Positions 1 to 64,000 of a DNA stretch of 64,000 bases are shown here, piece after piece. The stretch is from Acanthornis magna (taxonomy: Eukaryota > Chordata > Aves > Passeriformes > Acanthizidae). The position numbers were made by a program, and so were the translations under genes. Position 1 is the stretch's first letter, and the number at the start of each line of letters is the position of its first letter. The notes beneath the pieces were generated by a model that saw only the letters and a list, made by a program, of their open reading frames with translations, did no database searches and had not been told where the DNA came from. The stretch covers positions 4,771,001 to 4,835,000 of the forward strand of contig JAWUZG010000084.1 in NCBI GenBank assembly GCA_036785705.1, given 5' to 3'.

Positions 1-2517
1 GGTCTCAACCAGTGGTGCCAGAGTTCTCTGAATATTGACTCCCTGGGGCTCCTGTCCATGGCTGCGCCATGAGAGTATGGAATTAGTGACCTTTTCCCTC
101 TGCAGCACCGACACTTCTCCATGCAGGAATATTTGAGTGTCATTTTCCACAGTGCCTCAGCTTAGCTGTACTAACAGCTTCTGTGGGTGTTAACTGAGGC
201 TTCCAAAGTCTGCCCTGGCTGAGAACTTCCATGTGCTGTGCTTCCTCCTTCTCAGGGCTTCCCAAGAATCTCCTGTGGTTTATTCCAACAGAGTGACTTA
301 ACATCTCCTTGTGCTAATATCACTCTGCTACAGAGCTTGTGCATGTAGAGAACTGCATGTCTAACCAGAAAATTAGTTTTGTCTAACAGCAGTGGTTGGT
401 AGAGGAGCCCTTCCACTAACAGAGTTTTGTATTTTCTGTGAGATTCCCAAATAATTTGTGGTATTTTGAAGGAAAGAGAGTGGCGTGACAGTAAATCTAG
501 AGCTCAGCAGCATTCAGTTTCTAGAACTGTGTCCTGTCCAGGTTGAAAATTGGTGAAACTGTCCTTGATTCCAGTGGCAGAAGAATCAAACCCTGTACTG
601 ATTCTGGGGACTATATTCAAGGAAAGCGCTTAGACTGTATCTGAATGGAAACAGTAACAACCTTTCTGCAAAAAAAATTACTGATTTATCAGAAATTTAG
701 ATGGTCTTCTCAAATAAAGTTGAAAAATAATGTCAATGCACTTGTAGTATGCTAGAATGCATATTCTAATTAAATTGCAAAATTGATCTAATATGTGCTT
801 TTTCTACGTACTTTATTTGACTCTCACCACTTACCACCGTAGAGGAAGTTTTTAGGAGAAGGCTAAAAGAAAAACGTAAGCCTTGCAATTCCCTTTTGAC
901 TTTATCTCACTGTTCTTTCACACCAATTGTAACTCAGATGCATTCTGCAGCAATAATTCCATGTTTGTTTAGATTTGGCTGTCTAATTGTAATACACACG
1001 AGACACTGCTTTCACTGCTTGCAGCAAGCAGGCAGCTCCTTGCACTGTTCAGTAGGATTTCACTTCAGAAATAAAGGCCAGAGGTTCACAAATCAAATTG
1101 TTGGACTTCAAAGGGATGTTGTCAAGGTTAACAGAGCCAAAACTTATCATTTACCCCTTTTTATTTACACATATGTGAACCTCATTTAATATCTGGAAAG
1201 ATGGCTTCAGTTGAAAGCGTTTCTCTTTGGAGGGGAGGATTCAGACTTAAATCACTGCATTAAATTAAAAAAAAAAAAAGGTCTGAATAAAAGTTTCCAT
1301 ACTTGATGTTGTTAATAAATATTGTAAGTAAAATGAGCTTTAGTGTACTTAAATCTACCTTGACACCAGTCCTTTTTGGAGTCTAGTATTTATAAAGAGA
1401 AATTAGTAGGACTGTGATTTTTAAAAAAGCCTTCCAATTGCTTGCCCACTGCCTGCTGGCTTTAGTTTTTGGTTTGGCTGTGCCTGTGCATGTCCTATGT
1501 CTCTCCTGTGAGAAAATGCCTGCAAGGTTCATTTACGTGTTTTAAAACTTAATCATTGCAAGGTGTGCACTTTTCAGAATCCCTGCAATAAAAACTAATT
1601 ACAGCTTTTTCAAATAGCTGAGCTTGTGACATGGTATGTTCAACACTTACTTGTAAAACCTTTTTTTGGAGATGCTCTTTAGCAAGATTGATTTTCTTTC
1701 CCCTCTCTCCCTTCATGCCTGCTGCCATATCTGTTTTCATTGTTTTTTGTGAACAAGTGGGTCTGGTTTAATGTCAAACTATGAATTCCTCGAGCAGTAG
1801 TTACAGCAGATGAACTATTTTAGGTTCTGTCTCCATCACTTGCACTTGGTTTAGTAAGAGGACTTGCTGGAACTATTGTGTAGAGAAAAATGAGAGATTT
1901 GGTTCAGCAAAGTTAGGACATTTTCAGAGAGTGTGTTTTAATTGACTTGACTATAACATTCCTGGATAACCTCCATCAATAAATTGTGTGTGAGCCAATT
2001 CTGCATTAGATCGTGATGCACATTTTAACCATGTTATTAATATTTAAGTAAATAACATTTTACAAAAGTTCCTTGTATCAAACCAGTTTTTGTTGTTTTT
2101 TATTCCCATGTTCATGAATGCCCTTTAACTGCTTCTCATAAGCTGCCAAATAATTTTTCTCAGATGAAATATAATTCATTTTCAATCCTACTCAAAATTA
2201 TTTGTCTATAACAGCAAACACACTCTCGCCTTTCACAAAATTAGCTTCAGTGCTTCTTTTCCATTGCTTGACTTTCATAGTTTAAGATAGAATTCTGTAG
2301 CCTTTTAGAAGCAAAATGAGGCTGTTTGTATTGTGCAATGCTTTTAGTAGTTCAGCTTCTGAAAAACCTGACATTAAATGTAGCTTAGTAGTGCATTGGC
2401 CACATCACTGATACAATTTTAGTTACTCATAAGAATATAGGGAGAGTATGATAAAACATCTATTTACAGTATATATAGCAAGTTTATTTCTCTTATAATA
2501 TTTCAAAACATTTTTAG
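1..2517. other. PPFIBP2 intronic or upstream sequence, no exon recognised
   Basis: AT-rich sequence. Short open frames (for example 896-1189) show no domain or splice support. The preceding PPFIBP2 exon must lie here or further left. Confidence 0.5.
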
Positions 2518-2579
2518 ACCAAGAAGTTCAAAGGTTGAAGATAGGAATGGAGACATTATTGGCTGCAAATGAAGAAAAG
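2518..2579 (+). CDS. PPFIBP2: PPFIBP2 exon, end of coiled-coil region
   Basis: AG acceptor at 2516-2517 and GTGAG donor at 2580. After two bases completing a codon it reads QEVQRLKIGMETLLAANEEK, a charged heptad-like segment that continues in phase into the next exon. This is the first exon recognised in the window. Confidence 0.85.
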
Positions 2580-5500
2580 GTGAGAAAATAATCCTTTTTC
2601 TACATATTAAGAATGAAATTATGGGTTTGAATCTCTGAAGTGTTCTGAGCAACACATTTCCTGTAAGGACTAAATGAGAAAGCAGATTCATTCTTCAGGA
2701 GACTAATTTTTATAATAATAAATCAAGCCATGGGATTTTCTTTTATGGTGGCACATTCATATATGATCAAATAGACAATAACACACATCCCTAAAAATTT
2801 CCTTTAGTAAATGGGGAATCCAGACAGGGCAACATTAATTCTGGAGAACATCAATGTGACTCATAACATTTAGTTCTCAAAAAAATACTAATGTCAAGCT
2901 CCTCTGGTTTCCTTATATCCATAATTACACACTGCCCAGCAAATATTGTGTACCATGGCAAATAAAAACCAAGAAACATTCCTTACAAGGCATGTGAGAG
3001 ACTTGAGCCTGTTTTCCTGAAAATCACAGAAATGTAGTACAGAGTTCCTGCAGTTAAAAATGTAGGATTTTAAAGGTGACCTTATTTAATGTTTTCCACA
3101 GGACCGACGGATAGAGGAGCTGACACTACTGCTAAGCCAGTACAGGAGGGTCAAGGACATAATGATTGCAGCTCATGGTAAAATGTCTTGTGGATAATTT
3201 CCTGATTTTATTTGACGTTTATTTGGTGTTTCCTGTGACCATTATGAGTAGCCAGGCATAAAATGATATTGGGGGAATTTTATGAACATTAATCTGTTAA
3301 ATACATCCTATATCAAGGTTTCCTTCGCCACAGTTCCATTCTGGAATTGCAGTAAGAGCACGATGTTTTCCTTTTGCAACATGGTTTTAATATGCTATTT
3401 ATTAAAGGGAAGCTGATCTCAGGAGCATTTTGATACTGTTTGGAGGTTTTTGAATTTTTTTGCTATAAGTAGTTTTGATGGATACAGTAAATTCTTTTGC
3501 ATTGCCCTTCCACTAAGGAAACTCCTGACAGCTGACTAGACAAGTTTTGGTTGGAAGAAACAACTGAAAACCCACAGGTGCTTTGGTGCACACAATTCTG
3601 TGTATTTAACTACAAAATCTGGGGTAGAAAAAAAATCTTTGTCCCATTGCTCAGTTATGCTGTAGGAAGTGGAGTGGGTTTTAGGACAATCTCATTTTGA
3701 GTTGCCACCATACTTTTCAGTAATGAATTTAATCTGGGAGACCTGACCAGCTGAAAGGACAGCTTTGTTCCATGCACATCATCACATTAACAAGCAATAA
3801 CTATTTTTATGGCTTGTATGGCAAAATGGAAACTGGTAATTAACACACAAAAATAGGGAAAGAGAATAAATCCCTCTCTGAATGTTCATTTAAAAAAATT
3901 AAAAAATAAAAAGGAGCAAGGCACAAGCCATGATGCTCTGGATTATTGAGCTGATCCTGCAGAGAGCATGATGGTGTTAATGTACAGTGGCATAGATATT
4001 CCCTAGTGTAAATAAAACACAGAGAATGCTCAACATAGTAAAACAAATAAAACCCCCAAATACAAACCTGTGTAGAATTTAAACTGCCTGAGATGGCCCT
4101 TAAAAGCTTTTTCTTTGCCTGTTTCTCTCCCTTTCTACTTCCACTCTCTAATGATTTCAGGCTCTTCCGTCTCTGGTGGCAGTGAAGAGGAACTTGAGGC
4201 AACTTTAAGGAAGTGGAATCTTTTGAATAACTCTCAAGGAGAATTACTGAAAACAGAGGTACAGATGTTTTAGAAGCAAGTTCTGCTCTATAGATTTGTT
4301 TTTTCATAGATTTTTTTGGTGTTGGTTTCTCTGTAGTAATGTAGATTAGGTTTTAACCCTGGCTGAATTTTTATATTTCTTGGTATGGGCACAGTGGGTT
4401 CAGCATCAGGCAACAGTTACAGGCTTGAAACTCTTATATTTTACCCAGGCCTCTGCAGGAGAATTGTCACCAGCTGTGCTCCCTCCAGTGCCACACAAAG
4501 CCATGGAAATCAGGCAAGACCTTTCTTTCTCGTGTTTGATGTGGGTTGTCCTAAATCTGTTTTATTTAAATTGTTATTATTTAAATTGTGAAATTAAATG
4601 TTATTATTTAAAGTGTTAATTTAAAGTTGGCATCTTGTCTTGACTGTTCCTGGCTTTGCTGTACTTTTGGGTACTTGTGAAAGCTGTGCTTGTCATGGAG
4701 GTTTGCAATGCTTAGTTATAAGGTTTAAATTATAGAAATAAATTAGTATTTTTATATATCAGCAGTTCAATGCACTGTAGTCCTTAAAACTATAAAATTT
4801 ATTTCTATTTTAAGTGGAAGCATTCCAGTATCTTCAAGTAATTTAACCTCACCACAAGAAGAATCTTTGGAAATCACGAGTAGGTAAGAATGAGTAACTT
4901 TCATTGAAATGTAAAGTATTTTCCCTTTCTAAAATCCCTAAATGTTGCACATTGCTCCCAGAGAGTTATTGCTGTGCCTTTTAAGAGCTTCTAAAGTCAT
5001 CTACAGACACAAGGCTAAGGCTGCCCATCAGGCCTGGCTGCTTTTCATTGCTGATCAGAGGATGTCCTGTTGCTGTTTCTGACTTCATCTACTACAGTTT
5101 TCAATACCATGATTTTTCAGACTAAAAATATAATAAAATAAATGAATCTCACAATTCTGAGCTATGTTTTATGCAGACAGTATGTGATTCCTACAGCTGT
5201 TGCATAAGACACTGGTGATATGCAAACAAATCATGTTGTATTAACTGCTGCTTTTTTGCCTGTCACTTTTTTAAGGGTTCCACAGAAAAAAAAGTCAAAT
5301 AGTTTAGAAGACTTGCAGAGTGAATCCTTGGAAAAGGTTGGTTTATTTGTAATCACAGTTTCTGGTGTTTAATGTCACAGCTAGAAGACAAAGATCTAGT
5401 AGAAATATTCTTTTTGTTTCACCTCTGGTAACTTTAATCTGCTAACATTGTATGTGGGCAAAAAGCCTTAATGATAAAACAACTCAGGTTCTTTTTCCAC

Positions 5501-8500
5501 CCCATTGCCAAGCTGTTTGGCACACCCATATGGACACACCTTCAAATTCAGTTCTTCCCCTGAGAGAAACGAAAATATTTAAGAGAACTACAAGACATAG
5601 TAAGGAGTCCTTTAGTTAAACTGCAGTATTATTTTGTTTATAGGTATTTTTAAAACTATTTTTACTTCCCAATCACTAAAAATATAAGGCAGCTAATCCT
5701 GAAAGTAGTTATCTGTTGGGACTGGGTATTTCCACATAGGATTCTTTTTTGAGTGCTTGCATGTAGCTACGAGAGTTGATCCCTTTGACTTCTGATATAA
5801 ATGGCATTCCTGAAGATGGTATTGATGCTGCCTTAGTTAAAACAGCAGGAGCACCTTTGTTACTGCAAGGGCTTTAATTCCCTTCCAGAATAAAACATTC
5901 CAATTTGCAAAGTCTTGTTCCATTGTGGCCCAGAGTCTTGTTTTGTCATTATGTACACTGTTATTTTTCTGTACTTATAATTGTGCTTTGTGAGACTGTT
6001 GTTGGTGCTTTCTGTACTCAAGTTGGGCTTAATACTAGGTTACCTCCACCCTGTAATGCCATTTAAACGAGATACCAGAAATATGCTTGCTCCAGTTCTT
6101 AATTTTTTTAAAAATTTTTCTTAAATTGCTGAAGATGACAGTGACCAAGTAGAACGTGTGAAATTTGTGTTGTGCTCATTTGATTGTGGTCACACACATG
6201 TGACAAATCAGAACTAACATTCCATTCCATGAAGAATTGATGAAGGTCTGTTTTCTTGTCACAATATTTAAATTACTTTCTTGTCTTAAATTAAAAATCT
6301 TAATTTGATTTGATTGAAATCTGATATGCCGTGATAAGGTTGTACCTACACATTTATGCTGTAAATCTGCGCTATCCATGAAATCACAGTCCACAGAGGA
6401 ACAACCATCTACCCAAGGGTATAAGTGCAGCAAGTCAGCCCCATGCTCAGCAAGGCATTTAAATTGTGGGCCCTAATTTAGGTATGAGGCCTCGGTGAAA
6501 TAGCTGAGACTCCCCCTGTGTGTATCAGTGAGTGGCTAAATGTGAATATTGCAACCAAATCTAAGGCCCAAAAACCTTGTTTTGCCGACACAGCATGACA
6601 AGACAGCTTTTTGCAGTAAGTCCAAGAGAACCTGTGCTAGCAGCAGCGTTTGCTGGAGTTATTCTGCCCTGCACAAAGCTCAAATTCCCATTGCTTCCAG
6701 CAACAATAATAATAAAATAATAAACCACATCATTGGCCCTGACCTAACAGTGGTGGAATTTTTATCACTTGGTTTCTATCAGAGCCCTTTATGATTTCAG
6801 CTGGATCCATACAGTGTTGTGTGTTATTTTATGTCAGTTGTTTTCATATTGGTCTGTTAAACAGCTGTAATGTTCCCAGCTCAAAGTAAGTCTAAAGGGA
6901 CCACCCAGAAACCTGAAAATAGCAAAATTCCTTTGATCACAGCAGAACCTAAACTAGGCCCAGATTTTGTAAAGTGGGGAATGACAAACAAAATCAGTAT
7001 TAAATATTGGATTGAAATGAAATGAAATGAAATGAAGAAGGGTAACAGTCCTTGTCATATTGTCCACACATTAGGCAGCATGTCCATAGTAATAAGACTA
7101 CAATTGATGTTATGTGTATGTATGTTAATACTAACATTTGTCTGTTGCTTTTTTCCATAAAACTTTGAATTTGCCCTCCCTGAAACTCCGTAGTATGTAG
7201 ATGGAAAACCAGCACTGCCTGTTGTAGAACAAGAGGTATATTAACTGCAACCTTTCCTAACAATTCTGTGTTGTGATGTGATGTGATGTGCTGTGATGGT
7301 ATGGCTGGGTTTGCATTTTGTATTCATTTTCTCTTTAAAGTGTTTGCATGGTTCCAGTGTTGACAAACAAAATGGGGAAAGGATCTGAGAGGGAAATCTT
7401 TTTGTTTTTACTTTTTACATAAAAGTTTGTTACATGAAGCTGAGGTCATTCAGTCTCAGAAAATACCCTGCTGATGTAAGAGACAATATATATGTACTCA
7501 CACAATTTTTGGTACAAGTCAGCATATACTCCTGCAGTTGCCAAACAGGAGCAGGAACTGAGGAATTGAGCAATCTGGCCTGCAGCTGAAGTATCCAGAG
7601 AATCCTCTAGACATTGGAATAAGAATAGATAAAGAAATAGTTATCTCATTAAATTTTTAATGTATCATCCTGTCACAGACATTGTTTCAAAACAATTTTG
7701 TTGGAATGGGGTTGTTAGAAAGGACTACACTGTATGTTCCTTTATACTAAATATGGTTTGCATATTTCCAGTGCAAAGTTTTCCTATGAAACCTCCATTC
7801 TGATACTGAAACATTTACCAGTGTGAGTTTATTCCAAAACACATATTGGATGTACACCATTCCCTCTAATAATGTCAAATGGAGCTGCAGGTTCATTGCT
7901 TGTCTCAAAAGGATCTCTCTCCTATAGTTTTCACCCAGAGTGATGGCTCATCCATCTTTTCATCTGGATTCAGTGTTAAAGAAATCCCAACAAGCCATTT
8001 CCAAAACTGTAGACAAAAGTACTTCTTTGAAACATGCTTTGCCTGGAAAAGTAACTTGTTGGGCACAAAACTATCATTTATGGGACCATTTCATCTACCC
8101 TTGTACAAGGAGCAAGATGCCCAAGTAGATGATCACTTGAATGCAAGGAAAATTAGGTTCTGTAATTTTTTTTTTTTAAACTTCATATTTGTAATTTCAT
8201 CTATGCAAAGAGATTTTCGTCCCTACAATAGTTAAATTTCTGTACCCTAACTTTGGTGTTGCTTCTCTTACTGTTATTAAGAGTGGTGGGAGATATGTTT
8301 GAGAAAATTTGGTGTGTACAAATACTTTTGGGTTAAATTCCAGCAAGATAAAATTGTGAGGCAGAAACAGAGACAGTCTCATGAAAAATGGGGAAAATAA
8401 TATGAGAAGCAACTAAACACATTTTGGCACTATCAAAGCTGACCTTGGAAGAAGGTCAAATCATTATATAGTGCCACGGTCCTAGAGGAAAGGGAGACAG

Positions 8501-11500
8501 CTAGAAAAGATTCTTATGACAAAACCATCTAATATTTAACATATATTTTCAAGTGATGCAGAGTGGTTAAAGTGGGAGGAGCAGGTGAGGGAAGACTAGC
8601 TAGACTAGCTGTGTCTTAGCTAGAAAACTGTCAGCTGATTGATGGATTTAAATTGAGTTATCTGTAAGCAGGAATGTGGAGGGAGTCAAGTCATTTTGAA
8701 CCATGAGCTTCCAATACTTCTCAGCTTTAAGAGCATTGTGTACTGGATTGCAAATGCTGCGAGCAATTTGATTTTGTATTTATTTTATCTTTCCCTCTTT
8801 TAAAAATAACAGAGTAAGCCAGTTGTGAAAGGCAGCAAGTACCAAACGTTGCCAGGAAAGCTGCCCCGACCCCTGCAGAATGGAGAGCAGGGAACGTATA
8901 ACTCCCCAGATGGATGTGGCATGAGTGACAACGATGACAACGGCATCCCGAGCCTGAGTATGTACCTGTGCCTCTCCCGGAGGGGAAAACCCAACTGTTT
9001 GAGGGTTTGGGACAGAGCATGGGATAGAGTCTGCTATGCCAGAACAATGGACTGGGATGTTCATGTGGTTCAGTTAGGGAATATTCTACTACCTTTTTTC
9101 TTTTTTTTTTTTTTTTTAAACAAATACCAAAAACATCCCCACAGCTCACGGGAGAGTGAAGGATGAATTTAAGTTAGAAGGGTTTTTTTCTGGTGCACTT
9201 GACAGTATCATTTGAAACTTTACAATATAACTAGCAAAAACACGCACGTTTTGGGTAAAAATCCTTGTATCAGTACTGTTGGTTGCTGTTGCTGGTGGGG
9301 TCCCACAAGTTAAAATTTAATTTGCTAAATGCAGAAAAACATCCATGGATTTTGGAACTACAAATATATTGTCATGCCACAGCCACAGCCCTGTGGAAGC
9401 CTGTATTAATTTCTTTTCAATGGCACCTTAAGCACAGATTTATTGACAAAAAGGTGTCAAGAGTGATGCACAAAATCAGGTATTTTTCTAGGACTGAAGA
9501 ACTTGGGTGCTCAGGCACAAGAGTATTCCTTGTGATTCTGAAGTCTTTCTATGCTGTAAAAGTTACAGTAGGGTTTTTTTTGTTTGGCTGTTGGTTTTTT
9601 CTTTTGCAGGGGTTGGTTTATTTTAAGGCCTCGTGGTCCCAAAAGCTGCTAGTATAATGTAGTTTCAAGATTGCAATAGGTTCTGGTTGTTCAGGGGTTT
9701 TTAAAGAGCTTTTCTGTGATTGCCACTTTGTAGACAATGCATCAGCCATGCTGTTATGTCTTTAAATGCAGGATTATCCAAGGATGGGTGAGCTTGTAAA
9801 GGAAAATGTTCTTTTTCTAGAAACAAGCAATGGCTTCTTAAACACACTGAGTTAAGAGAATTTTTTCTGCAGGTTGGTTTGTTTCTTGCATGTGCAGCAA
9901 ACTCGTTACACCTCCAGATCTGTATTTCAGAGCAATTTGATGCAGTCTTAGCCGTTTCTTCATTTCAGATACTCTGCAAGCTTCATAGAGCTCTGTAGTA
10001 TTTGCTTAAAGTGCTAAAACTGTCCAAGAATAGTTAGAAAAGCCCAAAACAGATCCATTATCCTCCCTATCTGTTTAAGATGATCTGCACGCAGTTCTTG
10101 GGGCTTGTGCACACCGATGCATATTCACTTCCACATCAAGGATAACTGCTTCTTTTCTTTTTGTTTCTGCTTTTAATGCTTAGCTTAACTACTTTGCCCT
10201 TCTGTAACTTTATTTTGCTGGTGTTTTGTATCTTCTTTGCTTCTCCATCTGGCTTTCTGCTTCTTGGGATGACTGAAGATCGCGTCAGGAGTGTCAGTGC
10301 ACCAGTGCTAGGTACTGTATCCGAACAAGATGCAACTTTAACACCCATTTTGCCGCTTCGTTTCTTTCCTTTCCCCCTCCTTTTCCCTATGAAATACTAA
10401 TCCCAACGGGGGCAGCTAGATTGAATTCCTTATGTGCAGTACTGAAATGACGTAATAGCTCCTGCTGTATGGCATTCACATGGGATTTCTTTTTATGACA
10501 CTTATTCCTGGTTTCATTCTCTTTTCACTGAAGTCAGAAAAGTTCCCACTCATTTTCATGGAGGAGTTAAGGTATTTAGAGTAGGCAGGAAGTTAATTAA
10601 ATGAATTCAAATAATGTAGTTAAATAGAAAACACCAAAATAACAAAATTATTTTACCCACTGTTTTATTCTTTTCCTTTTTTTGGTATCAAATGTACAGC
10701 TGTTTTCTCACCTTCTGAGCATGTTTTTAAATGCAAGAACAATTTTAGAGGTATCTGTACTTTTTTATCACGTTCTGCATTTAAACATCAGTCTCCCAGA
10801 CAACAACTTTATTAATAATTACTATCAAGTATGACTATAATGCTGTTCTTAACCCAGGAGAAACAGAGAACATGGATGGTACAGTGGTCTCGGATGACCT
10901 TTCACCTCTTTCTTCGGGAACAGATTCGGGTCCACAGTCTCCATGGTCTCCAGAAAACAGAAAGAGTCCAAAAGGGATCAAGAAAATCTGGGGAAAGTAA
11001 GGTCATTTTTTTTTATTCACTGTCAAAGCATTTCAGCTGAGAATGAATCCAATTCCGAGCAAAAGCTACAATTATCTATAGCAAGAATAACCTAAAATTT
11101 GGGGAAAGGAGAGAAAGCAGCTCTGAGATTTCATGGGTGTGCCCTTAAGTACACAGGGGTGTAGAAAAATGGATGGGAGTGTTCACAGCATCATGCTGGT
11201 GAAAGAAATAAGGCACTGCTGTCATCTTAATGCTATTAATTTAGCATGCCAGCAGTTTTATTAGCCATGAAAAATTAACTTATAGCAAGTTGTTCATTAT
11301 AAAAGGCACCAGGTAACAAAATAAGAGAAAACAGAAGGAACAAAAAGCAGGGCACAGTTGTACTGTGTCCACTTGATCTGCTTCAGGAACAGCAGCCTTT
11401 TCCAAGTCTGGATTATTAATTGCGTTGAAATTTTATGGCTGCTCTGTGGAGCTCTTTTTTTCCCCTCCAGAGTTGGGTCCAGACCGAATTTCCTAGAATT

Positions 11501-14500
11501 TCTTCAGCTACCTCTGGAATTTGGCATTTGTGGTTTCCAGGGAGATGAGCAGAGCTGTTAGCTGTCACTGTAGTTTCCATGCAGAACAAACATCCTCTGT
11601 CACCAGCTAATAGTCCTGTCGTGGCACTCTTGTCTTGAAAGAATCAGAAGAACTCAGTCAGGTAACTTCCCTGCAGACGATCTGGGCCTGGCAGAGTTTC
11701 GGAGAGGTGGGCTCCGGGCAACAGCTGGACCTCGGTTATCCCGATCCAAGGACACCAAAGGCCAGAAGAGGTAACGGCTCCTCCTCTCCCTGGCACAGTA
11801 TGTCGTGTGTGGTGGTGTTAAATGTGCTGAACAGCCAAACCGTCCTCTTGGGAAATAATTTCTCCAAGCACTTCAGTACACGTGGAATTCCACAACAGCT
11901 GGGAAGAATTTCTCTGGTAGCAAAACTATCCTGAGAATTGCCCCTGCCTACACTACTCCAGCTGCAAGTTGCAGCACTCCTTGCTTGCTGGAGTGCTAAA
12001 AATTTCACCTTGTTAAAGAACAAGAATTACCGTCTTCTGTGGGAGTACCTGCATAATGATGAGGATTCAGCAACTCCCTTTTCCCTCTTTCCAAAGAGAA
12101 AATGGGAAATTCTTATCTGCCCTGCAACTGTTCATAAGTTGTGGCTGAGCTGCCAAATTCCCAGGACACCCCAGAACACAGCACACCAACAGATTTGCTG
12201 CAGTGCTGCCTCTGGCACATGATGAGCTTTCCAATATGGACATTTATTCTTTCCATTAAGGCTTTTCCAATGTTTCTTGTGCTTTTCAGTGACCACAATG
12301 CTCCGTTTGCTCAGTGGAGCACTGAGAGAGTTTGTAACTGGCTTGAGGACTTTGGCCTGGGTCAGTACGTGATTTTTGCCCGGCAGTGGGTGACGTCAGG
12401 CCACACACTGCTAACTGCTACGCCTCAGGACATGGAAAAGGTAATCTGTTTCTCTTAACCTGTTGGTTCTGTGCAACCAGGCCCATCCAAACCATTGGGT
12501 CTACTTTTCTGAAATCCATAATATCGATTTTCTTAGTTACTTCATGTGAGGAAAGGAGCCAGAAGCAAGGCAAACTCTTTGTTACTGGTTATTGTTGCAG
12601 GAAATGGGAATAAAGCATCCACTGCACAGGAAGAAATTAGTTTTGGCCATTAAAGCAATAAATGCAAAACAAGATGAGAAGTCTGCACAGCTTGATCATA
12701 TCTGGGTGACACGTAAGTGTTTGAACTCTCGTGGAATTGTTTGGGAAGGAATTTCTCCCACCTCTATAAAGGGGCTGCCTAATATGTTTAAGCAGCTACC
12801 AAACATCTTTTAAAAAGCACGAAGTTTGCACCACAGTATAATGAAGGATTTTTGTGTTGTTCTTGGCATCCAAATATGCAGCTTGTGGTATGCTCTTCCA
12901 TGGGGAACTCTGTCAGATGGCAGGGAATTAAATGGGTGGGCTCAGTCTAGGAAGAGCCACAGGAAGGAAGGAAGGAAGGAATTGTGCTCCATCACATGCT
13001 GTATTGTCAAATATCATGGGGTTTGTGTGGACAAAGCCTTTTGGTGAGAATTGCTTTTGGCTGTCCTTTGGCAAGGTGACTAAATAGAATGAGCTACCTA
13101 AATGCCAGGCCAGACAAGAGGGGTGTAGGGCTTCATTCTCACTGACCTGGACTTGGTTCCCCATTGCTCTCGTGTCTGCAGGATGGCTTGATGACATTGG
13201 CTTACCTCAGTACAAAGACCAGTTCCATGAATCCAGAGTAGATGGGAGGATGTTGCAGTACTTAACTGTGGTAAGCTACAGTCATTTTGCCTCTGTTTAA
13301 CCAAATTTAAATTCAGAATAAGCAAAAACTTCTATAATTTTCCTTTGAATGTGAGCAGGTAAAGAATTTTTGCAAGACAGCAATAGTGCCAGTAATAAAT
13401 CCTTTGTGCTGCCTAGTGCATGAAATCTATTCCTAAGGTCCATAAAATAAGTCATATGTTAGGGCTAACTTCTGCAAAGTCCTTCTTTCAATATCATATA
13501 GCACACCACGATTAGAAGCAAAATGACCTGTTTTACAGGTAACTTCTGGATCACGTTGTTCTCTGCACCAAGTTAGCAACAATATTCAGTGTAGCAAAAG
13601 CAGAAAATCCAGTGATTTGTGCAGTTCTGACCACATTCATAGCACATCATGAACCACACACAGACACTGTGGTTTCTTCTCATTCCCCTCCCCAAGTCTG
13701 GATAATTAAGGCCTGGATTTGCCTTAATAGGCTACACTCCCACCTTCATTTTTTAGCCAGGTCTTGCTGTGATGCAATGTTTAAAAAAAAACCCAAAAAA
13801 CAACAACAGAACCTCCCCACAAAACTCCATCCTAAAAAAACCCAACCCTCTTTGAAGTATAAGATTTCATTTTACCTAAATCACAGTTACTACACAGCAA
13901 GTTTAAACCCTTTCTTCTTGGGCAAGTATATGTTTTGGTGTGTGTTCTGTGCCACCTAAAAGTATCTCTCCTTCACAGAATGACCTCCTCTTCCTGAAAG
14001 TCACCAGTCAGCTGCATCACCTGAGTATTAAATGTGCCATTCATGTGCTGCATGTCAACAGCTTTAACCCCCACTGTCTACGCAGGAGACCAGTTGAGGA
14101 GGTAAAAGAATGTTTAAATAAATTAAGCACGAATTACCGGGTCCCACCCAAAGGGGATAGAAAGTCAGCAGTGTACCGTGATACAACAGAATCACTGCTC
14201 CTAGGGAATTGCACCTAAAGCAGTAGTTATGCCACTTATTAGTTGAATCTCATGCATTTCTCTTTAGAAGTTACTTGTATAGTTGGAAAAAAAGTTAATT
14301 CATCTTCCAAGGGAATAATTTGGAATGATTTGTCTTTGCCTGACCTACTTTTTAATTCTGAAAATCTGTAAGGTTTTTGCCTTACCTGATCAGCATAGTT
14401 TTGTCTTAGTATTAAACACTGTCAATAATGCTGTTGCCAAAATCTTCCCTTTTTATACTTGTAATCTGTAACCTCTGCTGTTGCACTACTTGATGCAACA

Positions 14501-17500
14501 CACATGGGGTTTCATCCATACTAGGCCTGAAAGAGGCCTTGAACAGAAACAATCCCTTGGAGTCAGGGAACAACTGCCCTTAGAGGAAGAGGAGGGAGGC
14601 TGTTTTTATCTGAACTGAGAATGCACGTTCACACACTCGGGCAGTGCAGGCTGTGGTGCCATCACCTTTTGTGGTTACTCCAACAGAACGTCTCACCTTC
14701 CGACGTAGTACAGTGGTCCAACCACAGAGTGATGGAATGGCTCAGATCGGTGGATCTGGCAGAATATGCACCCAACCTTCGAGGCAGCGGAGTGCACGGG
14801 GGCCTGATTGTAAGAATTTACCATTTTACTACATAACTACTAAAAATTGATAGGCTGTAATAGAAAACGTCTTTTATCTGATGTTTGTCAAGCAGGAGGA
14901 AACAGACATATCTGCAATATGGCAGCATGATCAGGTCTTCTAAGGAGCCTCTTTATCTGATCCACGCATCTTAATTTTACAAAGGAAAACTAAAATAAAA
15001 AAGGAAGAGCTAAAACACTTTTTATAATCAGAACTGAGCTGTGCACAAGTGTTTGACAGCAGTACATAAAAGGAAGCCTGAACTGTGCTGTGAGAAAGTT
15101 ACTGACTGATGAGGCATCACTGAGTGTTTCTTTGAGTGGTTTTACCAGAACTCTAAGCCATGGTAAATAATCATTTCAAACTCACAGCAGTCAGGAATCA
15201 CATTTTTTTAATTCAAAACATTCAGAACTATTTGCAGCTTAGTAATATCAGAGTTCTGAAATACCATGATTCTGCTGTAGAATTTTTGCAAAAATTAAAT
15301 AGATGAAATCATACTAAGATTAAGTGCATATGCTGAGCAGAGCAGAAAATTCTGAAAGCAAACTTGTTCAATCCAAAGGTATGGTTTGCTTATAAATACA
15401 AACATGTATTTTCTCATGCTCAGTGTTTTTTCTTGGCTCCTTTCATGTGTTTCCCATTCAAACGCTAGCGAGTATCACGAGTGAGCTATAAAAGGTCTAA
15501 TGTGAACAGATATGTAGTGAGAAATCTTCTGCTAAGCACTGTAATGGTTTACTACTGCAAATATCTATATAAAAAATAAACATCCTATCCTTTTTCCCAG
15601 ATTCTCGAACCTCGCTTCAATGGTGACACGCTGGCCATGCTCCTGAATATCCCACCTCAAAAGACCCTCCTGCGCCGCCACCTCACCACCAATTTCAACG
15701 TGTTAATTGGGCCAGAGGCACAACAAGAAAAAAGAGAAATCATGGAGTCAGCAGCATACACACCTCTGACCACTACTGCCAAAGTTCGGGTAGGTACTGC
15801 TGTCAAAAAGAAGGAATTTCAGTGTCAGACTTCTCCATTCTGAATTATTAAGAAAATAAGGGACAAACTGGGACAGGGAGAGGTAAATTCCAGAAGGAGT
15901 GTTACATTTTCCTTAATTCTAGATACCAAAGCTTTTACTATGTATCTGTTTAAATCAGCTCCTGAAACAAGCATGCAATCTGTTCTGTCTTTTCTTAGAC
16001 ACCATTTAACAACAGCTGTAACTCCCAATTTGAAAACAAATTTATTTAGTTCAGAATCTATGTACTTGAACAACCAGGGTATAGCAGTAAATGAAAAAGG
16101 GGAGGATTTTGAATGTTTAAAGAATAACCTTACTTGTCTTATTTAAAACTACTTGTGTTGACTCCTTATTTTAGCCAAAGAAACTTGGATTTTCACATTT
16201 CGGAAACTTAAGAAAAAAGAAGTTTGATGAATCAACAGACTACATTTGTCCTATGGATACAAACCCAGTTGCTACAAATGGTACTTCGAAAAACCATGGA
16301 GGCCACAAAGGACTTAGTCCTTTCACTGACAGGGAACTGGATCAGGTGGGACAGACAGACTGATGCCATGCTCATCTCCTCCTCTCCATGCATTCCAAAG
16401 CTTGCAAATAACCAAATGTTCCCCTATAACAAACTCTTTGCTACATCCGCATGAACTCACTGAGAAAGTATTGGCTGTGGACACTGGAAAGAGTTCCAGA
16501 CTAAGAATGCTGGGGTTTTTTTTCATGAACATCATAATAAACTCATCCATCCTCAAGCCCTTTTTCAGGACTATGACACCTTTACACTATGAAGAAGAGG
16601 TATTTTGTCAGTCAAGAGGGTGGTTGCAGTAAACACAAGACTTTTGTACTTCTAGCTTTCCTAATCTTAGTATGGCACATTAATTTTTTCAATATCTTTA
16701 TGGGTGGTTTTTAATGTAAGAAATTCATTTGGACAAATTTGTACAAAGCTATCAAGTTATGTTAAAGTACAACTGGATTGTATTTTTTAACAGACAGTAA
16801 TCAGAGAATCCAACTGAATTTTTCTTTCATTGTGTACAGTGGGGAGTAGTTCTGCTTAGACAATATATGGGAAAACAATGCAGCAGTAATGAACAAGATT
16901 ATTAATAAACCAATATTAATTCACTTTTGTTATGTAGTAGTGAACCTGTGAATGAAACTGTCTAGATAGCATACAGATAAATGATGAAGACTAAAAGACA
17001 AATTTTATTTCAACCTTACTGTCATGTAAAGGGATGTAAACCCTGAAAAATGGAGCGCTCCTGGAGCCTTGTGTGAACTTTGGCAACACACAAGAGCCAG
17101 ACAGAGGCAGCTGGAGTAAACTGTCCTTTCTCCAGTGACACAGAAACATTTTAAGCCTGATAAGAGAATGGTCACAATATTGAAAAGACTAACTGTGAAG
17201 ATAATTTTTTCATTTGCATGGTTTAGTGCATCTAACATCTCATTTGTGTTCATTAGCTAACCATTGTCTTTTTCAATGGACTGTTCCTAAACAGGGAGAA
17301 TACCAAACTCTGACTGTGAGTTAGAAGGGATGTCCACTTAAGAGTTGTGAGGGAATGCATTAACTTTGAGCCAAGAACTTGCACTGTGCAGTTGTTCAAG
17401 CATGACAGAAATACTGGATGTTTCTCTAGGAGCATGGTCTGTCTATTAAGCATGACTTCTGAGCACGTGGTCACGCAGGAAATCACAATGCCCTAAAACT

Positions 17501-18705
17501 GGTAATATTTCTAAGCAAAAAGCAGTAGGACTGTATCAAGGACTTGTACTTCTTGCCTCTGAAAAGAAGCCTACTAGAAGTGGTGTCAGACCATTTGGAG
17601 AATATTACTTTTCTTTGATAATATCAGTTTATGCTTCTTCTTTTTGCTTGTAAATTAGAAACCAAGTTTCATTGAATCAATCTTTGTTTATCAAGATACA
17701 CTCTTAAATGTTAAATGCTTTTTCACATACCTTGTAGCATGGAGACATTTTTGTTAAGGTGTAGAAATCCGAGCTTTTAAACCTATCCCAACTTCAGTGG
17801 TCCGGGCACAGATCCCTCCCAAAGCTCTGCATGTAGAGTGAATAAAATTGCACCTACTGTCTGATTTGAACTCTAGTTCCTGACTGCTTTTACAGATGGA
17901 ACACTCAGAAGGCACAGTAATGCAAATAGGGGCTCTTTCCCAAGGCATAACCCACCTTACGGTATGTACTCATTCCTCTCTTGTTCTAAAGTCACAAATG
18001 TGTTCTGCTAGAACCCACTGCAAATTGGTCACTGATGGTGGTAATTAAGAGTAAGTGACTCTCTGTTCTTGTTAAATACCTCTTTACAGCCTGGTGGGAC
18101 ATTCAATCAAAAAAAAAAACCCCTGCTTTTAAATTGCTCTAGAAATTAAGTTTCATTTAGGCCTCTTTAAGTTTCCATGAACTCTGCTGTCTCTTTAACA
18201 TGACATATTCATCCCCATAAATGAAAACAATTCCTCAGAGATTTTGCAGGTAACCGCCACCTCAGTCACAGCAAAGGCTAGGAATGAGGTACAGACTTGA
18301 AAATTTACATGAGCTAAAACTACATGGAAAACAACAACCAAAAAAACCACTCTTGCTTCCTTATTCCATAGAAGCTAATTTATTAAAAAAATAAAAATAA
18401 GTGACTGAAGGACATAATAATTGTATAACATAGCTGAGTCACATACCACACACAAAATCTCTAAGAATTTCCTCAAGCAAAAGAAGTTTATTTTAAGCTG
18501 CAGTGAAGAAATTCCTTACGATTGTGTGTGGCTCTCAGCCCCCCGTTGTGAGCCTGACCTCATTGCAGCTGGGTTTCTGTGAGCACAGGCCTCTCACCAA
18601 CCACACTCACTTTTTCCCATCTTGTTCTTTCAGACACTGCTAAGCCAGGATGAAATGCTGAATGACAGCAGGTTTCTAACACCTACCTTTGAAGACTGGA
18701 GATGA
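2518..18705 (+). CDS. PPFIBP2: PPFIBP2, liprin-beta-2, 3' part of gene (multi-exon, 5' end outside window)
   Basis: Liprin-beta proteins are cytoplasmic scaffolds with an N-terminal coiled coil and three C-terminal SAM domains; they bind liprin-alpha and organise adhesion and membrane-proximal complexes. The exons join in one continuous reading frame at 2518-2579, 3102-3177, 4161-4258, 4449-4513, 4815-4883, 5276-5336, 7194-7235 (uncertain), 8813-8957, 10279-10311, 10858-10996, 11642-11770, 12290-12440, 12601-12712, 13182-13270, 13979-14101, 14687-14809, 15601-15789, 16175-16345 or 16363, 17896-17961 and 18634-18705. The basic motif GIKKIWGKIRR precedes SAM1, as in liprin-betas. SAM1 is in 12290-12712, SAM2 in 13182-14101 and SAM3 in 14687-15789. 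Paralogue choice (beta-2 rather than beta-1) rests on the recalled C-terminal sequence and on the CYB5R2 and OVCH2 neighbours. The N-terminal half of the protein is not in the window. Confidence 0.9.
3102..3177 (+). CDS. PPFIBP2: PPFIBP2 exon
   Basis: Reads DRRIEELTLLLSQYRRVKDI and onward in phase 0. It closes the coiled-coil segment typical of liprins (LLxQYRxVK). GTAAAA donor at 3178; one base carries over. Confidence 0.88.
4161..4258 (+). CDS. PPFIBP2: PPFIBP2 exon
   Basis: Good pyrimidine tract and CAG acceptor. Reads GSSVSGGSEEELEATLRKW then a Ser/Asn-rich stretch ending KTE, before a GTACAG donor at 4259. The SGGSEEELEATLRKW block is characteristic of liprin-beta-2. Confidence 0.9.
4449..4513 (+). 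CDS. PPFIBP2: PPFIBP2 exon with GC donor
   Basis: Acceptor CCCAG at 4444-4448. Reads ASAGELSPAVLPPVPHKAME then ends AG|GCAAG. The GC donor at 4514-4515 is in the favourable AG|GCAAG context, and only this boundary keeps phase with the next exon. Confidence 0.8.
4815..4883 (+). CDS. PPFIBP2: PPFIBP2 exon
   Basis: TTTTAAG acceptor and GTAAGA donor at 4884. Reads SGSIPVSSSNLTSPQEESLE then ITS. Low-complexity Ser-rich linker between the coiled coil and the SAM domains. Confidence 0.82.
5276..5336 (+). CDS. PPFIBP2: PPFIBP2 exon
   Basis: Acceptor TTTTTTAAG. Reads RVPQKKKSNSLEDLQSESLE then K, ending in phase 0 before GTTGGT. Basic then Ser-rich linker. Confidence 0.85.
7013..7036 (+). repeat. Short (GAAAT)n microsatellite
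   Basis: Four to five tandem GAAAT units in a PPFIBP2 intron. A (TGTGA)-like run follows at 7271-7299. Confidence 0.8.
7194..7235 (+). CDS. PPFIBP2: PPFIBP2 candidate 42-nt cassette exon
   Basis: Acceptor CCGTAG and donor GTATAT bound 14 codons, YVDGKPALPVVEQE, with no stop. Phase is 0 on both sides, so inclusion or skipping both keep the frame. The short length and moderate sites leave it uncertain. Confidence 0.5.
8813..8957 (+). CDS. PPFIBP2: PPFIBP2 exon
   Basis: ACAG acceptor and GTATGT donor at 8958. Reads SKPVVKGSKYQTLPGKLPRP and continues to a DNDDNGIPSL end. Proline- and glycine-rich linker; phase fits the 33-nt exon that follows. Confidence 0.87.
8958..10857. other. PPFIBP2 introns around the 33-nt exon
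   Basis: Contains a poly-T run at about 9094-9117. Nothing else recognised. Confidence 0.5.
10279..10311 (+). CDS. PPFIBP2: PPFIBP2 33-nt exon
   Basis: Pyrimidine-rich upstream tract, GAAG acceptor, GTACTG donor at 10312. Reads RVRSVSAPVL in phase between neighbours that are themselves certain, so the small exon is well supported. Confidence 0.8.
   Translation: MASGVSVHQC
10858..10996 (+). CDS. PPFIBP2: PPFIBP2 exon, pre-SAM linker
   Basis: Acceptor AACCCAG and donor GTAAGG. An acidic and Ser/Pro-rich stretch (VVSDDLSPLSSGTDSGPQSP) ends in SPKGIKKIWGK, the basic motif that precedes the SAM domains in liprin-betas. Confidence 0.92.
11642..11770 (+). CDS. PPFIBP2: PPFIBP2 exon
   Basis: Continues the basic motif as IRRTQSGNFPADDLGLAEFR followed by an Arg/Gly-rich segment ending DTKGQK. 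Donor GTAACG at 11771; two bases carry over. Confidence 0.92.
12290..12440 (+). CDS. PPFIBP2: PPFIBP2 exon, SAM domain 1 (first part)
   Basis: Begins DHNAPFAQWSTERVCNWLED and continues FGLGQYVIFARQW, the start of a SAM fold (W-x-VxxWL-xx-GL-x-Y). TTTTCAG acceptor and GTAATC donor. Confidence 0.95.
12601..12712 (+). CDS. PPFIBP2: PPFIBP2 exon, SAM domain 1 (end) to linker
   Basis: EMGIKHPLHRKKLVLAIKAI is the terminal helix of SAM1 (LGIxxxxHRxKLxxAI). It is followed by the linker into SAM2. Donor GTAAGT at 12713. Confidence 0.95.
12960..12981 (+). repeat. Short (GGAA)n microsatellite
   Basis: About five GGAA units in a PPFIBP2 intron. Confidence 0.8.
13182..13270 (+). CDS. PPFIBP2: PPFIBP2 exon, SAM domain 2 (first part)
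   Basis: Reads RWLDDIGLPQYKDQFHESRV then DGRMLQYLTV: SAM helices with WLxxIGLxQYxxxF. Acceptor CTGCAG, donor GTAAGC. Confidence 0.95.
13979..14101 (+). CDS. PPFIBP2: PPFIBP2 exon, SAM domain 2 (end)
   Basis: Reads NDLLFLKVTSQLHHLSIKCA then IHVLHVNSFNPHCLRRRPVEE. Forty-one codons in phase 0 on both sides; CACAG acceptor and GTAAAA donor. Confidence 0.94.
14687..14809 (+). CDS. PPFIBP2: PPFIBP2 exon, SAM domain 3 (first part)
   Basis: Reads NVSPSDVVQWSNHRVMEWLR then SVDLAEYAPNLRGSGVHGGLI, a nearly invariant liprin SAM3 segment. Phase 0 at both ends. Confidence 0.95.
14810..15600. other. PPFIBP2 intron
   Basis: AT-rich; no recognisable element. Confidence 0.5.
15601..15789 (+). CDS. PPFIBP2: PPFIBP2 exon, SAM domain 3 (end)
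   Basis: Starts ILEPRFNGDTLAMLLNIPPQ and includes the KTLLRRHL helix that ends SAM3, then a short linker to AKVR. Acceptor CCCAG, donor GTAGGT. Confidence 0.95.
16175..16363 (+). CDS. PPFIBP2: PPFIBP2 terminal exon (short form), or internal exon 16175-16345
   Basis: Reads PKKLGFSHFGNLRKKKFDES and on to ELDQ. If not spliced it continues VGQTD and stops at TGA 16361-16363, close to the VGQIS end I recall for human liprin-beta-2. A CAG|GTGGG donor at 16345/16346 is in phase 0 and could instead splice to 17896. AATAAA lies at 16904-16909. Confidence 0.88.
   Translation, partial: PKKLGFSHFGNLRKKKFDESTDYICPMDTNPVATNGTSKNHGGHKGLSPFTDRELDQVGQTD
16364..17895. other. PPFIBP2 short-isoform 3' UTR or intron of the long isoform
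   Basis: AATAAA at 16904-16909 could end the short transcript. No other feature recognised. Confidence 0.45.
17896..17961 (+). CDS. PPFIBP2: PPFIBP2 alternative penultimate exon
   Basis: TTTTACAG acceptor and GTATGT donor bound 22 codons in phase 0, including EGTVMQIGALSQGITHLT. This resembles the Q-IGxLSxxIxxLT segment at the C-terminus of the paralogue liprin-beta-1. It implies a longer isoform than the one ending at 16363. Confidence 0.75.
18634..18705 (+). CDS. PPFIBP2: PPFIBP2 alternative last exon
   Basis: TTCTTTCAG acceptor, then TLLSQDEMLNDSRFLTPTFE, DWR and TGA at 18703-18705. Phase 0 agrees with the exon at 17896-17961. An acidic LxxDxM-type tail ends liprin-beta-1 in a similar way. 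Confidence 0.75.
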   Translation, partial: TLLSQDEMLNDSRFLTPTFEDWR

Positions 18706-20751
18706 TGCTTCAGCATGACCAAGAACGCTACTCGTACCTCATGCCTGGCAGGAGTGGCCAGGAGCAGCTGGACGCAGTGGTACAGGAAAGCTTTACCTCT
18801 TTTCTGCCACTGAGACCTCCCAAGTAGCATTTCCTATTGCCAGTGTAGCCACACATTACAAGTAACTCTCCTCTGTGCTGTTTTTCCACATAATGTCATA
18901 CAAAACAGATGTTGGCAGAGGAGTGGGACTCATATCCAGAGTCTGGAAAGCCAAGACTGGCAATGTTTTGTCCTTTTATTCAGTTCTCTTTTACATGGTA
19001 TCTTGATGTACTGTTATATGAAAGATGTTTTGTAATTTTTTATTTTTATAATTAACTTGTAGTGCAAGAATCATTAATACATTATTGTACCATGGGGTAC
19101 CTGGTACATTAGAGCCATCAGAGTACCATCAGAGCTACCTGGAAATTCAGATGAATCCTGGTGAGTGCAGCAGTAATGGCTTACTCACTGCTCCGGTGGT
19201 CTTGCCAGACTGGTGCCCATAGAAGATTTCAATCTCTCCTCCCTTTCACTAGCACATGTCCTGCCCTTTTTTTATCTAAGTCAGTGCACTGTAGGATGGA
19301 AAGAATGGAACATAATACTGTCTAGCAAGCCCTTGCTTTTATTAAGATGACAAGCTGCCATGTTCACAAATCTTTACCTAAGGCAAAGACAACTCCAGCA
19401 GGAAATTGTAACTCTGAGACTACCAGGAAAGTACCAGACTAAAACAAAGATTTATTACTTTAAAACACCTGAAAAAATAATTCTGTTGCTGTTGTACTGG
19501 GCTAGACAGGACTGCATCAGAGGGAAATATGGCCTCTCACTTTTTGAGGGGCTGAGGGTGAAACTGTCATCTTGATAGCAGCAATTACTTGTAGCATCTG
19601 TTTCCATGTACATCTCCTCTATTAATGAGCTCTTAACAAGCTCTCTTAGTAAATAGGGAAATGCCAGAAAAAAATCTCCTTAACTGTAAGGTGAAGTACT
19701 TTGTACAGGGCTGGTTTGTACTCCTCTCTCCTTTCTGGCTGCAGGGTGTTGGGTTAGATTCTAATAGAGCCTGAGGGCAGGTCACTCCCAGCCACAACCC
19801 TCCCAAATAAAGAGGGAACCTCCAGGGCTGTCCAGAGCATGCAGCAAGGGCTCTTTGAGAGCTGCGTGCAGCCCTTTTTATAGTTGATCTAACTTAGCCT
19901 CACTCCATGAGTCTCTCATGACAGACCCTGGACTGTATGGTCAGGGATAAGAAGCTAAACACATGATTTTACTCTCCAAAATGGTAAAATCAGGGCAAAT
20001 TCTTTTCATACATTGAAAAATGAAAAAAGGAAGATCCAGAAGAATGAGAAATAAGTCTATGCATCAGCAAACTACAAATATTTAATAAAAGGTATTAAAT
20101 GTACCAGTCTGGCAAAGCAGTCAGTGCTAGTGACCAGGTCAGGCACCATAGGCATTTCAAATACTTTGTCAGGTCAATTAGCTAACAGACTAATTACAGC
20201 ACTCCAAACGGGATAGGCTGCTCCAGCAGCCATGGGATATTCCAAACACATTTTCCTCTTTCCTTCAATGCTCTATTTATAACTCAGTGTGTTGTTGTGC
20301 TAATCTGGCTGTGAACAGTCAAATCTACAAAACAATTGATTCTTTTTTTAAATGTATGTAGTAAGAAATCCTAATTAGCATAACACTGGTATAAATGCTT
20401 ATTTTTTGACTGTTATGAATAAATTCTGAATGTTCCCCTCTCTCTTGCTGACTGTGGAATGATTTAACCCAAATACATGTGGATGACCTCGTTTTAATTT
20501 TTTTTTCCCTCAGAATTAATGTTTTATACTAACTTAAGAGGTCAGACTAAGTAACTTCCACACAACTCAAGATGATGTCTCAACTTCTTGGTATTTAAAT
20601 ACACAAGGTAATTATGAAGTTAGAAACCATAGAAATTATATCAAGGGGTTAAAAATCACACACACACACAAAATGCTGCGCAGTTACAAATCAACTGTTC
20701 CTGTAGAAAAATATGCAGTACTTACAAAAAAGATATCAGGTGACATCAATG
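18706..20751. other. Convergent 3' region between PPFIBP2 and CYB5R2
   Basis: Holds the 3' UTRs of both genes. Plus-strand AATAAA hexamers are at 19806-19811, 20084-20089 and 20418-20423, and a short (CA)n run is near 20657-20670. True transcript ends cannot be fixed from sequence. Confidence 0.5.
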
Positions 20752-20924
20752 TTAATAAGCAAATGTACTGCTCTTGGGATAGCCAAGTTTGTCCAGGTTG
20801 GGCTGACAGGCAAACTGAATCATTGGAGGGGGCCCACACATGAGAATCAAGGTCTCACTGCCAGGGGGAGGCAGGTGGGCTTTCATCATGTCTGCAGTGA
20901 CAAAGCCAGAGCTGTACTTCCAGT
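20752..20924 (-). CDS. CYB5R2: CYB5R2 exon 9 (last coding exon)
   Basis: [20 protein letters not shown] continues to [20 protein letters not shown] and ends TFAY with TAA at 20752-20754. The Cys-Gly-Pro-Pro motif binds NADH. Confidence 0.96.
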
Positions 20925-23900
20925 CTGCAACAAAGAAATTCAACATTAGTTTGAATCTCTGTACAGGCTGAAGCCTTTATAAACTTCATTAAATAGCTAA
21001 ACAATCAAGTTATGGCACCATCATTGCAAGTCAGGAGAGGATTAAATGTCTCACTGAGCTCAAACCTAGTGATGCCCTTCCATAGGGACAACAACCATGA
21101 AAATAACAAGAATTTGGTTGATAAGATATCAAAGTTGGTGAATAAATTATAAGATTTAAAAGAAATGAGCAGGTAGGAATAAAAAGTAAAAGTGAATCAG
21201 CTTTTCCAGCGAAGAGGGGACACCCAGTGGCAGGGAGAGGTATTAAGACCAGTACCACATTTTCCACTGTTTTTTAAAAGAGATTGAGTGGTGAGTTGAC
21301 AAAGTTGGATGACAACAAAAGTTCTGCCATGTAATTTAGTGATAAGAGAAAAAAAATTAAAAGAGGAAAGAAATGCCAGATTATTTCAAGCAGTATTATT
21401 AAATGCATCTGCCATTTGAAGTGAGCCAAGTAGGAAAATGATATCTTAATCTGTATACATGGCAGCTCTTTTTCACCAGAATCTAATCTGGAGCTGCTGC
21501 AAAACAAAGATGTGCAGAGGTACTAAACAATTTAATGCCAACAAAATGCTAACATAACCTGATGTGGGAGATAGCCCAAAACAGAGCTGAATTTTTGATG
21601 GAAATCACCAAAAACTGAAACACATGAAAAGATCAGTAGCATGTCTGACCCAACTGAGGTTAATTAAGAGTTCGCACTTTTTAAGACACACCTGCTTTAG
21701 ATCCCTTTTTAAAACAGGATGTGGGGTAAGGTTTATTTCTGAGGAGTTTAACAGTGTAAGACAAGAACACTTGATATTACTCTAACGGCCCCTTGAGCAA
21801 GAGAGAAGTTCTGACTGTTGTACAGGGAGGAGCAAAGGCATTTATTTCGATGTGCCCCTACCTTTTGGAGGTCTGTCCAGTGTGTACCACAGCACAAACT
21901 GCTCAGGATGTCTCTTGGCAATGTCTTCTAGCTCAGCTCTTAGCAATATATCATTTTCTGTCTGCAAAATGAGAGTGCTGTTTAGCTCCAAACCATCCCA
22001 GGAGCCCTCTGATGGGAGCTCATCTGCTATTCACAACAAATGTAATGATAAATTATGCAAATCAAGAAAGTGATTTGCTTTTTCCCCCTTGTATGATAGC
22101 TATTATCATTACAGGCTTCTGTAAATTAAGGTTAAGAACAACAAACTGTGACGCTTAGCAGCCATCTAAACAGAGTCTTAAAGATGGCAATTAGAACAAC
22201 TTTTTAATTCAGGCTAAAACCACAATGAGGTGGATTTGTTGCTGACCCTGGCAAATTTGTCCCTGGACCAGCACGGTGAAGGTTAACTGCACAAACAGAT
22301 CAGCAGAAACAAATCCTGTTTCCTAGAAATCAGTGAAGGAGTAAGATGAGCAGAGGGATCAGGATCTGGTCGCAGTATTTATTCCCTAATGTAGGAATTA
22401 AGTGAAACTCTGAGAAGACATCTAAGTATGAAAGAGTATGAAACATGTGCCATCAGTTTAAAAAGCTCAGAGGCCAGCAAAAACAAGTGGGTCATTAAAG
22501 CAGAACTAACAGATGCGTCAGAATACTCACCTGATTAGCAAAAAGAAGGTAACACTTTGTGGAGTCCTTAGGATCATTTGTGATCTGACGGATCAGCTGC
22601 AACATAGGAGTTATTCCTGTTAAAAACAAAAGTTGTTATAAAAAGGGTGTTTCTTTCTATGGCTGCAGTTTCAGTATTAATGCTGCCTTCCTTCAGTCTT
22701 CAATGGGAGCTTAGTTTGCACAGGGCTAAACATCTGAATTTCTAATCCACACCAAATGCAGAGGTTGGGGGTTTCCATTATTACAAATAGTTTCAAAACA
22801 AAACCACAACTCTTGTATGCAGGGCTTTTCTCTTCAGCATTCTCTATCACATAATTTTTCCCTCAAGACATTCTCCTAAAACAAATTTTGTCAACATTCT
22901 CCTAAAATACTTTTTGTCACTGATGAAGTGAGTTCTGGGGTCACAAGGTAAATCAACATTCAAACCCTCAGGTTGCTACTCTCCAGAAGTGAACCCCAGC
23001 CACTGGAATGCCTCGGTGTTGCCACCATGAAAAGAAATTCGTGAAAAGAAATGCGGGTGTAAGTACTCTGCTGCTAAGGTACAGTGATACTCCTCACACA
23101 CATCCATAAAGACATTTTCACTCTAGCCATTCCATATGATGGGATTAGTTTTACCTGTTCCTCCAGCTATCATCCCAAGGTGCTTTGCAAACTTTTTCTC
23201 TGCTTCAGACTTCTTATTAGGCTTGATAAGAAAGGTACCTAGAAGAAATATTCAAAACCTATCAGTACATTAGCTTCCAAACAAACATGGATACAAATTC
23301 TATGGGAATAAATTATAAAAGACAACGAATTTATTAAGACAAATCTTCTGGAAATCCCTGGCTTCACCTGAGATACAACAGATTCATCAGGAGATTGCGG
23401 ATCACAGGAGGTCAGGATCCAAAGAAGTGCTCTGAGGTGAGACTCAAGTGCACAACTCCTCTCCGTCGAGATCAGTGCAAAATCTTTCACTTGTATCCTA
23501 CAAGAGCATTACTTCTCTGAGGTTATTTCCTCACAGTGAACTCAGACTTGGTTTAATTATGAAATGCAGCTGGCTCTCAGGCAGCTGGTTATTCAGTAAC
23601 AGCACTGGGATTCTCACTGGGTATTTCAGGCCACAGCCTTAAAAAGCATCTGGAGTATCTCCCTCCATATGTATAGCTGAGGTATTATTTCCAGTGCAGA
23701 CTTCTCAGTCATATAATGCAATATCACTTTTTTTCAGATTTATAGTCCCAGGAGTGAGACAATCATCAGCTATTCCTTGCACAAAGTAAACACGAAGTAC
23801 TCTTTCCCATCATATCAACTCTGACAGGCTCTGACAGGTCAAGTTTAGAAAAGGTCAATTTTCCCTTTTCCACTTAAAAAAAAATTCTCTAAAAGTTTTC

Positions 23901-26900
23901 AAGTTTTATAAAACACCTCTGAAAATAACCAATACAAGCTACTCCCTTTTGGTCTCCCATCTTTGTGTCACAGTACCTGTCCCCTTATATACAAGCAGTC
24001 CATTTGGCCCTCTGAAATCAATGGTATCTCCAATCTTCATGTTATCCAAATACTGGGACATCTTCCCACCTTCTGGAAACTTGGGGTTCACATTTTTGTG
24101 GTAGACCTGTAAAAACAAATCACCTGTATGTTATCAACCACTAACCTTCCTGGAGACAGTATTACAAACTGTCGAACACAATATGCAGGTCTGAAATTCA
24201 GCACCTGAGAAGGAAATCGAGGCAATTCTTTACTCTCAGTTACCTCTTGAGCCTTGAAACAGGAGGCAGCCAAAACAAGTAAAATGCGCTGTTGGGCACA
24301 TGTCCCTCTGCTCCCTGTAAACAGCCAGGATAGCAGGAATGGGTGGCAGGCAGATTATGTGCTGGTGCCCTCATTTCACTATTGCCTTATGTCACCTCGT
24401 TTCTTTAGCTGCTCCTTCTGAAAACAGCACCTTTTCCTCCTAAAACCTTCTGTGGAAGGTTGGGGGGGGGCAAGTGGAATTTTTCCCATTCTGTTGCTAA
24501 GCAACTAATGACCGGTACTTAAGGGCCATCTACACTCACAAAGGAGACAAAGCCTTTTCGCTGGCCAGGCAGAGGAACAAGAGATGGCAAGATTTGATAA
24601 GGGGACACTCACTCACTCACTCACTCACTCACTCCCTCGGGGCTCTTGGAGGAGAGAGCAGGGGGAAAAAGGCGGCTCTGGTTTTTTTTGGCTACAATTG
24701 CAGAAAAGGCCCGGTTTTGCACTGGTTTTTCTCTCTACCTGTTGGGTGAGTTCTCACTTGGGACGGGGGAGGACGGGATCCCGGTCCCTTCTACCCTCCG
24801 GGAGGGCGCAGTTCCCAGCTGCGCTGCAGCAGAACGAGACCCCTCGCCTGCTGCCGCTCCTCGCCCTGCCTGCTGCCGCTCCTCGCCCTGCCTGCTGCCA
24901 CCCCACGCCTTGCCTGCCACAGCTGCGGAACTCCTGCTGCCTCCTCTGCTGGCTGGCTCAGGTGAGCCCACCTGGCCGTTCCATCCCTTTGCTGCGCTTT
25001 GTCCATCTGCGCTCCACCCTGCTCCAGCCCGTCGGCCATTACGTGCGTGACACAGATCCAACCTCGCGCCACAGCGCCATCTGCAGCTTCCCGGGAGTCA
25101 TCGCACCTGCCCTGCTGGTCTAGGAGCCCAACAGCGCCCCTGCTGGCCGTGACCGTGACTGCACCAACCGGGAAAGTGCCTGACAGTTCAGGGACATTTG
25201 CCACCGAGTTTTTTTTGGTTTTGTTTACTGTTTTTTTGTTACTGATTGTTTACCTCATTATAGATACTAGTAAAAAAAACTCTTATTCCTTTTCCCATAC
25301 CTTTGCCTGAGAGCCCTTGATTCTAAAGTTATAATAATTTGGAGGGAAGGGGATTCACATTCTCTGTTCTAAGGAAGGTTCCCACCTTCCTAAGCAGACA
25401 CTTGTCTATCAAACGAAGACAGATTTTGGCGCCCAACGTGGGGCTCGAGGGCATTGAGAGAAAAAGGTGCAAAAGGAATAACAGTTTCTGGGAGACCCAT
25501 TTTTTAGTGTGCTGAACATAGAAACCTCATTTAGTGGCACCGTGTGGTCTAACATACCTTGGTTTGGCTGGCACATGCTCGTGGCCACATTTTTCCCATT
25601 TGCAGCTCCCTGTCTAAACATGGGTCCTATGACTAAGGTCGCGGTGGTTGTTATCCAGTTCTCACAATGGGTCAATAAGGTGAGGAATTTATGGATTTTT
25701 CACATCCTTTGGGCGGCGGGCACTTGGTTACAGGGCTTTAACACCATGAGTACATGTTTTTGGAGTCTGTTTGGTAATGATACCTTTTGTGAGGAGATGA
25801 CACCAGAGGGAATTTTTTCTCAACCCTTCACCCCTTTCTTTGGGCCTATCCTACCAGGGCTTGGAGGGTTCATATACTCTCTAAATGCTAATGACATCGT
25901 ACAGTGGTTGGCATTGCTGATAGGTCTATTCCTCTTTGCATCCCGAGAAAGGGGGAGACTGCCCTGGGTAACCACTCTAACAGCTGCCACAGGGACTAGG
26001 GATGTTGCCACGGAGATTAGGGATGTTGCCACGGAGATTAGGGATGTTGCCACGGAGACTAGGGATGTCGCCACGGAGACTAGGGATGCTGTCATAGAAA
26101 CTAGGGATGTTGCCACAGAAACTAGGGATGTTGCCACAGAAACTAGGGATGTTGCCACAGGGACTAGGGATGTTGCCACAGAAACTAGGGATGTTGCCAC
26201 AGGGACTAGGGATGTTGCTACAGAGCCCGAGGCTGTCCCAGAGCCTGAGAGTACCCCCAAACCTGACCCTGTCCCTGAGCCTGACCCTGCCACACGGCCT
26301 GACCCTGTCCAACAGCCTGCCCCAGAAATGAGCCAACCAAATTGGATGGAGGTAATAGAGGAAAAGATGCGTCAGGTGTTGAGGGAATACACTTCCTCAA
26401 CTGGTGGGAAGCCCTCTTCTTGCCCCACAGGGGAAGAGTCGGATGATACAGCAGCAGAATCCATGGACATTACAACCGTCCAGGTTCCAGCTGAACCTCA
26501 AGGGCAGTCACAGCCAGCAGCGGTTGCCCCTGTGCAGCGGAGGAAGTATAAGACCAAATCAGTACGCCCCGTTAATGATGATGGGGAACCAGGGCCCTCA
26601 CAACCAGCAGGGGAGCCTGAGCCTATAATCATCACCGAGTCCCTGTCGTATGACACTATCCGTACTCTGCACAATGACATTGTGCGGCGGAAGGGCGAGG
26701 CTTTCTCAACCTGGTTACTTCGGGTTTGGGACCGCATGGGCCCAGGCGTGCAGCTGGATGGTAATGAGGCCAGGAATTTGGGATCCGTGGCCCTGGACGG
26801 GGGTGTTGACAAGGTGTTCGTGAGGGAGGCAGGACCCATTTCTCTCTGGGAGAGGCTTTTAATGAGTGTAAGAGAGAGGTTTGTTCACAAAGACAGAATG

Positions 26901-29900
26901 CAGGAGAACTACCGTAGATTGCCCTGGAAGACCGTTGAGGAAGCGATCCAACGGCTGAGAGAAGTGGCAGTACAGGAGGTGCTTTTTGGGAGGGACGGAC
27001 AGCACGAAAATGATCCTGACAAGGTCAGGTGCACAGGGCAAATGTTGTGGAACCTGGCAAGTCTAGGGCCAACCCAATATGTCACCTACATTGCAACAAT
27101 TAATGCCGATGACAACCGTGAGACAGTGAGCTCTGTAGCTGACAAGCTCAGGCATTATGCAAGTGTGATCAATGGCCCAATGCAGGCTCAGATCTCTGCT
27201 GTGGTTAAGGAGTTGAAGGAAGAGATGAGGGAGATCAGGGAGGAGGTGAGGAAAAACAGTGTGGCACCAGTGAGAGTCACAGGCCCCAACACCAGAGCCC
27301 GACGTCCCCCAGCTAGAGAGAGAGGGTACACCCCACGAGCTGAGTTGTGGTTCTTTCTGCATGACCACGGGGAAGACATGAATAGGTGGGATGGGAAGCC
27401 CACTTCTGTCCTGGCAGAACGGGTGCGTCAGCTTAAGGAGGGCAACGCTAGCCGAGGGGGTTCTGCCAGAGCGAAGGTAGCCTCAGCTTCCCGTAGCCGA
27501 CCTGCTGAGTACAACAGAAGGGAAGATGTTGTGTCAGATTCCCTTGACGGTGGAATGTATGCCCAGGAAGGGAATGATAACCAGGGCTAGAGGGGCCCTG
27601 CCTCTAGCCAGGTAGAGGCATGGGAAAACCGTGTCTTTTGGACTGTGTGGATTCGATGGCCTGGTACATCAGAGCCACAAAAATATGAAGCATTGGTTGA
27701 TACAGGTGCGCAGTGTACCCTAATGCCATCAGGACATGTTGGGGCAGAACCCATTTCTATTGCTGGGGTGACGGGGGGATCACAAGAGTTAACTCTGGTG
27801 GAAGCCGAGGTGAGCCTGACTGGGAAGGAGTGGCAGAAACATCCCATCGTGACTGGTCCAAAGGCCCCGTGTATTCTGGGCATAGATTTCCTCCGGAATG
27901 GCTATTTCAAAGACCCGAAAGGACTCAGGTGGGCTTTTGGAATAGCTGCTGTTGAGGCAGAGGGCGTTAGGCAATTGAACACCTTGCCTGGACTATCAGA
28001 GAACCCTTCTGCAGTTGGACTCTTGAAGGAGGAGGAACAACGGGTACCAATTGCCACCTCGACAGTGCACCGCCGGCAGTATCGAACGAATCGAGATGCT
28101 GTGATTCCCATCCACAAGCTGATCCGTGAGCTGGAGAGCCAAGGGGTGGTCAGCAAGGCCCACTCACCCTTCAACAGCCCCATCTGGCCTGTGCGCAGAT
28201 CTGATGGAGACTGGAGATTGACTGTGGACTATCGTGCTTTGAACGAGGTGACTCCACCGCTGAGCGCTGCCGTGCCAGATATGCTGGAGCTCCAGTATGA
28301 GCTGGAGTCCAAAGCAGCAAAGTGGTATGCCACTATTGACATTGCGAACGCATTTTTCTCCATTCCTCTGGCAGCAGAGTGCAGGCCTCAGTTTGCTTTC
28401 ACCTGGAGGGGCGTGCAGTACACCTGGAACCGACTGCCCCAGGGGTGGAAACACAGTCCCACCATCTGCCATGGACTGATCCAGGCTGCACTGGAAAAGG
28501 GTGAGGCTCCGGAACATCTGCAATACATCGATGACATCATTGTGTGGGGGGGCACAGCAGAAGAAGTGTTTGAGAAAGGAGAGAAAATCATCCAGATTCT
28601 TCTGGGAGCCGGTCTCGCCATCAAAAGGAGCAAAGTCAAGGGGCCTGCCAAAGAGATCCAGTTCCTGGGGGTGAAGTGGCAAGATGGACGGCGTCAGATC
28701 CCCACTGAGGTCATCAATAAAATCACAGCGATGTCCCCACCAACCAACAAGAAGGAGACACAAGCTTTCCTAGGCGCCATAGGCTTCTGGAGGATGCACA
28801 TCCCTGAGTACAGCCAGATTGTGAGCCCTCTCTACCTGGTGACACGCAAGAAGAATGATTTCCGCTGGGGCCCTGAACAACAACAAGCCTTCGCCCAGAT
28901 CAAGCAGGAGATCGCTCATGCGGTAGCCCTTGGCCCAGTCAGGACAGGACCAGAAGTGAAGAATGTGCTCTACTCTGCAGCCGGGGGCAATGGTCTGTCC
29001 TGGAGCCTTTGGCAGAAGGTGCCTGGTGAGACTCGAGGTCGTCCACTGGGATTCTGGAGCCGAAGCTACAGAGGGTCCGAAGCCAACTACACTCCCACAG
29101 AGAAGGAAATTCTGGCAGCCTATGAAGGTGTCCAAGCCGCTTCAGAAGTTATTGGCACAGAAGCACAACTTCTCCTCGCACCCCGACTACCAGTGCTGGG
29201 GTGGATGTTCAAGGGAAAGGTTCCCTCTACCCACCACGCCACCGATGCCACGTGGAGTAAATGGATTGCCCTCATCACGCAGCGCGCCCGTATTGGAAAC
29301 CCGAATCGCCCTGGGATCTTGGAAATAATTACAAATTGGCCCGAAGGTGAAAACTTTGGTCTCACTGATGAAGAGGAGCAGGAACAGGTGACTCGCGCTG
29401 AGGAAGCTCCACCGTACAACCAACTGCCACAAGATGAAACGTGCTACGCTCTCTTCACTGATGGTTCCTGTCGTATTGTGGGGGCAAACCGAAAATGGAA
29501 AGCAGCTGTATGGAGCCCCACACGGCAGGTCGCAGAAGCTACTGAAGGAGAAGGTGGATCAAGCCAACTTGCCGAACTCAAAGCCGTTCAGCTGGCCCTG
29601 GACCTTGCTGAAAGAGAGAAGTGGCCAAAGCTATACCTGTACACCGATTCATGGATGGTAGCCAATGCTCTGTGGGGTTGGTTGGAAAGGTGGAAAAAGG
29701 CCAACTGGCAACGTAGAGGAAGACCAATCTGGGCTGCGGACGAATGGCGAGACATTGCCAGTCGGGTAGAGAAGCTACCTGTGAAAGTCCGTCATGTGGA
29801 TGCCCATGTCCCCAAGAGCCGAGCTAATGAGGAACACCAAAACAATGAACAAGTAGATCAGGCTGCAAAAATAGAGGTGTCACAGGTAGATTTAGATTGG

Positions 29901-32900
29901 CAGCACAAAGGAGAGTTGTTCCTAGCCCGATGGGCCCATGATGCCTCAGGCCATCAGGGCAGAGATGCCACCTATAAGTGGGCACGAGACCGAGGGGTGG
30001 ATCTAACTATGGACTGTATCTCCCAGGTGATCCATAACTGTGAGACATGCGCTGCCATCAAGCAAGCCAAGCGGGTGAAACCCCTGTGGTATGGGGGAAG
30101 ATGGACCAAATACAAGTATGGGGAGGCCTGGCAGATCGATTACATCACACTGCCTCAAACCCGCCACGGCAAGCGCTACGTGCTCACAATGGTAGAGGCC
30201 ACCACTGGGTGGCTGGAGACCTACCCTGTGCCTCATGCCACTGCCCGTAACACCATCCTGGGCCTTGAAAGGCAAGTCCTTTGGAGGCATGGTACCCCTG
30301 AGAGAATTGAGTCGGACAACGGGACTCATTTCAAAAATAGCCTCATAAACACCTGGGCTAAGGAACATGGCATTGAGTGGGTGTACCACATTCCTTATCA
30401 CGCACCTGCTGCTGGTAAAGTAGAGCGATGCAACAGCCTGCTAAAAACCACCTTGAAGGCTCTAGGTGGGGGGACTTTCAAAAATTGGGAACAGCATTTA
30501 GCCAAGGCCACCTGGCTAGTTAACACCCGAGGCTCCACCAACAGGGCTGGCCCTGCCCAATCTGAACCCTTGCAAACAGCAGACGGGGATAAGGTTCCAG
30601 TGGTGCAAATGAGAGGCATGCTGGGGAAAACTGTTTGGATTAATTCTGCCTTGAGCAAAGATAGACCCACCCGTGGGGTTGTCTTCGCTCAGGGACCAGG
30701 GTGTACCTGGTGGGTGATGCAAGAGGATGGAGAGACACGATGCATACCTCAGGGGGACCTCAGTTGGGGTTGAACTGCCCATAACATTGTGCCTGTATCC
30801 ATATCTGTATGTATATAATCAGAGTAATGCTTGTATGTATATAGTTTAAAGGCTTAAGTTCAATGTAATATGTTGGAATGGAAAAAATTCGGGGTGGATA
30901 ATGTGGAAGGTTGGGGGGGGGCAAGTGGAATTTTTCCCATTCTGTTGCTAAGCAACTAATGACCGGTACTTAAGGGCCATCTACACTCACAAAGGAGACA
31001 AAGCCTTTTCGCTGGCCAGGCAGAGGAACAAGAGATGGCAAGATTTGATAAGGGGACACTCACTCACTCACTCACTCACTCACTCCCTCGGGGCTCTTGG
31101 AGGAGAGAGCAGGGGGAAAAAGGCGGCTCTGTTTTTTTTTGGCTACAATTGCAGAAAAGGCCCGGTTTTGCACTGGTTTTTCTCTCTACCTGTTGGGTGA
31201 GTTCTCACTTGGGACGGGGGAGGACGGGATCCCGGTCCCTTCTACCCTCCGGGAGGGCGCAGTTCCCAGCTGCGCTGCAGCAGAACGAGACCCCTCGCCT
31301 GCTGCCGCTCCTCGCCCTGCCTGCTGCCGCTCCTCGCCCTGCCTGCTGCCACCCCACGCCTTGCCTGCCACAGCTGCGGAACTCCTGCTGCCTCCTCTGC
31401 TGGCTGGCTCAGGTGAGCCCACCTGGCCGTTCCATCCCTTTGCTGCGCTTTGTCCATCTGCGCTCCACCCTGCTCCAGCCCGTCGGCCATTACGTGCGTG
31501 ACACAGATCCAACCTCGCGCCACAGCGCCATCTGCAGCTTCCCGGGAGTCATCGCACCTGCCCTGCTGGTCTAGGAGCCCAACAGCGCCCCTGCTGGCCG
31601 TGACCGTGACTGCACCAACCGGGAAAGTGCCTGACAGTTCAGGGACATTTGCCACCGAGTTTTTTTTGGTTTTGTTTACTGTTTTTTTGTTACTGATTGT
31701 TTACCTCATTATAGATACTAGTAAAAAAAACTCTTATTCCTTTTCCCATACCTTTGCCTGAGAGCCCTTGATTCTAAAGTTATAATAATTTGGAGGGAAG
31801 GGGATTCACATTCTCTGTTCTAAGGAAGGTTCCCACCTTCCTAAGCAGACACCTGTCTATCAAACGAAGACACCTTCCCAGACACTCAGCCACACAACAG
31901 CTTTTTCAGCTTTCAAAGCACACTTGTAACATGAAGGACAGAGCATGCAAAAAAAAAAAAGCCTGGATTTTTGCCTAAGGACAAACTCTATCATAGAAAA
32001 GGATTAGGAAATCCAGAAGTCCTGGGATCAGATAATCCTGCATCCCCTAGTTTAAAAGATTTCCCTCGTTTGACTTATTTTCTGCTTAGAGCTGTTAGCA
32101 GTAAGCATTAGCAGCAGCATAGGCATCTTGAGGGAGAGATCAGTATCCATGCATTGCCAAATAAAAGATATTAGGGAAGTTTCTAAAGTATTGCCAGGGA
32201 AGTGATTCTCTCCTCCATCTATTCTACCTCTTCTATCCCTCAGTGCCACACAGCAGAGACACAGCATACAACTTACTATTCAAGGGCAATGTCAAATGAG
32301 TTGTTTGCCATGTAGTCACCTTCTTTGAAACAGATCTGATGAAAATGAAATTTAATGAAATTTGAATGAAAGAAGGTGGAGTTTGATGATTAAATCAAAA
32401 CAAACCATTTCACTAAAATTAAGTACTTGCATTCCTTTCAGTTAGCAACTTATCTATATTAAATGAAAACAAAATTTACCTTTATAATTAAATCAACATA
32501 ACCTTTTGTCTCATCACTGGAAATGGGAGTATAGGCTCGAATCACCAGATTACCATCGATTTTTGCAGAAAGGTAAACATGTTGGCCTAGGGAGAAAGAA
32601 TTACAATCTGATTATTTTTTTCACCCCTAGGGGACAAGAAAGGCCGGTATTGTAACCCACTACACATGCAATGACAGAGAAAATCTTTGCTATATAAATG
32701 CTGTATGAAATGTGCAGTTTCTTCTATTTTTTCAGCACAGGAATCTCCCAGGAAGTAATATGGCCCACATACAGTTTCAGGATCTTATTCCTAAATTCTT
32801 AAGAATGAAGTCTGGATAAACACAAGCAGTGCAGGGCACATCTCAGCTGGTTTATCATTTGTCTAGTTAATTCAGACAGTTCCATTACTCTTTCCCATAC

Positions 32901-34703
32901 AAGCCAGAAGATAATTTGGAGAAAGAAAGCCACCCTTAACAGGCAGCATGCATGGGCATGCTCACAGCATGGAATGGGATGACCCTGACACCTGCCACAC
33001 AGCACAGGGAACTGCCAAACAGTGCAGAACAAACAGGGCTACATCTGCCATATCTGCAGATCAGAGAGAGAGACTTTCCCCCGCAGAGATTATCATTGAT
33101 TCAAGGTCCAAGGTTCAGTGCTATCAGTGCTCCAGGGTACAGCAAAGAAGGCCAATCCTAGGCTGAAATTCATGCTACAGAACTCCAGATAAAGTTGCAT
33201 GGAAATGTGTGCAATTCAAAGGTTAAGTGCATGCACAGAAAAGGCTCTGAATATTTCAGCATCTTCTACATACAGCAGCTGCATTTTCCCCAATAGTTAC
33301 AAGCTACCCAGGCAGCGGAGTTGTCCCCTTTCTCATTAACAAACAAGACCGTAATTGCCAAAAGCATGAGGGCAATTGCCAATAGACTGAGGGGAGCAGA
33401 CAGAAGTAGAATGCAAATAAGAAATATGAAAAAGCTTTGGCAGGTACCACTCTTGCTTATATCCTGAGTGGTGATGAATTCCATTAGGCTCAGCTCAGTT
33501 TCCATGCTCCATTTCTAAACTACACCACACAACTGAATACAAGCAGGACAAAGCACTCACAAAAGATCAGAAACACAACCCTTTGGGAAACCTGACATTT
33601 CTCTCTGAGGCAGCAGCATTCAGATGCAGCTTTTAACTCCTTGCTTTGCTAAGCCTTAAATTCACAAACAGAAGTCCAAGAACTATGAGAAACGAGAAAT
33701 ATAAGTAATTAAGTGTTTCCAGCACTTACCTACAGGTAATCCTAATATATGATTCATTGAAGGTAGCCCAAATCTGAATTTCTTAGTATCATGACTGATT
33801 TCCTAAAAAACCCAAAGTTAAAACGAGGTCAACATTACCACTACTTTGAATTTCAAGCCCTGCTCAACACAATATGCTTTAGTAAGCCTGCTCTTTGTTA
33901 GCATGCAAGCCAAATACTGGGAAAGGACACAGAAACTGCTTTGAAAAATAAAGTTTAAATAAATCAGAAGTTTTAGAAGCAGCTTTCTCCTCTTTAATTT
34001 CACGAGGAGTGTCTTTGCCTGCCTGCACAATCCCTACAGCGCCTTGACACAGATAAAATCAGGAAACCCTGTGCCCAAGGCCAGTGAGCTCATTCCATGC
34101 CTGTGGCCAAGGATCAGGCAAGACCGGGCGAGCAGAAGCGCAGGCTGCCGGGCTGGCTTCTCATGGTGCACCCAGGACAGGAACCCAGGGAGAAACAGGC
34201 AGGATTTAAACGTGCAGAGCAACGAGTCTCCCCTCGGGAAACAGGAGATCGCAGCGTGGCATAAAGGCTTTTACGCATCACAGGGTGGCAGCGGGGGTCA
34301 CCGCCATCCTTGGAGGGCTCCGTGCCCTGCTCTGTGGATTCGATCCCTGGGGCAGCCCACGGCCAAGAGCCCCCCCAGACCTCCCAGCCGACGGCCCCGC
34401 AGCCCTCAGAGCGCCCGGCCGATGGAGGCAGAGCCCTGAGAGGCGCGGTCACCTCCTTGTCCAGCAGCCGCAGCGGGTACTTGGCGAGCGGATCCTGCAG
34501 CGTGACGGGGCCGCTGGGCCTCCGCGCCGTCCCCCGCAGCAGCAGCAGCAGCAGGGCGGACGCCGCCACCACGGCCACGGCGATGGCCACAGGAGCTCCC
34601 TGTGAGGGGCAGAAGGGCAGGCGGTGAGGGCACGGCGGCCGTGAGGGCCCAGCCCAGCCCAGCCCCAGCCTCCCGCCCGGCCCCTCACCGCCAGCGCCTC
34701 CAT
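20752..34703 (-). CDS. CYB5R2: CYB5R2, NADH-cytochrome b5 reductase 2, complete (9 coding exons)
   Basis: A flavoprotein that passes electrons from NADH through FAD to cytochrome b5 at membranes, for fatty-acid desaturation and elongation and for sterol metabolism. The exons, in transcript order, are 34689-34703, 34453-34599, 33730-33802, 32480-32586, 23977-24106, 23155-23238, 22531-22616, 21862-21961 and 20752-20924. Together they give 915 nt, 304 codons plus TAA, in one frame. Visible motifs are [10 protein letters not shown] and [15 protein letters not shown] (FAD site), [13 protein letters not shown] (NADH site) and CGPPPMIQ. The N-terminus is hydrophobic (about residues 8-26), so the protein is probably membrane-anchored. 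The intron between 24106 and 32480 holds an intact antisense provirus. Assignment to CYB5R2 rather than CYB5R1 or R3 rests on local sequence and synteny. Confidence 0.95.
20925..21861. other. CYB5R2 last intron
   Basis: No element recognised. Confidence 0.5.
21862..21961 (-). CDS. CYB5R2: CYB5R2 exon 8
   Basis: [20 protein letters not shown] then [13 protein letters not shown]. The T-E-x-D-I-L-x-R and WYTLDRPP motifs are family hallmarks. Confidence 0.95.
22531..22616 (-). CDS. CYB5R2: CYB5R2 exon 7
   Basis: [20 protein letters not shown] then CYLLFANQ: the NADH-binding domain strand and helix, with the LLFANQ core. Confidence 0.95.
23155..23238 (-). CDS. CYB5R2: CYB5R2 exon 6
   Basis: [20 protein letters not shown] then GMIAGGTG, the beginning of the NADH-binding loop (GxGxGxxP-like). 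Confidence 0.95.
23977..24106 (-). CDS. CYB5R2: CYB5R2 exon 5
   Basis: [20 protein letters not shown] then [28 protein letters not shown] contacts the FAD pyrophosphate. Phase agrees with exon 4, so the provirus sits in a normal intron. Confidence 0.95.
24451..25421 (+). repeat. ERV1 5' LTR
   Basis: Starts TGTGGAAGGTT followed by a 9-G run and ends ACGAAGACA just before the primer-binding site. Contains a short (CACT)n tract (24605-24635) and a GC-rich middle. The 100- to 180-codon open frames inside it overlap on both strands and look like composition effects. Confidence 0.95.
25427..25444 (+). other. ERV1 primer-binding site, tRNA-Lys type
   Basis: TGGCGCCCAACGTGGGGC lies five bases after the LTR end. 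It is the 18-base complement used by retroviruses primed with tRNA-Lys(1,2). Confidence 0.85.
25509..27590 (+). CDS. gag: ERV1 gag-like polyprotein (about 693 codons) ending in a read-through-type UAG
   Basis: Structural polyprotein frame; its register is open from 25482 and contains no ATG until 25575. Residues 1-150 (counted from 25509) are strongly hydrophobic, with membrane-like stretches near 12-36, 61-74 and 130-145 and an N-x-T sequon at about 90. An 11-copy heptad repeat and a Pro/Glu-rich stretch follow. Then comes a helical capsid-like region (about 370-510) and a charged coiled coil of [10 protein letters not shown] type. No CCHC zinc knuckle is visible, as is usual for foamy-virus-like and some ERVL gags. 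The frame ends at TAG 27588-27590, in the same register as pol. The start codon is unresolved: compared with provirus 2, a T-run has one extra base at 25501-25505. Confidence 0.8.
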   Translation: MLNIETSFSGTVWSNIPWFGWHMLVATFFPFAAPCLNMGPMTKVAVVVIQFSQWVNKVRNLWIFHILWAAGTWLQGFNTMSTCFWSLFGNDTFCEEMTPEGIFSQPFTPFFGPILPGLGGFIYSLNANDIVQWLALLIGLFLFASRERGRLPWVTTLTAATGTRDVATEIRDVATEIRDVATETRDVATETRDAVIETRDVATETRDVATETRDVATGTRDVATETRDVATGTRDVATEPEAVPEPESTPKPDPVPEPDPATRPDPVQQPAPEMSQPNWMEVIEEKMRQVLREYTSSTGGKPSSCPTGEESDDTAAESMDITTVQVPAEPQGQSQPAAVAPVQRRKYKTKSVRPVNDDGEPGPSQPAGEPEPIIITESLSYDTIRTLHNDIVRRKGEAFSTWLLRVWDRMGPGVQLDGNEARNLGSVALDGGVDKVFVREAGPISLWERLLMSVRERFVHKDRMQENYRRLPWKTVEEAIQRLREVAVQEVLFGRDGQHENDPDKVRCTGQMLWNLASLGPTQYVTYIATINADDNRETVSSVADKLRHYASVINGPMQAQISAVVKELKEEMREIREEVRKNSVAPVRVTGPNTRARRPPARERGYTPRAELWFFLHDHGEDMNRWDGKPTSVLAERVRQLKEGNASRGGSARAKVASASRSRPAEYNRREDVVSDSLDGGMYAQEGNDNQG
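25998..26228 (+). repeat. In-frame 21-bp tandem repeat in ERV1 gag (11 units)
   Basis: Eleven consecutive 21-bp units encode RDVATET-type heptapeptides, with variants ending EI, ET, GT, EP and one RDAVIET. The frame is kept throughout. Provirus 2 lacks the whole block. Confidence 0.93.
27588..27620 (+). promoter_or_regulatory. ERV1 gag-pol stop-codon read-through signal (UAG plus hairpin)
   Basis: TAG at 27588-27590 is followed by an 8-nt purine-rich spacer (27591-27598). A perfect 8-bp stem, TGCCTCTA with TAGAGGCA (27599-27606, 27613-27620), closes a 6-nt loop. Gag and pol are in the same register across the TAG. This matches the geometry of gammaretroviral UAG suppression. Function is inferred. 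Confidence 0.7.
27591..30773 (+). CDS. pol: ERV1 pro-pol polyprotein (protease, reverse transcriptase, RNase H, integrase), intact
   Basis: Open from the codon after the gag TAG to TGA at 30771-30773. There is no ATG near its start, so translation probably comes from read-through of gag. Counting from 27645, the aspartic protease DTGA is at residue 19, the reverse transcriptase YIDD box near 294, RNase H acidic residues at D606 (TDGS), E644 and D668 (YTDS), and a zinc-binding HHCC region about 765-810. The integrase core is D832, D891 and E927, which is DD35E spacing. No dUTPase domain and no env follow. The domain set and sequence character are ERVL-like (class III). All catalytic residues are present. 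Confidence 0.92.
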   Translation, partial: RGPASSQVEAWENRVFWTVWIRWPGTSEPQKYEALVDTGAQCTLMPSGHVGAEPISIAGVTGGSQELTLVEAEVSLTGKEWQKHPIVTGPKAPCILGIDFLRNGYFKDPKGLRWAFGIAAVEAEGVRQLNTLPGLSENPSAVGLLKEEEQRVPIATSTVHRRQYRTNRDAVIPIHKLIRELESQGVVSKAHSPFNSPIWPVRRSDGDWRLTVDYRALNEVTPPLSAAVPDMLELQYELESKAAKWYATIDIANAFFSIPLAAECRPQFAFTWRGVQYTWNRLPQGWKHSPTICHGLIQAALEKGEAPEHLQYIDDIIVWGGTAEEVFEKGEKIIQILLGAGLAIKRSKVKGPAKEIQFLGVKWQDGRRQIPTEVINKITAMSPPTNKKETQAFLGAIGFWRMHIPEYSQIVSPLYLVTRKKNDFRWGPEQQQAFAQIKQEIAHAVALGPVRTGPEVKNVLYSAAGGNGLSWSLWQKVPGETRGRPLGFWSRSYRGSEANYTPTEKEILAAYEGVQAASEVIGTEAQLLLAPRLPVLGWMFKGKVPSTHHATDATWSKWIALITQRARIGNPNRPGILEIITNWPEGENFGLTDEEEQEQVTRAEEAPPYNQLPQDETCYALFTDGSCRIVGANRKWKAAVWSPTRQVAEATEGEGGSSQLAELKAVQLALDLAEREKWPKLYLYTDSWMVANALWGWLERWKKANWQRRGRPIWAADEWRDIASRVEKLPVKVRHVDAHVPKSRANEEHQNNEQVDQAAKIEVSQVDLDWQHKGELFLARWAHDASGHQGRDATYKWARDRGVDLTMDCISQVIHNCETCAAIKQAKRVKPLWYGGRWTKYKYGEAWQIDYITLPQTRHGKRYVLTMVEATTGWLETYPVPHATARNTILGLERQVLWRHGTPERIESDNGTHFKNSLINTWAKEHGIEWVYHIPYHAPAAGKVERCNSLLKTTLKALGGGTFKNWEQHLAKATWLVNTRGSTNRAGPAQSEPLQTADGDKVPVVQMRGMLGKTVWINSALSKDRPTRGVVFAQGPGCTWWVMQEDGETRCIPQGDLSWG
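30774..30901 (+). other. ERV1 pol-to-3' LTR spacer with polypurine tract
   Basis: About 128 bp with no env frame. It ends in a purine-rich run (GGAAAAAATTCGGGGTGGA, about 30875-30900) immediately before the LTR, the position of a plus-strand primer. Confidence 0.55.
30902..31872 (+). repeat. ERV1 3' LTR
   Basis: Same length as the 5' LTR. Differences seen are a G/T change at the 24681 equivalent and T/C at the 25402 equivalent. It ends directly at the CCTTC duplication. Confidence 0.95.
31878..32479. other. CYB5R2 intron remnant right of ERV1
   Basis: Ordinary AT-rich intron sequence; nothing recognised. Confidence 0.5.
32480..32586 (-). CDS. CYB5R2: CYB5R2 exon 4, FAD-binding RxYTP motif
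   Basis: [20 protein letters not shown] then [15 protein letters not shown]. The R-A-Y-T-P motif contacts FAD. It splices across provirus 1 to exon 5. Confidence 0.95.
32587..33729. other. CYB5R2 intron
   Basis: Nothing recognised. Confidence 0.5.
33730..33802 (-). CDS. CYB5R2: CYB5R2 exon 3
   Basis: [20 protein letters not shown] then GLPVG: the strongly conserved start of the FAD-binding barrel. TTTTTTAG acceptor, GTAAGT donor. Confidence 0.95.
33803..34452. other. CYB5R2 intron, GC-rich toward the promoter
   Basis: The right half is CpG-rich and merges with the promoter region. Several overlapping open frames are composition effects. Confidence 0.5.
34453..34599 (-). CDS. CYB5R2: CYB5R2 exon 2, hydrophobic anchor
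   Basis: Encodes [20 protein letters not shown] as a likely signal-anchor, then a basic stretch, then [16 protein letters not shown], the start of the reductase fold. A (CAG)6 run at 34537-34554 (CTG on the coding strand) encodes the leucines. Confidence 0.88.
34689..34703 (-). CDS. CYB5R2: CYB5R2 exon 1 (start codon, MEALA)
   Basis: A 15-nt coding exon: ATG at 34701-34703 in a GCCGCC-type context, then GTGAGG donor. It joins in phase 0 to the hydrophobic exon 2. It lies in a CpG-rich region, as expected for a first exon. Confidence 0.8.
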
Positions 34704-34951
34704 GGCCGCCCCTCGTTCGCAGCTCCCGCCGCTCAGCCCCGCTCAGCCCCGGTCGCGCAGCTCCGCCTCGGCTCCCGCCTCAGCTTCCGCCGCCCGGTTC
34801 CTCCTCCCGGTTCCACCTCCCGATCCTGTCTCCCGGTCCCTCCGCAGGTCCCGCCTGGGGCCGGGCGGGGGCTGGACCCGGCACCTGCTGGGAGCCCCGC
34901 TCCGCCCTCAGCCCGGGCGGGTTAGGCTGCTCCGGGAGCCCAGTTCCCGGT

Positions 34952-35146
34952 TCCACAGAATCGGTCAGCTTGGAAAAGACCTCTGAGATCATCGAGGCCA
35001 AGCTTTGACCGGACACCGCCGTGTCGATCAGACCATGGCACTGAGTGCCACATCCAGCTGTTCCTTAAACATCTCCTGGGACCGAGACTCCACCACTCCC
35101 TGGGCAGCCCGTTCCGATGCTTCACAACACTTTCTGTGAAGAAAAA
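34952..35146 (-). repeat. CR1 LINE 3' fragment
   Basis: Begins CACAGAATCGGTCAGCTTGG and continues through the familiar avian CR1 3' block (GACCTCTGAGATCATCGAG; CCACTCCCTGGGCAGCC). The terminal octamer side is at the low coordinate, so the element is on the minus strand. It lies just upstream of the CYB5R2 CpG region. Confidence 0.85.
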
Positions 35147-37356
35147 GAAAGGGAGGGCCACAAAGTCGAGCTAGCTACTTGAGGTGAAGAAATAGCAGTA
35201 TTTCTTGTGCACGCCATGCATGGCAATAAATGGATTACTAAATGAGGGGAAAACCTGCCCTCGTGTCGCTTCTCAAAAAGTAAAAGGGAAACAATGCTAG
35301 GGAAAAACTGGGAAAATCCAATGAGAATGGGATCGTCATGTCCCACCATGGGAAGGGGAGGCAGGAAAGGCATGGCATGTGTATCTCCAGGCAGAGGAGC
35401 ACAGAGAGAGCAGGCCGCCATCAGGACACCAGTCCAGAGCTAGCCCGGACAGCCTCAAGTGACAAATCCTCACATTAACCAAAGGGCAGAACAAGATATT
35501 TTCGGACATAGACTTTTGTCCAAGTATTTAGCACAGCGCCAATGAACAGTGCAATGATCCTTTATCTGCTTCCACATCACATTTTTAAAAAGGTATTTTT
35601 ACTTACATGCAAACAGAAGAAGGTTTCTATCTAGATTTTAAGCACACAGAGAACATGAACCTACCTCAGCATTCAGGCAGGTTACTAGGGTCTTGCCTTT
35701 TGACTGTAGGGTTTAGGAAAGCCTCATTAAATGTAAAGAATTCAAGAGGTCTTCATACAAATTGTAAAAACTAAAATAGAATCCCAATACACGAAGCAAT
35801 ACATTGAAAGTAATTCTTTTTACCTTTTTTTACCTCTTTTTTTTTTTTTTTAACTTTTCTTTAAATGAGATTTCATTTGCATCACAAAAAGGTTCATATT
35901 ATTGCTAAAATATACTGGAAGCTTGCAAGAGGCTAAAAAGACGCAACAAACGAAAGCAAAACTAGGTTCCTTGTAAAATCATACTAGGAGAAACACAAAA
36001 GGTCAACATCAAGCAGCCAAGCAAAAAGTAAGTGCCCTAACAATCAAATCAAACCCAGGTATTTTAAGGCAGCATTTAAGACAGGACTTTTCGTAAGGGA
36101 CACCAACATATCAGCATATGACCACCGCATTCAATATCAGCACAGCTGATACCACCTGTAGTTCTCTCCCCACTTTTTACTTTTCTGAACACATCACTTT
36201 AAATCCTTGTCTTATATTAATAAACAGATAAATACCTTGTTTCTGATAAGCAAAACAGAACAGCAACTAAGTGATTATACACATCTGCTCCCATCCTAAA
36301 CTGATACTGTCAGCTAATGGCAACTTCCACCATAGCTAAACATTAACAGACTTCTATAATAAAAATTTCCAAAGGATCTTTTCCCTCGATTGCTCTCTGA
36401 GGATCTCTTCAGAGCTTATCAAAGATAGAATAAGCATGCTATATCAATAATGTAACACAGCTGTGAATCTGAATCACTGAATCTGATGTTGTCCATGGTC
36501 CTTGCACTATTAAGTATTTTCACAGCTTCACAGAAAACTCATGCTCAGTATTTTGTGGGCTTTTGCCTCAATCTTTACAGTGAAGAGAAGAAAGTGGTGA
36601 AATATGTTTACCTTATTCATTTGAGAATAAAGGCAGTGAGATTATTGTTTTCCCAGCTACAGAGTAAAATTAAAGGTTTAAAAAAACCCAAAGAACAGAA
36701 GTTCAAAACTAATATAATAAAAAAGGAGGGTTACTGGCATCAAATACTTCTATGGGAAACAACTCTCTAAAGATTCTTGCCATTAATATCAACAGAAGCT
36801 AAATGAGATATCTCACTTTCTAGTTATTATCTGGACCACTGAGTCAAAGGAGGATTATACTCGTGCCACCTGTTGTAATATCCTACTGATCTAGTTTTAA
36901 ACACTGAGAGCAGAAGATTCTGCAAAGCTGATTGGAGCCTGTCACCACAGATTTTTTTGTAAGCAGCCTTTTGGACATTAAACACATCACTGTTTACAAG
37001 TTAATGCATAGATTAATTAGGATAGCTGTCAGTTCCTGCATGGTGCCAAAGGCACTTGGCCTGTAACATCTGTCTTTTCAAACACTTCTAGGTGTTTAAA
37101 CAAGATGCAATTTGTAAAACCAGAAACCATATTTAAAATATCCTGCAGTATTTTTATACTCTCCAGAACTACATTCAAGCACATGCTTGGCATATGTGGC
37201 TTATTTTCCTTCTTTTTCCTTTTCAGATGGACCAACAGAGTGTCAGAAGCCTGCAGTTAACTTGTATCTGCTCCAACACACATGTAAAGCCAGTCTCAGT
37301 TCAGGTAAATCAGCAGCAAATTCACCAGGATAAGTATCAGCTTCTCTGGGAGCTGT
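35147..37356. other. Intergenic region between CYB5R2 and OVCH2
   Basis: A poly-T/A run lies near 35836-35851. No gene or clear repeat recognised. Confidence 0.5.
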
Positions 37357-37477
37357 TCATGAACTAAGATGCTCCCACCAAATTTTGTTTTCCAAGGCAA
37401 ATGTGCTTTGGAAGTGTTTTACCGTGGGATCCATCAGAACTGTTCCTTTGACACTCACATGACGGAAATGGGGAGAT
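37357..37477 (-). CDS. OVCH2: OVCH2 possible alternative last exon
   Basis: TTTTTTTCAG acceptor, then 39 codons ([20 protein letters not shown] and on to WWEHLSS) and TGA at 37357-37359. It needs two carried bases, available only if the previous exon ends at a weak GTATGA donor. The other frames are less protein-like. Tentative. Confidence 0.35.
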
Positions 37478-40400
37478 CTGAAAAAAAGAAGAAAAATAAT
37501 ACAGAGTAAACTTTGCAAATATCATCAATAAAGACTGGCTGTAAAGTCAAAGTGGACTCAGCTGCCATCACATATCAGCTCATGCATCTCTACTTCCTCC
37601 CAACCCAGAGAAATGAAGCTGCAAAGCCATGGTGAGGAAAACATTCATCCACACAAGAAATGCAGTAGAGAGTGGAATAATACTAATACAGCTGGAAGCA
37701 ATAAGATTTTCAGAAATTACTGCTGACTTAAATTTGTCTACTTCTGCGCATTCAGCTAGGGATATTTGAACAGCCAAGATCTCAGGAAGTGCTGGACACC
37801 CAAATATAAAAATGGCACCCTGGAAAAGACCTCAAATAAAAGAATAGCAAAAGCATTAATTTAATTTTTTTTCATACATACCACTACTATTAATATTCTT
37901 CTTGATCCATTCAACAAAAAACTCAAGATTGGTGTATACTCCTGGGTAGTTCTTCAGTCCACATCCCAAGCCCCAGCTAGTAATTCCATAAAGGGTGTAA
38001 AATCCCGAGTTGTCTTCTGAAGGACAAACTAATGGGCCACCAGAATCACCCTGCACAAGGACAAAGAAACCTTGTCTTGAGCCAACATCACTCCTGCTTT
38101 TAAAATATCAGTTCAGCAAGGAGAAGTCCCAGCTGCTCACGTGCTTGGGGGTTTTTAAAGGCAGAAAAAGACACAGCATTTCTCCAAGGGAAGTAACTCT
38201 TTTTGCAATATAAGTAATTAAAATTCTATTGCTAAGGAATCTTTCACTGTAAATCACCACAGCCTGTCTGCAAGAAAGCAGCTTTGTGAGGTTTTACACT
38301 TCCCTTTCTAGAACCCATCTGGCCATATCCCAAGGGTGATGCAACTTACTGTGCATGAGTCCTTTCCTTCTTCCAGAGGGAATCCTGCACACATCATCCT
38401 TTGGGTCACTTTATTGGGAAGGTTTACGTAATAGCTCTGACATATGTCAAGCACCAGGATGGGGACTTCCAGCTGCTGCAGTTTTTTCCCCTTTTCTCTG
38501 TCTTGAATTAAAACACATCAACCAGTAGAGGCATGAATTAGTGGTTTCAGAAGGAAGCCTTTCTCCTCCTCTTTTCAAATGGTCTCAATCTAAATTATCT
38601 TATTTCTCTCCTCCCACCCACATCCCTTCATGTCTGCTCTTACACAAGTGAAAACTTTTAACAAGTCTGTTCTCCAAAAACTAATGTATAGACAGAAGGA
38701 CTGTTCCAACACAGAATGTGGTATTTAGAACACAGTTAAAACAAGCCCAACTTTCAAAGCAGCAAAGACTGAATACCTGCTATAGGTGCACCCCAGCCTG
38801 TGACCACACACATCCTTGAGGGCTGCAGCACCTCCTCCTCATCAGGGAGGCACACTGGGAGCACGGAGGGATTGAATTCCAAGGGCTCAGCCAGTTGCAG
38901 TAAGGCAATGTCAGAGTCCAGAGTGGTCTCATTGAAACTTGGGTGTATAATATACTGCTTGACTGACCTTTCCTAGGAAAGCAAAGGCATGGACATTTTC
39001 TGAATGACTTGGGAATGTGAGGCCTAAGTAACTTTGGTTTTATAAATTTCCAGGCCAGATGCCTTTACAGGAGGTCACATTTAAGAGTAGCTGCTGAAGC
39101 CACCAGCTTCCTTATATTAACAAGTCAAGATTATGCCTCTGTGGCATGGAACAGGGAACATGCAGAAAACTCCATCCAGCAAGAGGGTCTTGAAAAAACA
39201 TTTATCCAGTGTGAGCAAAGTGGCAGCTTGTGCCCCAGTTCTTTCTCTGTTGGTGACAGTCACCAATGAATGCAGAGACAATACACTTTTCACTCCAACA
39301 TCCTCCAGGATTCTGAGCTTTAGAGCTCTGTGAAGGCACAGATCTGTGTTGATAGTCACACAAAAGCTGTGGTATAAATGCAGATTAGGATCAGCATGCA
39401 GGCTGTTAGATTGCTGCATCATGGACAATTTGGGAATCTCATTTACATTAAAAACTATTTTGCAAGATTGATTTGTATTTCATTACTAAGCAGAGCACAC
39501 AGTACCTGTCTGTACTCTTGCTCTGTAAGATCATGAACTCCTGTTACCACCATCCATAAGTCTCTGTATGCTTTCCTAAGAAAAAAAAAAAAAGTTAATT
39601 GTCAGGTTGATATAACAGCATTCTTGAAACCTGTGAATCTTAAAACCTACTGTGCTCCTAATATGTGTGTGTGGAGCAGAAGAATCCAGTGTCAGTGTAA
39701 GTAGGTGTAACCAAAACTGTGCCAACCACCCTGGCCAGAAGCACAGGCTGCAGAGACACACCATGCAATTACAGACATTCCCAGGAAGGATTCATCCCAA
39801 TGTACTTACCTGGATTTAAGGCAGTGGGCAGCTGTGACAACCCATTCTTTGGCAAGAACTGCTCCCCCACATATGTGCTCATCCGCAATTTGCACACTGG
39901 CCTGCCAAGGCCACGAATATGGTACAGCTTCTTCACCTCCAATTATCCTACTGAAGATGAACCTGGGCTGATTTGAAGGTATTCCACAAACATCCTCTGA
40001 AACAGAAAGCATTGATGTTCCAAGAAGCCTTTAGAGGTTAAGATTTGGAGAAGGAAGCAACATTGCATTTAAGGGCTACCCCACAGCTTCTCAAACTCCA
40101 CCTCCCCGTTTTTTGCTAAATCTTCCAACTTCCCTCATTATAGGATCCAAATGTTTAGACCACCATGAGGAGATGGTCTTAGCAAAAACAGAGCTTCACC
40201 AAGATGAAAGCTACCATGCACCTTCAAAAGTTTTAGCCTCAAACCTACAGTGAACATGGACTCATCCCATTCTCCATAGAGTACTAGAAGGAAAAAGGGC
40301 AGCTCCAAAATGCTGGTTATTATGTTCAATTACCCTGTAGTCTTTGCAATTGTTTTGACCAAAGGAATTAAGTGTAAACTGACCACAAACTGAGTGTTAT

Positions 40401-43400
40401 TGAATTGCTGTACATGACTTAGCAAGTGTTGGAGGTTGGGGGGGGGGAAGTGGAATTTTTCCCATTCTGTTGCTAGGCAAGTAACGATCGGTACTTAGAG
40501 GACATTTTACTCTCACAAAAGAGACAAAGACTTTTTGGCTGGGCGGGCACGGGAACAAGAGATAGCAAGACTTGATAACGACACACGGACTCGCTCACAA
40601 GTCTCGGAGGAGACAGCAGTGGAAGGAACGGCTCTCCGTTTTTTTGGCTGCGACTGCAGGAAAAGAAAAGCCCGGCTTTGCACTAGTTTTTCTCTACCTG
40701 GTGGGTGAGTGCTCGGGGCACGAGACTCCAATCCTCTCTTCCCCTCCGGGAGGGTGCATCTCCCAGCTGCACTGCAGCGGAACGGGACCCCCGCCTGCCA
40801 CCACCCCGCGCCCTGCCTGCTGCCGCCCCCCCCACCCTGCCTGCCCCAACTGCGGAGTTTCCTGCTGCCTCCTCTGCTGGCTGGCCCGGGTGGGCTGACC
40901 CGGCCGCTCCATCTCCCAGCTCTGGGCTCTCTGCTGTGCCCCCCGTCCATCTGCGCTCCACCCTGCTCCAGCCCATCGGCCATTACGCGCGACACAGATC
41001 CAACCTCGCGGCACAGCGCCATCTGCAGCTTCCCGGGAGTCATCGCACCTGTCCTGCTGGTCTAGGAGCCCAACAGCGCCCCTGCTGGCCGTGACCGTGA
41101 CTGCACCAACCGGGAAAGTGCCTGACAGTCCAGGGACATTTGCCACCGAGTTTTTTTGGTTTTGTTTACTGTTTTTTTACCTTGTTTACTGTTTTTTGTT
41201 ACTGATTGTTTACCTCAGTATAGATACTAGTAAAAAAACTCTTATTCCTTTTCCCATACCTTTGCCTGAGAGCCCTTGATTCTAAAGTTATAATAATTCG
41301 GAGGGAAGGGGATTCACATTCTCTGTTCTAAGGAAGGTTCCCACCTTCCTAAGCAGACACCTGTCTATCAAACGAAGACAGATTTTGGCGCCCAATGTGG
41401 GGCTTGAGGGCATTGAGAGGAAAAAAAAAGGGTGCAAAAGGAATAACAGTTTCTGGGAGACCCATTTTTAGTGTGCTGAACATAGAAACCTCACTAAGTG
41501 ACACCATGTGGTCTAGCATACCTTGGTCTGGCTGGCACATTCTCGTGGCCACGGTTTTCCCATTTGCAGCTCCCTATCTAAACATGGGTCCTATAACTAA
41601 GGCTATAGTGGCTGTTATCCAGTTCTCACAATGGGTCAATAAGGTGAGGAATCTATGGATTTTCCATTTCCTTTGGACGGCGGTCACTTGGTTACAGGGC
41701 TTTAACACCGTGAGTACATGTTTTTGGAGTCTGTTTGGTAATGGTACCTTTTGTGAGGAGACGACACTAGGGGAAGATTTTTCTCAACCCTTCGCCCATC
41801 TCTTTGGGCCTACCCTACCAGGGCTCAGAGGGTTCATATACTCTCTAAATACCAATGACGTCCTACAGTGCTTGGGGTTGCTGATAGGCCTGTTCAACTT
41901 TGCACTCCAAGTGAGAGGGGAAAAGATACGTCAGGTGTTGAAAGAATATACTTCCTCAGCTGGTGGGAAGCCCTCTCCTTGCCCCACAGGGGAAGAGTTA
42001 GATGGTGCAGCAGCGGAACCCACGGACATTACAACCGTCCAGGTTCCAGCTGAACCTCAAGGGCAGTCACAGTCAGCAGCAGTTGCCCCTGTACAGCAGA
42101 GGAAGTATAAGACCAAATCGGTACGCCCAGTTGATGATGATGGGGAACCAGGGCCTTCAGAACCTGCAGGGGAGCCTGGGCCTATAATCATCACCGAGTC
42201 CCTGCCGTACGACACTATCCGTAATCTGCACGATGACATTGTGCGGCGGAAGGGCGAGGCTTTCTCAGCCTGGTTACTTCGGGTTTGGGACCGCATGGGC
42301 CCAGGCGTGCAGGTGGATGGTAATGAGGCCAGGAATTTGGGAGCCGTGGCCCTGGACGCGGGTGTTGAAAAGGTGTTCGTGAGGGAGGCAGGACCCATTT
42401 CTCTCTGGGAGAGGCTTTTAATGAGTGTAAGAGAGAGGTTTGTTCACAAAGACAGAATGCAGGAGAACTACCGTAGATTGCCCTGGAAGACCGTTGAGGA
42501 AGCGATCCAACGGCTGAGAGAAGTGGCAGTACAGGAGGTGCTTTTTGGGAGGGACGGACAGCACGAAAATGATCCTGACAAGGTCAGATGCACAGGGCAA
42601 ATGTTGTGGAACCTGGCAAGTCTAGGGCCAACCCAATATGCCACCTACATTGCAATGTTTAATGCTGATGACAACCGTGAGACAGTGAGCTCTGTAGCTG
42701 ACAAGCTCAGGCATTATGCAAGTGTGATCAATGGCCCAATGCAGGCTCAGCTCTCTGCTGTGGTTAAGGAGTTGAAGGAGGAGATGAAGGAGATGAGGAA
42801 GGAGATCAGGGACGAGATCAGGGAGGAGGTGAGAAAAAACAGTGTGGCACCAGTGAGAGTCACAGGCCCCAACACTGGAGCCCGACGTCCCCCAGCTAGA
42901 GAAAGAGGGTACACCCCACGAGCTGAGTTGTGGTTCTTTCTGCATGACCATGGGGAAGACATGAAAAGGTGGGATGGGAAGCCCACCTCTGTCCTGGCAG
43001 AACGGGTGCGTCAGCTTAAGGAGGGCAACACTAGCCGAGGGGATTCTGCCAGAGCCAAGGTAGCCTCAGCTTCCTGTAGCCAACCTGCTGAGTACAACAG
43101 AAGGGAAAATGTTGTGTCAGATTCCCTTGACGGTGGAATGCATGATCAGGAAGGGAATGATAACCAGGGCTAGAGGGGCCCTGCCTCTAGCCAGGTAGAG
43201 GCATGGGAAAACCGTGTCTTTTGGACTGTGTGGATTCGATGGCCTGGTACATCAGAGCCACAAAAATATGAAGCATTGGTTGATACAGGTGCGCAGTGTA
43301 CCCTAATGCCATCGGGACATGTTGGGGCAGAACCCATTTCTATTGCTGGTGTGACGGGGGGATCACAAGAGTTGACGCTGGTGGAAGCCGAGGTGAGCCT

Positions 43401-46400
43401 GACTGGGAAGGAGTGGCAGAAACATCCCATCGTGACTGGTCCAAAGGCCCCGTGTATTCTGGGTATAGATTTCCTCCGGAATGGCTATTTCAAAGACCCG
43501 AAAGGACTCAGGTGGGCTTTTGGAATAGCTGCTGTTGAGGCAGAGGGCGTTAGGCAATTGAACACCTTGCCTGGGCTGTCAGAGAACCCTTCTGCAGTTG
43601 GACTTTTGAAGGAGGAGGAACAACAGGTACCAATTGCCACCTCGACAGTGCACCGCCGACAGTATCGAACGAATTGAGATGCTGTGATTCCCATCCACAA
43701 GCTGATCCGTGAGCTGGAGAGCCAAGGGGTGGTCAGCAAGGCCCACTCACCCTTCAACAGCCCCATCTGGCCTGTGCGCAGATCTGATGGAGATTGGAGA
43801 TTGACTGTGGACTATCGTGCCTTGAACGAGGTGACTCCACCGCTGAGCGCTGCCGTGCCAGACATGTTGGAGCTCCAGTATGAGCTAGAGTCCAAAGCAG
43901 CAAAGTGGTATGCCACTATTGACATTGCAAATGCATTTTTCTCCATTCCTCTGGCAGCAGAGTGCAGGCCTCAGTTTGCTTTCACCTGGAGGGGTGTGCA
44001 GTACACCTGGAACCGACTGCCCCAGGGGTGGAAGCACAGTCCCACCATCTGCCATGGACTGATCCAGGCTGCACTGGAAAAGGGTGAGGCTCCAGAACAT
44101 CTGCAGTACATCGATGACATCATTGTGTGGGGGGGCACAGCAGAAGAAGTGTTTGAGAAAGGAGAGAAAATCATCCAGATTCTTCTGGAAGCCGGTCTTG
44201 CCATCAAAAGGAGCAAAGTCAAGGGGCCTGCCAAAGAGATCCAGTTCCTGGGGGTGAAGTGGCAAGATGGACGGTGTCAGATTCCCACCGAAGTCATCAA
44301 TAAAATCACAGCGATGTCCCCACCAACCAACAAGAAGGAGACACAAGCTTTCCTAGGCGCCATAGGCTTCTGGAGGATGCACATCCCTGAGTACAGCCAG
44401 ATTGTGAGCCCTCTCTACCTGGTGACACGCAAGAAGAATGATTTCCGCTGGGGCCCTGAACAACAACAAGCCTTCGCCCAGATCAAGCGAGAGATCGCTC
44501 ATGCGGTAGCCCTTGGCCCAGTCAGGACAGGACCAGAAGTGAAGAATGTGCTCTACTCTGCAGCCGGGGGCAACGGTCTGTCCTGGAGCCTTTGGCAGAA
44601 GGTGCCTGGTGAGACTCGAGGTCGTCCACTGGGATTCTGGAGCCGAAGCTACAGAGGGTCCGAAGCCAACTACACTCCCACAGAGAAGGAAATTCTGGCA
44701 GCCTATGAAGGCGTCCAAGCCGCCTCAGAAGTTATTGGCACGGAAGCACAACTTCTTGCACCCCAACTACCGGTGCTGGGGTGGATGTTCAAGGGAAAGG
44801 TTCCCTCTACCCACCATGCCACCGATGCCACGTGGAGTAAATGGATTGCCCTCATCACGCAGCGCGCCCGAATCACCCTGGGATCTTGGAAATAATTACA
44901 AATTGGCCCGAAGGTGAAAACTTTGGTCTCACCGACGAAGAGGAGCAGGAACAAGTGACTCGCGCAGAGGAAGCTCCACCGTACAACCAACTGCCGCAAG
45001 ATGAAACACGCTACGCTCTCTTCACTGATGGTTCCTGTCGCATTGTGGGGGCAAACCGAAAATGGAAAGCAGCTGTATGGAGCCCCACACGGCAGGTCGC
45101 AGAGGCTACAGAAGGAGAAGGTGGATCAAGCCAACTTGCCGAACTCAAAGCCGTTCAGCTGGCCCTGGACATTGCTGAAAGAGAGAAGTGGCCAAAGCTG
45201 TACCTGTACACTGATTCATGGATGGTAGCCAATGCTCTGTGGGGTTGGTTGGAAAGGTGGAAAAAGGCCAGCTGGCAACGTAGAGGAAGACCAATCTGGG
45301 CTGCTGACGAATGGCGAAACATTGCCAGTCGGGTAGAGAAGCTACCTGTGAAAGTCCGTCATGTGGATGCCCATGTCCCCAAGAGCCGAGCTAATGAGGA
45401 ACACCGAAACAATGAACAGGTAGATCAGGCTGCAAAAATACAGGTGTCACAGGTAGATTTAGATTGGCAGCACAAAGGAGAGTTGTTCCTAGCCCGATGG
45501 GCCCATGATGCCTCAGGCCATCAGGGCAGAGATGCCACCTATAAGTGGGCACGAGACCGAGGGGTGGATCTAACCATGGACTGTATCTCCCAGGTGATCC
45601 ATAACTGTGAGACATGCGCTGCCATCAAGCAAGCCAAGCGGGTGAAACCCCTGTGGTATGGGGGAAGGTGGACCAAATACAAGTATGGGGAGGCCTGGCA
45701 GATCGATTACATCACACTGCCTCAAACCCGCCACGGCAAGCGCTACGTGCTCACAATGGTAGAGGCCACCACTGGGTGGCTGGAGACCTACCCTGTACCT
45801 CATGCCACTGCCCGCAACACCATCCTGGGCCTTGAAAGGCAAGTCCTTTGGAGGCATGGTACCCCTGAGAGAATTGAGTCGGACAACGGGACTCATTTCA
45901 AAAATAGCCTCATAAACACCTGGGCTAAGGAACATGGCATTGAGTGGGTGTACCACATTCCTTATCACGCACCTGCTGCTGGTAAAGTAGAGCGATGCAA
46001 CAGCCTGCTAAAAACCATCTTGAAGGCTTTAGGTGGGGGGACTTTCAAAAATTGGGAACAGCATTTAGCCAAGGCCACCTGGCTAGTTAACACCCGAGGC
46101 TCCACCAACAGGGCTGGCCCTGCCCAATCTGAACCCTTGCAAACAGCAGACGGGGATAAGGTTCCAGTAGTGCAAATGAGAGGCATGCTGGAGAAAACTG
46201 TTTGGATTAATTCTGCCTTGAGCAAAGATAGACCCACCCGTGGGGTTGTCTTTGCTCAAGGACCAGGGTGTACCTGGTGGGTGATGCAAGAGGATGGAGA
46301 GACACGATGCATACCTCAGGGAGACCTCAGTTGGGGTTGAACTGCCCATAACACGGTGCCTGTATGCATATCTGTATGTGTATATTCAGAGTAATGCTTG

Positions 46401-49400
46401 TATGTATATAGTTTAAAGGCTTAAGTTCAATGTAATCTGTTGGAATGGAAAAAATTCGGGGTGGATAATGTTGGAGGTTGGGGGGGGGGAAGTGGAATTT
46501 TTCCCATTCTGTTGCTAGGCAAGTAACGATCGGTACTTAGAGGACATTTTACTCTCACAAAAGAGACAAAGACTTTTTGGCTGGGCGGGCACGGGAACAA
46601 GAGATAGCAAGACTTGATAACGACACACGGACTCGCTCACAAGTCTCGGAGGAGACAGCAGTGGAAGGAACGGCTCTCCGTTTTTTTGGCTGCGACTGCA
46701 GGAAAAGAAAAGCCCGGCTTTGCACTAGTTTTTCTCTACCTGGTGGGTGAGTGCTCGGGGCACGAGACTCCAATCCTCTCTTCCCCTCCGGGAGGGTGCA
46801 TCTCCCAGCTGCACTGCAGCGGAACGGGACCCCCGCCTGCCACCACCCCGCACCCTGCCTGCTGCCGCCCCCCCCACCCTGCCTGCCCCAACTGCGGAGT
46901 TTCCTGCTGCCTCCTCTGCTGGCTGGCCCGGGTGGGCTGACCCGGCCGCTCCATCTCCCGGCTCTGGGCTCTCTGCTGTGCCCCCCGTCCATCTGCGCTC
47001 CACCCTGCTCCAGCCCATCGGCCATTACGCGCGACACAGATCCAACCTCGCGGCACAGCGCCATCTGCAGCTTCCCGGGAGTCATCGCACCTGTCCTGCT
47101 GGTCTAGGAGCCCAACAGCGCCCCTGCTGGCCGTGACCGTGACTGCACCAACCGGGAAAGTGCCTGACAGTCCAGGGACATTTGCCACCGAGTTTTTTTG
47201 GTTTTGTTTACTGTTTTTTTACCTTGTTTACTGTTTTTTGTTACTGATTGTTTACCTCAGTATAGATACTAGTAAAAAAACTCTTATTCCTTTTCCCATA
47301 CCTTTGCCTGAGAGCCCTTGATTCTAAAGTTATAATAATTCGGAGGGAAGGGGATTCACATTCTCTGTTCTAAGGAAGGTTCCCACCTTCCTAAGCAGAC
47401 ACCTGTCTATCAAACGAAGACAGCAAGATGAAGGAAACAAGAAAAATTAGGTTCTGCTAAAGACAAAGCATGTAAATGTCACTATGCATCTTTTTATTTC
47501 CTCCAAATATCTCACTGAAAAAATCTAGGCCAACTGCAACCATTAAATATTTGGAGAACTTATGGTCCAAAAGGTACTCTCTATTCCCTTGAAGGAAGTA
47601 TAACTCAGACTGCCTTACCTGTTGTAACCTGTATTTCTTCTTCAGTCGTATCCATACTTACAAAATCTTCTTCACTAGTTGAATTCAAAGTATCTAAATC
47701 TAGCAAATGAGAGTGGTGAGTGTGTTAGCAGGATGTCTCTAGTAATACTTGTATTATAGAATCACTTTTATTTACTTATTTATTTTTGTAGAAGAAATAG
47801 ATTTCTGTTGTACAGATCTGTGCTATTACATCAGTAGTAAAGTACTATTTAAATTGCATCGCAAACAAACCTCTCAGGTTTTGCACACATTCATTGTTTG
47901 TCTTCACCATTCATTAGGCCTTTGTTAAATGCCTGAAGAGGTTCACAATCCATTTTTTTTCACTGAAACAATTTAGTAGATGGGTATCTCCTAGAGCAAA
48001 ATAATTCTGAGCAGCTGATTCACTGAAGTGCCCTTTATGCTGCCTCAAGGAGGCATTTTCCCAAGTTACTTCTATTACCTGTTACATGAACAAAGGAGAC
48101 TGCAGCTCTGAATCCTCCAAAAGTCTCTGTTTCGTCAGAGTGAAAGACAACCACCATCACAGCAGAGGAGCTTAGAACAGGTGCTGGTAGGGCAAACCCA
48201 CAGGACTTAACTAAAAATGAGAAAGCAAAGGCTCACTATAAATTAACAGCTACTTTGTAATTCCTCTCCATTTCAACAGTGGGCACACAATATTCTGTAT
48301 ATTCCAGCTCTCACACAGGAAGGTAAAAAATTACCATGACCAAGAGATAAGCAGACTGAGGCTGAAGGACTGCTCTATTATTCCTGGCAGCCTATCATGT
48401 TCAGTAATTACCTCATCAGAACAAGGAGTGTCTGGCATCATTCCACAACAGCCTGTTGCAGCACCCACACTCACAGGTTGCCATTACACATGAAACACCC
48501 CAGATACCTGATTTTCCCTAATCTAAGCACCAAACAAGGGCTGAAAACAGTTTTTTGGGATAGGCTTTCCTCTCATTTAATATAAGCCAAGTGACAAGAA
48601 TTACATTAATGCTGCTCTGGAGTGAAGAACAACTGGATTCTGAAAAGATGTCTTGGGTGCTTTGTGTGTGATCATTCTTATAAACCCAAATTACTGTGCT
48701 ATGTTCTTTTCTTCATTTACATGCATTCAGAACTGCATCACACACAGAATTTAAACACACAAAGATGGTTCTCTTCGACATGGCTTTGCCTGTGTTAGTT
48801 GAAAATAATTGGCAATACCTGCAAGAATTTTTCAAGGAACTGAAACTAGTACCTGTAACATCACCTGATACTCTAGAACTTGATTTTAACCTGGACAACA
48901 GAGCCAGTGAAAGTCATAAAAGAAATAGGCCATCCCCAAAATAAAAAATCAAAAGTCTAACCGATTTCCTCCGTTTTTATCACATCTTCGTACACAGTCA
49001 CTGCATCATAGGAACAATCTTCACCCTCTTCTACTTCAAAAGAGTGGTATGTAAGCTTTAAATAAAAAAATGGAAGAGTGAACCTTGTTGTGAGAGCCAG
49101 ATAAAAAAAATTCAAAGATCTACAGGGTCTTTAGTATTCTGAGTGATTCCTGCAAGGTTTGGTTTCTGTGACACTCAGACCTTTCACAGGTGATACATAA
49201 ATACTAAATTTGCTAGAAGAGTCTGTCATGATAAAATTTAACCCAGGAAATCCTATTTTACCATAACCTAAAGGGCAAATCCAAACCTATCTGTCTTTTG
49301 GGATGGAAAGTGATTCCTCTTAACTGCATCCAGCAGCATTTTTCACGCTCATGTTGTTGATGTTGTTTGTCCTTAGCAGCATAATTTTGTGTTAACTCAG

Positions 49401-52400
49401 TGTTGCCCACTTCCACCCTGCAGACACAAGAAAGGGTTCATGTTGTACCTTGACCACATGGTCCTCTGGAGCACAGATGATCCACTGACAGTCTGCCATG
49501 TTGCTGTAGTGCTCTGGGTAGTGCATGCTCTCTAACACTCCTTCTTCAAAAAGGACAGCTAGGGACTCACAGCCAGCATCTAGAGATCCAGGAAAACAAA
49601 AATGGAGACACTGTGACTTCCCATTAGATCAGTCCCAAAGAAAAAAAATTAAATCCAGAAAACTTCTTATCGTTTCACACAGCTGAGGAAGAGAGCAGGA
49701 CAAGAGCAGCAAACCAAATCCCTCTGTTTGAAAAAGATGCAAGGAAAAATTTCCCTCTGTTCTCCCAAGCAGAAGAGCAACTCCAGCCCATGACAAAAGC
49801 ATTCCCCTCTGGCTACAGGCAGTGCACTGCAGGAACAGGGCCCTGTGTGAAGACGTGAACAGAACCAGAGGCCACATCTTCCTGAGGGGCTCTGCAGTGG
49901 GCAAGACCCTCTGGAGGGAATTCCCCCTGCACTCTGCCCTTACACTCTGCAAAGGAAAGAACCATCTGGCAAAGCTGCAGCAACAGCAGCAGTTTGTTTA
50001 ACTTAAGGCTAAGCAGGTGGCCCTTGGGCCCGTCCCTTGGGATGGAGCACTGCTCTGTGCAGCAAAACCAAAAGCTATTCTTCATTACATGTTTAAGCAT
50101 TAGCTGCCTACCTCAAGGCATCCCCATGAAAGTGTCACCCACCTAGAAATACCACAGGAGCTTCCTCTGATTTATTTTCTCCTGACATTTTTTTCAGGTC
50201 ACCACCCGAGAGTGTAGGCAGATACATTACTTGTCTTAGACTTACCAGGAAGAATATTTGGTGTAAGAGGTTTGTAGGTAAAAGAAAAAACAGTTCCATA
50301 ACCCTCATCATCAGAAACAAATTTCAGCTTTATACTGTTGGAGCCAATCAAAATAGGTAATGGAAGATCTCCTCCACAGAATTTCCCTGAAACATATATT
50401 AGAGAATAATCACTGTTTAAACCCTTCAGTTAGTTGAGAAAACTTGCCTGTACAATTTTTAATACTTAGCTACAAAAATTTTAGGATGAAAAGGAAATTT
50501 TCTATTCATCTCTCTACTTCCCTATTAATCCCTTAGTCCAAATAGATTCACACTATTAAAAATTGAAAATCATTGACACCAGAAAGTCATATGCTGATAC
50601 CGTTCCCAACCAGGCATTTTCCAACCTCTTCTCCTCCCACATTCTTATTCTTTTATTTCAGATCCTATGTCTCAAAGTATCAATCAAGAAAATGCAATCG
50701 AAACATAACCAACCACCACATCCTCACTGGGTGCTCTTGCTGGTAGAATAAAGAGTGCTCTGACAGGTTATAGATCTTTCCAACCTGAAGGATTCTGTGA
50801 TTATTTCAAAGAACAAGGGGACAACAACTCACCCACGAATCTGTCATCTTTTGAATAGACTGATAAAGAGTCATAGTCACAGAACGTTTCTGGCTCTACA
50901 TCAAAGTGGGAGAAACGAAGCGATATGTAACTCCCTTCTGGCACAAACAGGCTCCAGATACACAATCTGGAATAAGAAATTAGTTCCCATTCACAGAAAT
51001 GCAACCAAAACCAACCCAAACCCAACAAAACCTACACTTACTTATATGGGGAACATTCTCTGGGGAAAGGCTGTGTTTTCTCTACTTACTGGTGGTTTTG
51101 ATAGAACGGTTGAGGCCTTCCAGGAAAATGTAATTCCCCTTCAGTGTTGCAGAGTTTGCCATCCTGAACACTACAAGATGCTGTGAGTTAAAACATAGTA
51201 GAAGGGATCAGGTTTGACACATATGCAACCATCTGTTCCACCAAAAAGCTCAAACATCTGGAGAATATTGTGAGACAGGATTGCTCAGCTGTTCTTTGTT
51301 TCTGCTGGCAGGCTGATGCTATATCTTGTCCCTACTGTCTTTTATTTGGAATTATGGTAAATCAGTTTTAAATCCCAAATTTGGGAGCAAGAATGAAACC
51401 CTGCCAATAGGCTAACATTTTATTGTAAAAATGGCAGTGCTTGCTTTTTTACCTTAAATAAAATAATGGCTACATGAAGACTTCAATACAAATAATTTTC
51501 TGGGAGGAAAAATGGATACCCCAGGACATAACAAAAGTGTTCATGGCAGGCCATTTGTATTAATGTATTAATTTGTATTAATGCCCTTAGTTAGTTACAG
51601 CAGGAGACTTTTGCAACAGTACAAGGTGCTGTGAAAAATACTTTAATAGAAGAAGCAAAAGCTTTCCTCTCTCACCAAGTGTCACTAGAAACACATTAAC
51701 TTACAAAAATCATCTCCTCTTTCCCTTCCTTCTGCTTGCAAGGTAATCCAGTAAGAGCAACATTTATCAACAACTATGTACATTTAAGCAAATTTAAGGA
51801 GACAAATACTTATAAGATTTTTTCACCTGCAGCATCCTAGAAGACGAATAAAATTTTTTTAAAAGCCACAAACAGCACTTTAATACCCAATTCTCCCTGG
51901 CCTCAGCAAGTCTACACAAACTGACAGTGCACCCATCATTTATCATCTGAGAAATGTCACTCTGCATTACTAAAATTAAAGTTTTACAGTCTAGTTCACA
52001 ATACTTGTTACCATTATCTTTACATGAACTTACACCTAGATGAACAGGATGAACATTATCATGGCAGAATCAATGAAAGATCTAAATTTAAACATGTTAC
52101 ATTTGGTGTTTGGTTTCATGGGTTAGTTTTTTTTGTACCTTTTATTCTCAGAAATAGACAAGTTAATAGAGTCATCCCAGACTGTGCAAAAGTACTACTA
52201 ACTTACCTCACACTTTCTATTTAGAACGTCCATTTTAATACAGTATTAACATCACTAACTAGATTTCATGCATTGCTTGAGGTTCTGTTCTACCATTAAT
52301 TTTATTTGCATTTCAATAAAAACGTGGCCTTATATATGTAGTTGTCTTAAGGAAAATACCTTCCTTTTTATTAAGTCACCAATATATAAATATGACTTCA

Positions 52401-55400
52401 CAAAAGTAATTTTTTTTTTTTTACAGAACCAGGAGGAAAAACTTATCTATTTAAAGTATACATTTAGAATTGTTTTGATGAGTCAAGCTCCTTCATGTTT
52501 CTTCATTCATAAATTATATAAACAACTATTTTGGGGGGTCTTTTTATGCTCTAACACAGATTGTCTATCAACAGATACTGGAAAAAATAGTGTACTCACC
52601 TGTGAAGCTTCTCACTTTCAGATCTAATAGAGAGATAAGGACGGGGGAAAGGAAGAAAAAATTGCTGTAATTTCATATTCACAATATAGTCTTTACCACT
52701 GTCCATGTGAAATGGCAATTTTATACAGCTGGAACTGAGGCAAATCCCAACGCTTCTTGGAGACGTAGTGCCTACAAAAAACTAGGGCTTGGGATCAAAA
52801 CAAAATTCCAAGTTCAGCCAACGCTGACTTTGGAAAAAATAGTTCTGGGTAGCCACTACCGAAATTAACCGTTCTTTGACAGGCCACTACTCAGTTGGAG
52901 CAACACTTTTTCAGAAACGAAACCCTTTTCATTTTTCTCTGACACATTATGAGGGTTCCTTCTTTGACTCACCAGCTGAAGATGATTTCTAATAGGAAAT
53001 ATTATCTTTACCCTCCCAGTTTTTTTTCTTCTCATTGACTACCTAAACCTCTTAAATAACCCTCCCTCAGTTTTTCAGCTGTGTAAGTTTTAACACAATC
53101 TCCAAAACCCTTTAACAAAAATAGCCCAAAGTAGCAGAAAATATCAATTCAATTTCTTAACACTCTTAATGAAGTTCACTCCTGCCATTTATATCTCCAG
53201 CTCCATGACTTTGGAAGTGCTGGCTGATGGTCACACTGTTCCCCAGGCACAGAAGGAATTCATGGCCTTTAGGGAAGAGTGAACTAAAGCACTTCTGAGT
53301 GTGACTTGTCCCCATGTTGTCAAATGTCTGAGCCAACACGTTTTAGCCAAGAAAAAATTACAACTTCAAAGAGGTGCATATGGAATCTCTGACACTTTCA
53401 ACTGGTGATTTTCCACTAAAAAACAAAGAAGTCCAAGAGCAGGCAAAGTGGAAGAGAAGCAAACATTTACAATGCTCTCAATTTGGTTTTGACAACTGCC
53501 AGTCAGTACCATACACTGCAAGAGATTGTGAAATGCTACAGTGCTTTGCAAGGAAACAGGAAAACATTTATGTACTATATCCTGAAAAAATACGAAATTA
53601 AATATTCTGAGACAGGAGATTTGTCACAAGTGAGGGACACATTACTGTGGAGATTTAATTATCAGCACTCATGTTCTCCTGAATCCAGGAAAGCACCGTG
53701 CTGAGGTCTGTGAATATTCCTGGGGATCCTCTGTTGTAATGTTTCTTCTTCTCATTCCTTATCCAGCCACGAGCACATCCCATCCCCCAGGAGACGACAC
53801 CAGCAAGAGTCCAGGCACCATGCTTGCCTCGACACAAGAGGGGGCCTCCAGAGTTTCCCTGGAAAAAAGCCAAGCAAAATCCCAGGAGCCAGAGCTTGTA
53901 CAGAGCATGTACGACCGAGCAAGACTGCAAGAGTTTATTGAAGTCTCTTTTGTGCCTTACTAAAAACCTGCAACATAGGGAACAGTCATTTTTAGAACAG
54001 CAGTGGAGACACACAGGTTTTTAGGGTGTTTAGTCAGGATTGCCAAGAGGGAGAGAGACAGCTTAATTGCCTCATGGGTGCATCTCTGTCGTGTTTGAGC
54101 ATGTGAGAAAAGGAGTGAGGAACAATCACTTAACCTTTATCCCACTTCCTTTCCTTCCTGTAATCCAATTTGTTCTACTTTTGTCCTCAGGATCTTTCAA
54201 ACATTAATTAATTTATCAAGTGTTCTGAAATTAAAAAGCCTTAAGCACTATTGCACTGGGGTACATTGCAAAATTGTTCTCAGGAAACCTGTCCTACAAC
54301 CCATTCAATAATTAAAATGTAATCACGTCATTAAAAGCATTGCCCCATATAGAACTTTTGAAAGAATTCATACATCAAAATAAACACACTCCAAACGTCA
54401 CAGTTTCCAGTGGTTTTGTTTACTTTTGCACACAGAGCCTCGAGCTTCTGAGAAACTCTCCTAAGCACACAAGGCCCTCTGTTCAGCTGACCTGGCAGGC
54501 ATCTTTTCCTCCATCTGGAAATCCGGCACACATTATAGTGTCACCTTGGATGGGCTTTTTTAAAGTTGATAGAGCTCTTGAGCACTCTCTGCTATTTAGG
54601 ATTGGTAAATTGACTTCATGCAAGACCTGAGGGAGCAGTCCACCTGAAACACAAATAAATGTTCCTAAGAAAAGCTGAAAGGTAAAGTTAATGTCACTGC
54701 TAATACACCAAAATTTGGTTGGAAACTTGCTCCAAGCCGTTTTATGGTTACAAGCATGCTTTGGCAAACATCCAGGTTTTTGTATATAAGCAGTTTTACT
54801 TGAAAAATTTCCAAAATGTTTCAAAATTGAAATGCAGATCTAGATTTTGTGGTTACCCATTTTGAGGTAATTCACAGGTAGGCACAGTAGCAAAGATCCA
54901 TTTCAAGGTTACAGTTCTTAAGACCAGTTGATGGTTCCTTTTGGTCTGGTACAAACTCTGATCAAGCTCTTAGTTTCAGAAAAAAGATAATAATGTGAGT
55001 GGCTTACTTTCATTTAAAAGACCCCAGCCACAAGCAGTGCAGATATATCCTGCTTCAAACTTTTCACCTGGGTGAGGAAGACATGCTGGCAAAACTGATG
55101 AACCTGCCACACAGGGACATGAATTTTATTAGTAAGTATTTGACAGAACAGTAGCAAAAAGCTTCCTTTATATGTGTTGGGGGGATTTTAACAAAAAAAA
55201 AAAATATATTTTTGTGGAATCTGTAAAATTAATCTCATATTGACAATTTATCTTCTGCATGCAAAGAACAATAACTTTTTCTCCATGGAGAATAAGATCT
55301 CAGATAACTCTGGCCTTACTGAAATTGAAGGTGCCATCCAGCTTCAGCAGGGCAATGTCATAGTTCATGGGAGTTCTGGGGTCAAACTTTGGGTGCTGAA

Positions 55401-58400
55401 TGATAGATTTGACAGGCAGTGTCTGCTCACTGCTCTCCCTGAGCCTCAAGTCATGCTCTCCTGCAGTGACACGCAAGTGTTGCAGTAGGTTCCTGGGGAA
55501 TAGAAAAATTAAAGTTCAGCTACTCAATCTTCAAAGTGAATGGAAAAAATAGAGCTGTTTTTAAACAGAGAAGTTATTACTCCTGATACCTCATACCTTT
55601 TATATTCTGATTTTAGAGCACTTAATATGCACAGACATCAAGAGCTGAGTAAGCCCTGAAGTAGGAAATGGGAGATGAAAAAACTAATAAAATTCATTTT
55701 TCTGAAGTCCTGACTGTGGCTTGGTGGACCCCTAAGGAGCCAGTTCCAGGCTTAAAAGTGTTCATGCACACTACTTTTTGAAGGTGGAGAGAAGATTTGG
55801 ACACAGGGAGGTACAGAAAAAAGTAAGATCATCTCGCTAGGATTCTGAGTTCATTAAAAAAACTTCAAACCACAGTGAATCCTGATTTAGGGCTTCTGGT
55901 ACCAAATCAGATGTGCAGCAAGGGAACACAAATGCAATGAGTATAAACTTTTTATTTTTTTATGCTTCAAATTAATTTTCTACACAGATTTCCAAAATCC
56001 ATCTTCATCAATCCCTGTAAGTTTATTTATTAATTATTTTCAAATGTTTGAAGGGGTTTTTTTCTCTCTTAAAACATGGAAAATACTGATTACAAATAAA
56101 CAGGTAGCACCACAAAAAGATGCTACAGCACACAGACATTTTCCTGCACCTGCAGTCTGCTCCTGAAATATCCCATCCATACCTGTCCAGGGTGCAGTGA
56201 GCTGCTGTGACCACCCACTGAGCAGAAACAATGGTGCCTCCACAGAAATGCTTTTGCCTTCTCTTCAGGGAAACCTGCAGTGTTTAAAGAAGGCACTCCC
56301 AATAAAGGAACTCTTCGTATCTGCTGATTGTGTACGAGGAAGAACAGAGCAAGGACACACAGGTGCTCTCTGAAGAGTCACACGGCCAAAGTACATTGTG
56401 TGCTTCCAGTACACACACTTCCCTGGCATTCTCAGAATCCCTGAGCCTAAGAGATCCTAAACCTTGCTGCTCTCCCCTCAGCTGTGCCTTGGGGCCTGGA
56501 TAAAAGCCAAGTTCCTGAGTTATTTGTCAGTCTGTAAAGGTCACTGGTTGGTTGAGAATTTTCCCTTTGCAGGTCACTGGGAACACTGCAAATCGAGGAT
56601 GCCTGACAACAGTCAGGGACTTGGGGTGGTGTCCTGTGCCCTGTTTTTGAACACTTACACCCATGTCCATTATAACAGACTCATCTACAGATGCTCTTTC
56701 AGAAATCATGACAAATAAAATTAAAAATCTTAAACAAGGGTTTATCAGGAAGTAGGGCAGGTTCCACATCCGCTCAACCTGCTTCTTTGCTCTTCATAAA
56801 AGCAGGCTTGGGTTCAACAGTATGTCATAGAATCATAGACTGGCTTGGGTTGGAGAGGACCTTAAAGACCCAAACCTCCTGCCATGAGCAGGGACACCTT
56901 CTACCAGACCTGCTTGCTCAGAGCCCCATCCAACCTGGCCTTGAACACTTCCAGGGATGGGGCAGCCACAACTTCTCTGGGCAACCTGTGCCAGTGCCTC
57001 ACCACCCTCACAGTAAAGAATTTCTTCCTAATATCCAATCTAAACCTACTCTCTTTTTCTTTGAAGCCATTCCCCTGTGTCCTGTCACTACATGCTCCTG
57101 TAAAATGCTCCTCTCCACCTTTCATGCAGGCTCCCTTCAGGTACTGGAAAGCTGCAACGAGGTCACCCCAAAGACTTCTCCAGGCTGAACAATCCCAGTT
57201 CTGTCAGACCTTTCTAATAGGAGAGGTGCTCCATCCCCCTGATCATCTCGATGTCCTTCCTCTGGATTTGCTCCAACAGGTCCATGTCCTTCCAGTGTTG
57301 GGCTCCCCAGAGCTGGATGCTGTGTCAGTGAGCACAAAGTGTACCTGTTTCCTTCTTTTGTCACTTCTGTGAAAAGTCAGGACTTTGTTCTGCAGATAAA
57401 ACCATATTTGCTTGTGCAAACCTGCCATGGATGTGAGCCTTGCTTCACCTGGTTTCTCCCAACGATTCGGGTGAAGAGGCTAAAGTAACTCCATGGGCTG
57501 GTCTCTTGAACTTTCTGCCCACACTTAGGGTCTGAGGGGGAAAAGAAGGAAGGATTCAGTCTGAATTCAAGTTTTACTGCTTTTTTGATAACACAGAATT
57601 GCAAGGCATGGCCTGGCAAGAAAGTCTGTGTTGTGTCTCTGCCATGACAGGAAATACATCTTCTAATCCCCAATACAAACTGCCCAGGCTGAGGCTAAAC
57701 TTGGCTAAGAAAAAGGCAATGTACTTTACTTTGCAGAACTTCTCCAAATGAGCACATTTTAGTGCAATTGTATCGTACCCATTAAATTTTGCCTCCATGA
57801 ACAAACATGTGTGCAGATATTCTCTTTCAAGCAAGTTTTGGAATTATTTTGGAGCTAAATCATTGTTTTATTATCAGTTTCAGAAATCTCTTTACACCCA
57901 GCATTTGTACCAAAAATATTTTTGACAAACAGAGTGAAAATGCACAACACAAAGACCTTGATGACCAACAACAGTGGCTGTATTTCTCCAGAACATCTAT
58001 AACTATGCTAAATTTATTTCTTCTTAACTCACTATTATTGCCATCTATTATGGCACAGTGAAGTTGGTGATCTTTATGTGTTTCTAAAGGGGAATATTTA
58101 TAGAAACAATTATCTGCAGTGATAACTATTCATTTGGTTGTATTTAAAGAAAGACAGAAAGAAAGCAACCAGTTCTGCCCAGCAGAAGCAGAGGAATTAT
58201 TTGTAGTGCACTTCCCAAACCCAACAATGGCCACAATTTTATTTTTTTTTCCTTAAAGATTCACGAAAACTCATTGAGGTCCAACACATCTCTAACGCAT
58301 TTTACCACAAATTCTGTTAAACTCTCCATTGGGAAAAATAAAGCATCCATAAGCTTGGACCATTTTGTTGTTGTTTTGGCAGAGAGGTGGGTGTATTCCA

Positions 58401-59595
58401 AGGATGGAGGAGCAATACTTGTACAAATGGTCTGGGAAATGTGGAATTCACCAACCTACCAAATGCATCCAACATCTACAAAAAAGGGTTTTGCTCTCAC
58501 CCCAGGATTAGCATGGCTGATGCAAGTGATTACAGTGTCAAAACAACGCTGACAAAATGCTACTTAACCCAGCTTTTAAATAAAAAGGCCTAATATAGAA
58601 ATGAGCCTATTCATTTATCTGACTTTTTTCATTCTTTCCTAATTGTCACTCCCCACACCTTTTTCCCTACATGCAAAGACACAAGGAGGACAGAGGAAAG
58701 AGGAAACAGAGACAATTTTTTTTTTTAATTGATCTATGTTTTACCAGAAAGAATTTGGCACTGGGCAAATGGGAATAAATAAATAAATTTAAAAATCAGA
58801 GTCACTAAGTATTTTTTTTCTTTCAGCATTGAATAATTCTCTCCTTCTAACATATACAAGATTAGTTTAAAAGTGATAAGTTAGTATTTTTATTAATATT
58901 ATACCAAACTTCTATTATCTGTGTTTTAACAAACTCTAAAATCCCCCTGTGCTTTGCAGTTTTTAATCCCAAGAGATTCCTGACTGCTTTACAGGCTGCT
59001 GGTTTCCATTCTTGTTTTCTATAAACTAATAAATTTTCATGGAGGAAGCAGGAACAATTGCTATCATTAATTGTTTCAAAAAAGAAATACTCTGGATTTT
59101 AAGATATAAGACAATGGAAGGGAGGACCTGCTGTATTCTGTTTGCAGCCCATGCATAACACAATAAACCATGACCTTGCTACAAATTTGAAAGAATTTCC
59201 TTTTATTTATTTAATCATAAATCATGCTTAGCATTATTTTTTTCAGAGTTGTCAAGAATCAGACAAAAGTTTCATAAGAATTGCTCATGGAAAGATAACT
59301 CTCAGTTACAGACTTGGACAAAAGCACAGGATAAAAACAAGGCCCAATATCCTAATGCTGCCTTGTGCCTCAGGGTCAAAAACTTAGAGGGTGAAACAAG
59401 TGCAGCTTCTTGATTTCAGCACTGCCTGCCAAGCTTGTCAGTGCCTTAAAGCAGAGCCCTCAGGGTCTAAAACTGTTAAAGTGGATGTGAAATTTCCCTC
59501 TTTCCTTTCTGAAGAGCAGCTGGCACCGCACAGAGCTCTGTAACGCAGAGCATCCCCAGCAGCAGCAGCTGCAGCTCACGGGGGGAAAGGCACAT
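37357..59595 (-). CDS. OVCH2: OVCH2, ovochymase-2: protease-CUB-CUB-protease (multi-exon, 5' exon uncertain)
   Basis: Ovochymases are secreted, oviduct- and egg-associated polyproteases with trypsin-like S1 domains and CUB domains. In transcript order, protease 1 is 57422-57531, 56183-56274, 55320-55492, 55008-55103, 54492-54643 and 53655-53858. A 24-nt exon follows at 52600-52623. CUB1 is 51090-51170, 50833-50966 and 50246-50386; CUB2 is 49449-49579, 48962-49055 and 48079-48210; the linker is 47619-47699. Protease 2 is 39810-39996, 39506-39575, 38777-38972, 38350-38501 and 37856-38050. Apart from the protease 1/24-nt exon boundary, all phases fit. Human OVCH2 as I recall it ends after CUB2, so this copy has an extra protease. 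Provirus 2 sits in the intron between linker and protease 2. Confidence 0.88.
37856..38050 (-). CDS. OVCH2: OVCH2 exon, protease 2 catalytic Ser and C-terminus
   Basis: [20 protein letters not shown] then [20 protein letters not shown] and a terminal helix, reading on to TAA at 37856-37858. GDSGGP is intact. GT sites near the end (for example TAT|GTATGA) allow a splice to 37477. Confidence 0.92.
38350..38501 (-). CDS. OVCH2: OVCH2 exon, protease 2 substrate pocket
   Basis: [20 protein letters not shown] onward to [16 protein letters not shown]. The Asp in KDSC is the trypsin-type position 189. The acceptor after TTCAAG was chosen because it alone keeps phase. Confidence 0.9.
38777..38972 (-). 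CDS. OVCH2: OVCH2 exon, protease 2 catalytic Asp
   Basis: [20 protein letters not shown] then [20 protein letters not shown] and [11 protein letters not shown]. The catalytic Asp is in SDIALL. Confidence 0.95.
39506..39575 (-). CDS. OVCH2: OVCH2 exon, protease 2
   Basis: [20 protein letters not shown] then YRQ: the short S1 segment between the His and Asp blocks. Confidence 0.92.
39810..39996 (-). CDS. OVCH2: OVCH2 exon, protease 2 activation site and catalytic His
   Basis: [20 protein letters not shown] then [20 protein letters not shown] and [10 protein letters not shown]. Zymogen cleavage at R|IIGG and the catalytic His are both in this exon. Confidence 0.95.
40427..41380 (+). repeat. 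ERV2 5' LTR
   Basis: Begins TGTTGGAGGTT plus a G-run and ends GAAGACA. It lacks the CACT tract of the ERV1 LTR and diverges over its first 500 bp, while the last 350 bp are close to ERV1. Confidence 0.95.
41386..41403 (+). other. ERV2 primer-binding site (one mismatch)
   Basis: TGGCGCCCAATGTGGGGC: tRNA-Lys type with a C-to-T change relative to the ERV1 site. The change creates an ATG (41395-41397) in frame with gag. Confidence 0.8.
41395..43173 (+). CDS. gag: ERV2 gag-like frame (592 codons), repeat-less form
   Basis: Open to TAG 43171-43173. It keeps the hydrophobic N-terminal segment, including its N-x-T sequon, and the capsid-like helical region. The heptapeptide repeat and Pro-rich linker are missing (junction near 41915-41925), and the coiled coil is eight residues longer. 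The ATG at 41395 sits inside the primer-binding site and may be fortuitous. No zinc knuckle seen. Confidence 0.75.
   Translation: MWGLRALRGKKKGAKGITVSGRPIFSVLNIETSLSDTMWSSIPWSGWHILVATVFPFAAPYLNMGPITKAIVAVIQFSQWVNKVRNLWIFHFLWTAVTWLQGFNTVSTCFWSLFGNGTFCEETTLGEDFSQPFAHLFGPTLPGLRGFIYSLNTNDVLQCLGLLIGLFNFALQVRGEKIRQVLKEYTSSAGGKPSPCPTGEELDGAAAEPTDITTVQVPAEPQGQSQSAAVAPVQQRKYKTKSVRPVDDDGEPGPSEPAGEPGPIIITESLPYDTIRNLHDDIVRRKGEAFSAWLLRVWDRMGPGVQVDGNEARNLGAVALDAGVEKVFVREAGPISLWERLLMSVRERFVHKDRMQENYRRLPWKTVEEAIQRLREVAVQEVLFGRDGQHENDPDKVRCTGQMLWNLASLGPTQYATYIAMFNADDNRETVSSVADKLRHYASVINGPMQAQLSAVVKELKEEMKEMRKEIRDEIREEVRKNSVAPVRVTGPNTGARRPPARERGYTPRAELWFFLHDHGEDMKRWDGKPTSVLAERVRQLKEGNTSRGDSARAKVASASCSQPAEYNRRENVVSDSLDGGMHDQEGNDNQG
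43171..43203 (+). promoter_or_regulatory. ERV2 copy of the gag-pol UAG read-through hairpin
   Basis: TAG, 8-nt spacer, and 8-bp stem (43182-43189 with 43196-43203) identical to the ERV1 copy. Gag and pol are again in the same register. Confidence 0.68.
43174..46340 (+). pseudogene. pol: ERV2 pro-pol, broken by a nonsense change and a 13-bp deletion
   Basis: The protease part with DTGA is open to a TGA at 43675-43677, where ERV1 has CGA, a CpG-type change. The reverse transcriptase frame resumes at 43684 and runs to 44895 with its YIDD box intact. At about 44870/44871, 13 bases present in ERV1 are missing, leaving CCCG at the join, and this shifts frame. RNase H and integrase then read in another frame to TGA at 46338-46340. 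A 3-bp in-frame deletion lies near 44756. It cannot make a full polyprotein as it stands. Confidence 0.93.
46341..46468 (+). other. ERV2 pol-to-3' LTR spacer with polypurine tract
   Basis: Non-coding, no env. Ends in the same purine-rich run as ERV1 before the LTR. Confidence 0.55.
46469..47422 (+). repeat. ERV2 3' LTR
   Basis: Matches the 5' LTR except for G/A at the 40810 equivalent and A/G at the 40918 equivalent. Ends at the GCAAG duplication. Confidence 0.95.
47619..47699 (-). CDS. OVCH2: OVCH2 exon, acidic linker before protease 2
   Basis: [20 protein letters not shown] then EEIQVTT: acidic, Thr/Ser-rich linker. Good GCTAG acceptor and GTAAGG donor; phase matches 39810-39996. Confidence 0.82.
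48079..48210 (-). CDS. OVCH2: OVCH2 exon, CUB2 end
   Basis: [20 protein letters not shown] then [22 protein letters not shown]-x-P-V-x-S-S and F-H-S-D strands. Confidence 0.93.
48962..49055 (-). CDS. OVCH2: OVCH2 exon, CUB2 core
   Basis: [20 protein letters not shown] then [11 protein letters not shown], with the F-x-x-E-x-x-x-x-C-x-Y-D motif. Confidence 0.92.
49449..49579 (-). CDS. OVCH2: OVCH2 exon, CUB2 start
   Basis: [20 protein letters not shown] then [20 protein letters not shown]: second CUB start with [13 protein letters not shown]. Confidence 0.93.
50246..50386 (-). CDS. OVCH2: OVCH2 exon, CUB1 end
   Basis: [20 protein letters not shown] then [19 protein letters not shown]: the F-C-G and F-x-S-D-x-x-x-x-x-G-F/Y strands closing CUB1. 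Confidence 0.93.
50760..50802 (+). repeat. Possible CR1 3' terminal fragment
   Basis: TTCCAACCTGAAGGATTCTG followed by TGATT resembles the extreme CR1 3' end, on the plus strand. Short and decayed. Confidence 0.45.
50833..50966 (-). CDS. OVCH2: OVCH2 exon, CUB1 core
   Basis: [20 protein letters not shown] then [19 protein letters not shown]-x-W, the hydrophobic strand, and the E-x-x-x-C-x-Y-D calcium-type motif of CUB domains. Confidence 0.93.
51090..51170 (-). CDS. OVCH2: OVCH2 exon, CUB1 start
   Basis: [20 protein letters not shown] then PFYQNH: the G-x-L-x-x-P-x-P-x-x-Y start of a CUB domain. TTGTAG acceptor, GTAAGT donor. Confidence 0.88.
51171..53654. other. OVCH2 introns around the 24-nt exon
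   Basis: Any missing exon between protease 1 and CUB1 should lie in 52624-53654. I found none with both splice sites and the right phase. Confidence 0.45.
52600..52623 (-). CDS. OVCH2: OVCH2 24-nt linker exon
   Basis: CTATTAG acceptor and GTGAGT donor bound SESEKLH plus two bases. The phase fits the CUB1 exon downstream. Small but with good sites. Confidence 0.6.
53655..53858 (-). CDS. OVCH2: OVCH2 exon, protease 1 catalytic Ser with D194N, running to an in-frame stop
   Basis: Starts [20 protein letters not shown]: Ser195 is present but the preceding Asp194 is Asn. It continues to [10 protein letters not shown] and then TAA at 53655-53657. No GT donor leaves the two bases needed by the 52600-52623 exon. 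Either the message stops here, an exon is missed, or the boundary is non-canonical. The low coordinate is the stop codon. Confidence 0.8.
54492..54643 (-). CDS. OVCH2: OVCH2 exon, protease 1 substrate pocket
   Basis: [20 protein letters not shown] and onward to [13 protein letters not shown]. The Asp in KDACQ is at the trypsin-specificity position (189), predicting cleavage after Lys/Arg if active. Confidence 0.93.
55008..55103 (-). CDS. OVCH2: OVCH2 exon, protease 1
   Basis: [20 protein letters not shown] then [11 protein letters not shown]: the CLP and GWG signatures of S1 proteases. GGCAG acceptor, GTAAGC donor. Confidence 0.92.
55320..55492 (-). CDS. OVCH2: OVCH2 exon, protease 1 catalytic Asp
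   Basis: Starts [20 protein letters not shown] and contains [10 protein letters not shown] with the catalytic Asp. CCCCAG acceptor, GTAAGG donor. Confidence 0.93.
56183..56274 (-). CDS. OVCH2: OVCH2 exon, protease 1 catalytic His
   Basis: [20 protein letters not shown] then [10 protein letters not shown], with the catalytic His in TAAHC. CTGCAG acceptor, GTATGG donor, two bases carried over. Confidence 0.93.
56825..57325 (-). repeat. CR1 LINE 3' fragment (about 500 bp)
   Basis: Starts TCATAGAATCATAGACTGGC and runs through recognisable CR1 blocks (TTGGAGAGGACCTT; CCAACCTGGCCTTGAACACT; CTTCCTAATATCCAATC). Minus orientation. It sits in the OVCH2 intron between the exons at 56274 and 57422. Confidence 0.9.
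57422..57531 (-). CDS. OVCH2: OVCH2 exon, protease 1 activation region
   Basis: [20 protein letters not shown] then [16 protein letters not shown]. Cleavage after the Arg would expose IVGR; the usual IVGG glycine is replaced by Arg. CCTCAG acceptor, GTTTGC donor. Confidence 0.9.
57532..59504. other. OVCH2 first intron (inferred)
   Basis: AT-rich, no element recognised. Confidence 0.4.
59505..59595 (-). CDS. OVCH2: OVCH2 candidate signal-peptide exon
   Basis: ATG at 59593-59595 starts [20 protein letters not shown] then [10 protein letters not shown], a plausible signal peptide. Cutting after AAAG leaves the one base needed for the next exon, but the following bases are GA, not GT, so no canonical donor exists there. 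Another candidate start lies near 60449. Tentative. Confidence 0.35.
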
Positions 59596-62500
59596 CCTGG
59601 GGCTGAGTGAAAACACAGAGTTTGTGACACACACAGGGAAATCCAGACCCAAACCCTGCACTGCAGGGGAACAGCAACTCATTGGAGGAGAAGTTACTTA
59701 TTAATCCAGCCAGAAAGTGCTTACCTCCACCAATAAGTTTTCCAGCTTTAATAGAGCATGATTCTTCTACACACCATCACTGAAGTCTTTGTTGTAAAAT
59801 GCTAACTAAGATCCTCTCTGAAAGTATTTCTTTTTCAGGCAAAAGGAAAAAAAATCAAATTACCATTGCATGCTTTGTTAGCAACACTTACACAGGCAGA
59901 TCTGCACATGGAAGTAGAACTCAGATGAAGAGAATATCAGTTGTTACTTGCTCCTACAATTTCCACAGATTTTGAAGAGGTTATACTTTTTATTTCCTGC
60001 ACACTTTCTATTTAGCCAATATTAGAGACCTGAGAAACACACCACGAGTTTATAATGCTGTTGGCAACATGCTCAGTGTTTTATTGCTTGGTCAAGGGTT
60101 TCACAATAACAATCCCCCCAATCCACCATCAGTGACCATCCCAACAATCATTTATGTGTTTATTTGATTCTAGTTTTTCATTCTTTCCTCTGCCAGTCAA
60201 AGGATAACAAACCCAGCTTTTACTCTGAATATGCAATTCCATAACAACTAAATGGAAACCCTTTCCTAGAAACTTTGATTTGCAGTTGTTTGGGTTTTTT
60301 TCTGCTATAAATACAGAATTTATTGAGTGCAGTTGGATGGTATAAAAACAGGATGGTATAAAAAAAGGAATAAACAATCTCTGTGTGATGCTGCACAAGC
60401 TACCAATGAGGAATAGAAACATCCAGCCCATAGGCAAATGGAGAAACAATCAGCACATTCTGAATTTCTCACAGAGAGGCAACACTTTCGGTGCAGCATC
60501 AAAGAGGTCAGACAGAAAAAGCACAGAGGGGTACGTTCTGTACAAGCTGCTCCTTACCTGGGATGGCAGAAGTGGAGGCTTTCTCGTCTTACTGTTCCAT
60601 GTTCTGCTCTTCTGCTACCTATTTATATTTCTCCTGAAGCTGTTCCCTTTGTGCTGTGTGCAGACAGAGGCACCAATGGCCTTCCCCCACTGGAGGACTG
60701 CAATTGCTCCTAAAACTGGCAGCTTTGGCAGGCAGCACTGCCAGCATCATTCCTGAGCAGCATCTCTCCTGAGCAGCATCACCCTCACCACAGCAAAAGG
60801 TTAAACCTTACAACTTGATCTCTATCCACACCTTTGCTCTGAATCTCAGTGCAGGGCTGGCTCTGTGTCCCAAACCTTTGCAGTAAGAAAAAACAAAGCC
60901 ATTAAATCACTAACTGTCCAAAATGGCCTGATCCATGTTTTAGCAGTTAGAGCCAGTTCCTGCTGGCCCCAAAATAATGGCATTAATCAATGTTCATCAG
61001 CCTGGGCTGTCCCTTCTTTTGCTGTGCACAGGGAGAATAAAATGCTTGTAAATTGAAGTGTGCTCTGTGCTGTAGAAATGTACACAGCTGCTCCTTGATA
61101 TGAGGTTATTAAAAAAATAACTCTAAGACCAAGAAAAGCAAAGAATATTGATAATACCCTTCATCAGAGCCTTCCAGTTGCTTTTTCTCTTGGCTTTGAG
61201 GGGTTTCCATGGGAGGCTGAAGGCTGGTGGGAGGGAGAAAAGGCTGCATTGGGTTAATGGACCACTGAGATGGCCCAAGTGGAGGTTAATTCTTGCTGGA
61301 AAAGCTGCTTCATGTTGCTGCTCCTCTCTGAGGAGGAAGAAAGGTAGAAAATGTGTTTGCCCAACGACAATGTGCAGCTTAGGAGAAGAGGGAACAAGGA
61401 GTGAAGGGTACAATGAGCAGCAAATGCTGGTTAGTAATTAACCTGTTAGAACATCAGCAAAAAAAGACAAGATTTAAATGGGATTGTTTCTTCTTGGGTT
61501 TGGTTGTGGGTTGGTTTTGTGGTTTGTTTTTTTTTAAATACAATGAGCTGTGCTTTCAAGGGTCACTGATCACAACCTAACAGTTTGCAGGGTCACTGCC
61601 GGAAAACTGGAAAACCTCTAAGCTCAATAAAATTAATGGTCTCATATTTAAAACAAGATATAATATGTCAACATATTAAACTTAATCAGTCTTGTAATTC
61701 GTGTATTATATTTCTGAATCCAATAGTTCTTAACTAAAACCAGATTTAGTTTTAATATGGATTGAATGTTTATGTTTTGATAGTTGTTTGCTGGAAAACC
61801 AAAATTCCTGCACTTATTTTTCACCAGTTTTAAGCTATTGTAATCCCAGTGACTCAATTCAAATTACACCCAAATTTGCTGCAACAAAAAATCAACTCTA
61901 ATTCTCAAGGTAAGCCCATTATTGCCTACCATTTCCCCAAAAGCTTATGAAAGGTCCTGACTGGCACCAGCAAAAAACTCACCTCAGTTTTAATATGCTT
62001 TAAAACCCACCATCCACCCCCACATGGAGTGAGGGGAGCTTGGCATTCACTATTTTCAGCCAGAGCCTTCACATTACCTCAAAGATCAATGGATTGAAAA
62101 GCTGAGGGAATTAGGGATTCTCAGTTCCCAGCATAACAACATTAAGTACCTCTGCAACTCCCAGCCATGTTTTTTGCACTCCTTCTGTACAAATAAAGTC
62201 ACATCTAGAGCAGAACTATGCTACACCTTCACTTGGGATTTACATTTTTGGGATTCTTGTATTTTTTTAGACCAGCAGAGATCACTGATGAAGCCATCTG
62301 ACTTGCAAAACACAAACTACATAATTTCAGCTCAACATTCTCATATGAATCTTACTTAAGCTGGTCTTCTAGTTTAGGGTTATAGCTAGGTTTGGGTAAA
62401 AATTGCAAAAAAGACCTGCAAACTAAAATTTTGCAGTAACAATGCTCACTGTGCCCTGAAATAATTTTCCAGATTCATATCCATTATTCTCCAGTCACTG

Positions 62501-64000
62501 AAGCATATTTTGGGGAGAAAAATGTTGGTCTGAAAATTAAGAAAATAAGTATTTATAAAAAGGTCAGAGACAAAATTTTTAAGCCAGTACCATTTTGAAC
62601 CTATTTAATTCCATCTATTAATAAAAATGGTGCTGACAAGTGCTGGTTTCTGTACCAAAGACAAACTCACAGTCAAAAACCACGAGGCAAATCATTTGTG
62701 AAGACAAGTGATCCAAAACACCTGATGTGGGTTCTCACCGTGTTTGCAGGCTCCTGATGGCTTTAAACCACCCCAAAATGAGGCAGTTGTGTCCCATGTC
62801 CCATGGAAGTGTGTTGCTACCCTTCCCCTCATGCCAGTCTCAGCTCCGGCCAGGCTCTGTGGAGACCTGAGCTTGTTTTATGTAGCTGGATTTGCTTTTA
62901 TAGCTGGATTGGTATCTCGACCAAATCTTTTAATCAAAAATTGAATCCTAGTGCAAATGCAAAGGAATGAATACCTGCACTAGACAGATCAGCCCATTCC
63001 TTTTGACTGCTGCCCCCACTTACAATTTAAAACATCAAAATCCATCGTGAGGCTTCAGCCAGGCTGTATTAGACACAGCATTGTCCTAAGAGCAGATCCA
63101 CAACTTTCAGCTCTCTTCCAAGCTTTGTCACAAGCTTGTGTTCCAAGTTCCTATCTAGTTCTGGTTAATAAACATGTCTCAGCTGAATATTCTGAAATGT
63201 TAAGGTGTCATCTATCACACCTAAGGTTTGTGAAATCCCTTTGATTCGGCTGTGAAGATCCCCGAAAGGGCAGAGTATCTTTATAGACTTTTAGCAGCAT
63301 AGCAGAAGTTAAAAGTCACCCAGTAATCCTTGGGTTTTTAAGAGGAAAGTTGCTACCACCTCTGCACAGCTTAGGTCTGCTCCACATCCTCCCCAGCATT
63401 AGTCAGCCAAATAGATCAGATTCCCTTGGATGCAGAGAACTTTCTGAGACTTTTAGCACTTCCTCCCTCACTCCCACTGTGTTCCCATCACAGCCTATCC
63501 CAAAACTGAAAGGGCTGAGAGTTCTTGCCTCAGGGAGACACTGAGTTCTGTTTTATTGCCTCCAATTAACTCAGAGGGAGCAGTAAAACAGAAAGGTTGG
63601 CTTTTGATGATGTTTTCACTTCAAAGCACTACACCCTCTTAAATTCTTCAGCTGCCCCATCAGGGCACAGAACAAAGTGCACAATAGCAAGAATGTTCAA
63701 AGGAGCATTGGGGGAATAAGAACCCACAGAAACCCTGCAAGACCATTTCCCAGAACATTTGGTCTTTAATTCAGGATTTTGGATATGCACCAATATCTAT
63801 TTGAGTCTCCCGCGCAAAAAAAAAAAGTGAAAATTTAATGGAAAACTCACTGAGCTCTTTTTCATCCTGCAAGGCACAATAGTTGCTGTACGAGCCAAAA
63901 GTAACTGGTAACCAAGAATTAAAAGAAACAGCACCTGCTGGCCTTTTCCCACTTTTCACTGCAGCTCCATGTTTTCTGCCTCCGGAGCTCACCAGTATAT
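59596..64000. other. Region upstream of OVCH2, no gene recognised
   Basis: Only short open frames without domain or splice support. The OVCH2 promoter presumably lies in the left part. Confidence 0.5.

What the first reader, a model, noticed from the sequence alone, without database searches (positions are those of the whole stretch)
27588..27620. ERVL-like provirus with a gammaretrovirus-style UAG read-through signal between gag and pol
Seen: gag ends in TAG, pol continues in the same register with no ATG, and a perfect 8-bp, 6-nt-loop hairpin starts exactly 8 nt after the stop. Known: gammaretroviruses make Gag-Pol by suppressing a UAG with an RNA structure about 8 nt downstream. Inference: this class III-like family uses stop suppression rather than frameshifting. 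It is kept in both proviruses, while pol itself has decayed in one.
Basis: partly seen in the sequence, partly recalled or inferred. Interest (0 to 1): 0.85.

Follow-up and report, generated by a model that had tools for sequence, protein, structure and literature searches.

The report
Stop-codon read-through signal in bird retrovirus
A young family of retrovirus copies in a bird genome keeps its structural and enzyme genes in one reading frame, split by a single stop codon and followed by a conserved RNA hairpin, which suggests that ribosomes sometimes read through the stop as in mouse leukaemia virus.

Summary
Confirmed and extended. At 27588-27590 gag ends in TAG, pol follows in the same frame, and an 8-bp, 6-nt-loop hairpin starts 8 nt later; provirus B repeats it at 43171-43203. 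The host is a bird. Two young proviruses prove little, so I tested the family. Of 100 junctions fetched from the window's genome, 99 have TAG (one CAG) and 97 keep the inner 7 bp. All 115 scored matches to a crane model spanning the junction contain exactly one TAG in frame. Third codon positions just after the stop differ in 6 of 285 comparisons, against 230 of 1040 downstream. Passerine Gag models end at this site (41 of 292 proteins), and 15 fused models carry only Q, E, Y or K there. Corrections: the eighth pair is lost in 17 of 31 rows; isolated-strand folding prefers other helices; no two-sided compensatory change was seen. Same-frame avian ERVL ORFs are in print (PMC6523648), and stop suppression was predicted for a class III frog ERV (PMC8278194) and chicken OVEX1 (PMC2717909). 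Read-through is inferred, not measured.

The parts
24451..25421 (+). 5' LTR of provirus A, TG...CA, 5-bp target-site duplication CCTTC
30902..31872 (+). 3' LTR of provirus A; 2 differences from its 5' LTR over 971 bases
25482..27590 (+). gag ORF of A (stop to stop; first Met 25575); no CCHC zinc finger
27588..27590 (+). gag stop codon TAG, proposed read-through codon
   Evidence: TAG in 99 of 100 loci
27591..27598 (+). 8-nt spacer between stop and stem
27599..27606 (+).
27607..27612 (+). 6-nt loop; could pair with 27660-27665
27613..27620 (+). 3' arm of S1; the outermost pair 27599/27620 is mismatched in 17 of 31 distinct rows
27585..27609 (+). Competing helix H0 (27585-27593 with 27601-27609), which contains the stop codon and shares CCTCTA with S1
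   Evidence: core complete in 29 of 32 rows
27614..27638 (+). Competing hairpin H2 (27614-27623 with 27629-27638); favoured by folding in A but complete in only 11 of 32 rows
27660..27665 (+). Candidate 3' strand of pseudoknot stem S2; also codes a conserved protein motif
   Evidence: complete in 28 of 32 rows
27591..30773 (+). pol ORF of A (1060 aa): protease, RT, RNase H, integrase; same frame as gag
40427..41380 (+). 5' LTR of provirus B, 5-bp target-site duplication GCAAG
43171..43203 (+). B's identical TAG, spacer and stem
43675..43677 (+). In-frame stop inside B's pol (decayed copy)
46469..47422 (+). 3' LTR of provirus B; 2 differences from its 5' LTR

Best explanation
This is a programmed UAG read-through signal between gag and pol of an env-less, class III-like (ERVL-type) avian retrovirus family. 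Most ribosomes stop at UAG and release Gag. A minority, affected by RNA structure about 8-9 nt downstream (hairpin S1, perhaps locked by pairing of its loop with 27660-27665), decode UAG with a near-cognate tRNA and continue in frame through a short linker into protease, RT, RNase H and integrase, giving Gag-Pol in a set proportion. Shown: the shared frame, the conserved TAG, the conserved stem, the synonymous constraint, and the same stop site in other birds' protein records. Inferred: that read-through happens, its efficiency, the inserted residue (Gln, by analogy with murine leukaemia virus), the pseudoknot, and that S1 is the active structure.
For: One frame with TAG between. TAG in 99 of 100 loci, inner stem complete in 97 of 100. 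115 of 115 scored matches to a junction-spanning crane model contain exactly one TAG and no other stop. 97 of 115 scored pol matches have an open frame of exactly 1060 aa. Third codon positions of the 9 codons after the stop: 6 of 285 differ, against 230 of 1040 at 27623-27719. Nine bases before the stop vary freely (40 of 235). Of 11 codons that differ between A and B in 27591-28187, 9 are synonymous. In other birds 41 Gag models end at the site, and 15 fused models show Q 6, E 3, Y 4, K 2 there, all one base from TAG. No ATG before the protease motif.
Against: No translation data. No pair of S1 shows a change on both sides; the changes that keep pairing are one-sided G-U (18 cells kept, 4 broken among the inner 7 pairs). 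Isolated-strand folding prefers H0, H2 or a nested loop pairing, although folding of 27591-27690 beats all but 4 of 200 shuffles. The 8th pair is lost in 17 of 31 rows. A nine-codon window as conserved as the one after the stop also occurs in RT near 28422-28479. The loci are related and some are in tandem, so counts are not independent. The fused-model spectrum fits TAA as well as TAG. The crane model aligns over only 5-8 residues upstream of the stop.
Confidence: 0.8

Rival explanations
1. Spliced Pol: 27595-27612 is a 3' splice site (a pyrimidine-rich stretch, then CAG before G), and Pol is made from a spliced mRNA that skips the TAG, a little as in foamy viruses, joined to a gag-derived start.
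For: The sequence reads like a splice acceptor, and several bird gene models place an exon start right there, for example P0003, P0004, P0009, P0023 and P0024.
Against: Gene predictors favour introns that avoid stops. Synonymous sites beyond the acceptor are also constrained (27614: 0 of 31; 27617: 1 of 31), and so is the linker RGPASSQ before it. The first pol-frame ATG follows the protease motif.
Confidence: 0.1
2. Read-through is real, but S1 is not the stimulator: another fold (H0, H2, or the nested pairing of 27607-27613 with 27659-27665) or the sequence of the spacer itself does the work. This overlaps with the best explanation.
For: These folds win in energy calculations on provirus A; the loop and its partner 27660-27665 are complete in 28 of 32 rows.
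Against: H2 is complete in only 11 of 32 rows. H0 must be open when a ribosome sits on the stop. The partner strand at 27660-27665 codes a conserved protein motif.
Confidence: 0.25
3. No regulated read-through: the TAG and hairpin are shared by recent descent, and Pol is not made from this junction.
For: Read-through was not measured, and one or two young proviruses could share a hairpin by descent alone.
Against: Pol stays open: 97 of 115 scored copies have a 1060-aa frame. 9 of 11 changed codons between A and B at the start of pol are synonymous. TAG and stem are kept across gag subfamilies.
Confidence: 0.05

Closest known systems
Gammaretrovirus (murine leukaemia virus) gag-pol read-through signal (PMC4178896, passages read)
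   Same: gag and pol in one frame, UAG between them, 8-nt spacer, structure directly downstream; the active fold is a minor species there, and S1 is not the preferred isolated fold here
   Different: A compact two-stem pseudoknot with an 18-nt loop 3 is established there; here the second stem is only a candidate, its loop would be 39 nt, the stop lies in a competing helix, and no assay exists
TguERVL2_I_Ucy, songbird ERVL (PMC6523648, passages and the whole of section 3.4 read)
   Same: [quoted passage not shown] pol shared with elements of dissimilar gag
   Different: The words 'stop codon' do not occur in the text, no read-through signal is described in what I read, stated length 6.4 kb against 7.4 kb (A) and 7.0 kb (B); DNA not compared
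XtERV-S, class III ERV of Xenopus (PMC8278194, passages read)
   Same: Class III, gag and pol in one frame separated by a stop; suppression predicted; no typical zinc finger
   Different: TGA, not TAG; has env; no downstream structure mentioned in the passages read
OVEX1, chicken endogenous retrovirus (PMC2717909, passages read)
   Same: Avian; Gag ends in an amber codon with pol in the same frame, suppression presumed; no zinc finger, no dUTPase
   Different: Old, with an env-like ORF3, and compared with the epsilon-like SnRV; no structural signal in the passages read

Membership tests
Programmed retroviral UAG read-through signal | gag and pol in one frame separated by UAG | tested here: met
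   TAG in 99 of 100 loci; one in-frame TAG in 115 of 115 scored matches
Programmed retroviral UAG read-through signal | Stimulatory RNA structure shortly downstream, conserved in the family | tested here: inconclusive
   Inner 7 pairs kept in 97 of 100 loci and synonymous sites constrained, but no two-sided changes, and other folds win in isolation
Programmed retroviral UAG read-through signal | H-type pseudoknot with stem 2 as in murine leukaemia virus | tested here: inconclusive
   Loop can pair with 27660-27665 (28 of 32 rows), but a 5-nt match occurs in 464 of 5000 shuffles and that strand codes a conserved motif
Programmed retroviral UAG read-through signal | Measured read-through of the stop | not testable with these tools
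   Needs a reporter assay, ribosome profiling or mass spectrometry
Gammaretrovirus (class I) | Gag zinc finger CCHC and an env gene (recalled) | tested here: not met
   No CCHC motif in gag of A or B; 128 bases between the pol ORF and the 3' LTR of A
ERVL / class III | Gag without zinc finger, no env, order protease-RT-RNase H-integrase | tested here: met
ERVL / class III | Enzymes closest to foamy virus / class III | tested here: inconclusive
   Integrase: foamy virus is the best PDB match. RT: an RNase H-RT chain named p80 scores 128 bits against 122 for foamy Pr125Pol. No tree built
ERVL / class III | dUTPase after integrase, as in mammalian ERV-L | tested here: not met
   No dUTPase found by Pfam in the pol pieces; not a requirement for all class III elements, OVEX1 also lacks one
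ERVL / class III | Leucine tRNA primer site that gave HERV-L its name (recalled) | tested here: not met
   The stretch after the 5' LTR (25427-25444) looks like a lysine-tRNA site; tRNA assignment is recalled, no call
Foamy-virus-type separate Pol | pol has its own ATG, in another frame, from a spliced mRNA | tested here: not met
   Same frame as gag; first pol-frame ATG lies after the protease motif; splicing itself not testable here

The most novel reading that the evidence does not exclude
The junction is a ribosome-triggered RNA switch. UAGAGG occurs twice (27588-27593, containing the stop, and 27613-27618), and both copies compete for one CCUCUA strand (27601-27606). In free RNA the stop is sequestered in helix H0; a ribosome reaching the UAG melts H0 and frees CCUCUA to snap onto the downstream copy, building S1 (or an S1/S2 pseudoknot) at the right distance only when a ribosome is terminating. 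The inner 7 pairs of S1 and the 6 core pairs of H0 are both complete in 28 of 32 distinct rows.
Probability: 0.25. Interest if true: 0.72.

Novelty: new variant of a known kind. Interest (0 to 1): 0.52.

Why it matters
How class III/ERVL elements make Gag-Pol has been largely left open: a survey of translational strategy marks spuma-like elements 'n.d.' (PMC1224870, passages read). A young avian family with many near-identical copies and several gag lineages offers a natural alignment and a compact signal to test. If true, UAG suppression with a downstream structure reaches into class III-like elements, so it is either older than class I or arose more than once. A strand shared between a stop-sequestering helix and the stimulator would be a new way to tie structure formation to termination.

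Tried and rejected
Frameshifting: rejected, gag and pol share a frame. Separate initiation: rejected, no pol-frame ATG before the protease motif. Duplication of one provirus: rejected, A and B have different 5-bp target-site duplications, and their LTRs are about 80-81% identical while the aligned stretch 26357-31872 is 93%. TGA ancestry of the stop: rejected by the Q/E/Y/K spectrum; TAA not excluded by it. H2 as the conserved signal: rejected. Two fused models, P0135 and P0138, were dropped from the spectrum because their upstream part does not align with a gag end. Of 13 loci aligned, L065 and L071 were left out of the 11 used for the window ranking. Scans of viral and prokaryote collections for relatives found none. 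Rfam (permissive threshold, 25400-31000): two matches, both far below gathering score, taken as chance. An RT family tree was not built for want of references. A genome-wide count of codons at the stop site was asked for and never answered.

Full report
WHAT IS THERE. The window lies in a 1.48-Gb genome (G000:C84:4771001-4835000). The named nearest proteins are from birds: swallow, cranes, stork, white-eye, sparrow, thrush; a songbird host is likely but not established. The window holds two complete proviruses in the same orientation. Provirus A has LTRs 24451-25421 and 30902-31872 with a 5-bp duplication, CCTTC. Provirus B has LTRs 40427-41380 and 46469-47422 with GCAAG. Each pair of LTRs differs at two positions, so both insertions are very recent. 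Gag (25482-27590) has no CCHC finger. Pol (27591-30773) carries an aspartic protease (Pfam score below cut-off, motif VDTG present), RT, RNase H and integrase. Only 128 bases separate the pol ORF of A from its 3' LTR, so there is no env.

THE OBSERVATION. The TAG (27588-27590), the 8-nt spacer, the stem 27599-27606/27613-27620 and the 6-nt loop are exactly as described, and the 33-nt stretch recurs unchanged in B. A perfect 8-bp hairpin at that place is rare in shuffles: 40 of 20000 for starts 4-12 nt after the stop, 1 of 20000 at exactly 8. Two young copies cannot show selection, so the family had to be examined.

FAMILY TEST IN THE SAME GENOME. The family is large: first looks gave 634 candidates with a DNA query, 2316 and 2283 with pol-region queries and 930 with a gag query, of which 40, 115, 115 and 93 were scored. 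I fetched 100 junction loci, L008 being provirus A itself: 28 of the 40 (20 of them through), 30 of the 115, 30 of the 93, and 12 of the 115. The stop is TAG in 99 and CAG in one old copy, L071. A crane model that spans the junction (P0087) matched 115 of 115 scored places with exactly one TAG and no other stop inside the match; the match reaches only 5-8 residues upstream of the stop, but for provirus A the open frame reported with the TAG read over is 1763 aa, gag and pol together. Independently, 97 of 115 scored pol matches have an open frame of exactly 1060 aa (counted by eye).

The 100 loci give 32 distinct 145-base rows from several subfamilies: the window's (gag about 700 aa), the L029 type, two with gag frames of 611 and 537 aa, and older decayed groups. 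The inner seven pairs of S1 are complete in 29 of 32 rows and 97 of 100 loci; the exceptions, L059, L062 and L070, are decayed copies. Within these pairs 18 changed cells keep a G-U pair and 4 break it, 7 cells being gaps. The changes shared by many copies (27616 A to G; 27619 C to T) keep pairing. No pair shows a change on both sides. The outermost pair is mismatched in 17 of 31 rows, so for much of the wider family the stem is 7 bp, starting 9 nt after the stop.

RNA-LEVEL CONSTRAINT. Third codon positions of the nine codons after the TAG differ from the window in 6 of 285 comparisons; those at 27623-27719 differ in 230 of 1040. With the first 28 rows the figures were 6 of 249 and 223 of 908; in those rows first and second positions differed equally, 6.1%, in 27591-27620 and 27621-27719. 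The third position at 27620, the outermost pair, is left out of the nine and differs in 17 of 31. The rows are related, so no probability is claimed. Against 11 of 13 aligned representatives over 370 nine-codon windows, the stop-adjacent one (2 of 99) is tied for lowest with windows in RT near 28422-28479: among the most constrained places, not the only one. The nine bases before the TAG vary (40 of 235), so the signal lies at or after the stop.

OTHER BIRDS. No foreign bird DNA could be searched; scans of viral and prokaryote collections gave nothing. Protein records helped. Of 292 distinct proteins retrieved, 41 Gag models end at the homologous site, with ends such as NDNQG, NNDRC, KKDNQA and YHDQE; the named ones are passerines (swallow, thrush, white-eye, sparrow, cuckoo-finch, kiskadee) (the end patterns were written after seeing the ends). 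Another 15 models, from crane, swallow, ibis and stork, run through in frame: the residue at the stop site is Q in 6, E in 3, Y in 4 and K in 2, followed by RGPASSQ or a near variant. All are one base from TAG (or TAA) and none from TGA, as expected if copies that lost the stop are the ones that annotation can join. Two further models (P0135, P0138) were left out because their upstream part does not align.

STRUCTURE. The isolated strand does not prefer S1. In provirus A the minimum-energy folds use H2 (27614-27623/27629-27638), H0 (27585-27593/27601-27609) or a nested pairing of the loop with 27659-27665. H2 is complete in only 11 of 32 rows, so it is not the conserved element. H0 contains the stop and shares CCUCUA with S1; its six core pairs are complete in 29 of 32 rows, and both helices in 28. 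This suggests a switch: H0 in free RNA, S1 once a ribosome at the stop has opened H0. The loop can also pair with 27660-27665 to make an H-type pseudoknot (S2 complete in 28 of 32 rows), but that strand codes a conserved protein motif, and the 5-nt match is found in 464 of 5000 shuffles, so S2 is only a candidate.

MECHANISM. Best reading: UAG suppression yields Gag-Pol. Frameshifting would leave the pol frame. Independent initiation fails because the first pol-frame ATG lies after the protease motif. The serious rival is splicing: 27595-27612 reads like a 3' splice site, and several bird gene models place an exon start there. Constraint on synonymous sites beyond that point (27614: 0 of 31; 27617: 1 of 31) and on the linker RGPASSQ speaks against it, but only RNA data can settle it.

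WHAT IS KNOWN. In murine leukaemia virus a UAG, an 8-nt unstructured spacer and a compact pseudoknot direct read-through, and the active fold is a minor species (PMC4178896, passages). A pseudoknot survey found none after the gag stop of two epsilonretroviruses that are said to use read-through (PMC3835772, passages). [quoted passage not shown] 'stop codon' does not occur in its text. Stop suppression was predicted for the class III frog element XtERV-S, with TGA (PMC8278194, passages), and for chicken OVEX1, with an amber codon (PMC2717909, passages). A structural survey marks translational strategy of spuma-like ERVs as not determined (PMC1224870, passages). A search for 'ERVL', 'translational readthrough' and 'retrovirus' together found 0 papers; in the listings no title or abstract start names an avian ERVL read-through signal. 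The library holds only open-licence papers, and the original MuERV-L paper was not held, so priority is not certain. In the passages seen of a later MuERV-L paper (PMC5930517) the relation of the gag and pol frames is not stated.

VERDICT. It is a new variant of a known kind rather than a new kind. Translation was not measured.

Noticed in passing
G000 places, e.g. C236:6270881/6276914, C372:662426/668458, C15:1018209/1024244: Several pairs of family matches lie about 6.03 kb apart on the same strand, which would fit tandem proviruses sharing an LTR (or an assembly effect). It also makes some loci non-independent.
   Followed up: no
24451-31872 and 40427-47422; L069-L088: Subfamilies share a close pol but have very different gag and LTRs (gag frames of about 700, 611 and 537 aa; A and B LTRs about 80% identical), which suggests repeated exchange of modules around a common pol.
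   Followed up: partly
25985-26225: Gag of A contains an 11.5-copy, 21-bp tandem repeat; a Pfam match of that piece to a repetitive trypanosome protein looks compositional. A similar effect could underlie the herpesvirus-like 'envelope' match reported in gag of TguERVL2 (PMC6523648).
   Followed up: no
28362-28506: A second patch, in RT, where third codon positions hardly differ between subfamilies (2 of 99 in windows at 28422-28479). Cause unknown: recombination, chance or another RNA element.
   Followed up: no
P0269: A gag relative in Lonchura striata is named Friend virus susceptibility protein 1-like; Fv1 is known to derive from ERV-L gag, which fits the ERVL assignment.
   Followed up: no
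L071: The only fetched copy without TAG at the junction reads CAG there; its gag match holds another stop.
   Followed up: no
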